64,000 bases of DNA from Thunnus maccoyii. Its lineage: Eukaryota > Chordata > Actinopteri > Scombriformes > Scombridae. This document shows, piece by piece, positions 1-64,000 of this stretch. Made by a program: the position numbers and the translations under genes. The stretch is from contig NC_056540.1 in the NCBI RefSeq assembly GCF_910596095.1, positions 23,906,001 to 23,970,000 on the forward strand, in the 5' to 3' direction. The notes beneath the pieces are model-generated. The model saw only the letters and a list, made by a program, of their open reading frames with translations. It was not told the DNA's origin and searched no databases. How positions within the stretch are numbered: the stretch's first letter is position 1; every line of letters begins with the position of its first letter.

Positions 1-2762
1 TTATGTTATCTTTGAGACAGAATCAAAACTACAGATGTCCGCTGACTCTGTAAAACTGGCCACTTGATTTACAAGCGAGACTCGAAACTGAGGTTGCAAC
101 TGTTTCCAACAGTTCACACTGAATTACTGTAGAACAAAAATGTGTAAATTTTTATTCGACTAAGAGCAGCTATCTGGCACGGCATGATTTGTTTGCCTAC
201 TAATCCTGACATTTAGCTTTGCTTTACTATGAAGTCACTACAATGTGTGATTAATACTGAGTTACTTAAGGTGCTATGTTCAGCCCACGATGCAATTTTA
301 AAAATGTTATTCCTCCGTGTCCATTATCTACCATTATGTTTAGGTTCTTCAGTATTTCTAATTCTCTGCCCAATCACTCATTCAACCAGCTGAAGCTCTG
401 GCTGACATAAATTCCTTTCCCCTCACTATTACTCAGTGTGAATGGACCTCCTTGGGAAAAACTATACTATGTAATTTATAAATGTACATCTTATCAGTTT
501 TGAGAGACTTACCAGCAGCTCAAGCTTGTGGTCTGGCATAATGTCAGACATCTGTTTGAGAACAATGTTGTTAGTAGTAACATTAGTTTCCAAAGATATG
601 TTAATATAACAGCCAACTAATTTTGTAACAATCACCAATTTTTATGGAGGAAAATTACAGTCAATAACAAGTCGAGCAGTGAGGCAATAAAATGCAAAGT
701 TTGCTGCCAAAATTTAGCTGATTTTACTGGCTTTCCACACATCCTCTCAGTGAAAACAGAGCTGCATCTGTAATATTATCAACCTCTGTCCATCATTTGG
801 ACTATTTTTCCTCACAAATTTATTGTTTCAGTGTCTCCTCCTCTGTGTAGGTTAGAAAGCCAACTGATGATTTACTGAGCAATCTGATCCCAGTAAAACA
901 AAAATGTCTTGTTCAAAATGGTGATTAAATTACTAAATTACAGCACGGCCAGCAGCACTGTACCTTGTAAAATATCCACAACAACGACAAAAATCTCCTG
1001 ATTATAAGACAGGCAAGTTCTTTACACCCAACTGTAAACTGCAAATGAATGCAAACAATTATCTGACAACTAAACTATCGGCCTTACTACAAGTGATAAC
1101 TGTAGCTGATAATTCTGATGACAGTAAGTCTCTATCGCCACCAATTATTTGCAATATTAACATTACAGTCAATATCTCCCTGCCTGTCCCTGCTGCCATT
1201 AACAGCTGTCATACAATTGTACATAAAGTTTCCAAAGTTACTCATCCACTGATGAGTAACTTTTTAAACAGGAATTCATCACCAAGGCAGATGTAATGAA
1301 GTTCAGATGTTCCGTAAACAATATGGTGAAAGCGTATAAACAGATTTACAGGATTATAATGCTGATCTGTTGATTTTGGGTGTGTGGGTGTCCTAAAAGG
1401 AAAATCTAACATTAAATTTGATTTATATTATTCTGAATCCTATGATTTGGACAGTATCCTAAGCTGGACATCTGAGCATGAATAAGACGTGTGACCTTTT
1501 TTTCATATTTTTGTCCACTGACAGTGAATTAGTGAATGGCTCCGAGAGCTAACAGATTTATTTTTGTTGTTGTTCACAGATTTTCCATTCAAATTAGTTC
1601 CATATTTAGGTTTGTATCCCTTAAAATGTTTGCAAACACAATACAAAGCAAAAACATTACACTGTGGCGTAGGAGGTAATAAATAACTTTGTGAGGTGTT
1701 TAACTGTCTCTGCTGTAAACACAAGGCAACTATGACGTTATCAGTTGTGGAAAGTGTATACGCGCATTTAGTCAAGTACTGCACTTAAGTACAATTTTGA
1801 GGTGCTTGTACTTTACTTGAGTATTTCCATTTGATGCCACTTTAAACTTCCACTCCACAAGGGAAATATTGTATTTTCTATTCCACTACACTACCTTGTT
1901 AAAGATTAAACTAGTGGTTTCCAACCTTTTTGGCTTTTTACTTCTTACAAAAAGCAGTGTGTAGTTGGGGTCACATTTCAGCTCCACCAAGTAATGATTT
2001 TTCCCTCTAAACTTCTCACATGGTTTAATTTCAATAAATGTTCAAATGATCCAATATTTCACCAAAAATCAAAGATTAGAGAAAAAGTCCAAAAACTGAA
2101 AACAGATTTGTGTGTCAGAAGTTTGTCTTTTCTTCTTTCCTCTCGCATTAATCATCTAACAACCCCTCAGATTTATCTGGTGACCCTTTGGAGAGGCCTG
2201 ACCCCTAGGTTGGGAAACACTGGACTAAACTAGATAACTGTATATAAAGTAGTTCAAACTAGCTCCACCTCCGGCAGCTACAACAGTAACATGCTGCTTA
2301 AACACTGATGCTTCAGTATTAATAATCTAATGATGTCATATATAATAATATATCAGTCAGAGGAACCAAACCACTACTTTAACTGCAATACTTAAACTCC
2401 ATCAAACTGATAATACTTAAGTACTTAAGTAGGATGTGCAGGACTTTTACTTGTAATGGAGTATTTTTACATTGCTGTAGTAGTACTGTTACTTAAGCGA
2501 AGGGTCTGAGTACTTCTTCCACCACTGGATGTTATAACATTCAATCATGTTGCTATGATTGTTAGCAACTTAGCAACATTAGCGTCGGTCGCCATGGTGA
2601 CTGGGAGACACCGCAGCGTCACGGTGAGCACCGTTAAGAGCAGGATACTGATTGAACCGTCGTGTAACACACAATGAGACTGTTACTGAGGAGATTTTAG
2701 ACGTGAAAGCTATACTTTAGTAACGTTTATGTGTGAGTTATGTGTGTCTGTGTTGGTCTCAC
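1..2762 (-). other. 5' part of rab28 intron 1
   Basis: This is the sequence downstream of the rab28 exon 1 donor. I see no second rab28 exon. It is AT-rich, and about 1768-2528 is occupied by a dispersed DNA-transposon-like repeat. An RFX-like palindrome lies at 2588-2601. The rest (1-1767) shows nothing I can name. Confidence 0.65.
1768..2528. mobile_element. dispersed non-autonomous DNA element, copy 1
   Basis: It starts near a stretch rich in ACTTAAGTAC and TACTTGAGTA motifs and ends with GAGTACTTCTTCCACCACTGG. The internal segment 1993-2375 is repeated almost unchanged at about 38870-39240. The whole element appears in reverse orientation at 59061-59940, and a partial reverse copy runs off the right edge from about 63890. 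No ORF is present, so it is a MITE-like repeat; I cannot assign a superfamily with certainty. Confidence 0.7.
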
Positions 2763-2837
2763 CTTCCCACACGCACCGTCTCCAATCACTACAATTTTCA
2801 GCTGTCGGTCTTGGCTGTCCTCCTCCGAGTCCGACAT
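2763..2837 (-). CDS. rab28: rab28, coding exon 1 (gene continues beyond the left edge)
   Basis: The minus strand reads a 25-codon exon from an ATG at 2837 to an AAG|GTGAGAC donor at 2762-2761. It starts [20 protein letters not shown] and ends GACGK, which closely matches the N-terminus of vertebrate RAB28. It contains the start of the GTPase P-loop (G19-D-G-A-C-G-K25); the following Thr/Ser would come from exon 2. RAB28 is a divergent, prenylated Rab-like GTPase linked to the BBSome and to cone photoreceptor outer segments. Exon 2 is not visible on the minus strand of 1-2760, so it should lie left of the window. Human RAB28 has Ser where Cys23 is found here. The neighbour nkx3.2 on the same strand fits the conserved RAB28-NKX3-2-BOD1L1 order. 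Confidence 0.9.
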
Positions 2838-3236
2838 GATGCTAAAATGTGCCCCGACAAGTAGCTATCTGTGTGGGGGAGGAAAACGAAACACTAGCAG
2901 CTGGTGACTGGTTGTTGAATGTAGCTGCCAGTGCTAATCACAGATGGATTAAACGACCGTTGAGTGGGCAAGCAGACGCCATTTTGACTCCACAACACAC
3001 AGCCGCTGTGCTCGGCATGATCCACTCACACACTGCTGCCTCAGTGCACGCGGAGTTTCTGTTTAAACAATGATACATCGGACGTAAACAAAATGCAAAA
3101 AAAACCACAAGACACGATTTGTTGTGTAAATATTAACGTTGTCGCTCTGAAGCCCCTTTTTCTCACAAAGGAAAAGATCAGAACCGGAAACCCCGCCGCC
3201 TGCGGTATGGTTCCGTCCCGTGTGTGACGCGCTGCT

Positions 3237-3250
3237 GTTGCCATGGTAAC
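3237..3250. promoter_or_regulatory. RFX X-box motif upstream of rab28
   Basis: The 14-base palindrome GTTGCCATGGTAAC fits the RFX X-box consensus (GTNRCC, 0-3 spacer, RGYAAC). It lies 400 bp upstream of the rab28 start codon. RFX factors drive ciliary genes, and RAB28 is a ciliary trafficking GTPase, so it is plausibly functional. A weaker copy, GTCGCCATGGTGAC, is at 2588-2601 inside intron 1. An ETS-like ACCGGAAA is nearby at 3183-3190. Confidence 0.6.
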
Positions 3251-3335
3251 ACGGGTCAAAGTGTGAGTATAAAAACATGATAAACACACAAAAAATAGGC
3301 CTGACATTGTCTAAACAAAGCAACACAGCTTACTT

Positions 3336-4140
3336 TAGTGGTGGAAAGAAACTATTGTACATTTCATCATCTTTTGAGGTTTCCTATTTTACTTCTACTA
3401 CCTTTGAGGGTAATATTTTACTTATTACCCCACTACATATTTGACAACTAGTCCTGTTACTAGTTATTTTTGCAAAGTTTACACACAAAACACATGATCA
3501 GCTCATAAAATATGATGCACTACTGTACATTAAACCTCCCAACTGTATATAAAGTAGTAAGGCTAAAAGCTCCTTGACCAATTTATTTCACCATTACTGT
3601 AAAACACTGCTTATACATTAATAATAGGTTAAGTAACAGTAATAATCTATCATAATAGCCCAATAATATAAGTTATGACATTCTTAAAGGTTTTATTCTG
3701 CATAATGACTAATTTTAGTTTTGATACTTTAAGCACATTTTGTGAATAATATCCTTTTAATGCAGGAGTTTTACTTGTAATGGAAAACATATGATCATTA
3801 TATAAAACATGATGCATTGCTGTACATTAAACCTCCCAACTGTATATAAAGCAGAAGGCTAAAAGCTCCTTGACCAATTTATTTCACCATTACTGTAAAA
3901 CGCTGCTTACACATTAAAATAATAAGTAACAGTAATAATAAGTCATAATAATCCAATAATATAAGATAGCCTATAACATTCTTAAAAGGTCTATTCTGGT
4001 AAATGACTAATTTTAGTTTTGATACTTTGAGCACATTTTGTTAATCATTTTAATGCAGGAGTTTTACTTGTAATGGAGTATTTTTACAGTATAATGTTAT
4101 ATTGCTACTTTTACTTATATAAATGATCAGTATACTTCTT
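3336..4140. repeat. related dispersed repeat with an internal 297-bp tandem duplication
   Basis: The ends resemble the element at 1768-2528 (TAGTGGTGGAAAGAAAC on the left, ACTTGTAATGGAGTATTTTTAC on the right). The inner sequence containing GTACATTAAACCTCCCAACTG occurs twice, 297 bp apart (near 3525 and 3822). It has no coding potential. Confidence 0.65.
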
Positions 4141-4224
4141 CTACATGTGTTAAAAGATCATTATTATTTAAAATATGATCCTGTCATCTTGTCTCTTCAT
4201 CTATTTCTCTCTTGCTTGCTCGCT

Positions 4225-4233
4225 CACACACAC

Positions 4234-4292
<59 letters not shown>

Positions 4293-4306
4293 TACACACA
4301 CACACA
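4225..4306. repeat. (CA)n microsatellite
   Basis: About 80 bp of CA repeat with a few CG and TA interruptions. ORFs read through it as His-Thr runs and are not genes. Confidence 0.95.
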
Positions 4307-4658
4307 CTCTTGCACAGGGTGCCCCTTTATTTGCACACATATAGTGTATTCAGTGCATTATCTGATAATCCCATTGATTTAGTATAGTTCAGGACTAATA
4401 TTCTTCCATGAATGAACTAGTAGACATCAATCAATGTAATATTTAATACATATAATATGTTATTATTACACTGCATATTCAATGATTAACAAGTATATAA
4501 AATATTGCCTGTTAGCTGAAAACTACTGTGCTAGATATTGATATCCATATTGCTAATAAAACAGATTTATACTTCTGACAGCCAGCTGTGCTTTACTTGT
4601 CTTTAGGCAGTAATCTTATACGCTGTCTCTCATCTCATACATGTGCACGTACACGCTG

Positions 4659-4660
<2 letters not shown>

Positions 4661-4721
<61 letters not shown>
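4661..4721. repeat. (AC)n microsatellite
   Basis: An uninterrupted AC run of about 60 bp. Confidence 0.95.
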
Positions 4722-4723
<2 letters not shown>

Positions 4724-4729
4724 CTCCAC

Positions 4730-7700
4730 AGGTCAGTCAAATTATAAACGGACTATTATTAAGTGCTGATTATGAGGACTATATGACAATTTAGGTTCAC
4801 CTGAATGAAATTACAGTTCTCAGCTGTCAAACAGTTTTAAATCTGACAGAGTTCAACAAACACTTGCAGCCACCTTTTAAGGGTTTTGCCTGAAAAAAAA
4901 AAAAAATACAGGTTCTGCGGTGTTAATCGACTTTTCAAACATTAACATTAGTCTTGAAGCTTTCTGTTCACAGATAGATTGACGCATTCATTTTTCCACT
5001 ACTCAACAGCTGAACAGTCTCCCAGTTTGCCACAGCTTAGAGGAATGTCTTAGCAGCTGTGTAATGTGATTGCTCTACATGCCACACTGATGTATTTACC
5101 AAATGAACTACGACCATTATTGGCAAATTTGAACTGCAGTCTTGAATAAATTGACCGAACAGATCGTTTAAATCCCATTCTTTTGTGACATTACTCTCTA
5201 CTGTATTTATAAATTATTCCAAATTAGTTCAAGACTCAATGCTTAATATAAATAATCCAAATATATAAAAAAAATAATGTATTATTGTTGAGCTAATGGC
5301 CCTGGTGTGTTGTCAATCAGGACTATTCCCCAGATTTTTAAATTATGTTTGTTTTTAAACGTTTGCAGTAAATTTGTGTGTGAAGATAAAACATCACACC
5401 AAGAAAAAAGGCTAAAAATCTGCACCACAATTACTCATTGAAGTAAAAATAAAGACAGTAATTCATTGGAATACAAGGAAAAACCTCTGTGTCAAAGCCC
5501 TTGAACTGCAGCCTGTTACAGTCTTATTGAACATGAATCTGTCAAAAAAGGAGGATCAGGACATAAAAAGGATTTTCTCAGAGTAATTTTAGCATTAAGA
5601 CCTGTAATCTGCAGCCTGTGATCAGACACAGAACATTTCCATCGTTTACTTTTTGTAAAGTATAGGCTACCACATTTCCTTTATATTTACTGTGATGTTG
5701 AGCTTTTTTAAAAAATCTTTTAATCATAAAAAAAATGAACTCAAGGTTTCAGTTCAAAAGCCCCAAAGTCCACTACAACATACATGACAGGATTATGTTT
5801 GATGATGGTGTTTGTTAATAAACATTATTTGTCCTATTAGAGGAGAATATGGACTGTGGTGTTTTACAAGCCAGACTCGTCTTTCACACTTGCTTTTCTC
5901 TGCAGGGGAAGGATGCCGCTCTTCATGGGGGATGAGGAGGAATTTGCACCTGGAGCACTTTGAAGCAGGTGGCAGTCAGTGTCAGGTCAGTTCACTATGA
6001 GGGTGTGACTGGCAGCTTCCCAAACCGGACAGAAAGGTTTGGAGGAAAAATGAAGCTTAATTGATTTGTTTTTTTGTTGTTTTTTTTTTTTTAAAAGGAC
6101 GCTTAAGAGCAAAGACGAAGACGGCGATTCTTATTCGCAGCAGCAGTTTAAAAACGTCTATTAATTATATATTTTTGTTAGTTTCACTGATTTATTTTGC
6201 TGCTGTGATCAGTTAAGTTTGTGCCAGTTTATCCTTCATGTAGGGTGGAGTTTAGACTATTTAATCCATTTAGCAACAAGGAATTTGGAAGCTGTGGCAC
6301 CAAAGTAATGAATTCACGATTACTGGAACATTTCTCCTCTCATGATTAAGTAAATCTAAGAAAACTCGACATAAAATGAATTTGGGTTTTATTACAGACG
6401 TCCATTTAAAAAAAAAAAAAAAAGTACAGTCCACAGTTAAAAGTGTTTGGTAAAAAGATCATTCTTTGAGAGAGATGCAGTTGATCTGTTTTACAGTGTT
6501 CATAACGTTACTCCTTGAAGCCCAACATAACGATACTTGAGTAAAACATATATCCTAATAAATACATAAATATCTGATCATACACAAATAAATCTTGGCG
6601 AGTTGTGGTGCAAAGTAAATTAATAGAGATAAAAATGTTAAAATGATTAAATACATGAAAACCGACCCGTGTTCATGGATTTAGTCTCGTTTTACATATT
6701 AGAAAACACGCTGTTTATAATCCTAAAATCTCGTAGGCCTATAATATGTTATATTTGTTATACACACATTAAAACACCTGTGTGTGATGTGAAATTTCAG
6801 GGAGATCTAACATGGATTATTCTCGATTAAAGCTGCTGAAAATAAATTAAATTCACCTGTCATCAATTCTTAAAATATTGAATTTCTCAGATCAAGTGAA
6901 AGTCGTGCTGGCATTGACGAGATCGTGTCGCCTGTTTTATTCTTTTAAATGTGAATCTTGTAATTGGGAAAATTATCTCATTTTTTTTTAAAGACTTTTT
7001 ATTTTGTTTGTTTTTTAAAGTAAATTAAGAGATTGTCAGGCGAGTTAAAACCAACCTGCCAACCAAATCTTACACGTAAGGAAATTATGACTCAATAACA
7101 CTGATTGTCATGTGAACATTTTTTTGCAGTTTAATTTGGAGAGAAACACATTTTATAATTTGGGGATAAACTGTCACTTGTTCTGCCACAAAATGACCCG
7201 ACAGTACTCGCTTCATAACCACATGATTATAAATTACCTTCATTTCAGTCAAATCGAGCCTAACATCGCCTGCAGTTTACTTCCAGCTCTGTATAACGTG
7301 TCAAATAATGTCTATTAAATGCCAATTTTCCATGATAGTTCTGTCACTTGATACAGATCAACACCTGGAGAGTCTCTCTGTAAATGAATATAATTACTGC
7401 TCTGAATAAAAGTCAAGAGCAAACGGCTGAATTGTCCTTGACCCACAACACCATGAAGATCAATTTAGGCCAGAGCTCGTTTAAGAAAGAAAATGTACAT
7501 GTGTTATAATTTACACGGGAATAAGAGGAAGAGGAGAAATCAAATAATAAATAAATCACATGGATTAAAATGGAGTGTGGCAACGAGGATGAGTCAGATT
7601 TCTGGTTGATTAAAATCAGATTTCTTTTTTTTTTATCTCCAAACAGCTTTCAAAATTCCCAAGGTGTACGTTTTCCTCCTGAGACAGAAAGTAGTTTTAA

Positions 7701-9970
7701 AGATTAAAAATAAGGGTGAGCGCCTTGATTCTTTGAGAAATAACATGGAAAAAAAATAGGTTACTTGTGCGTAATTATCCATAAATGCTTGCGTAAAGGA
7801 GCTCCCGTGATTCATAAAATCCAAATGAATTTCTGTCTCATTTAGTTTCACAGCATAAACAGTCACAGCATATTAAGCTATACAATAAATATATTTCCCA
7901 CGCATTAAAGTAAACTATATAAAATAATAATAATAACGGGGAGACGCTGGAATGGGGCTAATGTTCACTGATGGGGGTGTTTGCATTTCAATGATCGCAG
8001 GCTGAAAGGAAAAAAAAAATCCGCGACATGTCCCTCTATATCAGATATCTCCACATGCAGGTATGAAAGGAAGTTATGTGGGACGGTCCACTCCTCAGTA
8101 TCCCTCTCAGTCCTTCAAGTTCCAGCGCAGCCAATGAGGAGCATCACTGCCTGCTGGAGAGGGCCTCGGGTGGCACATACCTGCATCAAGGAGATCAGAT
8201 TTTAGGACAAATAGGCGCCGTTCGTGGGTAGGGGGATTGTTTTTTACCATATAGGGTTAAAAAAAAAAAAAAGATGGGGCGCTGATCAACCAAAAGCGTA
8301 TTCACCTGGCTGTTTGGGCGTGTACGTGCGTAAAAGCGCAGTGGCATTGCGCAGTGCTAAAACGGAGACCTTTCCTGTTGTGCCACCATGAATGTTTATC
8401 TTTGGTGCTCTCATTGTTAATGTGTCCAATTATTTATATTATGTTCTGTTGCTATTATTTTCCTCTCATCTCCATCAGTCTTATAACTAAAGTAAACAGC
8501 ACAGAATACATTTTTATTCCTGATTTACAGCATCCCACAGGCTGTGTGGGCGTCTGTGAGGGATGTAGGTGTTTTATAAGGCCAAAGAAGGATGGCTGAT
8601 GCACTGCAGCTCCCTGCTGACCCCAACTTAACACTTTTACTGGGTGCAGAATAATAGCTAATACAACTCCAGTAATAGTTCAGTTCCAGTGATAATAAGA
8701 TACCAAAGACAACCTTAAAGAATGTTCCTGAAGGAAAACATTTACAATGTTTTGTATCCACCAACAACCCAGAGTGAGGATCTTTTTTTTTTTTTTTTTC
8801 ACCCCTCCTTGACTTGAATTTAGGCGCAGTGACATGGGCCTCCTTAACCCTGAAATACTCCTCTCGTTGTGTTGACATGCAGCCCTAAAGGTAGCTGTCA
8901 GTTTGCCCTGTCCTGGAATCACAGAGCTATTCATCATTGTTTGACAGGTGTGTTTGGGAAGAAAACCATAGTGGCCCGGATGAAACCTACAAGGGCCTCA
9001 GAGTACAGCACTAACATCATGGTGAAGGTGAAGATGAGGAGAGATTCATAAGGAAGTTTCATTAAAATAAACTTGTTGCAGATCTGCAGCAATGTGCACG
9101 ATAAACACTTTTCTATTTAATGCACGTGTGGCTTTAGTAGAATATTGCGCCTGTTTTATTAGTTTGTAATTTCTTTGTGCTCTCGAAACACAAAGTCCCA
9201 AACCAATGATGAAATGATAGTTAAGTTATTTATAAACCAGGTCAACCTGTTATGTAGGCCAAGTTGTTCAAACTTTGAGAAGATTTTTAGTCCGAAAACA
9301 AGAGCGCAAATGAGAAAGTAGGATCTGTGGGACAACCATTCAGATTATAACTGTTTTAATACCTAATACTAATAGTTAAATTGTGTTTAAATGCTTTTAC
9401 CTGACAGTAGGTCACTGATTCGTCAAATAAAAAGTCCATTTGTGTAACCGTGCTGCCTAAAACTGTTTTTGTTTTGTAGTGATTGTTAAAATTATTGGTA
9501 AATTCTAACTGATTTGTTATTGTTATTCATATAAAAATGTCTATATGACACTATTACACTTTGTAATAAAAGTCTCAAAATAAAATTGCATCCAAATGAT
9601 AGTAATGCCTGATATGTTTTAATGTTTTTCGGTCTAAACAGTCATTTAACACAAAGAACACATGTACATTTCAATAGGAGTTGCTCTGTTTTGGCCACAC
9701 GATCACTTTCAGGCCAACAACACAACAAACCGCCTGTTTTCAGTCTGACACTGTACATGCCCACACTATAATGTGTTTTACATTGAAATAATGTCATGTA
9801 TATGCTCAAAAGTGCTGAAATATCTTACCTTTACAAACACAGCAAGAAAAAAAAAAACACAACCTGTAACAGAGACAGTTATTTGAAAAGTCAATGGAAT
9901 ATGCCTATTTCCAATCACTGCAGAGGTAGGAAGGCGCATGTAAAATAAAAACCAACATAAGGTGACATTT
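4730..9970. other. rab28-nkx3.2 intergenic region, no gene seen
   Basis: AT-rich sequence with short poly-A/T runs, for example at 6404-6422 and 8783-8799. The ORFs here are short, low-complexity and without recognisable domains. The segment lies downstream (3') of nkx3.2 and upstream of rab28, so it may contain part of the nkx3.2 3' UTR and regulatory DNA, but I cannot point to specific elements. Confidence 0.6.
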
Positions 9971-9984
9971 TCAGTCTGTTTAGG

Positions 9985-10262
9985 CCGCTGGTTCCCACAG
10001 TGGGGTCCTGGGGGCTTCAGAGGTCCTGAAGGGGCTCCCCAGCAAAGAGAGGAATACTTAAATGTCACTGCTGTGCCACTCCTCAGAGGTTACATACTGA
10101 TTTTTTTTATAAGGAGGTCCGGTCTCTCCGCTCATCTACAGTTCAGAGAGTTTTACAACTTCTCTCCTCGGGACAGTTTTACTAAACGAGGGAAGAAGTC
10201 AGTTTAAGTATTTGAGGATGTTGGAAAAAACACAAAAAAAAGTTTGGGAACCTCTGGTCTGG
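9985..10262. mobile_element. hAT-like MITE
   Basis: The left end reads CTGGTTCCCACAGTGGGGTC. The right end reads GTTTGGGAACCTCTGG, the inverse of a CCAGAGGTTCCCAAAC-type hAT terminal repeat. It lies about 140 bp beyond the nkx3.2 stop codon, so it may be inside the transcribed 3' UTR. A related right end (GTTTGAGAACCTCTG) lies at about 37871-37885. Confidence 0.5.
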
Positions 10263-10404
10263 CCTGGACAACACGATGAGGCAGAGACGCTGAGCAGATG
10301 ATGAGTCCCTTCTTGTCTCCTCCTCTTGTCAAAAAAAAGTTACTTTGATTTCCTGGGAGCGAAATGACAAAACAAAAAAATGAATAAATACAGTCACCGA
10401 GTTC

Positions 10405-11999
10405 TCACTGATTCCCCGCACATGCAGAGAGTGTCCATGCAGGGAGGCAGTAGGCGTAGGGATAATAGTAGGACGGCTGCAGGGAGAGGAGCGGGGGCCG
10501 CAGGATCTCTCCCGGGCTGTACTGTCTCTGGTCGTCCCGCACCAAAACTTTCACCGCCACCTTCTTGGCCGCCGGGGTCGACGCCATCAGATCGGCGGCC
10601 ATCTGGCGGCGTTTCGTCTTGTACCTGCGGTTCTGGAACCAGATCTTGACCTGAGTCTCTGTGAGCTTCAGGGAAGCCGCCAGGTCCGCCCGCTCCGGCC
10701 CAGACAGGTACCGCTGGTGGTTGAAGCGGCGCTCCAACTCGAAGACCTGCGCATGGGAGAAGGCCGCCCTGGAGCGCTTTTTCCTCTGTTTGGGTTGGTC
10801 CAGGCTCTTATCGTCCAGGGTGCTGGAGTCTGAGAGAGGGAGACACGCAGATGGGCCATGCAAGTGAATTCCTGTATTTGTTTGCATTTGTTGATTTCAG
10901 GTGAGCTTGTTGTGTTTTTTGGATGCAACAAAAAGGAGAAACACTTATTAAAAGGAGTGTGAACATTTATACCGAGTGTTTTAATTCTCCAGTTTTACCA
11001 CGTTGTAAGAAACGAACTGCCATGAATTTATCTAAGGTTGCTGGATGCTGCAGCTTTTATATTAAATAGAAAAATGTCTGACACTGAGTTTTCATCCAGG
11101 CCTAAACGTCACAACGTGTGCAGACCTTTATTTACTACGAGGAGACAGTTTCTTGAAATACTACACCGTGTGTTTCTGGTTGTTTGCGACTTTAGTCCCG
11201 AGTTAAATTGTGCCAGTGCATCATATATTAGCTTACAACCGCGAAGACGCCAATAAATGCTCATAAACATAAGTCTTATCGTGACAAAGTTTCACAATGG
11301 GACAATGCATCCATTAATATTCGTGCGTAAAAACAGGCTAATTCGTGCGTAAAAGTGCAAAAAGGACGTGGAGATGTTTTGAAAACAAGCAAACAGGCCT
11401 GATATCCTACAATAACACCGTCAGGTCACTTGTTGTGATTTGATAAACATGTATCAGAAGTGTTGAGCAACAGTATTAAAAGAGCACTGGGCTCTTTAAT
11501 TCAGAATCGCTACTTTTAAAGTTTCATCGGAGCATTTTGGTTTCTAGACTATGAATCAAATCAGAGAGCCACACTTTATTTTTTGTTTTGTGTTTAGTCA
11601 CACGGTCGTCTTTCTGTGTCACTTACCTGTAGCATTATTCGGCTCACTGTCACTCTTTGCGTTTTCCACAGCTGCAGACTCGTGATCCGTTTCTTCCTGC
11701 AGACTTTCCTCCGGCACATCCGACGCAGGGTCTCCGTCCTTCTCCGACTTGCACACGGCCGGAGTCTTGCTGTCGTTGTCATCGCTCAGACCCGAGTCCG
11801 AGTCGTAGCTTTTCTGGTCCGTCGGCTCACAAGACTCCCCATCATCTCTCCCAGACCCGCCGTTCATCTCCCCAAATATTTTCCAGCACGCCGTCTTGGA
11901 GAAGCACATGTCCAAATCTGGCAAGTGTCGGCTGTCGTCCTTTTTGTTCAGGATGGCTTGGATTGAGAAAGGCATCAGCGAGTTGCCACGAACGGCCAT
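10405..11999 (-). CDS. nkx3.2: Homeobox protein Nkx-3.2 (Bapx1)
   Basis: Two coding exons: 11627-11999 (373 nt) and 10405-10829 (425 nt), giving 265 aa. The intron at 10830-11626 has a CAG|GTAAGT donor and a CTCTCAG acceptor and splits one Asp codon. The start is the ATG of [20 protein letters not shown], which matches NKX3-2; an in-frame ATG 22 codons upstream is probably not used. Residues 9-18 form the TN/EH1-like repressor motif (PFSIQAIL). The homeodomain is about residues 141-200, with WFQNRR at 188-193 and the NK-class Tyr at position 54 (Y194). The conserved C-terminus ends with a Tyr-rich [10 protein letters not shown] segment. Nkx3.2 is a transcriptional repressor that promotes chondrogenesis and specifies the jaw joint in fishes. 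Paralogues nkx3.1 and nkx3.3 lack this C-terminus and this gene neighbourhood. Confidence 0.95.
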
Positions 12000-12099
12000 T
12001 TTCAGAAAAGCGAAGTTTGCTCCGTCTTCAAGCTGCGTAATTAACCGGTCCGAGTAGTGGAGCAAATGTCAGTTCATCCACATTTTAGGCTACTCCCTC

Positions 12100-12350
12100 C
12101 GTGGAGCGCTGCTGTCGCTTAACTTTCCCTCCAGAAGTTGGTTTCTGGTCGCATCCCCGCGGGAGAAGCCGTGGAAAAGTTTCTCCTACATCCACAGGCA
12201 CGATGCTGCTCCTCCGCATAGCTCTGCCATCAGCCCGGGCTCGCTCCAGTCTCCGGCCCTTTTCACCAAATTTTTTTTTAACCATCCACCCTCACCTGTG
12301 ACTGACAGGCACTCCTCGTCGCCTCCTATTGGTCGAAGGAGAGGGGAAAC
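12100..12350 (-). promoter_or_regulatory. probable nkx3.2 5' UTR and promoter region
   Basis: GC-rich sequence directly upstream of the nkx3.2 start. It includes an inverted CCAAT box (ATTGG at 12328-12332) and a T/A-rich stretch near 12268-12280. The transcription start cannot be placed exactly. Confidence 0.4.
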
Positions 12351-15300
12351 CGTTTCAGGATTGGCAACTGTAAACGACGTCATGCTGCCTTCAACAGAGT
12401 GGGAAAAAGTTAAAAGGATGAAAGAAAAGTTTGGTGGAAGCTTTTCACAAGAGGAGAAACTGACATTCATGTTGCAACCACACAAATTTACCTTAACAGC
12501 AGCTTCTTTTACTAACTCTTGTTGTGCCTTTTCTTTTTGTGAAATCAAAATTGCTCGTTCATTTAGGTTAATTAATTTAAAAAGGATGTATTATTATTCT
12601 TATTAAAGTGTAGATCTTTCTGAATTCGTGGTGATCAGAAGTCGTGCAGTCAGAAAAAACGAGAGTCCTGTGCGTAAAACCCTGACATCACAAGAAAGCT
12701 TTAACAACAATACCAATAGAAAATAGAACCGGGGTCTCCCGTCTCCCATTTTCTCTGCATGACCTGAATGCAGCACCAGGACAATAAATTTGTAGGATAG
12801 GACATCATTTTAAAGCTTAACCCTTCACCGTCCACACACTGGTCTGTTGGGAGTCCGGTGCGTAACGCGTAATTTTTCCTTCCTTAATATTTTGGCCACA
12901 GACCGACGTGTGTCAGGTTGTTTCCGACGCACACTGTCTACTTTTTTTATTACACCTTTAAAGCCACAGAGCTTCTCCTTTTTGTCACTTCCGTGGCAGG
13001 CCTGCATCATGAATCGCCATGACCAGGTAGGCCCCGAACCATAAATCTTTCATTCAGAAACACAAGTTAAAAATAAGTAATTAACCCACTGTTGGCTTTA
13101 ACAAACTGTTTCCTTAAACGAGACAAAATATCTGATAACAGGCGACTTGTGATCGTTTTATACCGGTGTTCTTGTTTTTTTGTTTTTTTTAAAAACTGGA
13201 CTCTGTTTTGACAGTGATGCAATAAATACTTGATCAATTCCTGAAATAAATGACACTGTAAACAACTGGAATCACTGCCTGAATGTTTCACTCGTTAAAA
13301 AAAAGTAGATTTTTATTTGTGAAATCTCAAACTGGCAGTTTTTGCAGCGTAAAATGAAATGTTTATTTTCCTCCACCCGCTGCGGATCCTTTATGCTGTT
13401 TATCACCTAAAAGTTGTAGAAATGACTGACTTAAGAGTTATTAAGTCTGAACGAAATGACGAGATATGAATGTGGCGCTCAGCTGCTGCCGTCTGTGTCT
13501 TTAAGCGGACAAACATCTGTAGCTGCAGATCCGGATCGTGACCTCTGCCGTTTTTCAGGTCGCCTGCTTCTCTCAACGCTTTGCTGCTGCTTTCATTTAC
13601 CAGCCAGTAAAAAAATCACATGTATCTCAAAATGATATTTTGGTCAACGACGTGAATAGTTTTATTTAATTTTACATTCTACATACAGAAAGGATGTGTT
13701 TTATGAAACGGTTCAATGAATTAATAATAAATCTTTATATATATAGGGTGTAAAGGATGCGAAGGCACGACTGAGGCCAGCAGAGCTTTAAGATATGATA
13801 CTTTCTGTATCCTTAAAGCAATATCCTTAAAGATAATTAACTTTTCTTTTTTATTCTTTAAATTTTTTTTGGCATTATGTCTGATTTATGTATCTTCATT
13901 AATTCAACCAGGCTTATTAAAAAAAAAAATCCCTGAAATCTTCAGCCTGTAATTAACCAGTCTGTTATAAATTATATGAATTAAAGTGGCCTCATGACTT
14001 CAGTTCTGCATTAATGAAATGTAAATATTGTAAAAAACTATATATAATTAACAGCCTAATTTAATTTTTTATTATTATTTCTTCCACTCTGTTCGCTTCT
14101 TTATGTTTAAATCTTAAAAAGCTGGAAGTATTTTGTATGAGGAGGAAAAATTAATCTGTTAATCTGTTAATTCTTATTCCATGAAAATCAAAAACTCAAC
14201 AAACAAACAAAAAAAAAAAAGAAAGACCAGCTTTTATCAGAAAAGGATGAAGCTGGTTTTTATTTGATTATTTTGCTCATTTGCTCTTTTGGTTTTACTG
14301 TATTTTTCTGATCTCAAAGCTTCATGCTGATGCGCGCAGAAACAGATTATTTTCATTCAGACTGATGAGAAAATCTGCGCTGACCTGAAACTCGTTTTGG
14401 AAACAAACCTCTGAAACTTTCTTATTATTCTTTGTTCCCAGAGGCCTGATTAAAATGGCGCCTGTTAGTAAAAGCCTGTGGAAACTTAATCACTGTGAAC
14501 TTCAGATAAATGACACTTTTTTTTTCTCTCCTCTGCGTCTTTTGATGTGTATTAAAGCAACAGAAACACCTGGTGTATCAAACCTTCATCTCTTCATTAG
14601 ATGCCGTCAACATCATGACAATAATAAAGAACATTTTGGCTTCAAGTCGAGTCATAATAATCATAAATCCAAAGACTTCAAAGCATGAATTGATCAGTGC
14701 TGCTGTCACTTTGTGCAAACCTGTTGCATGCATACATTATACCATCTAGTGGCCACTGAAAATACCTCTTCACCTTGACTTCTTGGCATCTTGTGCCTTT
14801 TGTGGGTTAATTACATATGAGGACTTTTTTTTCTTCAAAATATCTTCTTTAATTCCTTTTTCAGACCTCAAACAATAACTTCCACGTTTCGGGCTGCAAG
14901 ACTGACGCTTCTTTTTTTTTTTCTGTAAATGAACTAACGCGGTTTAACTGCATGATTAATGTCCTGTTCTGAGAAAGTCAAGTGAATGTTGGTGAATAAA
15001 ATTATGTGGCATTGTCTCAGGCCTGGATGTGACCTTGAGGATGAAAGTCTGCATCACCGCAAGCAAAGAAAACACAACTGGGAAAGGGAAAAGCAAAAAC
15101 CACTGACACCGTCTGGATATTTTCACACACCCTGCCCTTGTTCTTTTAGAAACTGCTCATTTCACACAAGGCCAATACACAAGTGGTACATCACATCTTT
15201 TTTTTTTTTACTCTCTTCTATTGTAAGAACAATTTTTCTCTTTTTTTGCGTCCTTCATGCATTCTTTATACTGTTGTCTTTTGTCCAAAAACCAGCCTAA

Positions 15301-17280
15301 CTGACCCCTACGCAGGGTTTTACCCTGGGAAAATGGAAAATAAATACTGTCTGCCAATTCTCCAACAAAGTAAGTCAGTGTGCGCCTATCAATGTGATGT
15401 CAAGCAGAGCTCCAGGGGTTACTCTGTGTTTTGGTAACCACACTGGGAGGAAGAGTAATAAGCAGTAAGTAGCTGTAAGTGGCAGGAAATGTAAACAGCA
15501 GCAGCAACAGCAGCTTGGTTTTCATTCAGACAACTGCAGGAGCATTAAAAAAAAAAAAAAAAAAAAGTAAAAATACACAGCTGGTTTGTTGTGATTCACA
15601 TTTACAGTTAAGTTGATCATCAGATTAACTGAAGATGTATTTAAGACATTAAATATGGTTGTGAAAGTCTATGAAAATAATATAACAGTAGTATACAAGG
15701 ACACTATGATAATAGTAAACTTCTATATAACAACTCTAAATGAAGTAAATTTAGAATAACTTTGTTGTGAGTTTGTAACACGTGAACATGTTGGAGCACC
15801 GGAGCTTCAACAGATTTACAGAAAAGTAAAATCTGATCTATTCAGGGATTCACTGCAGACTTTGACGATTGGAGTGATGAAACAACAGCTGCAGCAGTTA
15901 TGGTGCATAACATTATTAGAAGTAGTATTATTGTTGTTATTATTAGTAGTAATAGTAGTATTTTAAAAGCAAGAAATTGTCATTTTAATTCTGCAAAACT
16001 CATATTTATAGTCTTGTGATCTTTGATTTTTTTCCCCAACTGTGTGTCAGTGTGAAATCACATTTGAAAAAATTGAACAAAATACATTAGATCTATATTT
16101 GTATACAGGACTGGCTAGTCATTGTTCAAATTTTACCAGCCACTCAATAGATTACCATTGTTTTTTTTGGCTGATGAGTGAAACAAATCTAGCAGCCACT
16201 TGCATATTTTACCAGCATTTGGCTGGTTGCTGGTGCTAATTTTGTGCCTTTTCTGTTCATTCGTATAGTTTAGAGCTGCAACTAAAGATTATTTTCATTA
16301 TTGATTAATCTGTTGATCATCTTTGTGATTAAACTCTTTTTAAAATCTAATTTAGTCTTTGAAAACTTCAGAAAAGGAGGGAAAATGCCTGTTACATGTT
16401 CCCAGAGCACCAGCTGACATCTTCAAGTGGTTTGTTTTGCTCAATCAATAATTTAAAACCCCAAAATATTCAATGAGTGATATAAAACAGAGAAAAGCAG
16501 CACACCATCATATTTTAATAAGCATGAATGAGAAAATGTTTGGCATCTTTGCTTGATAAATGATTTAACTGATCCAGAAGATCTGATTTTTTTTTTCAAT
16601 AAACATGAAAAAAAACAGAAGCTTTGCTCAAACACGTTTTTGTTGTGAATCTGAAGCTGGTTTTCTTCTTCTTCTGGACAGGAGGGCTCCATCTGCTGGT
16701 GTGAAAGAAAACCTGCTGTTACAAGGAAAAAAAAGAAAAAGAAAAAAAAAAGGTGATATTGAAAGATGAGACGTTCACTACATAATAGCTGTGCCGGGAA
16801 AAGGTATGTTTGGTCTTTTTCTACAACGACATGATTCCTTAATATCCCCAGACTCTGTCTGCTCTCCTCCTCGCACACTCTCCTGGTGTAACACAAGGGT
16901 AAGACCCCCCCCCCACACACCACCACCACCACCACCACCACCACAACCACCTTTCCAGTTAAGAAATAAACTTTAATGGCACAGTGGAATACATTTTGCC
17001 CTCCGCCTTCCCTTTTTTTCCCCTCCCCTGCCTCTTCTTTGTAACTTTAATCTCATGTTTTAAACAGAAAATCTCTCCTGATGCAGCAACATGCCGGTTG
17101 CCGTGGTAACGTGTCTCTGTTTCCCCTCCTCTCTGAGGGTGTGTGTTTATGACAGGTCTTGAAATTTTTTCTCTTGCGTGATGGTATGAAGAAGGAGGCT
17201 CACAGCACGCCATACCCTCCCCTCCTAAACCCCCAAACCCGACACCCCCCCCCCCACCCTCACTTCTTATGTGAGAATAG
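12351..17280. other. nkx3.2 upstream intergenic DNA, no gene seen
   Basis: AT-rich sequence with simple repeats such as poly-A at 15547-15566, a T-rich/A-rich stretch near 16580-16755, and a C-run plus CCA array at 16905-16945. An RFX X-box-like GTTGCCGTGGTAAC lies at 17097-17110. No ORF here has a recognisable domain. Confidence 0.6.
16917..16945. repeat. (CCA)n short tandem repeat
   Basis: About ten CAC/CCA triplets following a run of nine or more C residues. Confidence 0.85.
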
Positions 17281-17284
17281 CTGC

Positions 17285-18075
17285 CAAATTGCGTTCAGAT
17301 GGAGAAATACATAAGAGCGCACTGCCAAGAGTCATTTGCAATAAATGCTCCCAAAATGTCCTCTGAATTTCTCACCAAATATCAGAATCACCGTGATAGC
17401 AGCCTTAATCAACCTCAACATCGGAAAGTGGAAGGAAGGGGAAGGGGACGGGGGGGGGTTACTGCCAGCTTTAAGTGTGCTTTTAGTGGCCTAAGTTACA
17501 ATTGAACCCTCCAAATCTTTTTTTTTTTTTTTGTCTTTCCCAAAGCCTTGCATGCGATGGAGCACTAAATGGAAGAGCCCTTGGGACAGAACACTTAATA
17601 CAGTAAATGGAAGCAAGAGACAAGCAGAGAGCAGTCGTCCTGAGTTCCTCCTTCTCTTGGAAGCTATTCAAAACATCTCAGCGATGGCTGCATTACTGGA
17701 GACACAGGAGCAGGAGCACTTTCAGTCGGGGGGTGGGGGGGGTTAGCCCGCTGTTACAGTCCAATTAATGTGTGTAGATAGTGCAGGCGTGATTTATAGT
17801 TTATTTTCAGGTCTGCTGTGCTGACAAACGAGCTTCCATCCGCCTCTGGCACGCAACAGATAATGCATTCAGCTCAAGCACATCATGAAAGGCTTCTCGA
17901 GTCTGAAGGGTCTGGCTGTGACCGATTCTTTCTCCTCCACTCACGCCTAAATAAAGACGTCCTTCAAAAGCGGCAGAGCCCCTTTCAACCGGTCTCATGT
18001 CAAATGTAAAATACCACTTTTGAACATATGAGTTGATTGTGGTTATGAAAACTTCAAGGACCATTTAGAAATTCT
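17285..18075. promoter_or_regulatory. candidate conserved non-coding block upstream of nkx3.2
   Basis: About 800 bp that stands out from its AT-rich surroundings: balanced composition, few homopolymers apart from short T and G runs, and no coding frame. It includes segments such as 17288-17400 and 17760-18000. It lies 5-6 kb upstream of the nkx3.2 start, where skeletal enhancers could be expected. A jaw-joint enhancer has been described near nkx3.2 in jawed vertebrates; I cannot show from one sequence that this is it. Confidence 0.3.
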
Positions 18076-19084
18076 TGACATATGGGCCTTTTCTTCTCAG
18101 ACGGAGAAGTGGACGTCGTCTTAAACTGCAGCTGCACGTAATTTACCTGTCGGACAGGTGTTACCTCTAATAAAGGATGAGCCAGGCATTATTCTATATT
18201 TGTCTTATTATCAACAAACACCATGAAAACATAAAAACCAACAAGGTGTTTGTCCATCTGAATACTTTCAGACTTCCTTGCCCTGTCTGTGGCACTCATG
18301 AAGATATAAACCCTTAAAAACATGTTCTAAAAGTCTAATCTCATTTTTAAAAAAGCCAAAATGATTGATGATGAAACTGTACTTTTTAGCAAAAAGTTAC
18401 TATAGAATGACTGATACAGGAATTTTGAGGCTAATATTGATATTTGAGCTGGTATTAATTTTCTTTATACATCCCATAAAAAAATTTTTTTTTGAAAAGG
18501 TTCCCTTACATTATATTTTTTAACAAGTGTTGGGCTGGATGCTTTACAGTTGAAAAATAAACTCTACTGCACAAACTATAGAATAGTGACACTGCATCAA
18601 AACATAACTTTGGTATTTCTTTACTTCAATCTCATGTCATTTATCAGCTGACATAAATAATGATATATAATGATATATCTGCAATGAGCTCATATCAGTA
18701 GATATATCAGGTCTGGTCGGCTCTAAACGTTACAAAAATTGGAGTAAATAGTGCATTAGTTGGGGACTATTTTCAGCTGTGGATTAATACACATTTAATG
18801 CACTTGTGAATGTTTACAACAGCAGGACGGTGTAATAAACTACAGTGTGTGTTTAGACACACAGACAATACTCGTTCACTTCATTCTTGGTTTTGGTCTT
18901 TTCATGGGATTTGTTGACAGTAAGATAAATATATTAATATTACAGATGTATCCTTTAAATTACCCAGAAAAGAATGACAAGTGTCAAAACCTTTGCTGAC
19001 AAAGCTGCAACATTTGCTGCAACTTGTTTGTTACTGTGAGTTATGCTGCAGTAATGTGGCATTTTGAAAACTAACTAGGTAATA

Positions 19085-19690
19085 GTAGTTATAGGCACTG
19101 CTGGGAAAACTACTTTAAAACTGTAGTTTACCAAACTACGAGCTACTTCACAATGAAAAATAGTTAAACTTCATCTTAACTACTCTCAGAAAAATTTGGC
19201 TTGTCAAACTAAAACTACCTTCAAAAAGTAGTTCAACTACATCCAAACTACATCACAGGAAATGATCAATTATCAGAGGTACAACTGACGCTGACGCTGA
19301 GTAAAGTGTAGGTGTGTTTGATTTATGGACGAGAACAGGCAGTCTGAGTATGTGTTTAAAGGAGAAAAACTGAGGTGGAATCAGGAAAATGCTAAATTTC
19401 TGAGGAAATTCATCATATTCGATGGCAGACATCTTGGTCACAAACCACAGGTGATTTTAATCAAATAGCAGGTCATTAAACGACAACTGTGGCCATATTG
19501 TACAGCAAATAACATCATGAGAATACTATGAATATGTAGTTTGTAATTAACTACCTAAACTACATGACACAAAGTAGTTAACTACTGAAAATGCCACTGA
19601 GATTTGAATGTAGTTAAATTACCACCCAACTACTGCAAATTGTAGTTAAACTAGTAATTGAATACATGTAGTTAACTAGTCCCCAACACT
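19085..19690. mobile_element. dispersed DNA-transposon-like repeat rich in GTAGTT/AACTAC motifs
   Basis: The left end has CACTGCTGGGAAAACTAC and the right end ACTAGTCCCCAACACTGTG. These are imperfect inverted versions of each other (CAGTGYTGGGRA). The ends are filled with AGTTNAACTAC repeats. There is no ORF. The middle (about 19255-19540) differs and may be a nested insertion. Confidence 0.45.
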
Positions 19691-20407
19691 GTGATTGTAA
19701 TTCCATACAAAGCTGAATGCTACAGTAAGTATAAAATGAGAGATCCTACATACTGTGTGTACTCTGCAGACTCTAAAGCTAAAAATCGAGGTTGAAAAGA
19801 TTCTTTAAATTTCTGCATTTTGCAAGAACAAGCACGTTTTTTTTTTACTTCACAGAATACTGAAATACAACCAACCAATCAGTTTTGTTGGTCAGTAAAC
19901 ACACCATAGCTGCACTCTGGTGGATTTGTTGCAGCTTCAGATGCCAGAAGTCGATCCAGATCTCGACTCAACTGCTGAACTATTTCAATACTGCAAAAGT
20001 CTTCAAAAAAAAAAGAAAAAAAGAAAAAACCAACTTAAAGACTCTAAGCCATCACCCCTCCCTGCTGCCTGTCGCTGGCTATTTCTATGACTCTTATATG
20101 AAACACTTCTGACGTTAAACACCTGTTAACTTTTATGTCTTGTGAGAGGAGTGGCTGAATGGGAGAGCATTATGTTCAGTGCCGTTCGGCCCGGCCAAAT
20201 CCCCAGTAGAGGAAAGACCACTCCCAGTGCAGAGAGGCAACAGCGGGGGTGAGTGAGCCCCCTTATCCCCGCAGCCTGCGAGGATCCCCTCCGCTCAAAG
20301 ACAACAGTTAACTCTATTCCAGTTGACAGCTGTGTGAAACCACCATCTTTCCACAGCTCTCTGCTGGATAAACTTGCACCCGCTACTCCCCTCCAGACCT
20401 GTTTCAA

Positions 20408-20900
20408 GATGTATGTAAAATACTTTGAATAAGAATTTGTATCTGATGTTTTTTCCCCACAAAAAAAAAGTGAAATGATCTTGTTAAAATCTTTAAAATT
20501 ATATCTATTCCTTCTCCCCCCTCAGAATCTATATATATATGCAAATATATTTCATTTCAGAAGTTTAACTGTTGGTCACAAGACGTCTCCTACTTCACTG
20601 TAAAGTCACTTCTTAGTGTTTGTGCACTGGAGGCGTCAAGTTTTCACATCACACTTGTCTTAAGTTGAATATTGGACCACGATTGGCTTCCAAACTAGTT
20701 GTGATGTCACAAATTATGCTCGAAGGCCCGACCCTTAAAGTCAGATTTTCAATGAGCTCAGAGAAACTTTCCACTTACAGCAGATAAATGTGAAAACTTG
20801 TAGCATCAAACTCAGCTCATACATCATTCTGCACAGCGAAGTTCAAACATTCAACTGTTGGAACAAGAAGAAAAAACATATTTTTGAGTGAAGGGAGACT
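20408..20900. repeat. dispersed repeat, copy A of a roughly 480-bp pair
   Basis: It runs from GATGTATGTAAAA to GAGTGAAGGGAGACT and matches 37893-38367 along its whole length in the same orientation, with many substitutions and small indels. The shared inner landmark TGTTTGTGCACTGGAGGC is at about 20618 here. No terminal repeats or ORF are evident. Confidence 0.75.
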
Positions 20901-23900
20901 TAAGAGGGAAAGCAGGGAGATGTGAGGCAGTTTATGTTGTTGGTGTCTTGTATCACTTCTGGATGTCAGAGCTGAAGTGGAGCCGGAGCAGAGTGTCCTG
21001 CCAGAATCCAAAACACCTCCTTAAACCATAATGTAGAGCCTCAAACTGCACTTTAAGATTGGCGATGCGAGATGATCAACGTGGTGCTGTTGTACTTTTG
21101 TTATAGCAGACTTGAAGTCAAGAGAAATATAAATATAAAAATGTGGAATATTAGAATCAACTTAAAATATTCTTTACCAAACAAAATGTCTAATTTTAAC
21201 TTATTTGGTAAAAAGGTTAAATCTTCATTTTTTAAATACAAAGCAGCAAATTCAGTACTTTTCAACCTACTTTTCAAATTTTTTAAAAACTTAAACAATA
21301 TACCACATCTCTTAATGTTCATGAATAATCCTTTTAAACCTGAAGTGATTTATTACCATTTAATACCTGATGATCGCTCTAACTGAAACATTATGGGATC
21401 AACAAAGCTTCCTGGACGTCTGTAACAAATTTCATGACAATCGAGTCGATAGTTGTTGAGATATTTAAACCCTCACTGTATCCCACGGCTACAAACACAC
21501 ATGTGAAATGATTGACGAAGGTTGCTTCACCAAAACACAGCTGTTGAATAAACGAGCTGAGTTTTTGTCTTGGGAAAAAAAAAAGAGAGAGATTCAATAT
21601 TTTTGCCTGTATTTGGCAAAAAAAGAAATAAAAAGTTGGTTGTAATGTTGTATGTTTTGTTAAACGCTTGTATCCTTTATACAGTAAAAACTATTTTAAA
21701 AAGATGTTGTTTTGTAAAACTTCTTTGATCAATCTTTAAGTAACAAGACTAACATGACATGGAAACAACCTTAGACACCAGTGACGAAGGAAAGACAGCT
21801 GAAACCATTACATGGTGAACTGGAGAAGATTTGTACACAACATGTTTTACTTGTGATGGACTCAGTCTGGTCTGCACCTCGCTGTGTTTGTGTTCTCAAA
21901 GCCTGAAGTATCTCTGTCACATTTTAGATTAGAACAAATGAGTAAAAATAGGGAATAGTGTAAAATCTTGACTCCTTTTCTTACAATATGTGTAAAAATA
22001 CTTCCAGGTAGACCAGAAAGCACCTAAAACAGGTCAGTTTATCCAGATTCGTGCAGTATAAGTCAAACCAGTCGTCTCAGATCATCATCTCGTATTACTG
22101 CTTTCTCTACCTTTTCAAAATCTCATTCCTGACGTGAAGTCCCTGCTGAGTTGAGTGCAGTTCACCAACTAAGCAGTCCTCCACCTCATACATAAAAATC
22201 TGCCGCCTATAAATCAGTCTAATGTGCCTCAAACTGCTGATCCTCAGTAGTAGAAACCTGCTTGGCAAAATTGAAAAATCATTTTTGGACTACAATGCAA
22301 ACGACTATAATAAAATGACGACTCAAGTCCCTCCAATGGCATCAGGACCTGAAAGGAGCGCTGTTAGTCTGCCAGACCTGGTGCCTAAATGAGGGCCGAT
22401 TCAAACCTTTAAATTAGAGTTGTTGGGCTAATATTTTAAGACTTGGATTCCACCACCAGGAAATACCTGAGAGTTACACCTTTAAGGATTCAAATTTAGC
22501 AATCCACAGGAATGGTTGGAAAACTTCAACCAGCCCCTTCTCAGAAAACTCGGGCTCTCTGTAACCTCTCCGTGCTTTTTTGGATCCCGTAAGTTCAGGT
22601 GCAGCGATTAAGGCCTCCTAACGTGTTAATGATGGAGGAATATTTCATTCTGAGTTTGTCAGTTTTATCCCCCATTAGCAGGCAGGAATGTCCTCTCCTC
22701 TTCCCCGCTCCGAGGTGATTGGTTAATGTCTTTGGCTATTTACACGTTACAGACAGCACATCCATTCAGGAAACTGGAGATAACGTTTGAGACATAATAG
22801 GGGTGAATTAATAAAAATCTGTATATTCTGCCCCCGTTCACTGCTTCATCTTTATCATAAACAAGAGTTCAGCTTCTGAAGGTTTTGAAAAACAGAAGCA
22901 ACACGGGTTGGGTTTCCTTCAGCAGTAACACAGCTGGTTTCTTGGTGAAGTAAAAAGCTTTTAAAACTAGTAATTTCAAGCGATAAAAACTTTATGTTTA
23001 TGGTTTTAATGTCTGTTCCAAATTGTAATCATATGTAGTTGTCTTAAAAATGAGAGGAAGACGTAAGATTTAATTTAAAAATAGACCATTTTCCTCTGCT
23101 TCCAGTGCAGTGACTACATTTCTGCAAAAATAGAAATTATTATTTTTAGCCACAAGTTTTGATTTATACTTGAAACTGAAACAATGAAAAAAATGAAGCA
23201 ATATTCAGTAATTTTACATTTATGAAACAAACATCTTTACATTGAGAAATATGTAAGATATCTAACACCATTAAACTGATAAACTATAAAACAAGACAAA
23301 TAACCAGATTACCTCCGTTTTAATAAAACAGTACTACAGTAAACGGCAGCAGGTGTGATTGCAAATACATCATGAGGAAGATTTAATTTATAGAGAAAAA
23401 CTGTTAGTGAACCGTGATGTTTTTCCTGTCAGTGACTAATACTGCTCTGCCATTTTAACGGAAAGATAACAAAAAAAACTTCCCTTAACTTTTAAGTATT
23501 TAGTATAAAAAAAAAAAAGAACTTTAAAAAGTGGGGAGGAAAACACCTCCTGTCATTCACAGAATGAACATTCAATCATAAAATTCACAATGAAAGACAC
23601 TTCACTGTGATTTCTTTGTACAAGTGTGTAGATTTACATTCCGTCAGATAACATCTGGATGTGTAACAGTGATGTCTGCGGAGGTGAAACAGTCTCAGCA
23701 GACACCGAGACACAATGTGGCCTCTTGACTGACTGACAGCTCATTTCAATTCACCCTCTTTATCTCAAAGCACGACTCGGCTACACATTAGGCCTTTGAT
23801 TGGCCTGAAATACTCCGGTTCAGTGGGCATTACTAAATAAACGAAGGAATGATGAAGTCTGATCCAAACCATATGGGCGTAGCGCAGTAGAAGGTATTCT

Positions 23901-24110
23901 GGGGGATTCCTGCACAGATCCTCAGGTTTAGACTCAACCACCAGAGGAAAGTGTATAATACTATCCAGAGCTTTTCAATATCTCCAGTCAATGAAGCAGA
24001 AACACGTCTACGGGCTGACTTGACTGTAGAGGTTCTCTGACCCTCAACAACAAAACTGCGGTGTTCTCACTTGAAAAAGGGAGTGCATAAAAAAAACACT
24101 GTCAGAGATT

Positions 24111-25687
24111 TTAGCGTTTGGCTCTCTTGGAAGGGGGCTCCTCTGATTTCTGTCCTCCCCGCGTTCGCACCGCAGGAGGGCTAGCCTCCCGTTTACGGCC
24201 CCCTTTCGTCGCCGCTGCCTGGCCCCTCGTCCCGCTGCAGGAGGGGAAACAGGGAGCAAGTGTCAGTCCTTTTGTCAAAGTGTCATGTTTACAAGCTGTT
24301 TAAATTTGTCTTTGTTAATACAAGTTATTAAAAAAAAAAAAAACACGGGTGTGCAATAATCACGACTCCTGTATCACATTTAAAAGCAGAAACAGATTTT
24401 GGACTTTTGTAACTACAATTTAATTTAAGACCAGTTCAAAAATGAAATAAGAGAAGATGGTTGGCAAAACATGCTGAAAGTACTAATAGTCAGAACAACA
24501 ATAAACAAAAATGAGGCAGAAAAATAAGACTGTTCTTTTTCATGTGGTAAATCAAGATTATTTACTTTAATTTTATGTTATTTGACTCTTTCTGTCAGAC
24601 TATTAACATGATCCAACGTCTTCACTGGATCTGCATCGCAATTGTAAAACTGAAGCATTTTCTGCACATGAAGCAAGTGCAAATAATTATTCGTTCCAGA
24701 CCTCCCAATATGAATAAAAACAATGATTCTATCATAAAATCAAATTACTTGTAAGACTTAAATAATATGTATTGATAGTAGTCCTGTAACTGTAGTGTTA
24801 TTCCAGATATTTAATATACTTTCCTTTCAAACAGCTTACACCATGTTAAGATGAGTTTTTATTTTTTTAGCTAATAACTCAAAAACATTTTGAAATTCCG
24901 GGAAAAGAAGTCCGTTTTGGTCGGACTCCTCTTTAAGCTTGTTCGTTCTGTTGAACCTCTATGAGATGAACTCACCGCGTGCCAGCTGCGGTCTCCTCTT
25001 TACCGTTCTGTCGACTTGCCCGGGTAGATGGTTTACTTGGCTTGTTTCTGAGGAGCAATAAAAACAAATATGAAACAACAGTTGTTGCTTTAGTACTAAA
25101 TCTTCTCTGCTTCAGTTTAAATGGATGTGACAGTGATGATGCCTGCTGGGTGTTTTAGAGTGTAAACATTCAGCACTAAAACAATCAGAGGCTCATTCAT
25201 CATCACTGCGTTTAAATGAGGATGATGCAGCATCTCAAAACTGTTTATAGTACTGTATCTGAACTGGTGAGTTAGATGTGATTGCTCAATATCAAATATG
25301 AAATTGTTGTCTTATCAGCAGATGTTCTGGCAATTTATTGTGTGTTCCATCATGTTTTTGAGATTTAATTTGTTTTATTTACATACTTTTATGGCAGGTT
25401 TGTACTGAAAATCCTTTCCTCAAACAATAAAGTTCCAATAAAGTTTGAATTGAAGGTGCATAATAGTGAACTTGGCTGAAATTGCAGTCATGACAGAAGC
25501 ATTTCTTACTGTTGTTGTTGAGGTTAATTTGTGGTGCTAAATTACCTTTCAGCCTCCAGGCGAGAAGCTGACCGTGTGGTAGCTCTGGACGCAGTTCCTT
25601 TTCCTTCCTCTTCTTTCTCACCGTCATCCTCCTCCTCTTCCTCATTCTGCTCGCCTTCTTTTTCTTCTGGCTTTTTCTCATTTTTAT
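24111..25687 (-). CDS. bod1l1: bod1l1 exons 28-30: conserved C-terminus
   Basis: Exons 25546-25687, 24976-25047 and 24111-24234. Exon 28 encodes an acidic run, then ASRATTRSASRLEAE, matching the ATTRSTTRSEAQ of human BOD1L1. Exon 30 encodes GGRKREASPPAVRTRGGQKS and ends PPSKRAKR before TAA at 24113-24111, matching the human terminus KRKREVSPPGARTRGQ...KKAKR. The basic end probably works as a DNA-binding or nuclear localisation segment. Introns in this part are phase 1 (before exon 28), 2 and 2. Confidence 0.88.
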
Positions 25688-28600
25688 CTGTGCAAAAGAT
25701 GATAAATAACATGAATCTATTATTAAACCCCTTTTTTTAAAAATCATGAAGGAAGCATTAATGATGTAAGTTAGCAACTCAACCTTTATTTATAGATTTT
25801 TGTTTTGTTTGTTTTTTGAAGGGAACATTTTGGCAACATTGCGATCAAAATTTTAATTTCCTTACCTGAATCATCTGCGGGTGCTGCTGCCCGCGAGGGT
25901 CGTCCCCTCCGAGCAGGTCTCTTTGGAGTCGTCTCTTGGTCGTCTTGCTGTTGCTCCTCCTCATCCTGGAGAAATAAATAAATAAATAAGTAACAGTGTT
26001 TTATTAAAACGTTCATTCCACAAAGTCAAATTAGAGTTTAAATAAGATGAGAAGTGCACATAAAATAGCAGTGAGTGAAAGACGGAAGTAAAGATTTAAA
26101 AAAGGACAAGACATTTGTACATAAAAACTGTTAATTTTACTCCCAACTTACATCATCCGGTTTCTTCTCACTGCAGCTCTCCTCTTTTACCTCCTCTTGT
26201 CCCTCTGACTGGCTCACTGAAGAGGAACAACCTGAAAAAAGTTACATGTCAGACTATAATGGCAACTCAATCTGTTCCTAACTGACAATTTTGTGATTGT
26301 TTTGTTTTGTGAAGTTTTGTCTCTATAATAAGTATCCAAATCTGAAGTGTTTGAGATATACAGGAACCTCTGTGGTAATTTCTCATTTTCATAAATAATC
26401 ATTTAATTTGAAATAAAGTGTTTCTAGTGTCTCTGTGTGTTTGTGTGTGTGTGCTTGATTGTTTTCCTCACCGCTGTCTTTGTCAGGTTGTTGCTCGCTT
26501 TGTTCTTGCTCACCGGTGTCTTTCTTCACCTCCTCTTCAGACTGGGTTTCCTGTAGAATAAACGTGGACTACACATCAAGACATATAAATAACATTTTGG
26601 ATAAAGGTAACCATCTTCCATAGAGGGATGAAGAGAAGTGAAAACCGGCTGAGAGGGAACAACTGCGGACTAAGATGCAGAGAAGACAAGACAACAAATC
26701 TCACCTCCACAGATTCATCCATTTCCTCTGACCTCTTCTTCTTCACTGCTGGTTCGCCTGAAAGTGAAATATTACAGGTCAAAACTGATGGAAAATATGC
26801 AGCATCATTTATTTTATATACAACGGACATCCAGAAAATGTTTAGTAAAGTTTTAACTCATAGCAAAGCTGCCAGCCTTCCTTTATGCCAACTATCATTT
26901 CTAAATTACTCATTCATACTATTTTACAGGTTGATAACAGTAAAGACAGCAAAATAAAACCTGCGTAACTCAACTTAATGCTATGAAATGCATAAATCAG
27001 CTGGTGAGGTTAGGCTCACTCATTTTGTCTTTTAGTAACGGTGAATGTCCTAACTGACACGTGGCCCTAACTGACCAAAAACGTGTTTATGTGTGTAAGT
27101 TTTCTCTTTGGAGTCAAAGTTTTCTGCACCTTCACTGTCCTCTGGAGCCGGAGACGGCGGACTGGTCTGACTTCCTCGCCGACCGCTTTTCTTTGGCCCA
27201 CCTTCCTCTTCAGTTCCCTACAGATTATGGAAAAATATAATGATAGAAAACAGAATACAGTCACAGTAAAATTAACTTCAAAGTGAGTTCAAGTGCTGCA
27301 CAAAATATTGTTGTCTGCTGAAATGTTTGATGAAATGTGTGTGACTAAAGTAAAAAAAACTTGACAATTATCTAACAATGTCACATGAACAGAAACATGC
27401 ACTGCACTTATACTAATAAACCGATAATGTTAAGCGTCTGATATTTGTGTACACAGTGCAGCTTGTACCTCTTCTTTCTCTGGTGATTTCCCAGACAAGG
27501 TTTTATTGACACCCTCCTCGTCTTTATTCTCATCTTTCTTCTGAGTATCTGGGGTAAAAATAAAATCATAGCACATCAAGGAAAACACTCGAGATTCTTG
27601 TAGGAGTTTATTCTACACTCTGCAGCACTTGTCAACAGGTTAAATATAATGTAATATAAAGCTGAATTCATTATTAAAGTTCATCCATTTCCACATTATA
27701 TGGTGAGTCACAAACATTTAGGATTACTAAATCATCAGATCATTACTTTTTTCAGGCCCTGGCATCAACCGTGTTTCCAATCTAAAGTGACCATCTTACC
27801 AGCAGGGTTTTCTTTGGCTGTCGCTCCTGAACGTCTTCCTCTGCGGCTCGGAGTCTCCTCCAACTTCTCAGGTTCTTTAGGTTGGTCTTTCTCCAACTCC
27901 TCTGTGCTTTTGGATGATCGTCCCCTGCGCAGCGTTTTGACTTCTGCAACCTTCTCCTGATCAGTTTCCTGAAGACAAATATCCATTTATCAAAACAATG
28001 TGAAGCCAAAATATGTCAAACAAAAACATGTATCCGCAGAAATAGTTTTCAGTATGGATGGTTCTACAGTATGTACAGTGACAGTGCAGTATGAAAATGC
28101 CTTATTTACCTCAGCAGATGGTTGCTCTTTACTTTCCTTTTCATCCCTCTCTTCACCTGATCGATTGCAAAAAAAATAAATAAGCGTATTATTTAATAGA
28201 ATTGTTACAATCATCTGTCAAAACACAGATTGATAAAGTTATTCTTAAGTTGCTGGACAGCAAACTGACCACTAAAGACTTTAAACTCAATTTTAAATTT
28301 TGTAAGTCTAAATGTCAAACTTGGACAAATCAAATTCTTATGATCTCTGAATCTTTGTACTGTGGTAGTGAAAATAAATCGCAGCTGTAATACCAGATTC
28401 TTTCACTGCTGCAACTTTCTGACTGGACAGCTTTCGTTTACGTCCTCCTCTTCCCTCCGTCTTCTCTTCCTGCAAAGCAAAAAAGTGTTAATACAAAAGG
28501 GACCATATCAACACCTAATTAATTGTGTAAAAGCTGAATTTCAAACAGACTGTTTGACAGACAGTAAAAACAGTTACCTTTTCTGACAGGTCCGATCCCT

Positions 28601-31600
28601 TCTCATCTTCCTGGCTGTCTGAGCTCGACACATTACCTGAAAAATACAAACAGCAAAGACTGAGACCAATTTGAACAATTACCAAAATTATGTCCTCTGA
28701 AGACATTTTCACACTTTTCAAACTTTAAATGTCTTATTTGCAAGAAAAGTTTCTCAACTATAGATCAGAAAGAATTCACTCTAAGACTTTCAGACAGAAG
28801 TGATCAATGTAGCAGCAAAGGAACAAATAAAATGACTCACTGGTTTGTTTCACCAGTTTGGACTGAATCTCTGGTTCTTCTTCTCTGACCTCCTCTGTCT
28901 TCTCTGGAATACTGGTTTCCATCTAAACATTATTGATAAAGGACGCACAGATCAACAAAGGAGGACAAAACATACACAGCAGGTAAACAGGAGAAACAAG
29001 TCAGATAAACAGGTTAAAGGACAGGAAGTTACATGTGAACAGAGTATCAGCATGTGACTAAATGTGAACACTTACAGTTTGTGGATCACTCGTCTCTGCT
29101 GCAACATTTTCTCCTTCCTGAGCCTCAATCTCAACTTCACCTAGTGATGAAAAGAAGTAGGGTTCAAATTTACTTAAAATATCCAACATATACAATTATT
29201 TACAAATGTTATACAAAAGATTAATTATTTTTAATGTTCAAATTAGTTAAGACAAAAGACTTACTGTTATCTACGTCCGTTTTGGCCTGGCTGTCCTCAG
29301 CTGGCGCCTCCTCTGCCTTTTGTTCAAGAGAGACGAATTTTAGTGTTAGTCATACATGAGAATTTAAGAAAGTAAACAATTCAAATTTGCATAGCGTGAC
29401 TGGTACCTCACCTTGGGACACGTCTTTGTGTCTGCAACGTCTGGCTCAGTTTGCTCTGAAATAATAACAAGATTCTTTGTTAATAGTCAGCCAGAGAGAC
29501 TTTTGTTCTGTTCAACAAGAGTATTTTCAATTCCTTACCTTGTTTACTGGAAATTTCTGAAACTTGTTGAGCAGCAAGTGTATCAGAAACAACAACGTCT
29601 GTGTTTCCTCTGACCTCTTCTGTTTCAGACACAACAGCATCAGCAACTGAAATATTGTAAAAAGTAAAACAGTAAATGAACGCCATGAGGTTGATGCACA
29701 GACAATGCCTGGCCAATTAATTGCTGAATTACACTGGAAATCACACAAAAAATAAACAACACAAGAAGTAAGATTAGAATTTGAGCTGCGATAGGAGATG
29801 TGAGAAATTTACCATATTTGTCAGCAGGTGGTGCCGAGTTCTCATCTGTTTTCTGTGTTTCAGGAGTGATCTCTGCACTTTTAGCTTCTTCCTCATTTGA
29901 AGGAGCCTGACATTCATTTGAGGTAGTATCAGCCTCCTGCAAAGAAAGACAGAACGATGATTTTCCACAGAATACCATGTTAGAAAATGGTACTTGCAAA
30001 TATACGTGCCAATTTTCAAATTGTTAAAAACATATTTTTTTCTCTACAAGACACTTTTAGGGAGAAGTGAATAAAAGCCAGGATGTCATTTCCTTTAACA
30101 GGACAAAGGCATTATTCATCTTATAAATGTGACATGAATTTTTTACCTGTGGAGCAGGCAACCCAGAAGTCTCAACCTTTGACACATCCATTTCTCTCTT
30201 CATGTCTTCAGACTCATCTATAAAGAGACACACAATTATTATTAAATTCATGGAAACATTATGGTAACAAATAAAACATGAATTTGTTTTTTATTTACCT
30301 GCAGCATTTCGTTTTTCATCAACAAGCTTGGCAGTTTCTTGAGGCACAGCAGGTGATGGCTCAGCAGTTGTAACCTCAGTTTTAGCAGCTGTCTGCACAT
30401 TCGCGGGAGGATGCTGCTCTTCCTCTTTAGCTGAAGAGGTTTCCATCGGTTGTGGAGCTGGCGGAGTCACCTCTGGTTCTTCCCTTGCGTCTTGTCTAAT
30501 AAAGCTGGAGGACACTGCGCTGTCAGGGTCCATGGAGAGCAGAGTCAGAGCCGCTTCTTTCATTTTCATATCCGCATCCTGAAGCGTCATCTCAGGGGTC
30601 ACGTCCTCTCGACCGCTCTCCGTTTGAAGTCTCGCGTCCACCGCGGTGCAAACGTCCATTAGCGTCAGCAGAGCGTCAGCCTCAACTGGCACAGCTGGCA
30701 TCTCACGTGACTCTGTCTCGCCTTCGGATGGTTCGGGTGTGATGTCGCTTAATGCGTCGCAGGTATCGTCAGAAAACGAGGTGGTGACGGTGGTGGTGAC
30801 GGGTTCGGAGTCTGTGCTCGTGTCCTGGAGAAGAGAGAGTTTCTTTGGCTGCTCCTCTGCTTCTAGACTCGGAGAGGAAACCGAAGACTTTGAAGATTTA
30901 TCAGACTTTTCCACTTTGTCTTCTCTAGATGCTTTCTTCTCTTCTTGCGTATCGTCTTTCTTTTCTGGAACTTTATCCTTCTTGTCCAGTTTTTTCTTTG
31001 CGCTCTTGATCTCACATTTCTCGTGGAGAGCTTCTTCAGAGACTTTCTGCTGTTCCTTTGCATTTCCCTCTTTTTTCTTCTCCTTTGTTGTCTCAGGTTT
31101 GCTGATAGGTGCACCTCCTGTACTTTTGACCTCTAAACTCTGAACTTTCTTATCTGTTTTTGATAACAGTGGAGTCTTTGTCTCGTCTTTGGATTTGGAT
31201 TTGGATTTTTCCAAGATTTTTCCCTTTTCTGTTGGTTTGACTCTTTTTGGGTCTTTGTCAGTTTCAGAGCTGGACTTATTTGATTTCTGGCTATCTTGAT
31301 CAGTTTTTGTCTTCTCTTTCTCGTTGTCTTTACTATCTGTTTTGGATTTGAGTTTATCTCCTTGCCTGTCTTCAGTGTGGCTCTTTGACCTTTTCAGGAC
31401 TTCCTTGGAGTGTTTGTCTTTCTTCTTGCTGCCATCTGACCCAGGATCCATGTCAGAACGATCTTCAGAGGAGCCAGCTGAATCAGGGCGGAGCAGCTGC
31501 TTGAAATCACTTTTGGCTGAAGTTTTCTCTCCTTTGGCCTTTTCTTTCTCTTTCACCTTATCTTTCTCTTTGTCCTTTTCTCTAATTTTGTCCTTTTCTT

Positions 31601-34600
31601 TCTCCTTGTCCTTCTCTGTTTTGGCAGCCTCCATGGATGGAGCTTTCATCTTCTTGGCCATAGCATCTTTAAGACCCTCGTCGACGATACCTTCAGACAC
31701 AGATGCCTTTCCCTCTCTTGTACTTCCTGTCATTTTCTTCTCACTTTTGACCTTAGGCTTCTTCTCACCTTTCTCTTCAGAGGACACTTTACCAGCAGCA
31801 CCTTCCTTCTGCTGAGATTCGTCTGCCTGATGTTCGGATTTTTTCTCCTGCTTTTGTTTGAGCTTGGCACGTTCATCTGACACGCTGCGCTCTTTCTCTT
31901 TGCGTTCTTTAGAATGAAGTTCTTTGCGGGACGACCGGTCAAATTTTCCGACTGAACGTTGCCTGAGAGCCTCTTGGGAACCTTGCTCCAACTCCAAGAT
32001 GAAGGAGTGTGTCCTGCCTTTGTCAGACAGCTTTTTGGTGTCACTGGAATCCTCTGAGATGCTGCCGCTCATCCTTCGGTGCCTCTCGTCAGACGATGCT
32101 GTTTCTGATAGATTTCTCATCAGCTTCTGTTGGGGGTTCCTTGATGCTGCAGATTTCACATCCTAATTTTGAAAAAAAACAAAACACAGTGTCACCTGTT
32201 ACAACTCACCACTTCAAGTGTTAACCACTAACCTTTTGTAAAAATCAGTTTCATTCATGATGAATTTCACGTACTGCTTTCCTAGATCCTTCTCCTGTAT
32301 CTCCTTTCTTCTTGCTTGAAACATCTCCTTCTTTCCTGAAGGATGAAAATGATTCATGCATTTACACATCATACATCGCAAAAGTGCCTAAATATCACGT
32401 TATGTTGTTCTGCAGAAGCTACATGAATTCTTAGCTTTTGTATACCTTGAGTCTAGCTTCCTCTTCCTATTGAGAGCCATTTTCTTCTCCAGAACTTTCC
32501 TTTCCTTGCGAGCCTCTTTGGCTCTGGGGCCCTCCAGCCCAGCGGAGTCTCCACTCTTTTGTTTTTTCTGATCTGTGTGGGAAATTATGACCGTTAACTG
32601 ATGTAACAAATAAGTGTACACAAAGCTATTTTCATGACATGATCAATTTTTAAGCCACAGACTAGCAGCGTGACAAAACAAACCGGACATCAAACACTGT
32701 AATTCATAAATTATGTATGAACACATCTGAAGTCAAGGTTTAGATACAATTACATAAATACGGTAACTACATAATGCTTTATGTCTTCTACAATGTTACA
32801 CTGAAATGTTGTGGAAACTCACTACAACATTACATTCAACCAAACATAAAAGGAGGAACAACTTGTGGTTTATTTTTTTCTTTCTGTGCACACACAGGAT
32901 CTCAAAATAAGATCAAAACTTAAGTCCTAAAAATCAACAAGAACCAGAGGTCTCAAGCCAAATTCAAACCCGCGACAGTGACAGTGCCCGGTGCCTGTGT
33001 ATGTCTGCTGAATCATCACTATGACTAGTTTAACCTTGAATATAGGAGAGAGAAAAGTAGTGGACACAAAGTGGCAAACACAGGACAGACAGAAATACCT
33101 TGTTCTTCAGCCTGTGCTGCTTTCTGTTTGCGCTTCTCTTCCATTCGCTCTCTGTTTTGCTGTCTCTTGTGCAGCCTTTCCTCTTTGTCCTTTGCCTAAA
33201 ATACACAATTGATTTGAGTGAAAAAAAGATATCATCAATCAACATGTGTTCGGGTTTCGTACCATTTTAAAATTCATGAACGTATTTGTCAAGTAAAGCC
33301 TTTGATTTTGCTACAACCACATTTAAACTATGCATCTATATAACTCACCGCAGATCTACGACGTTCCTCCACAGTGATTTCGTCATCTGAGTCACTATAG
33401 TAACGGGAGTAGAGGAAGGGCTTGTGAACGTAGGCCTTGCGGCGGGGTTTACGCTCTTTGTCTTCTTCTCCTGCGTCTCCACTGGCTTCTTTCTGTTCTG
33501 ATCTCTCACCTTGATGTGGAGGAAGAAAAACATCAGAATCCAGTGTTGCAAGAACACAGATAATTCTGTGGCAGTAACCTTGTTGAACATTTTATGGTAA
33601 AAGTTTGCTTAAAAACTCATGCAGGAATAAAAAGGTGAGACCGTCTGGTGGAAGCTCTCCCTCTTCAGAAGAATCAGACGGCGGCTCCTCATCTTCACTT
33701 TCTTCCTCAAATGACGACAGGTCGCTGGTGTGGACAGAGCTCACTGTAATGTCACTCAGGCCTTCCAGGTCGGAGTCCTCCAAAGAGTATTCTGCAGAGA
33801 AAAGACACAATTAATAAAATTATTTTTCTCTATTTAAACTTCACTGTTATTAATAAAAGGAACAAGCATTTGAAAACCAACATTGTGCTTATCAAAAATG
33901 TACGTGCCTTTATATAAATCCTCCTTCTAAGGATGTGTTAACCAAGATAAATTGTAATATAGAAAAAGCAGGTCTGATATTCCCAGAAAAATAATCATTG
34001 TTATTTGATATAATCTATTGACTAATTGTAAATATAACATGTAAATATAATGTAAGAAGAGGACTGATGAAACCTGGACATGTATTACATTTGCCAACAA
34101 GACATATTGATATTGCTTGTTTAGTCCAAATCCCAAGCTACAATTTAGCAATTTTGCTTGATAAATGACTTAAATTGCTGGTGAATCACCTAAAAATCAT
34201 CATTTTAGCTCTAATAATTTAGTGCAGGTTTTGTCAAAAAATATTTTTGCATGTATATTACAAAGTACAGCAGCTGACCTTCCTTTATCCTCTCTCTGGC
34301 TTTCTGCTTGGCTTGACTGGTGGATTTGAGTAAATCATCATCCTGCTTCTCCTCTGCGGGTTTTCCACTTGTTTTGCTGGCAGCTTTGTCCTTCTCCTCC
34401 TCAGTCTGGTCTTGAGCTCCTGACTCTTCCTCTTCCATCTTTACATCCTCTGTGAATCTTTCTTTTCCCACTTCCATCTGATCCTGCATGTCTTCTGTCT
34501 TCACTTCTAACACCTGGACCTCTGACGCCAGCTTTGCTTCCTCTGCCTCTTCCATTGACTTCCCGTTATGGTGGTTGTCTCCTTCCTCAACAAGACTCAT

Positions 34601-37452
34601 GTCCTGCTCACTGTCCTCCACTAGCTGCATGGGCTCATCTGAAGCTTGGCCTCTCCGTCCTTTCTCAGTGCCCGAGCTGGCTCTGACGCTAGCCTCCTGG
34701 TTGAGAGAGGTTATGGTGTCAAGGATGGACATGGCGTCGCTGGCTGCAGTGGTAGCTGGAGCGGATGATGAGGCTGTGAAAACATGAACATGCAGTTAAC
34801 TACGTCCATGTAAACCAGTCTGTTTATTTGAACATTTTGGAGAAGTATATCATTCTGTTTGTACCTCCCCCACAAGAAACTTGTGGTGCAAAGTCAGCTA
34901 CAAAGCAGCTTTCACTGTCTTCTCAAAGTTAGTCCAGAAAGGATGAACAAGTTTCAGGTACTATGCACCTTATAAACTGAATGAGCTGCAAACTGCCCTC
35001 TTGCTAGATTCTCTTATTTTGCTTGGAGAGTTTAAAGTTTTATTATCTGATGTTTGAAATGACACTCGTAAATGTTTTTATTAATTTTCTTTTGTCACTT
35101 GATTGTTGGTTGCTTATCTGTATTGTTCTTTTATGCTTGTTCTATAGTTATTTGTCTATGAATGTTTCTTGTTTTCAGGTCTTTCATGAAAAACAGATTT
35201 TGATCTCAATGAGACTACTTAATTAAATACAGCTGCTTAATGCTTCCTGCTAAGTTCTAATTTCAGCAGTGTATAAATCTGAATCCTTAGTGCACTCTGA
35301 GAGGCAGCCTCCATGTCATACATTACATACTGTACATCATAACAGGGAAAAACAGAAGGGGATGAAAGTTTACTAGAAAATATGAGTGAGCTCTATTATG
35401 CACTTCAACATGTTGAGAAATATGTTTATCCTCTTTCTGAGAATTAGAAGAGGAAGCAAATACGTATGTTTGTTAAAATCATCCGGAACTGTTTTCTTTC
35501 ATTTGCAACGAATGAAGGGGAAATCCAAAAAGGAAGATGGCTGCTGTCTGAAGGTCAGTAGATACCAGCCACCAGTGGACACCTGCATGCTCACCTCCCT
35601 ATGTAGGGAGCCAAGAGGGAAAAGAATTATCCTCAAAAGCAAACAACCACAAATAAAACATGCCGTGTACCTTGCTCAGGAATGCTGCTGTCAGGTTTGC
35701 TCTCTATTGAAGGCTGTGGGACCGGTGGCTCTTCAGCACAGCTGCCAGGTGACAGAAATTCACGGACGACCCTCTCCACCTGTGGCCTGAAGATGTGGTT
35801 GATTTTGGGATCCACCACCTGGGCCACGATCCTGTCCACTCCCTGCTCCAGCATCCCAGATCTATGAGGGACAGTTAGCTTTAACTTTGTGTGACTTGCA
35901 CATAAAATTGGGTATAAAAAAGAAGAGAGAATGAGAAGAGATTAAGACTAGAAGGGGGATAAAAGGTGTTCCTTCTGACTTACTGCAGCACGAGCTGTCT
36001 GATGTTGTTTCTCAGCTGGTTCTTGTTCAAATGAGGGCTCCATGTGTGGTTAGAAAGGTGATTAGAAACAAAGTTGTCCACTCTTTGTTTCAGGTTCAAG
36101 TAAGCTGGCTGCAAGAGATGTTGAATGATTAACAGTTACAGTACATTATGGATAACCAAAAACACAAAAAACAAACCTATGCATGTACCCTCAGTGCTAA
36201 AAACAACATGTTAAAGGACTGTACTGTTGTTATGGCAGCAACTAACAATTATACACAACTAACAATTTTTAGGGTTTGATAACTATTTGTTAATGAGGTA
36301 TTACAGGAAGGTTCACCTCTTATTGGTTTAATTGATCCCAAAAATATGTAAAAATCAATGTGTAAAACAAAATAACTTAATCATGGATTACTTTATGGCC
36401 AACTGCCCATATAACATCAATTATTTGGGGTAATATCAACGTTTTATGATAATTTGTATCATCAAATGTGCAAATCCAATCTCTGGCAAAGGGAGAGGTT
36501 ACAATTTCAATACTTTTCTACATATTGGGTTTAAATTAGAAGAAAAGAAAAGCAATATATTAAAAGGAAAAGTAATTGATCTAGCAAATAAAAGTACTTT
36601 ATTTCAACAGGATAATCCACTCAGTATCAATACAGATTTTTTTAGACTGCAGAAAAACTTTAAGTGGGATTACTGTGCTGTTTTGAGCTGTTGTATTTAA
36701 GGATCTGTCTCTTTTCTTTTTTCGTGTATATGTATGTATAAAATGAATTTGTATATGCAGACCGGAAAATAATTTCTAAATTCTGCTATCCAGGGAGTCC
36801 TGGATATGAATATATAACACACACATAAATACACAAATAAAGCCATTGTCAACTAAACATAGGTAAACGCACCAACATTTCTCAGCTGCATCATCATAAG
36901 TAAACAACACAACTTTGTGTAGCCATTAGCTGACCTAAAGGCGACTAAATGTCCGGTGTGATGCATTAACATCCTTAGTTAATTAATGAATGGAAATGAA
37001 TGAGAACCGCTGGCTTTATCGGTAGGTAGGAAAAGACGGACTCTTTCCTTAAAAAAGAAACACAAAAATAACCTTCCTCCTCACAAATGGACGCTTATTT
37101 TTAAGACCAACAGTAAAATAACGAGCTACTGACTAACTAACTAACATTATGGGATGTTTCCAGTTGGGTTTTAGCTAGCTTTGGTAGCCCAATATTATAT
37201 ATAAAATAATATAAATATGTAATGTGGACTCTTAACTACGCTATAAACGTTAAATTAGCAGCTAAGTTACGCGACATACTAAAAGTAGCTAATCACTGTG
37301 AGACATCACAATATGAAGACGCTGTCAACCGTTACCTTTGTATCAACGTCTGCCAGACAGTCCCTCCTGAACTGGTCGAACAGACCCTGAGTTTTTAAAT
37401 GGCTGACGATCATTGACACCAGCTGAGGGTCTCCCGGAGGTAACCCGGCCAT
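24111..37452 (-). CDS. bod1l1: bod1l1: biorientation of chromosomes in cell division 1-like 1
   Basis: Thirty coding exons totalling 5103 nt (1700 aa) could be joined in frame using GT-AG sites. The first exon opens MAGLPPGDPQLVSMIVSHLK and continues TQGLFDQFRRDCLADVDTK, the BOD1-family Shg1 domain. Further landmarks match BOD1L1: AMSILDTITSLNQEAS in exon 4, LSDITVSSVHTSDLSSFEE in exon 5, AYVHKPFLYSRYYSDSDDE in exon 6, ERKVLEKKMAL in exon 8, and a C-terminus ending SKRAKR. Human BOD1L1 protects stalled replication forks by stabilising RAD51 and restraining resection, and the Shg1 domain links it to SET1/COMPASS-type complexes; nuclear location is expected. At 1700 aa it is much shorter than the human protein (about 3050 aa), mainly because exon 10 is smaller. 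The rest of the gene is described in the following five entries. Confidence 0.93.
25866..30217 (-). CDS. bod1l1: bod1l1 exons 11-27: array of small exons with AT-hook-like motifs
   Basis: Seventeen exons: 30147-30217, 29813-29936, 29539-29646, 29412-29455, 29265-29316, 29076-29140, 28841-28922, 28578-28636, 28394-28469, 28110-28156, 27800-27968, 27469-27548, 27130-27217, 26705-26757, 26472-26550, 26152-26231 and 25866-25965. Sizes are 44-169 nt. From exon 14 onward, intron phases alternate strictly 0,1,0,1. Exons running phase 1 to 0 encode acidic spacers (for example GEERDEKESKEQPSAE). Many exons running phase 0 to 1 encode basic Arg-Gly motifs: GRGGRKRK (exon 19), LRRGRSS and SRRGRRSG (exon 21), SGRRGSQ (exon 23), ARRGRPSRAAA (exon 27). 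The last is a good AT-hook core. The pattern looks like repeated duplication of a two-exon unit. Confidence 0.85.
30299..32162 (-). CDS. bod1l1: bod1l1 exon 10: large lysine/glutamate-rich exon
   Basis: An 1864-nt exon (acceptor AATTAG before 32162, donor CAG|GTAAAT at 30298) coding for 621 residues of low-complexity K/E/S/D-rich sequence, including an EKDKEKEKDK-type run around the middle. It is the counterpart of the giant central exon of mammalian BOD1L1. Few positions are conserved, but an RMSGSISEDSSD motif near the start and a more hydrophobic patch (ADALLTLMDVCTAVDARLQ) near the end are distinctive. The protein is predicted disordered. Several antisense and shifted ORFs in this interval are by-products of its biased composition. 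Confidence 0.88.
32275..33791 (-). CDS. bod1l1: bod1l1 exons 5-9: conserved middle segment
   Basis: Exons 33642-33791, 33349-33509, 33099-33195, 32446-32572 and 32275-32335. They carry the acidic EEESEDEEPPSDSSEEGELPPDG stretch in part, then HKPFLYSRYYSDSDDEITVEE, then Arg/Lys/Glu-rich charged helices (ERMEEKRKQK; KEARKERKVLEKKMALNRK). Phases at the ends of exons 5-9 are 1, 0, 1, 2, 0. The donor of exon 5 (G|GTCTCA at 33641-33640) is weak but is the only one that keeps the frame into exon 6. Exon 9 ends with GCA|GTACGTGA. Confidence 0.85.
34279..37452 (-). CDS. bod1l1: bod1l1 exons 1-4: Shg1 domain and first acidic region
   Basis: Exons 37336-37452, 35984-36108, 35671-35861 and 34279-34773. 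Exons 1-3 encode the COMPASS Shg1/BOD1 domain, roughly residues 8-120, including QGLFDQFRRDCLADVDTK, NKNQLRNNIRQ and GVDRIVAQVVDPKINHIFRP. This is the part shared with BOD1. Exon 4 starts with an Ala/Ser stretch, then AMSILDTITSLNQEAS, then a Glu/Asp/Lys-rich disordered region. Intron phases after exons 1-4 are 0, 2, 1 and 1. The start ATG at 37452 is followed by a short Gly/Pro leader; the long proline-rich N-terminal leader of mammalian BOD1L1 is absent. Confidence 0.9.
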
Positions 37453-37559
37453 ATCTGAATGTTTTAAACTTAGATTCAAGAGATTAACGATGAAGAAACA
37501 TCAGGATATATCCGATTGAAGCGCTGCAGCGTTGTGTTGTGTTTGGTGCAGTTGGAGGT

Positions 37560-37610
37560 TTGACCCGGATGAATGGACGGTTGAACCGGAAGCGCTGTGA
37601 GAGTGAGGGT
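37560..37610 (-). promoter_or_regulatory. ETS-like site upstream of bod1l1
   Basis: ACCGGAAGCG at 37585-37594, about 135 bp upstream of the bod1l1 start codon, fits an ETS/GABPA core common in housekeeping promoters. There is no TATA box at an obvious distance. Confidence 0.35.
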
Positions 37611-37639
37611 TTCATTTACCAAAGTAAGAGTCGAGTAAC

Positions 37640-37892
37640 ACACGTTCTCAAAGTAAGGTGGCTCGGGGCTCTTGAGGGGGATTCAGCAAAAAGGGGGAAT
37701 CATTTATTTTCACTATAATTCCATCCATAAGTGACACTATCACAGAATGTATGACTATTTTGGTCATGGGTTTCATATACTTTCTTTAATAAAACATCTA
37801 AAATTAGAAATCGATCAGATGGGGGCCTGGGGTCTAATTTGTGTCAGTTTAGGGTTCCTTGACATAAAAAAGTTTGAGAACCTCTGTTTTCA
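37640..37892. mobile_element. hAT-like repeat remnant upstream of bod1l1
   Basis: The right end reads AAAAAGTTTGAGAACCTCTG and the body contains GGGTTCCTTGACATAAAA, wording typical of hAT-type MITEs in fishes. It is directly followed by the dispersed repeat at 37893. Confidence 0.4.
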
Positions 37893-38367
37893 GATGTATG
37901 TAAAAGACTCTATTTTGAATAAGAATGTGTGTCTGATATAGTTTTTCCACAAAAAAAAAAAGTTAAATTATCTTGTTAAAATCCTTAAAATGACATCTGT
38001 TCCTTCTACCTCCAGAATCAAGAAATATGTAAATATATTTCATCTCAAAAGTTTAACTGCTGGACACAAGATGTCTCCTGCTTCACTGTAACATCCATTC
38101 TCAGTGTTTGTGCACTGGAGGCTTCAAGCTTTCACATCACACTTCTAGAAGTTGAATATTGGACCATGATTCACTTCCAAACCAGTTGTGATGTCACAAA
38201 TCATGCTCGTAGACCTGCCCCTTAAAATTGGAATTTTAATTAGCACAGAGAATGTGAAAGCAGCCTTCTAGTGTCAAACTCTGCGCATACATCATTCTGC
38301 ACAGTGAAGCTCAAACATCCAACTGTAACAACAAGAAGCAAAACACATTTTTGAGTGGAAGGGGACT
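37893..38367. repeat. dispersed repeat, copy B of a roughly 480-bp pair
   Basis: The counterpart of 20408-20900 in the same orientation; landmarks are TGTTTGTGCACTGGAGGC and TGATGTCACAAATCATGCTC. Confidence 0.75.
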
Positions 38368-38869
38368 ATAATAACTGCTGGATCGATCATTTAACTCATG
38401 TAATGTATGCAAGAAAATCATAAACACTGAACGCCACAACGCCACAAATCTATGTTGTTATAGCTTACAGTTCAGCTGTTGCACTACTAAATAGGTGAAG
38501 TGTTCTGTTATCAAACAGGACTTTACATCTCACATCCCTCTTCTAATCCCTGCACTGGTCACTTTCATATATTCCTTCAAACTGGACTTTAACATTGTAC
38601 ATTGCATTCAAACTCAACTGTTACATAATTTAATTATTCATTGCACGTCACATTTAAATTTTGCACTGGTCACCATTTCTTGGTACATAGCACAGTCCAT
38701 ACTTCCTTTGTACAGTCTATATTTAATTTCAAGTTTCAGATCCCATTGCAAAACTATTATTATTCCACTCTGTGAGGAGATTTTAAATTTTTCATTTAAT
38801 GTTAGTACTACTTTGTTTAATTTATTATTTCATTATTATTATTATTTTTATTCTTCAAATGCCAAGACA

Positions 38870-39240
38870 TAGTGATTTTTTCCCTTTAAACTTCTCACAT
38901 GGTTTCATTTCAATAAATGTTCAAATGATCCAATATTTCACCAAAAATCAAGGATTAGAGAAAAGTCCAAAAACTGAAAACGGATTTGTGTATCAGAACT
39001 TTGTTTTTTCTTCATTCCTCTCCCATAAATTATCTCATGACCCCTCAGATTTATCTGGTAAGCCTTAGGATAGACCCGACCCCTATGTTGGGAACTATCT
39101 AACTGTATATAAAGTAGTTGAAACTAGCTCCACCTCCAGCAGCTACAACAGTAAGATGCTGCAACTCACTGATGCTTCAGTATTAATGATCTAATGATGT
39201 CATATATAATAATACATCAGTCAGAGGGACCAAACCACGT
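38870..39240. mobile_element. partial copy of the dispersed DNA element
   Basis: Matches 1993-2375 nearly base for base in the same orientation. Landmarks are ACTTCTCACATGGTTTCATT, ACCCCTCAGATTTATCTGG and ATGATGTCATATATAATAAT. Confidence 0.75.
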
Positions 39241-39508
39241 GGGCAACCACGTTAGGCGTTAATTTAGCGACCTCTAGCGGCGCATGTGCAGCAGGGAGAA
39301 ACATCCACATTTCCTTGACTTTTCATTAAGTTATTCTGTGTAATTCGTGTTTTCGATGAACTAGAGAACTTAGACACATTGTTTGTTGTGCTCCACATTG
39401 AATATTTGACAGTTACTGGCATTTATCTTTATCTTTCTTAACTCTATAACAGTTAACATAATATACAGCATTATCCGTTTGCTTGCAGTGACACGCCAAA
39501 TTTGTTAT

Positions 39509-39691
39509 CCTAGGATGGCGAAGTTATGACCCGCCCTACTCTGCGTCTGATTGGCTAGTACTCATTGCCTTCGTTGGTTGGGTTGGTTAAATTTAGACAT
39601 GAGGAGTGAGATTGGTTAAAGTTAAAGTAAGAATATCAGGGTAAGCCAATCAGAGGCAGAGTAGGGAGGGTCATTACTTTGCCATCCTAGG
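39509..39691. mobile_element. 183-bp MITE with about 45-bp terminal inverted repeats
   Basis: The left arm starts CCTAGGATGGCGAAGTTATG (39509) and continues to CTGATTGGC. The right arm ends GCCATCCTAGG at 39691 and is its inverse with a handful of mismatches. The middle of about 90 bp is non-coding. Flanking bases are TTAT on the left and TAAA on the right, so the target-site duplication is unclear. It lies about 140 bp beyond the 3' end of the tRNA gene. Confidence 0.7.
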
Positions 39692-39834
39692 TAAAGAAAT
39701 CGCGTACGATAACTCGCACATATTGTAAATGTCGACAATTTCAGAGGCAACACAACCTTTCAGTGTAGAAAGCAGCAATCTTTAGTACAAATATAAGAAA
39801 TTGTTAACTTGTGAACATTATAGAGCAAAAGTGA

Positions 39835-39916
39835 TGGCAGCGGTGGGATTCGAACCCACGCCCCCGAAGAGACTGGAGCCTTAATCCAGCGCCTTAGACC
39901 GCTCGGCCACGCTACC
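39835..39916 (-). tRNA. tRNA-Leu (anticodon AAG)
   Basis: The 82-nt minus-strand gene starts GGTAGCGTGGCCGAGCGG and ends CGCTGCCA. The acceptor stem GGTAGCG/CGCTGCC pairs with one G-U. The anticodon arm CTGGA-TTAAGGC-TCCAG gives anticodon AAG. A long variable arm (TCTCTTCGGGGGC) marks it as a class II tRNA, and the T arm contains GGTTCGAATCC. Internal A and B boxes are present. A pol III T-run terminator (TTTT) follows at 39830-39827. There is no intron. CCA is not encoded, as expected in a eukaryote. Confidence 0.97.
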
Positions 39917-40169
39917 GTGTTACCGCCAAGTTGTCAAATAGCTTTGTGAAGTTGAAAACAGTCGTTAACGTACTTTTAATATTTTCCAACGAGTCTACCC
40001 TCATTCGTATGTGGTGGATAAAAATATAAGCAAAATCTCGCAATTAGGCAGGAAACTTCAACAAACCAAGCAATTAAATCTGTCGACACTCTCAAACATC
40101 TTGTTTTCTCCTGAAGTGTTTTTTATCTGACGGTTGTTTTACCTTGTCTTTGTTGTAATTTAAATAGGG

Positions 40170-41556
40170 ACCAAGCACTTATACGAGGAACCTACTGTTT
40201 TTGTAAAGATTATTATTATTCTAGTACGCCATTGCATTTTTGAGGGGCTTGGGAGGCTCGAAAATTCACGAAAATTGGCACACAAGGTGAAAACTAAAGT
40301 TCAGTAGTGATTGGGCTCAGACATGGCCAGCAGGCCTCAAACGCAGGGCCATGTTGGGATAAAGTTGTTTTGATGTTCATGAAATTCAGTGGGATCCTTG
40401 CTGTCATCATTCTGGACATGATACATATTTTTGAAATTTTTTTCTGTGGACAGAAAGTCAGCCATTTTGGTTTTGTGCCTCAATTTTCATTTTACGCACA
40501 TGTTTGAGGCACTTAAAATGCAAAAAAACTTACAAAACTTTGCACCCAAATAGTTCGAACTACTAAATATTTGGATTATTATCCCTTATTACTTTTAGCA
40601 TTTTTTAGGTGCTAAGGGTGCCAGAAAACTCACACATCTATGCACATGTATCAGAAGTGGTGTTACTTGATATCTGATATCTTGGGTCTTGGGTTTGGAT
40701 GTGGCAAAAGCCCCACCTTTAAATTTGACGCAGATATAAGAAATTTGGTCGGCAGATGTAACATCTCCAGACTTGCCATTGAAAGGCATTGTACTTTAAT
40801 GAATTCCTCCTAGAGAATTAACCCGAGCGACTTCAAATTTGGTTGGTGTCATCTAAAGACCTTTGTGATGCCAAATTACGAAGCTTTTGAGTTTTTGTGG
40901 AACGCCCTTGATGTGGCATGCTGGTCAATTTTGCCCAAAACATGAAACAGGAAGATGTTGTAACTCCACTATACATTGTCCAATCTGCCCCAGATTTCTG
41001 ATGTTTGATAAGAGTCAAGACCCGAACACATCTACATGTCAATATTGAGTCATAGTCAAAGCGCCACTGACTAACAACTGGAAGTCAGCCTTATGTGACA
41101 GACATCGCATCTACATCGTGTGGTCTACATATGATTCACAGCAACATGATATGATATGATTAGTGTGTGTTCTTTAGCGCCACATAGTGGACACAGGAAG
41201 TGATTGTTTTCTCCTACATGCAATGTACAATATTCATGAAAAAGTATATCCATGTCACTTGCCCTCTGGTAAATGTATTACTGAATTAATATTTCACTTA
41301 TGTAGTATTGTCTACAGGCAACAGGAGGTGAAGCCCAAATGACACATATTTCATCAAATGTATACACAATGTCCAATATGTCATCTCCAGCGCGACATAC
41401 TGCACACAGGAAATATTTCACCCTTTCACACAATGTCCGATAATCCTGACAATTCAGAGCTGTGTCAGCTGACCTCCGGTAGTGATACCACAGCTGCTGC
41501 TCCCTCCGAGGCATGTGAGGTGTGAAGGCCCATTCATCGCTGCTTGCAGCTTTAAT
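40170..41556. repeat. interspersed repeat of about 1.4 kb, unclassified
   Basis: It starts near GGGACCAAGCACTTATACGAGG and ends CATCGCTGCTTGCAGCTTT. The inside lacks coding potential and contains reiterated wording such as CCAAATTTGG-type and AAAATTGGCACAC segments. I recognise the end sequence style from fish interspersed repeats but cannot assign a class. Confidence 0.45.
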
Positions 41557-42279
41557 TTTTTATTTTCCTTGTTTTTATTATAAATGCTCTTATTTTCTGC
41601 TTTTATATCAAGCACTTTGTGTTTCATTTCATGTGTGAATTGTGCTATAAAGTTTATTATTATCATTAACAGAACTGCAAACTACAGCCTCCAAATTGAA
41701 AGGGATGATGTATTACACATTAGTTTTAGAAAGATGAACCTAATCAGCTGTAATACACTTTATGGTCATTACTTCCTTATGATATTGTTATGATGACTTT
41801 TCTGTTATGCAAAGCAGTCACAACCTCAGCAAAATCAATTATTCAATTTGACATCAACAACATTCTTTTATAACATTTATTAGAATTTAAAGTATTGCTT
41901 GAGAAAAAATAAAACATGCTTCCTACCCCGACCCTTTAACACCTCATCTTAAACTATTTAAGAATATACTTAGCCTGAGGCAGTATGACAGTAGTACTTT
42001 GGTGTCAACACCGTCAGATATGGAAATCAAAAACAGAGCTGTGTACATTTAAAAAAAAGGTTTCAGAAAGAAGAAATTACAATAAAAACACAAACACATC
42101 TAACATACTAGACATATATAATGACATCACACTGTACAATATAAAAAAATGGATACATTACACCCATCATAAAATGTGCCAGAATAATGGCAGTGAAACT
42201 GAAACATGCTGGCCCTGGAGTCTCTTGGAGGACAGATAAGCACCGTTCAGAAGGAGGTAAGCAAGCTGGTCAAGTGGGC
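41557..42279. other. aurkb 3' flank and probable 3' UTR
   Basis: No gene. A minus-strand AATAAA lies at 41881-41876, about 400 nt past the aurkb stop codon, a reasonable polyadenylation signal for that gene. Confidence 0.4.
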
Positions 42280-45200
42280 TCAGGATTTCTTGGCGGGGCA
42301 GATGGGGGGCAAGACCCGGCGGGAATTGGCACGCACCCATGGGTGGTCGATGACGCTCTGTAGTGACAGACGATCGGTGGGGTTGTGGCGAAGCAGCTTG
42401 GAGATCAGGTCCCGTGCGCCATCCGAGATGTTCTTGGGGAACTTCAAATCCACCTGAGAACAGCAAGATGGCATTTTTTCATTTAATCTGTTGCAGCAGA
42501 AACTATTACATTCATCAGTATTTTATGTTAGTTGACTATATTATATCATAAGCACTCTAAAGTACAGTGATGATACTACAGAAAGTAGACATGCATGGTA
42601 CCAAATTTGACCTCAGCACAATCATTGGCTCCAAGGTTTCCCCAGAATTAACACAAATCAATAAATAACAGGTAAACTAGAGAGCACCCGTGTTATCACA
42701 ACTATTCATCATGGATACACAACCCTCAAGTTTCTATTTGGAATTTTTTTTTCAGTATTTGTGGAGTGCTTGATCAATGTTATACATAAATCATGTCCCA
42801 AATACTGATACTTATATTTCTAAAGACTTACTGCACACTACTAGGGGCAGGACGATACAGGCGACTGGTACAATACAGCATTCAAGGTTTGTCCGAACAC
42901 AATGAGGGTACAATGGAACAGTAAAAACATGTCCACAATGTTATCATTAAGATAAACAGTCTTGTATTCTCAGAGTATTTCTGGTGCCTGCAGAACAGAA
43001 ATAATCTCTTTATGACGACCTTAATGAAAGTCATGAGCTAAAACAGATTGGTCTCTCAATGTTGTTGCTGTAGTTTTGATCTCTTTGAATTTGGACTCTC
43101 CGAACAGCTAAAGTAAGTAAGGTAGGACAAAGTTGAAACAGAAATTTGTTTTGCATGTTGTGTGCAATGTGATTGATGTTTATAACAGTCTCACCTTCGT
43201 TTTATCTCCCAAATTAGTTGGCTAACTGTGAGTTAGTTAAAGGACAGTTTCACATTTTTTCCAAGTTTATCTCAAAACAATATTGACATGCTGATATGAA
43301 CATTTAAAGTATTATTGGTCACTGCAATTGTTCCTCCTGTCTGTGAAGAAATCTCTTCTTAAAGTGATTTCAGTGTAAGTGATAGGGGACAAAATCCAGT
43401 TCTCAGTCTGTGCAAAAATACACTCTAAAAGGACATCTGAAACTGCATCCTCAGCAATCTGAATGAGCAGACATTCAAACTGAAATCAGCCCCACGTTTA
43501 AACAATGCATAGGGCTGTGTTGCTTCAGGTACCAGTGAGACAGACGTGTAAATTTGAAGGCTTCCCAGATACAAAAAAACACTACACAGCAGCTCATAAT
43601 ACTCAGAGACAAGATTTAACATCTCTGGAAAGTTATCATGGCAGCAACTTTTTTATGTTTCCTTGTGACTATCATCAGGTGGAAGTTTCACGAAGGGCTA
43701 AAGTCGGTCCGAACACAGCCTTTTTGTAAAAATCAAGTGTTTATCTTCCAAAAGCTACTGACTTTTAACACAGATTTCCCTCTTGATGGTTCTTCAACAG
43801 TGTGACTAAGCTGCACTGCTGAACTAACTTCATATTTCTAACAGAGTGTTGACACCTCATATTATCTTCAACTCAACTTTAGAAGGCATTTTTGTCCATC
43901 ATCTCTCACACGGCTTAAGAAAGGATCTTTACTGCCAGTATAGACAGGAGGGACAATTACAGCGACCAATAATCCTTTCAGTATATGGACATGTAAGTAT
44001 TATTTTAAGGTAGACTTGAAGAGCTGGTAAGGCCCACTTATCACTATCCCAGTTGTAAAAAATTCAAGCAACCTGAAATGTTCCTCTCACATACCGCCGA
44101 CTAAAAAGTTGGTCATTTTGTTAAGATAACATTCATGCTTGTCCAATTGGCTGGACCAGACATCCTTAGAAAAGCACCAACCTTCATAATTCTTTTGTAT
44201 GTCTCTGAATGGCTGGCAGTTTCAAAAGGTGGGTTGCCGATCAAACATTCGTAGCAGAGAACCCCGATGCACCACAGGTCCACCTTCTCACTGTGTGTGT
44301 GGCCCTCAATCATCTCTGGGGGAAGATAGTCCAGTGTCCCGCACATTGTACGACGCCTGGAAAGATTTAAAAACAAGAGGTTTGACTTATGTGACAGGAT
44401 ATAGCAGTAAAGAGCAGTTTTGAACATAGTGGCTTGATGAGATTATGGAACCATAATGGCACTTCTCACCTCAGAGAAGGAGCGTGGACAGACCATCCAA
44501 AATCAGCAATTTTCAGCTCTCCGCGATAGCCGAGAAGCAGATTCTCTGGCTTGATGTCACGATGAATCACTTTCCTTTCGTGGCAGTACAGTAGTGCATC
44601 AGATATCTCCTCCATGTACTGGAAATTTAAAGAGGTTAGCATTAGATCACAACATCAAGATTTCAATGCTGTAAAAGCAGAATTATTTTGATTATTGATT
44701 CATCGTTTCAATCGGTTTTCCAAGCAAAAATACTGAACACTTTCTGAAGTGTAATAATTTGCTGCTTTTGCGCGTAATCAATTATAGTAAACTGAATATC
44801 TTTGGGCTTTAGACTGTTGGTCAGATAAAACAAGACATTTGAAGATGTCACTGTAGAAATTGTGATAAACATTTATTGGCCAAACAATGAATTGAGAAAA
44901 TAATGAACTCGTACTGTTGCAGTGCGCTGGTCATCAAATCTCCCACATCGCTGTAGCTCCTTGTACATTTCACCACGTGGGGCGTACTCAAGCACCAAGA
45001 ACACTCTCTTCCGATCATGGAAATAATTGTAGAAGCGCAAGATGTTGGGGTGCCTGAGAGGAAAACAGATTAGATTATGAGACATTCTGTAGACTATGAA
45101 AGAGGAATTTAAGTCCATGTGTTCAAGACAAACACAAAAACAAAGAAAATGTTCTGGGAAAAATGCAGCATCATTAGAACACTGGTTAGCAGTCAACTAG

Positions 45201-47820
45201 TCTATAATTAAAACAGACAATTACACAGATAAAAACTTTTCCTTGTTTTTATCAAAACAAGGAAAAGTGGAGACGCTTCAGTTACTCAGAAGTCTTCTTA
45301 AAGACACCAGCGGCATTTGGGAGCTGAATCATCAATAACTCAACTCAAGCAGTCCAGTGAGTACTTAGCAGCTGTTTTAAATATTTATAAAAATGCATGG
45401 CCCACTGACAAATGAAATTAAACCAGCTTTTATTTAGCAGCCTTGGTAGATACATGTGAGCAGCTGATGAATGTTCCGGTAATAGTCAGAAGATGGTAGC
45501 AAATATCCTGCCAGAAAATCTATGTACTGATATTTTGCCCTGAATTAAGTCCATCAGGCAGGCTTTACTCCCTGGTTAGTTTGAGGAAAGACATTATGTC
45601 GTTGATGGGTAAGGGATGAACTGAGTTAGAAAATAGGTTATTCCATATGGTGATTGGTTAGATTTACCATCATTCATATTATATGAAGATTTCTTTCTCA
45701 AAGACTGTGAGAAATTGACAAGACAGCAAAGTATGACAAATAATGTGGGCATAAGTTTAATTTGTGTCAATCGCTTTGATCATATGATAATAGAGAGACT
45801 GCTCATGGAACATATCTGAAATACAAGAATGTACAGTATTTGTGGCTCAACATCAACACACAAGTGATGACAAAACATTTTTGCAGGATACTAACTTGAG
45901 ATGGGCCTGAATCTCGATCTCCCTCCTGAGTTGATGCTCCACACCCTCCTTCTCCATCTGTGACTTGAACAACACCTTCAGCGCCACAATGGCTTGCAGC
46001 TTCTTCACCCTTGCAAGGTAGACATTGCCAAACTTGCCCTTCCCTAACGGCCGACCGATGTCAAAGTCATCAATTGTGATTTTCCTGAGGAAAAGTGCAG
46101 GGATGGACATTCTCATGATCATCGCAAGATGTTTAAAACTATTCATGAAAACAGAACTACAAACTATTACACAACTGGTGAAGGTCTAGAGAATACACTT
46201 ACTTTGAAGCTGAACTGGAGCTTGCACACTCTCTCCCAGGGCCTAAAAGTGAGAATACAATCAAAACATGCACATTTGTTGTGGTGTCTGAATGGCATCT
46301 GAATGTGAGGAGGGTGGCATTACCTGTGACAGCATTTTTGTCTGTCTCTAGACGTGGCTTCACCTGAACACGCTGTGGGCCTGTCACCATGCTGGGGGTT
46401 GCAAACTGATATTTGGAAGCAAACACACAAAAATGCAGTAGTAAGTACCTTATTGATAATTGATTGACAACACCATGATACAAAGTTACAAAAGAATGCA
46501 TATTTTATTAAACCAACACTAGTTTCCAGTATCTTCACACACTGGCATTTTTATTAACACAGTTTGTTAGTGGCAGTAAAATAGCTGCTAATGAAAATAT
46601 GACTGAACATAGTGGCCAGAGTTGCACATCTTTTTACAAAAATTACATCTTACCGGTCTTTGGAAACTTCTGGGCTCATAATTTTCCTTGTTCTGTAAAG
46701 AAATACACACATACAGATCACATTACATTTTAGCTACCATGTTCTTTGTCATCCAGACTTACATTTGTTGTTTCAGACATTGTCTAAAGTATGAAAAACA
46801 AACATTATGCTGATGAAATGACCTGCACCAACCATTCCTTAAAAGCAGCAGATGGCTCAAATTCTCAGGGATTTTTTTTTATTGCATAAAGAATTGTAGC
46901 TGCAGCCACTTTACTTAAGTTTTGTGCCGCTTTAAACCAGAATGATGACTTAAAGTGTAGACAGTGCTGTAAGGGCTCATCTGACTTCCTGTTTACTTGT
47001 GATTTTCACCCAGATATGTAGCAGCTTTTAAAGACATTTGATGTTTTTCAGTGAGGCCATTTTGGCTTTCTTTGCGTTTTCCCACTTACTTTTCTGATAT
47101 TTTGACCAGTGCTTATAAAAAATTCATATGATGTGCTCTAGATTTAATGTACCAAACAACTGACAGATTAATTGATAGTGAAAGTAATCGTTAGTTGCAG
47201 CTCTAATCTGCAGACTTTTAAAGTGTTCCTTCTGGTCTGGTACATTTTCAACATCACACTATAAAAAGATATGCTATGTCAGGCATTAATTATACACATC
47301 GGGTGGTCTGTTACCTTGTAATAAAGTAATGAAAGTCGGTTTATAATTTGGATTAAACATATTTTACTAATTAGCTGCAAGTGCTTCTGTAAGTACAATA
47401 AGCAGACTCTGTTAAAGGCCTGTTGCATGTTTAAACTAATAACGTTAACAGACTCTCGTTTTAAACAATGATGAAGGTTCAGTAGGCCTCTGTTGAGGCA
47501 GCTTTGCCTCATTTTACAGAATTTAACGTTACAGCTCCACGGGCTATTTTACTGTAAATAACACATACTAAGGTTTATCTTTGCTGTGTTCGTACGGCAT
47601 ATGTTGCCTGTTGTTATTATGTTTTATATACATGGTGACGTTACGATGTTTTAGCTTCGGAGAGTAGCTTAGCGAACCCAACGTTAGCCGGCTAAGTTAG
47701 CTGAAATCTATTTCAACTTGAGCAACATATTTTAAGTAGACAGCCGTTGTTCTGTGTTATTAGCTGTCGCCCAGTCCTACCTCACAATCAAAACATAAAT
47801 AAAACAAACGTTACCTGCAT
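42280..47820 (-). CDS. aurkb: Aurora kinase B
   Basis: Coding exons 47815-47820, 46763-46783, 46654-46692, 46324-46405, 46203-46242, 45896-46084, 44915-45053, 44470-44618, 44182-44356 and 42280-42453 sum to 1014 nt (337 aa; human AURKB 344). A KEN box lies at residues 11-13. The kinase domain starts about residue 70, with P-loop GKGKFG (77-82), VALK with catalytic Lys99, HRD at 191-193, DFG at 211-213 and activation-loop Thr225 in RRRTMCGT. The C-terminus [12 protein letters not shown] is the AURKB type, and LRRRTMCG differs from AURKA. AURKB is the kinase of the chromosomal passenger complex with INCENP, acting at centromeres and the midzone. The first ATG (47820) joins in frame to a second ATG at 46780, so translation may begin at either. 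Confidence 0.95.
45234..45268. repeat. short perfect inverted repeat in an aurkb intron
   Basis: Arms ACTTTTCCTTGTTTT and AAAACAAGGAAAAGT are separated by about four bases. It has no coding role; it could be a hairpin or the relic of a small insertion. Confidence 0.6.
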
Positions 47821-47899
47821 CGTCGTGAAGTAATGTAGCTAGTATTAACGTTTGTCTTTTTAGCGTGGAAAGCTCAGTCTTCCTATATTTTGAACTTCC

Positions 47900-48015
47900 T
47901 CGGCCGCCAACGTTTTCAAAAAGCCGCTCTGCTTGAACTCGATTGGTCGGTAGGCTGCAAATGGAGGGCTCCCATTGGCCAGAATTGTTACAAGAGAAAG
48001 CGCATGATTGGAGGA
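47900..48015 (-). promoter_or_regulatory. aurkb promoter: three CCAAT boxes and a CHR-like motif
   Basis: Inverted CCAAT boxes (ATTGG on the plus strand) lie at 47942-47946, 47974-47978 and 48007-48011, 32 and 33 bp apart. A TTTGAA motif (plus-strand TTCAAA at 47915-47920) follows about 22 bp downstream in gene direction. NF-Y boxes about one to three helical turns apart, upstream of a CHR, are the hallmark of G2/M genes controlled by DREAM/MuvB, a class that includes mammalian AURKB. Confidence 0.6.
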
Positions 48016-48099
48016 TACCGACGCTACTCAGACGTTGACCCGCCCACCGCCCCTCCCATTTATTACAGCATGGAAGTTGTGATTTAACCATGGCTTTAA

Positions 48100-49340
48100 C
48101 AGTCGTTTCTTATATTTAATGTTCAAAGATCTGTAGACTTCATTGAAAAAGCCAGTGGCGAAAAAAAAAGTTTGTGGACGGTTGTTGTGAACGTTGGCGA
48201 ATGAATGAACTGGGAGAAACAAAATTAGATATCGGACATTGGAAAATTAGACAGAAAATTAGACATCGGTAACGTTACACTTTACAAAGAAGCTGAAGAG
48301 AAGGCTGCTCAACTGAGGAGGTGAATCCGTCAAAGGACAGCCAGGATGCGGCGGAGGATGGAGAGGAGACGTGCTTTTAGCATGTCTCTATAACTTTGTA
48401 CGTTTGTCAAATCGTTATGCTTTTTATGTTAACCAGTCTACCCATTTATATGTAGACTTGACAGTTCACTTTCTACACCTAGATAAAAACTAATGTAACT
48501 TATGTAGTTTAATATTGTATAAAGTCTTTATTAGAGAGATGTTTTATTTTTTGTGTCAGCTGTAGTTTGTGGTACTGTTGAACTGTACTGGTTTATACTG
48601 AGGTGTTTCTAATATTTAGTCCATCTTCATTCATATAAATGGGATGGACAAACAGATTACATAAAAACTTATTAACCTTGCTGAGGTTAACATTTATTGC
48701 AGGGCTGTTTTATTAGACTACATTAGCTTTATCTAGGCCTACCTGTTAAACTAGCAAGTGCAGGGGAAGTTTGATACTTTTAATAGTTTAATAATATTGA
48801 AATGGATTAGCCTACATTCCACCTACATACCCGCTGCTTGTCTTCTTGGTACTCAAACATCAAGAGGTTAATACTCAGTCTGACAGGCCTTGTACAGTTA
48901 GGTGCACAAACATCACTATACATCAATGCAAGAAGTGCCTGTACCTCACCTATGTCATGTACATCATCAGTCATTAACCAGTACACACTTCAACACAAAC
49001 AGGACATTTCATGTCTTTGATACAGTAATCATGTGGGCTACGGGAACTTTTTTACTTAGAACCTGGGAAGACAGGTGTGCCCTTACACTACCTATCAAGC
49101 AATAAAAAGAAATAGAAACCCTAGAAACAGGTCAGATGTTAGAGGGAAATTTAATTCTAAAAGACTTCAGGCCAGAGAATTTATATTAGGAATTCTGTTG
49201 AATAAATATTAAATAGTAAAAACACATAATTAAGCAATAAATACACAATACATATAACAATTAATAAACAATCTTTTAAAAAAAGAGACCAAAGTCCCTT
49301 ACAAAGGTATGCACAAATGAATACCTATGTGCCTATCCTC
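48100..49340. other. transposon-flanking intergenic DNA
   Basis: No gene. A short plus-strand ATG frame at about 48344 (MRRRMERRRAF, then a stop) could be a remnant of the first exon of the Harbinger transposase found at 49.4-50.3 kb, but that is weak. Confidence 0.3.
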
Positions 49341-49359
49341 GCCATGTCCTTTTCTGGAG

Positions 49360-50275
49360 CTGACTTGAAACCAGCCAAGCTATCCAGGAACAGCATAGAC
49401 ATGCTGGTCCAGATGCTGCCCCAGGTGGAGCCATGAAAATTGAGGTGCTGGTCATTGTCCACTGACTTGCCTGTGGAGCCTCATACAGGGTAACTGCAGA
49501 CATCTTTGCCATGCCACCAGCCACAGTTTGCAGGACTGTCCAAAACATTGTGGAGAAAATGTTGACCATCTTCCACAAGGCTACTCATTTCCCCAAACCA
49601 GAGGAGATGGAGGAGGTGGGGGCTGGCTTTGTTCGCCTTGCTGGCCATGAGGCATTTCACTGCACTGCCATCGATGGGTGCCACATTGGGATTCTTCCTC
49701 CCGCAGAGCCACAGAAGAAGTGTTATTAAATAGAAAACTTTTCCCCTCTATGATACTGTAGGGCATCTGTGATGCCAAGAGCACATTAATGGATGTGTAC
49801 ATTGGAAATTTAGGATCTGTACATTATACGCGTGTCCTACACAGATCCCTCATGTATCAACAGGGCCTGTATCCACCAGCGGGGTACTTTCTACTAGGAG
49901 ATGGGGGATACCCACGCCTGCAGTGTCCCATTGCTATTACTACACCATAACGCCAGCCTGTAGCAAGTAAGAACACACACACACTCACAGCAAATTGTCA
50001 CTTTGGTCATTTTGAAATACACCATATATTTTGTATGTGAATTTTAATAAACAGGCCAAGTTGAAGCCCATTACAACAGGCACCACGCAAGAGCAAGAAA
50101 CATTATTGAGCGCACCTTTGGGGTCTTGAAAACGTGCTGGCACTCCATCTTTTGAGGGCCCTTCATGAGATCACCCCAAAGGTGATTGCTGCCTGCTGCA
50201 TCCTCCACAACATTAGTGTGGCAGCAGGTGATATCCTGGAGGAGGAGGAGGAGAAGGAGAAAGGCCCAGGCGATG
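49360..50275 (+). pseudogene. PIF/Harbinger transposase (HARBI1-like), decayed
   Basis: Plus-strand fragments match the DDE nuclease of PIF/Harbinger transposases: AMPPATVCRTVQNIVEKM, then GAGFVRLAGHEAFHCTAIDG with the first Asp (AIDGCH), then YFLLGDGGYPRLQ with the second Asp (GDGGYP), then ARARNIIERTFGVLKT with the Glu, then VIAACCILHNISVAAGDILE. The coding frame is broken by stops near 49430, 49470 and 49947 and by a frameshift near 50150. A GT-AG-like gap (about 49968-50051) may be the usual intron. An intact enzyme would bind element ends with its Myb-like partner and cut and paste the element. Confidence 0.75.
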
Positions 50276-50509
50276 TGTGTGTGTGTGTACATATGTTGTA
50301 TGTGTTCATTTGTTGCAATATTCTTTTTCTTGTTCTAATTTAAATTTAACTGCATGACTGTAAATAATTGAATACAACTGTAAAATACAGGACTTTGTAA
50401 TTGTTTTGTTTTGTTGTAAATATACACAGTACACTGTTGCTTTCAAGAATGGATTGCCTGGGTTGAATTTCAAACAATATTTATTTAGAATTTATCAACC
50501 AGTTTCTCA

Positions 50510-50730
50510 AACAAAGACAAATATACTGTTGCTGCCCTTTCCCTCTCCTTCTCTCTTGCTATTGCCTCTCTCCCTCTCCTCATCCCTCTCAGCTTGTTCC
50601 CTCATGAAATTCAGAAGAGTCTGACTCTCCCTGGGCCTCCTCCCATGGGCTGGCTGGCCTTGTCTTCTTCTGCAGAAGGGACATAGGCCGGTGTGCTGAC
50701 TGCGCCACCTGTAGCGGCAGTCAGGTTTGG
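50510..50730 (-). pseudogene. Harbinger accessory (Myb-like) protein fragment, C-terminal part
   Basis: On the minus strand a frame reads CPFCRRRQGQPAHGRRPRES, then QTLLNFMREQAERDEERERG, before degenerating. A charged coiled-coil tail with an LLNFMREQ.ERDEE pattern is typical of the second protein of fish Harbinger elements, which is usually transcribed opposite to the transposase. Only the tail is visible; no Myb/SANT segment was found. Confidence 0.4.
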
Positions 50731-50759
50731 TGCAACAACCAGGGGCGGACTAATCGAGT

Positions 50760-52300
50760 GCTGCCCCTGAAGCGCAACATCCATTAGACTGTATCACTGC
50801 CGGGTGGCAGCAGTCACACTACCGGCCTCTGCCCCTTTGCCTGTGGGTGGGTCCCTAAGCTCCTGAAAATAGGGTATTAATTACTATACTGTGAACCTGA
50901 ATGTTTAAATGTATTCGCAGTCCCAAAGTACACCTAATTTCAAAGGCCACTGTATTATCGTCTGTGTTAGGTTTCTTATATGGTCTGGCAAACTAAAGCT
51001 AAATAGTTTCTTTAAAAGGAATCTCGGGAAGGCTCTCTCAGTATATAATACTAAGCAGAGAAACAGATTACCTTGTATTTGTCTTTTAGTTTATTTCATT
51101 TCTTTTTCCCCTGTTTGGCAGTTGTTTCCAGGCCAGATGTGGCAACAAAGTCCCTAGCAGTGCAGTGCAATGCATTTGAGCTCTCAGCTTTTTAAAAAAA
51201 TAAAATTAATTTCAGATTTCTGCATTTTCAGCAATGCTTTGCGATTCATTTCAGCTGTCAGCAGTCACATGCATTTTCTAGTTCGTGTTACAGTCCTAAT
51301 TCCTAATTATTCCAGTTAGCAAGGACTTCACAATGAAATGCTTAAATGACTTTTTAAATACAAAATATTACTATTTTTCTGACATACCAATACAATAGCT
51401 GCTTTCTGGTGAGTCAGGTGATTTAGGCCTCTTTAGTCCTAAATGTGCACCAAACACATGAATATGAACTTTTGATTAATTTACAGCCAAGTAAAAATGT
51501 CAAATGTAATATGGGCAGTTTTAAAGTAGAGCTACAATGTTTACTTGATAAAGTTGATTGGAAGACAATTAATCAGCAATTATATTTTAATTTTATATAA
51601 TTGTTTCACTATTTTTTTTTTATAAAAATATGTTGGTTTCAGCTTCTCAAATATGCAGATTTGCTGCTTTTCTCTGTTATATCCCTGTGAAATGAATATC
51701 TTGGGGTTTGGGACTGTAGATCGGACAAAACAAGACATTTGAAGAAGTTCCTTTGGGCTTCTTTAAATGACATTAAAATTGGCATTTTTTTCCTATTATT
51801 TAAATTTCATTTATTTGGTCTTCAAAATAGATGTGAAACTGAAAATGTTTGCTTACAACAACTGAAAAACTGAAATCCCTCCCTATGAAAAACTTTCAAG
51901 TTAAAGGCCAGTATCCACTTTAGATGAGGCAACCAGTCACTGAAGTAGCAGCGCTGGGGGAACCCTTGGGTACATGGATAAAAAATTAAACATTCAAGCA
52001 CCAACACTATTTCAGCATACATCATACCGAGATTTCTATGAAGCTCAAGCAACCTCAGCGCTGATGTTCCAGATGAGCCGAATAGTAAAGATACATGACA
52101 ACGAATATATGTTAGCTTAAAATATATGATATATAGTGGGAGAACATTCTCAGCTGCCTCTCAGAAGGAGACTCTGAAACATCATCTTCCATTGGTCCTG
52201 TTGATGAATCTGCTACTGATACCACTTGCTTGTCACCCTTTGCCTTTATATACTCTGAAATGAGAGGGGACAGGAGAGACTCATTACAAATATGTTATTG
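50760..52300. other. region without a recognisable gene
   Basis: AT-rich, with no domain-bearing ORF. It may contain the remaining right part of the Harbinger element, but I could not locate terminal inverted repeats. Confidence 0.35.
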
Positions 52301-52307
52301 ACTAGGC

Positions 52308-52540
52308 CTACATGACAAAGGACACTCTTACACCATCTTTCACAAGGGCATCACTTATAGCCTTCTGATGTGGATGCTTGACGTCATACATCCTTTGCTG
52401 TCCACCACTGAAAAATGATGTGATATTCTGACCTGAAGCAACTGGTGTGACATCTGACGCAGTGGAGGCACGGTACTGTGTGAACCCAAGGGAAGATAGG
52501 ATACACACTTTAGCTTGCTGATGCCAAACTGTTTCAAGTC
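52308..52540 (-). pseudogene. hAT transposase fragment (possible)
   Basis: A minus-strand frame reads SGQNITSFFSGGQQRMYDVK, then HPHQKAISDALVKDG, before a stop. This resembles the linker after the BED zinc finger of hAT transposases (..SFF...Y...HP.QK.I..ALV.D.). It is short, and I see no catalytic region next to it. Confidence 0.35.
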
Positions 52541-53457
52541 ATCTTTCTTACAGCGAAAAAGTGCGTATGGCTATAACAATATGAAATAACAATATAAATT
52601 ATACACATAGCTGTTTGAACCATTACCACTTAAGTTACATTTTTGGTTATCTATATAACTAACATGCCATATAAGTAGATTAACTAATTTCAGCTAGCTG
52701 GATAAATGAAAAGCATGAGAAAACAGACATCTTTTACTAGACTGACAGGACAGGGATTAATGAGCTAAACCTCATTTATTATTGATTTAATTATGTTACA
52801 TGCTAACTAGCTGAGCTTTAACTCTGCTTCCCCTGTGAGTCTGTATGTTTATATTGTAGTTGTGTTAAGGAGGGTGTGATATCGTTAGAAGACACAGCCA
52901 GGTCTTACTGTTCAAAAGCTATGCATGCCTGTATTCAGATTTTGGCACGTCCAATGCTGCATATATTACCATATTTTCAAACCCAAAAACCAAACCAATT
53001 AAGTGTACTGCACGTTCATGCACGCGTGTGCATGTATGGGTCACCCAGCTTGAAACTGTGACATACCCAGACAAACTGGGACGTCTGTTCACCGCAGCAT
53101 ATAAGCAAAGAAAAATATTCACATATTTATGGTATGACATGTAACAGTTAACGTTGGCAAATGAATCAATTTTTGGTTGGATTAACATTACACATCATAT
53201 TGTAACGATAGCTAACGTTTAGTATAGTTTAGTTTAGCTAAGTATGTGGATATTCTTCTGTGCACTGCTATAAAAAAAAAAATTCTTGTAGCTTTCTACC
53301 AGTAACGCTAATTTATTTAACTTACCTATAAATTGCATTTGATTCCAGTGATATAATATCCCCACAACCAAACCGAATATCTTGGACCCAGTGGTTGAGT
53401 CACTTCAGTGGCTAACGTTAGCTAAAGTTAATGTTAGCTTAAGTTAACGTTAGCTTG

Positions 53458-54741
53458 TCATTTCAGCCAGCTGCTGCTGGAAATTATTCAAGCGATGACA
53501 AGCTCCTTTTTGGGTTCTCTCAATAACAGGTGTGTCACCATTACCGAGGAGCAAGTTCAGGTCAAACTGGGCGACACACTGGCTCAGCTTCGCTGAAGTT
53601 ATGGACATGAAGGACCAACCCCAGTGTGTCAGCTCCGAACGCCTGCTGGCTAAAGAGGTCACAAAGAGTGTCAGCTCTGCCCTCTCTGCTGATAACACTG
53701 CTGACTCTGGAATAAGCCAGCACGTCACACTGACTGAACAACATGATTATTCATACCTAAAAGAAAAAGTTTGTGGCCAGATGTGGCAAAATGAAAATGT
53801 GCACACCCAGAGCACGTCAGAAGACAGCGAGCCGGTCTGCCTCCCAGATGACGACCAGCTCAGAGCTGGTATTGCAGACAGACCATGCGATACATCGCAT
53901 GGTGACACAACTGAAGAAGAAATTCCATCACAAGTCTAAAGCTGAAAGCAGCAAGTCGATGGAGATTATCTTCAAGGATATTGACCAACTGTTAACAGAG
54001 GAGGACGGGGACATACAGGAAGACAAAGGCAGGAATGAGCTTTATGTATTTCCCAGATATAAAACACCTGCTGGCACCAATGTAGTGGTAATCACCAAAG
54101 AACTCACTGAAATGATTTACTGCTACATCAACTATGGGAACATGATGCCGGAAATCATTCCAGAGGCTATGAGGAGGAAGGCAGTGGCTGTTCCTCAGGT
54201 CGATGCTGCCATGTATGAGGACATACGCAAGAAAGTCTGCTGTTTCCTGGCTCTCATCAACTGGTGGCAGAAAACCCAGGCTGCCAGCCACTCTGACACA
54301 GTCATACTGACTTTACAACACCTTGAGTCACTGTCACAGACACAGTCAGCAGAGGTCAACGCAGAGGAGGACCACGTATCTGTGACATCTAGTGCAGCGG
54401 CAGCCTCTGAACGTGAGGAGACACAATCTTGATCTTCACAGGAAGTTGCAGCTCTGGCAGAGAGAAAAAAGCTGTCAGTCCTATTCCCTGTGGAGAGGCT
54501 GGTTTCTCAGCTGTACATCAAGGCCAAGGTGAACTGGACCGTATCGCAGCCAGAAGTCATCATCCGGCGTCTCTTCCGGAGGATATGGACTGAAGTCGAG
54601 GAAGCAGAATTAACAATAACCCCAGAAACATTTGGAAAAACTCAACAAGGCGTGTTCAAAGATCTGATGAAGGAGTGGGGCTGTGCAATGACTGTGCTGG
54701 TTTTAATGACTTTAGAGGTGCCAGCCATGGAAGAATTGTAA
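53458..54741 (+). pseudogene. broken copy of the 731-aa orphan family (copy A)
   Basis: The plus strand carries the same protein as 61277-63472 in pieces. LLLEIIQAMTSSFLGSLNNR starts at about 53465. After a frameshift near 53590 comes DMKDQPQCVSSERLLAKEVT and onward to about 53880. After a second frame change comes a long stretch from HRMVTQLKKKFHHKSKAE to SEREETQS, with TGA at 54430-54432, then SSQEVAALAERKKLSVLFPV onward to VPAMEEL at 54741. Relative to the intact copy it lacks the first 50 or so residues, all of the acidic repeat region and its flanks (about 230 residues), and the last 30 or so residues. The internal stop sits where the intact copy has an Arg codon, consistent with a CGA-to-TGA change. 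Some parts keep over 85% identity by eye. Confidence 0.8.
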
Positions 54742-55079
54742 TAAATCTGAAATGGTATGTTTTTTGTGTTAACTCTATTAGATATACTGATTATAAAAAA
54801 TACTGAACAGTAGATAATAGGTTTGGCTCAGGGAGTATCTTAAGGTATACAGTTTTTTATTTTTGTGTAATATTCCATCTTACATCAAACAGTCTAGCTA
54901 GATTTCTAATTCTGTTTTATTTAATTTTAATTTTATTAATTTATTATCTCCATTTTATTGATTTTGTTTATTGTATTCTTCCATTTTCTTAGCTGTGGTG
55001 TCTTTTGTCATCTGCTCAAGTGCCACTGCACTTAAAATTCTGTACCGGTTGTTCCTTTAATTTGTCACCAGTCCGTATG

Positions 55080-55215
55080 TCTGTAAGTCTGTCTGTCTGT
55101 CTGTCTGTATGTATGTATGTATATACAGTATGTATGCATGTAAGTCTGTATGTTTACAGTATGTGTGTGTGTATGTATGTATGTATATATATGTGTGTGT
55201 GTGTGTACGTTACAC
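55080..55215. repeat. GTCT/GTAT/GTGT tetranucleotide array
   Basis: Successive runs of GTCT, GTAT and GTGT units; ORFs through it read as Val-Cys or Tyr-Met-Cys repeats and are not genes. Confidence 0.9.
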
Positions 55216-55268
55216 CCATAGAGTGGAAACTCATTCGAGGGGTGACATATTTTAGAAAATAATTTATT

Positions 55269-55346
55269 CTGAAAGAACAAATTAAAACACAGTGTGAGTC
55301 GGCTGATCTTCCGTGGCTTTACTGTTTGTACGTTAACTGCCAACTG
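55269..55346. repeat. about 78-bp direct repeat, copy 1
   Basis: Starts CTGAAAGAACAAATTAAAAC and ends CTGCCAACTG. It matches 56372-56449 with only a few differences, in the same direction, 1.1 kb away. Both copies are next to GTAT/GTCT arrays. Confidence 0.8.
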
Positions 55347-56371
55347 TAATTAGTTGGAACAATACAATAATGCAAATTCAATATTTCAAAATACAGTAAT
55401 TATGCATAAAGTAGCTATTTCCATTTAAAATCAATAGGCTAACAGAATCATCAAAAATATACATAAAATAGGCTATTAAAAATTATCAATTCTATATAAG
55501 AATTTGGAAAGTGCTTTATCAGTCTATTATCTACAATTATCTACAATTCTTATCATTTCCAGTATGAAACAATTATCTCATTCCCTCATAACTTCACTCA
55601 AACAACAGTTATATTAATGATATAATTTCAATTTCAATTCAAATTGCTTTATTGGCATGAACCAAAAACATGTTGCCAAAGCAGTTTACAGAGGATTCAT
55701 ATATTACATATTACATATACATATTAAATACACAGGTGTGTGGTCTATACAGTCAGGTTCTGAACCTGTCCGTACATTAAAGTCTTCACACAGAAGTATT
55801 TTACCTTTGGCTTGAAAGTGACATATCTCTCATTCATCCTCTCTATCTACATGTGACGTATTACAACCTACAACCCGTGAGCTGTCTGGTTGCCTTGGCA
55901 ATGGTAAACAACAGCGCTGCTGATCAGCTGTTCGGGTTCTGGCTCTAACTGTCTACATTGTATAACCGTTATAAACAAACTGAAAATAAACGTTATTAAC
56001 CGTTATAAACTGGAACTGAAAATAAACGTTATTAACTGTTAGAAGAAAACGAACAAAACAAAGAAAATATAAACCACAAAACACCACAAAAATAAATCTT
56101 ACACATACATACATATAAGTGGAGTCAGGCAAACCTTACATCTGATACCCTTTGGCGTTTTGACAGGTTTAATTTAAAGTAACCGTAACCGGCAAGCTAG
56201 TGCCAACTTGTCCCACCAAGCTAGCGCATATACCACTGATAACCTACAAACTACACACTACAATACATAAAACAGTACAATAACAATGAAAACAAGAATA
56301 AAACAATAAAAACAGTACATTAGATAGAAAAACCAAAAAACTGTATACACACTTACATGACATTTACCCAC
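55347..56371. other. repeat-bounded spacer, no gene seen
   Basis: AT-rich. A segment at about 55630-55700 (CTTTATTGGCATGAACC) resembles the 3' tail of a fish interspersed repeat. GTTGCCTTGGCAAT at 55889-55902 is an X-box-like half palindrome. No ORF of note. Confidence 0.4.
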
Positions 56372-56449
56372 CTGAAAGAACAAATTAAAACACAGTGCGA
56401 GTCGGATGATCTTCCGTGGCTTAACGGTTGGTACGTTATCTGCCAACTG
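56372..56449. repeat. about 78-bp direct repeat, copy 2
   Basis: Second copy of the sequence at 55269-55346, differing at a handful of positions. Confidence 0.8.
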
Positions 56450-56543
56450 AAGAATGCAACAGGCTCATACCTTATATACCCCCAGGTGGTCTCGTGCCTT
56501 TTTCACTCCAAATATCAATATGAAATATTAAATAGGGGGGGGG

Positions 56544-56780
56544 GGCGGTATGTATGTATATATGTGGGTATGTATGTGTGTATGTACAGTAAGTAAGTCT
56601 GTATATCTGTATATATGTATGTATGTATGTAAGTCTGTCTGTCTGTCTGTCTGTCTGTCTGTATGTATGTATGTATGCATGTGTACAGTATGTATGTATG
56701 TATGTATACATGTATGTAAGAATGTATTTATGTATGTGTATGTGTACAGTATGCATGTATGTACAGTATGTATGTGCACT
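56544..56780. repeat. GTAT/GTCT tetranucleotide array
   Basis: About 235 bp of GTAT, GTCT and GTAC units with interruptions, ending near GTACAGTATG. Confidence 0.9.
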
Positions 56781-57195
56781 GGCGTCTGGTCATTGGCTAA
56801 CTTGTCACCAGAAAGAACTGTGCAAACAAACAAGTGTTATTATTAATTCACAAATCTGTTATAATTTATTATCTATGAATAAAGCATCTTGCTAAATTGC
56901 TAAATTGTTAAGATTTTAGTTCACGTTTATTGTTCTTTGACTTGCTGCTTCAGACTGCGTTCTCCCGATTCGTGTCTGCAGCAGGCCTACGGTGGCTAGC
57001 GTGGATGAGGGGCTAGCCCCATCCTCACAATGCAATGTGTATGTGTATTGTATGTGGGAAAATATTAATACACATGCTCCATTTCATTTCATTTCATGCA
57101 TTTCATGTTTCACAGTTGATTGGCTAAGCCTGTCACTCAGTCACTCAGACAGCCAACGAGTTAGACTAGTCACCAGCTAACGTAAATTTGAGAAA

Positions 57196-58985
57196 ATGAA
57201 CAAAGTGGATTACATACTGGAGCACAGGTTTGAAACCCCAACTTTGGAGGAGAAAGTGGAAATAAAGCACATTGGAGCCCACCAGCCACGGGATGTCACT
57301 TTCACTCAAAGTGCTGGTAAAGTTAACCGCGGATTAACGTTGAGTGGTTTTCAAAGAAAAAGTGGCTAATGGTTCGCTTACAGAAGAAGTCACTCTTCTG
57401 TTTTCCGTGTCTGCTATTCGTTAGAGATGGTACTTGGTTGAGGACGGGTGAAAGCATTTTAAAACATCTTTCTGAGAGGATTGCAAAACACAAGCGCAGC
57501 AGGAGTCATCTGAACAACGCTGTAAAATTGGGACTACTTGGGAGAGTAAACGTTGCTACACAAATTGACACTGCATACAGGTGCTCCATTGAGCAGCACA
57601 ACAAACAGGCGGAGGAAAACAGGTACGTGCTCAGTCAGATAATAACGTGTATTAAACTCTGTGGAAAATGTGAAACAGCGCTTCGGGGCCACGACAAGTC
57701 AGTGGACTCGCTGAATCCGGGAATATTTAGGTGTATTTTTGAGACTATGTGTGAGGGGGATTTGAGGCTTCAGAGGCACTATGATGCTCAGCCCACATTC
57801 AAGGGGACATCCAGCACTGTACAAAATGAACTGTTAGACTGTATGTATGAAGTGTACAGGGAGGAGATAGCCAAGCAGGTGGAGGAGAAATCATTTGTCA
57901 CCATACAGGCAGACAAGACTACTGATGTCTCTTGTAAATCACAGATGGTGGTTGTGCTACGATACATGTTGCCTGACAGAGTGTGTGATAGAGAGGTTTT
58001 TGGAGTTTGTTGAAGTTAAAGATAAAACTGGCCTCGGCCTCTATATGTGATTGGCTTCTCCAATCACACATAGTCTCCAATAGCATCAAGGCTGTGTTGG
58101 AACCACTGAAGCTGGGAGACAAGCTGATCGCTCAGACTTATGATGGTGCAGCTGTAATGAGTGGGAACGTCCATGGGGTACAGACGCTAATGAAAGAGAC
58201 ATATCCACATGCCCAGTTTGTTCACTGCTATGCCCACCAGCTGAACCTGACCGTGCAGCAACTCTGTTCAGCAAGGATGTGCATCCTGAAGGTGTTTTTT
58301 GCAGATTTAACGGCTTTTGCCACCTTCTTCTCTGGCGCTACAAAACGTGTAGCGACTCTAGCAGAGGCAACACAGAGACGCATTCCAAGGCCACCTGCTG
58401 TGTGATTGAACTTTGAGAGCAGAACTGTCAATGCAGTTTAGGAGAACCGTGCTGCGCTGCTCCAGTGTATGGAGAACATACACACAATCAGGATAGGATG
58501 AGGCCACCATGAGTGAGGCATATGGCCTGTCAAAGAAACTCCAGGACTCCAGGAAACTCCTTTCTGAAGCTGCTGGAATTCTTTTCCTTGCCTATGCCAG
58601 AAGTAGATGTTTTATACAACACTCTGCAAAAACGGAGCATCGATGCACCTGGGATTGGCAGTGCCCTCACCTGTTTCAAGGAGAATGTCCAGAATATACA
58701 GCTGCAAACTGATGAATTGGCCGCCACCACTCATGATGGAGCAGAGGAGCCAGGCCAACGAGTAACCAACACAGCACCGGTGATGAAGGAGGGATGTGAC
58801 AGTGATCTCTCAGGTGGGGCAGAGGTTTTCACAGAGTGACCACCTGATCGCTGCAAAGCTGGTTGACAGCTTACTCTTCCCACAGTTTGTCCTGTCATTC
58901 CCTACATCTGAGCTTGACTGTGCTGTGAAACTATGGCCTATAGGAAACAAGGAAAAGTTAAAGATTGAACTGACCACTCTGTACC
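57196..58985 (+). pseudogene. hAT transposase, ZMYM1/DUF4371-like, decayed
   Basis: From the ATG at 57196 the frame reads MNKVDYILEHRFETPTLEEK. A 1-nt shift near 57357 (in an A-run) leads to the long block KSLFCFPCLLF, a TTF-type zinc finger remnant, then HLSERIAKHKRSRSH and TIQADKTTDVSCKSQMVVVL (57369-58010). A further shift near 58000 and a small palindromic insertion at 58040-58075 precede SNSIKAVLEPLKLGDKLIAQ, TYDGAAVMSG and HAQFVHCYAHQLNLTVQQ. The D of DKTTDVS and of YDGA are in the RNase-H-like catalytic core. More disabling stops follow 58400. The C-terminal dimerisation region is cut off at the CA array at 59008. Confidence 0.75.
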
Positions 58986-59006
58986 ACCACACTGAGCTTC
59001 ATACTG

Positions 59007-59007
<1 letters not shown>

Positions 59008-59047
<40 letters not shown>

Positions 59048-59062
59048 AACACACATACACAC
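59008..59062. repeat. (CA)n microsatellite
   Basis: About 50 bp of CA with AA and TA interruptions; it separates the hAT remnant from the next repeat. Confidence 0.9.
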
Positions 59063-59940
59063 TGGTGGAAGAAGTACTCAGATCATATACTTAAAAGTAG
59101 CAATGCCACAGTTTCAAAGTACTCCATTATAAGTAAAGTTCCTGCATTCAAAATCCTACTTAAGTAAAAGTAAATAAGTATTATAAGATAAATGTAGATA
59201 AAGTATTCATTCTGCAGTAAAATGTCCCCTGTGACATTATTTTATGACATTATAAGATTGTTAATACTGATGCATCAATGTGTATGCAGCATTTTACTGT
59301 TGTTTTACTGTAATTACATACTTTATCAGGGTGTATTTAATAGATCAGTCACAGCCAAATTTTGTGCAAAACAAAATTATTGAGAAAATTCAAATCTATT
59401 ACAGAGAAAATGGAGACAGTTCTGAGACAGTCATTTTAGTTTGTTGTGTTGTGTTTACGTACATACATACATACTGTACAAATACAGACTTACATACATA
59501 CAGACTTACTTACATACTGTACATACATAGATACATACATACATACATACATACATACAACCACGCCCATATATTCTTTTCCTGTCCGGTTTTGCAGGAA
59601 TATTGGACTGAACATTTATTGAAATGAAACCATGTGAGAAGTTTAGAGGGAAAAATCACTATTTGGTGGAGCTGTTAATAACTCATAGACATCTGAAATG
59701 TTACCCCAGCTACACACTGCTTTCTGTGAGATGTCAAACACCAAAAAGGTTGGAAACCACTGGTTTCATCTTTAACAATATGTTCTATTTTAAAAGCTTG
59801 TTATATTATCCATTGTGTCACATCTTCATCTGAAAACAAACTTAAACTGTCAAATAAATATATTGGAGTAGAAAGGACAATATTTCCCTCTGAAATTTAA
59901 AGTAAAGTACAAGTACCTCAAAATTCACACTTTTTTAAAT
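59061..59940. mobile_element. dispersed non-autonomous DNA element, reverse copy
   Basis: Begins CTGGTGGAAGAAGTACTCAG, the inverse of the end of the copy at 1768-2528, and ends near AAAGTACAAGTACCTCAAAA. A CATA/GTAC tetranucleotide segment (59455-59560) with adjacent sequence has been inserted or expanded inside it, which explains its greater length. Confidence 0.7.
59455..59560. repeat. CATA/GTAC tetranucleotide array
   Basis: ACATACATAC runs with interspersed ACTGTACA units. Confidence 0.85.
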
Positions 59941-60832
59941 TTATTTATTAGTTTATTTTTCAGGGACGATGCAAAAAACATTGTAACAGGTTAAAATAAC
60001 ATGAAACAGATGTGTTGCATATATGATTTATAGCCAAGGTTAATTTGCGACCCCTGTCCCTGGTTAGGCTTTTTTACTTAGAATAGTCATAACATATCAC
60101 TACCAGAAATACATTAATTAAATAATATAATAAATAATAAATAGTGACATTCTCAATCGCAACAGTATTTACATCACATAATTTACATGTGTTGCATATG
60201 TGTGTGAATGTGTATGTTCCCTAATTCATGGCAATGATGTATATATATGCATAGTATTTATAGGTGTATGTGTCCATGTACATACATGCATAATCTATAT
60301 CAGTGCATGTATGTTTATCTATATGTATCTGTTCCTCTATCTATGTATACATGTCCATGTGCATGTGTGCATGCACATGGACATGATCATAGGTCAATGA
60401 TCGCAGGTTTGGTTTTGTTTCAGCCAATGTTTCACCTTTTCATTAAATGTTTTCAGATCGGTTTGTATTTTTATTTCTGTTGGTAAGGCAACAGTATAAA
60501 TATATACACATGACAAGTTACCTTGTAAAAGACAGGACTGAATAAAACAGTACAGGAGATACACCCTTTAATAAATTGTATATCTAATAGAGTTAACACA
60601 AAAAACATACCAGATCAGATGTATTGCAAAATGCAAGAAGACTCTTTTTTTGTTTTGAGATGATCAAAAGAATTGATACAAGACAAGACAGAACGTAATA
60701 CAATGCATGACATTACATGATTAATACAACAAGACAAAACATGCTTCTAATATTTAGAGCTTTGACTGCAAATGATAAGAAAAGTGATATTGAATTTAAA
60801 CACTTGTATTGAATGTTTTTTATTGAATTGAA
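59941..60832. other. repeat-rich intergenic DNA, no gene seen
   Basis: Contains a segment (about 59950-60075) with wording common to fish interspersed repeats (GGACGATGCAAAAAACATTG; ACCCCTGTCCCTGGTTAGGC), a diffuse GTAT/CATG-rich stretch at 60200-60400, and an AATTGAATTTATTGA-type tail at 60825-60840. Confidence 0.4.
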
Positions 60833-60838
60833 TTTATT
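60833..60838 (-). terminator. possible polyadenylation signal for the orphan gene
   Basis: AATAAA on the minus strand (plus TTTATT), about 440 nt beyond the stop codon at 61277 and just past the minisatellite; another lies at 60819-60824. Confidence 0.35.
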
Positions 60839-60841
60839 GAT

Positions 60842-61290
60842 TACCCACCCCCTAAATAACCCCCTGCATTCATCTTGAAGGAAAAAAGTAATCCGGGCTC
60901 ACTTTTTCCCTTCAAGATGAAGGCTAGCCACCCCCCCCTAAAAAACCCCTGCATTCATCTTGAAGGAAAAAAGTAATCCGGGCTCACTTTGTCCCTTCAA
61001 GATGAAGGCTAGCCACCCCCCCCCTAAAAAACCCCTGCATTCATCTTGAAGGAAAAAAGTAATCCGGGCTCACTTTTTCCCTTCAAGATGAAGGCTAGCC
61101 ACCCCCCCCTTAAAAACCCCTGCATTCATCTTGAAGGAAAAAAGTAATCCGGGCTCACTTTTTCCCTTCAAGATGAAGGCTAGCCACCCCCCTAAAGAAC
61201 CCCCTGCATTCATCTTGAAGGAAAAAGGCAATCCGGGCTCACTTTTTCCCTTCAAGATGAAGGCTACCCATCCCCCCTACATAACCCCAA
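60842..61290. repeat. 85-bp minisatellite, about five units, each with an internal inverted repeat
   Basis: The landmark TGCATTCATCTTGAAGG recurs at 60865, 60950, 61036, 61121 and 61205 (spacing 84-86 bp). Each unit holds TTCATCTTGAAGG(A)AAAAA and, about 16 bases later, TTTTTCCCTTCAAGATGAA, an 18-of-19 inverted match that can fold into a hairpin. Units are separated by a C-rich stretch and TAAAAAACCCC. The array starts directly beyond the stop codon of the 731-aa ORF. Confidence 0.9.
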
Positions 61291-63472
61291 CCCTGTGTGT
61301 CCGTCTGAAGGTCCTGGAGAGAGCTCTTCCCATCGCAGAGAAGAACCTGGTGATGGCATTCCCTTTCTTCGTCACAAGGTGCCGGCAGAAAGAGGAAGTC
61401 AAGAATTCTTCCATGTCCGGGTCCTCTGAAATCATCAAAATCAACACATACTCTGCACAGCCCCACTCCTTCGCCAAGTCTTTGAACACCGCCTTGTCGA
61501 GTTTTTCAAATGTGTCTGGGGTTATTGTTAATTTTACTTCCTCGACTTCGGCCCATATCCTCCGGAAGAGACGCCGGATGATGACCTCTGGCTGTGATAC
61601 GGTCCACTTCACCTTGGCCTTGTTATAGACTCGAGAAACCAGCCTTTCCACGAGGAATAGGACTGACATCTCTTTTCTCTTCGCAAGTTCCTGTGAAGAC
61701 CGAGATTGTGTCTCCTCAGTTTCAGAGGTTGCCACGGCAGCAGGTGTCAAAGATTCCTGCTCCTCCTCTGCGTTGACCACTACTGACTGTGTCTGTGACA
61801 GTGACTCAGGGTGTTGTAACGCCAGTGTGACTCTGTCGGAGTGGCTGGCAGCCTGGGTTTTCTGCCACCAGTTGATGAGAGCAAGGAAACAGCGGACTTT
61901 CTTGCGTATGTCCTCATACATGGCAGCATCAACCTGAGGAACAGCCACCGCCTTCCTCCTCATGGCCTTTGGAATGATTTCCGGCATCATGTTCCCATAT
62001 TTGATGTAGCAGTAAATCATCTCAGTGAGTTCTTTGGTGATTACCACTACATTGGTGCCAGCAGGTGTTTTATATCTGGGAAATACACAAAGCTCATTCC
62101 CGCCTTTGTCTTTTTGTATCTCCCCGTCCTCCTCCGTTAACAGATGGTCGACACTCTTGAAGATGACCTCCATCGACTGGTTGCTTACAGCTTTACACTT
62201 GTGATGGAATTTCTTCTTCAGTTGTGTCACCATGCGATGTATCGACGCTTTGGCGACGAGCTTTGCAAAGAAGTTCTTTATAAGGCTGCTCGCTCTTTTC
62301 AGAGACACTCTGCCCTTATGTTTGGATGCTCTAATTAAAGTCTTGACCTCACTGGCAATCATTTTAGCAATGTCCTTAGACACAACCTCAATGTCAGAAG
62401 AAGTCTCAGACTTCAGCAGCTCATACTCAGAATCTTCTACATCCTGGAAAAGAGGCTCTGTGATGTCATCAACAGCTTTTTCAATGATCTCCTGGACAAC
62501 TTTAGCTGTTTCAACCACAAATGGGTCTTGCGGTGACTCCTCCTCAGCTTGTGGCTCCTCCTCGTCTTCTTCCTCCAGATCCGGCAAGACAAATGGGTCT
62601 TGTGGTGGCTCTTCCTCAGCTTGTGGCTCCTCCTCCTCCTGTGACTGACAGCTGTCACTGTCATCTTCGTCCTCCGGATCCTGCAAGACAAATGGGTCTT
62701 GTGGTGGCTCTTCCTCAGATTGTGGCTCCTCCTCCTCCTGTGACTGACAGCTGTCACTGTCGTCTTCGTCCTCCGGATCCTGCAAGACAAATGGGTCTTG
62801 TGGTGGCTCTTCCTCAGATTGTGGCTCCTCCTCCTCCTGTGACTGACAGCTGTCATTGTCATCTTTGTCCCAAAGATCCTTAAAAAATAGCTGTGAGCTG
62901 GTCGTCATTTGGGAGGAAGACCGGCTCCCTCTCTTCTGACGTGCTCGGGGTGTACACATTTTTATTTTGCCACATCTTTTCACAAACCTTTTCAACATTT
63001 TTGAGGTGAGGATAATCATATTGTTCAATCTGCTGGGGCGTGTGACGTGCTGGCTTATTCCAGACTCGGTGGTGTTAGCAGCAGAGAGGGCAGAGCTGAC
63101 ACTCTTTGTGACCTCTTTAGCCAGCAAGTTTGTCAGACGTTCAGAGCTGACACACTTGGGTTGGTCCTCCAAGTCCAGAGCTTCAGCAAAGCTCTGACCC
63201 AGTGTGTCGCCCAGTTTTGTCTGAACTTCCTCCTCAGAAATGGTGACACTCCTGTTCTTGAGCGAACCCAAACAGGAGTTTGTCACTGCTTGAATAATTT
63301 CAAGCATCAGCTCAGCAAGAAAGATTTTGGTGGCATTGTCAGGAAAACCGCTTTTCAACAGAGTCCACTGGTCCTCTGTCATCCTGTTAACAAAGGTTTG
63401 GATTGGCGGGCGAAAAATTTCAACTGTGATCTCCAGCATCTCCTTTGAGCAAGAGTTTCCTGTTCTATTCAT
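61277..63472 (-). CDS. uncharacterised 731-aa intronless protein (orphan family, copy B)
   Basis: A single uninterrupted ORF of 731 codons. I do not recognise the family. The start ATG at 63472 gives MNRTGNSCSKEMLEITVEIF. Visible layout: an amphipathic helical N-terminus (1-150) with LLAKEVTKSVSSALSAA; a basic Ser-rich patch (about 165-195); an acidic tandem repeat of 33-residue units (about 197-321); a second helical segment with SKDIAKMIASEVKTLIRA; then a well-ordered core (about 425-545) with RYKTPAGTNVVVITKELTEM and MYEDIRKKVRCFLALINWWQ; a Ser/Thr/Glu-rich linker; and a C-terminal helical block with WTVSQPEVIIRRLFRRIWAE, ending in a basic tail. No signal peptide, membrane segment or known catalytic motif is evident. 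The broken copy at 53458-54741 preserves the core and C-terminal block, so these are the constrained parts. The lack of introns suggests a retro-derived or young duplicated gene. It lies among transposons, but I see no transposase or polymerase hallmark in it. Confidence 0.75.
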   Translation of the reverse strand: MNRTGNSCSKEMLEITVEIFRPPIQTFVNRMTEDQWTLLKSGFPDNATKIFLAELMLEIIQAVTNSCLGSLKNRSVTISEEEVQTKLGDTLGQSFAEALDLEDQPKCVSSERLTNLLAKEVTKSVSSALSAANTTESGISQHVTRPSRLNNMIILTSKMLKRFVKRCGKIKMCTPRARQKRGSRSSSQMTTSSQLFFKDLWDKDDNDSCQSQEEEEPQSEEEPPQDPFVLQDPEDEDDSDSCQSQEEEEPQSEEEPPQDPFVLQDPEDEDDSDSCQSQEEEEPQAEEEPPQDPFVLPDLEEEDEEEPQAEEESPQDPFVVETAKVVQEIIEKAVDDITEPLFQDVEDSEYELLKSETSSDIEVVSKDIAKMIASEVKTLIRASKHKGRVSLKRASSLIKNFFAKLVAKASIHRMVTQLKKKFHHKCKAVSNQSMEVIFKSVDHLLTEEDGEIQKDKGGNELCVFPRYKTPAGTNVVVITKELTEMIYCYIKYGNMMPEIIPKAMRRKAVAVPQVDAAMYEDIRKKVRCFLALINWWQKTQAASHSDRVTLALQHPESLSQTQSVVVNAEEEQESLTPAAVATSETEETQSRSSQELAKRKEMSVLFLVERLVSRVYNKAKVKWTVSQPEVIIRRLFRRIWAEVEEVKLTITPDTFEKLDKAVFKDLAKEWGCAEYVLILMISEDPDMEEFLTSSFCRHLVTKKGNAITRFFSAMGRALSRTFRRTHRVGVM
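62510..62880 (-). repeat. 99-bp coding tandem repeat inside the orphan ORF
   Basis: The 99-bp unit encodes DDSDSCQSQEEEEPQSEEEP plus PQDPFVLQDPEDE (33 aa). Three near-identical units (landmark CAAATGGGTCTTG at 62590, 62689 and 62788) are followed by one shortened unit 72 bp away. It is strongly acidic, and each unit ends in a QDPFVLQDPED patch. Confidence 0.92.
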
Positions 63473-63647
63473 GGTGATTGTTATGATGTTTTATCTTCGA
63501 TGCTTGATGATTGATGCTTAATGCGCTCTGTGTACTGCACTGGGCTCAGTTTTCACGTACTAATGTGAAAAGTTAAACACGTCGAATAGACAGAATTGAG
63601 ATATATACATGTGGTTCTGGGTCTATGAAGGGTACAGTATTTCACAG

Positions 63648-63727
63648 GATCAAAAAAGATCAAAGACGGTCAAAGAAGATCAAAAACGGTCAAAGACGGT
63701 CAAAGAAGATCAAAGACGGTCAAAGGA
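63648..63727. repeat. 10-bp-period tandem array upstream of the orphan ORF
   Basis: Eight decamers of the form GATCAAAGAC or GGTCAAAGAA in mixed order, 175-255 bp upstream of the start codon at 63472. GATCAAAG matches the TCF/LEF core, and GGTCAAAG resembles a nuclear-receptor half site. Confidence 0.85.
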
Positions 63728-63889
63728 ACAAAGCCACTGATCTCTATGATGTCACAGATCACAGGAGCCACATTCCATAAACCCCGCCCCAAAGCAGCGA
63801 TTGTTGCTCAGCAACTGTTGCTAAGCGGCTCCAGCACCCTTTGGCAGATTGTGCTGTAGAATTTAGTGTCTTTTTAAAGTCTGAAATGA

Positions 63890-64000
63890 TTTTCAAAGTT
63901 GAAATCAGTTTGATTTGACTTTTTTACTCTCAGTAACAACTGCAGACCAAAAGTAGTGGTTTGGTCTCCCTGACTGATATATTATTATATATGACATCAT
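63890..64000. mobile_element. partial dispersed DNA element at the right edge (reverse)
   Basis: The inverse of 2340-2390: ATGATGTCATATATAATAAT followed by CAGTCAGGGAGACCAAACCA. It continues beyond the window. Confidence 0.7.

What the first reader, a model, noticed from the sequence alone, without database searches (positions are those of the whole stretch)
61277..63472. Intact intronless 731-codon ORF of an unfamiliar family, with a dead second copy 7 kb away
The ORF is long, uninterrupted and protein-like. Its core and C-terminal block are shared with the pseudogene at 53458-54741, so it belongs to a family that duplicates and is under some constraint. It has no hallmark I can tie to a known family or to a transposon enzyme. 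It has its own repeat array in the coding region, in the 3' flank and upstream. This is the best candidate in the window for an undescribed gene.
Basis: partly seen in the sequence, partly recalled or inferred. Interest (0 to 1): 0.72.

Follow-up and report, generated by a model that had tools for sequence, protein, structure and literature searches.

The report
Intronless fish gene family with hairpins
This genome, probably a fish's, carries at least eighteen intact copies of a one-exon gene family that matches no protein family we could search, and most copies have a long hairpin-forming stretch just after the stop codon, whose job is unknown.

Summary
The ORF is real: 731 codons, one exon, coding-like, with a decayed copy at 53465-54738. 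In the window's own genome (782 Mb, 54 contigs) it is one of at least 18 intact single-exon copies (546-888 aa) on C5, C7, C8, C11, C12, C13, C17 and C19, including a 97% identical sibling 4.6 kb beyond the window copy. Selection is mostly purifying (whole-protein dN/dS 0.42-0.63 against nine paralogues), with a constrained core and a fast linker. Pfam, PDB and NCBIfam give no relative; fold comparison is inconclusive. The main new point: the 3' array, which begins at the stop codon, is made of 59-nt hairpins. They occur at 15 loci, 14 of them beside family copies or fragments. Arms are 44/46 identical to those of a subfamily only 38% identical in protein, while the loop (3/16) and fourfold-degenerate sites (47/92) have diverged. 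11 of 18 copies have this hairpin; the four C17 copies have a different long stem in the same place. Twelve of 18 upstream regions carry an RFX-like X-box or half-site. Best reading: an undescribed helical-protein gene family controlled through 3' hairpins. Expression, protein function and occurrence in other species were not testable.

The parts
61277..63472 (-). 731-codon single-exon ORF (TAG stop included)
   Evidence: 17 other intact copies
61793..62062 (-). residues 471-560, most constrained stretch of the core
   Evidence: dN/dS 0.26 against the decayed copy; surrounding 425-560 0.15-0.48 against L010-L017
62565..62870 (-). 99-bp coding repeat (33-residue acidic units)
   Evidence: unit number differs between copies
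61280..61375 (-). residues 700-731, C-terminal cationic amphipathic helix, family motif FFSxxGKALSKPFRR
   Evidence: low model confidence there
60843..61288 (-). 85-bp x 5.2 array of H1 hairpins; it begins at the stop codon and overlaps the last bases of the ORF
60567..60629 (-). 3' flank shared with the decayed copy
63803..63815 (-). X-box-like palindrome GTTGCTGAGCAAC, 330-343 bases upstream of the ATG
   Evidence: (1 match in the window; 6 of 100 shuffles had one or more)
63648..63725 (.). upstream 10/20/30-bp tandem repeat
53465..54738 (+). decayed family copy

Best explanation
It is an intact member of an undescribed, multi-copy, single-exon gene family of this genome. SHOWN: at least 18 intact copies; purifying selection on the core; upstream DNA copied together with the ORF, so copying was at DNA level from an already intronless gene; and, in most copies, long hairpins just after the stop codon, one type of which is nearly confined to the family. 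INFERRED: the protein is a mostly helical scaffold, with an N-terminal and a C-terminal helical domain joined by an acidic, fast-changing linker, ending in a cationic amphipathic helix that could bind membrane or nucleic acid. INFERRED: RFX-type factors drive it, pointing to male germ line or ciliated cells. INFERRED: the hairpins act in the transcript as stems of about 22 bp that are bound, or cut by an RNase III-type enzyme, and so set the stability, 3' end or location of these mRNAs.
For: 50 matching stretches in the own genome; intact ATG-to-stop ORF in 17 of 20 fetched loci; 29 invariant columns in 18 rows. dN/dS of P0001 against nine paralogues 0.42-0.63. Genome search with two array units: 131 matches, those listed all beside a family copy or fragment except C7:33041893. 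Arm 20-mer with up to 2 mismatches: 218 places against 15 for the control pattern; only the first places (all exact) were listed, and these lie in family 3' flanks except C7:33042104 at the same orphan place. Arms 44/46 identical between a P0001 unit and L019, loop 3/16, fourfold sites 47/92. 28 of 53 distinct units aligned: 94.9% of cells paired (shuffle mean 93.9, 0 of 500 as high), 3 of 23 pairs with changes on both sides; slid controls 46-58% paired. Stem score 19 or more within 1 kb downstream in 15 of 18 copies, upstream 0 of 18, window tiles 2 of 52. X-box or CCTAGCAAC within 600 bp upstream in 12 of 18, expected about 0.006 per copy.
Against: No expression data; nothing shows that the hairpins are transcribed. 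H1 is absent from 7 of 18 intact copies (L011, L012, L022-L026) and L022 has no long stem. Covariation is thin: the covariation score is 0.053 against up to 0.048 when slid, and slid versions also reach 2 pairs with double changes; conservation is of sequence as much as of pairing. C-terminal dN/dS is 1.04-1.13 in three P0001 pairs, and N-terminal or middle parts exceed 1 in L013-L015 against L017. Mean pLDDT is 45.6. The half-site was chosen after seeing the promoter alignment; the full X-box is in 4 of 18. Copies are related, so counts over copies are not independent.
Confidence: 0.6

Rival explanations
1. The hairpins are a DNA feature without an RNA role: palindromes prone to copying that expand and spread among family copies and cause the family's instability.
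For: Array length varies greatly (5 units at P0001, about 4.7 kb at L010); window copy and L009 are an inverted, head-to-head pair.
Against: Arms are nearly unchanged while loop and spacers differ between subfamilies, which copying of whole segments would not give; the position at the stop codon is kept; H1 is nearly confined to the family.
Confidence: 0.25
2. The gene with its 3' hairpins is an unrecognised mobile element, the ORF being its mobility or accessory protein.
For: Single exon, copies on at least eight contigs carrying intact ORFs, hairpins at the 3' end, shared flanks.
Against: No transposase, integrase, RT or helicase domain in 9 of 18 members scanned; few copies, most of those fetched intact (17 of 20); several sit in tandem or inverted clusters; no common element end was found (not searched systematically).
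Confidence: 0.1
3. An ordinary lineage-specific gene family, already listed in fish annotation as uncharacterised genes; the hairpins are a by-product.
For: Lineage-specific multi-copy genes are common (recalled); protein evolves fast.
Against: Arm conservation exceeding that of fourfold sites.
Confidence: 0.3

Closest known systems
Replication-dependent histone genes (recalled)
   Same: Intronless, multi-copy, conserved stem-loop shortly after the stop codon.
   Different: Stem of about 22 bp with a loop of roughly 14-16 nt, often in tandem; unrelated protein; AATAAA motifs downstream in the window copy.
microRNA precursors, and hairpins cut within an mRNA as in DGCR8 (recalled)
   Same: Stem length; arms conserved while the loop diverges.
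   Different: No Rfam miRNA family at its cut-off; best is MIR2670 at 39.8 bits against 117; no small-RNA data.
Drosophila hpRNA genes (recalled)
   Same: Long inverted repeats tied to fast-evolving multi-copy genes.
   Different: Here the hairpins follow protein-coding ORFs; no complementarity to the ORFs was tested beyond the arm search.
Lineage-specific zebrafish genes, PMC3599513, and sea bass single-exon genes, PMC8207432 (search listings only)
   Same: Fish genes without outside relatives; single-exon fish genes.
   Different: I did not check whether this family is among them.

Membership tests
Named protein family in Pfam-A | score above the curated cut-off | tested here: not met
   P0001 and 8 of the other 17 intact members: only matches below cut-off
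Protein with a relative of solved structure | sequence match in PDB | tested here: not met
   none at E up to 1 or 5
Protein with a relative of solved structure | fold match in PDB | tested here: inconclusive
Transposon-encoded protein | transposase, integrase, RT or helicase domain | tested here: not met
   (9 of 18 members); DUF4371 only in the separate element at 57369-58010
Histone-type mRNA 3' end | histone stem-loop | tested here: not met
   no Rfam family at gathering score in window 50000-64000
microRNA gene | hairpin with conserved arms and freer loop | tested here: met
microRNA gene | processed small RNAs with fixed ends | not testable with these tools
   no expression data held
RFX-regulated gene | X-box in the promoter | tested here: inconclusive
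   full X-box in 4 of 18, X-box or half-site in 12 of 18; consensus recalled, half-site chosen afterwards

The most novel reading that the evidence does not exclude
The 3' hairpins are a family-wide RNA device: each transcript carries stems that are cut into small RNAs able to act on every copy, or that replace ordinary 3'-end formation, so that a dispersed intronless family regulates itself as one unit, with different subfamilies keeping different hairpins in the same place.
Probability: 0.2. Interest if true: 0.85.

Novelty: new variant of a known kind. Interest (0 to 1): 0.58.

Why it matters
Lineage-specific multi-copy genes are common but mostly unexplained. This one has a testable handle: a hairpin whose arms are far better conserved than the protein it follows and which is nearly confined to the family. 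If it works in RNA it is a new example of control of an intronless gene family; if in DNA, it shows how palindromes persist beside genes. Small-RNA and RNA-seq data from the right tissue would decide.

Tried and rejected
Relatives elsewhere: P0001 in viral contigs (8 stretches matched a pattern, none confirmed), in genome contigs (20 stretches, none confirmed), in plasmids by tblastn (no match); a DNA pattern in viral contigs (0). These are not fish collections, so they say nothing about other fish.

Upstream block at about -757 to -519: first noted as family-specific; a genome search showed a dispersed repeat with 2051 candidates; withdrawn. One search was aimed at the wrong side of the gene by an orientation slip and concerns the 3' flank. 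One search pooled several loci in one file by mistake; redone per locus.

PHROG match phrog_36733 (E 0.0034, unknown function): weak and single, not pursued. Internal repeat between the main parts of the protein: none convincing. Rfam at E up to 1: 10 matches, all to miRNA models far below their cut-offs.

Insertion in the live copy instead of deletion in the decayed one: rejected, since all 18 intact copies have the C-terminal block.

Searches did not complete: second hairpin type H2, the C17 hairpin, the C17 protein, the C13 protein, a gapped hairpin pattern. So the copy count is a lower bound and the family-specificity of those other hairpins is untested. The Foldseek 'viral' library and the second structure job were not used.

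That nothing matching is in print rests only on word searches (listings seen).

Full report
THE OBSERVATION. The ORF at 61277-63472 (-) is exact. Simulated DNA of the same make-up had no stop-free run above 205 codons in 500 trials, and the frame scores as coding in all six segments. The decayed copy on the other strand (53465-54738) matches in DNA at 754/851 and 351/424 in two blocks and shares 3' flank. It has in-frame stops, small indels and two large deletions; the filler at one deletion junction looks like an inverted copy of the adjacent bases (by eye).

GENOME CONTEXT. The window lies at C8:23906001-23970000 of a genome of 782,140,779 bases in 54 contigs. Other genes in the window: a homeobox gene at 10405-10887 (Pfam; the name nkx3-2 is recalled), bod1l1-like reading frames (name recalled; weak COMPASS-Shg1 match below cut-off) and an Aurora kinase B-like exon at 45904-46125. 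Bod1l1 next to Nkx3.2 on one strand is the conserved vertebrate order described in PMC9665848 (passages seen).

A FAMILY. A six-frame search of the own genome with the protein gave 50 matching stretches. I fetched 20 loci; 17 hold an intact ATG-to-stop ORF of 546-888 codons and 3 are broken (L018, L027, L028). With the window copy that is 18 intact copies: C5 three, C7 one, C8 three, C11 three, C12 two, C13 one, C17 four, C19 one. The nearest (L009, 97% identical) is head to head with the window copy, 4.6 kb between the ATGs, with 98% identical upstream DNA over 1508 bases. Four smaller remnants are in L030-L033. The 18-row alignment has 29 invariant columns and a C-terminal motif FFSxxGKALSKPFRR in the consensus. 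A tree separates the C17 group, the C11 group, the single divergent C13 copy and the window's own group; the C13 row is long and its place unsure.

SELECTION. Against nine paralogues, P0001 has whole-protein dN/dS 0.42-0.63. Residues 425-560 give 0.15-0.48 against L010-L017 (0.79 against the very close L009, dS 0.012); the linker 561-600 gives 0.52-1.66; the C-terminal block 601-731 gives 0.26-1.13. In L013-L015 against L017, the N-terminal part gives 1.5-1.7 and the middle part about 2.5-2.6. Near-identical pairs in L013-L015 have too few changes to judge. Against the decayed copy the whole value is 0.54 (bootstrap 0.38-0.79); residues 410-700 give 0.60 (0.37-1.03), 471-560 0.26 and 561-610 2.05. 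So the core is constrained and other parts change fast.

THE 3' HAIRPINS. The array begins at the stop codon. Each unit holds an inverted repeat of 59 nt (arms 83-86% complementary over 29 nt, or 90% over 21 nt in the first unit; G-U not counted), and the array folds better than all 100 shuffles (z -8.56). A genome search with two units gave 131 matches, those listed all in the 3' flank of family copies or fragments except C7:33041893, where no coding remnant was found within the 9-kb stretch fetched, though similar companion hairpins are there by eye. Pattern counting over the fetched loci gave 100 units (one may be counted twice where L010 and L034 overlap) at 15 loci: 11 of 18 intact copies, 2 of 3 broken loci, 1 of 4 remnants and the orphan. 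Arms are 44/46 identical between a window unit and L019, of a subfamily 38% identical in protein, although the loop is 3/16 and fourfold sites 47/92. Spacers outside the hairpin differ too, so exchange of whole segments does not explain it. I aligned 28 of 53 distinct units: 94.9% of cells paired against 93.9% in shuffles, three pairs with changes on both sides, including C-G to G-C in L016; slid controls pair 46-58% but reach up to two such pairs. The seven copies without H1 are L011, L012 and L022-L026; the four C17 copies have another stem in the same place (score 19-24), L011 and L012 only 16, L022 only 13. Overall 15 of 18 copies have a stem score of 19 or more within 1 kb downstream, against 0 of 18 upstream and 2 of 52 window tiles. 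The arm 20-mer has 218 places with up to two mismatches against 15 for the control; only the first, exact ones were listed, so the rest were not seen one by one.

THE PROMOTER. Six representatives of the window's own group share upstream blocks with TAGCAAC and GTTGC elements, TGACATC, and (not in L016) a GC-rich box, and a second block near the ATG. An X-box or the half-site CCTAGCAAC lies within 600 bp upstream in 12 of 18 copies, expected about 0.006 per copy; the full X-box in 4. The half-site was chosen after seeing the alignment. That RFX sites mark ciliated-cell and male-germ-cell genes is recalled.

READING. The family is real and undescribed as far as these tools reach. Its most unusual feature is the hairpin: nearly confined to the family, fixed in position, arms almost frozen, loop free. 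I favour an RNA role, because about 22 bp is the size that RNase III enzymes and double-strand-binding proteins use (recalled), but nothing here shows transcription. Other fish genomes, expression and small RNAs were out of reach.

Noticed in passing
L029 (C7:33037500-33046500), around 4388-4446: Orphan place with the H1 hairpin and companion hairpins but no family coding remnant in the stretch fetched.
   Followed up: partly
L010/L034, C8:6463574-6468297: The hairpin array after L010 spans about 4.7 kb, against five units after the window copy.
   Followed up: partly
L020:6475-6697, and the matching places in L019 and L021: A partial copy of the coding region (residues about 377-427), directly followed by a second H1 hairpin.
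   Followed up: partly
L013-L017, 3' flanks: Two further hairpin types (AGAGCTTCAGTCCTGCCT... and TCTGAGGG...CCTTCAGA) occur among H1 units; whether they are family-specific did not complete.
   Followed up: partly
L023-L026 (C17 copies): Their own coding repeat VIFVGPESPETPTSQE and, folded for L023, a strong 3' hairpin (-72.7 kcal/mol in 160 nt).
   Followed up: partly
window 63950-64000; also 1992-2374 and 38870-39238: Related copies of a common dispersed repeat; the block just upstream has 2051 candidates in the genome.
   Followed up: partly
window 45904-46125 (-): Aurora kinase B-like exon (PDB 4af3, E 3.1e-29).
   Followed up: no
window 57181-58900 (+): Decayed hAT-like transposase between the two copies (DUF4371 match below cut-off, E 2.1e-05; the hAT name is recalled).
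   Followed up: no
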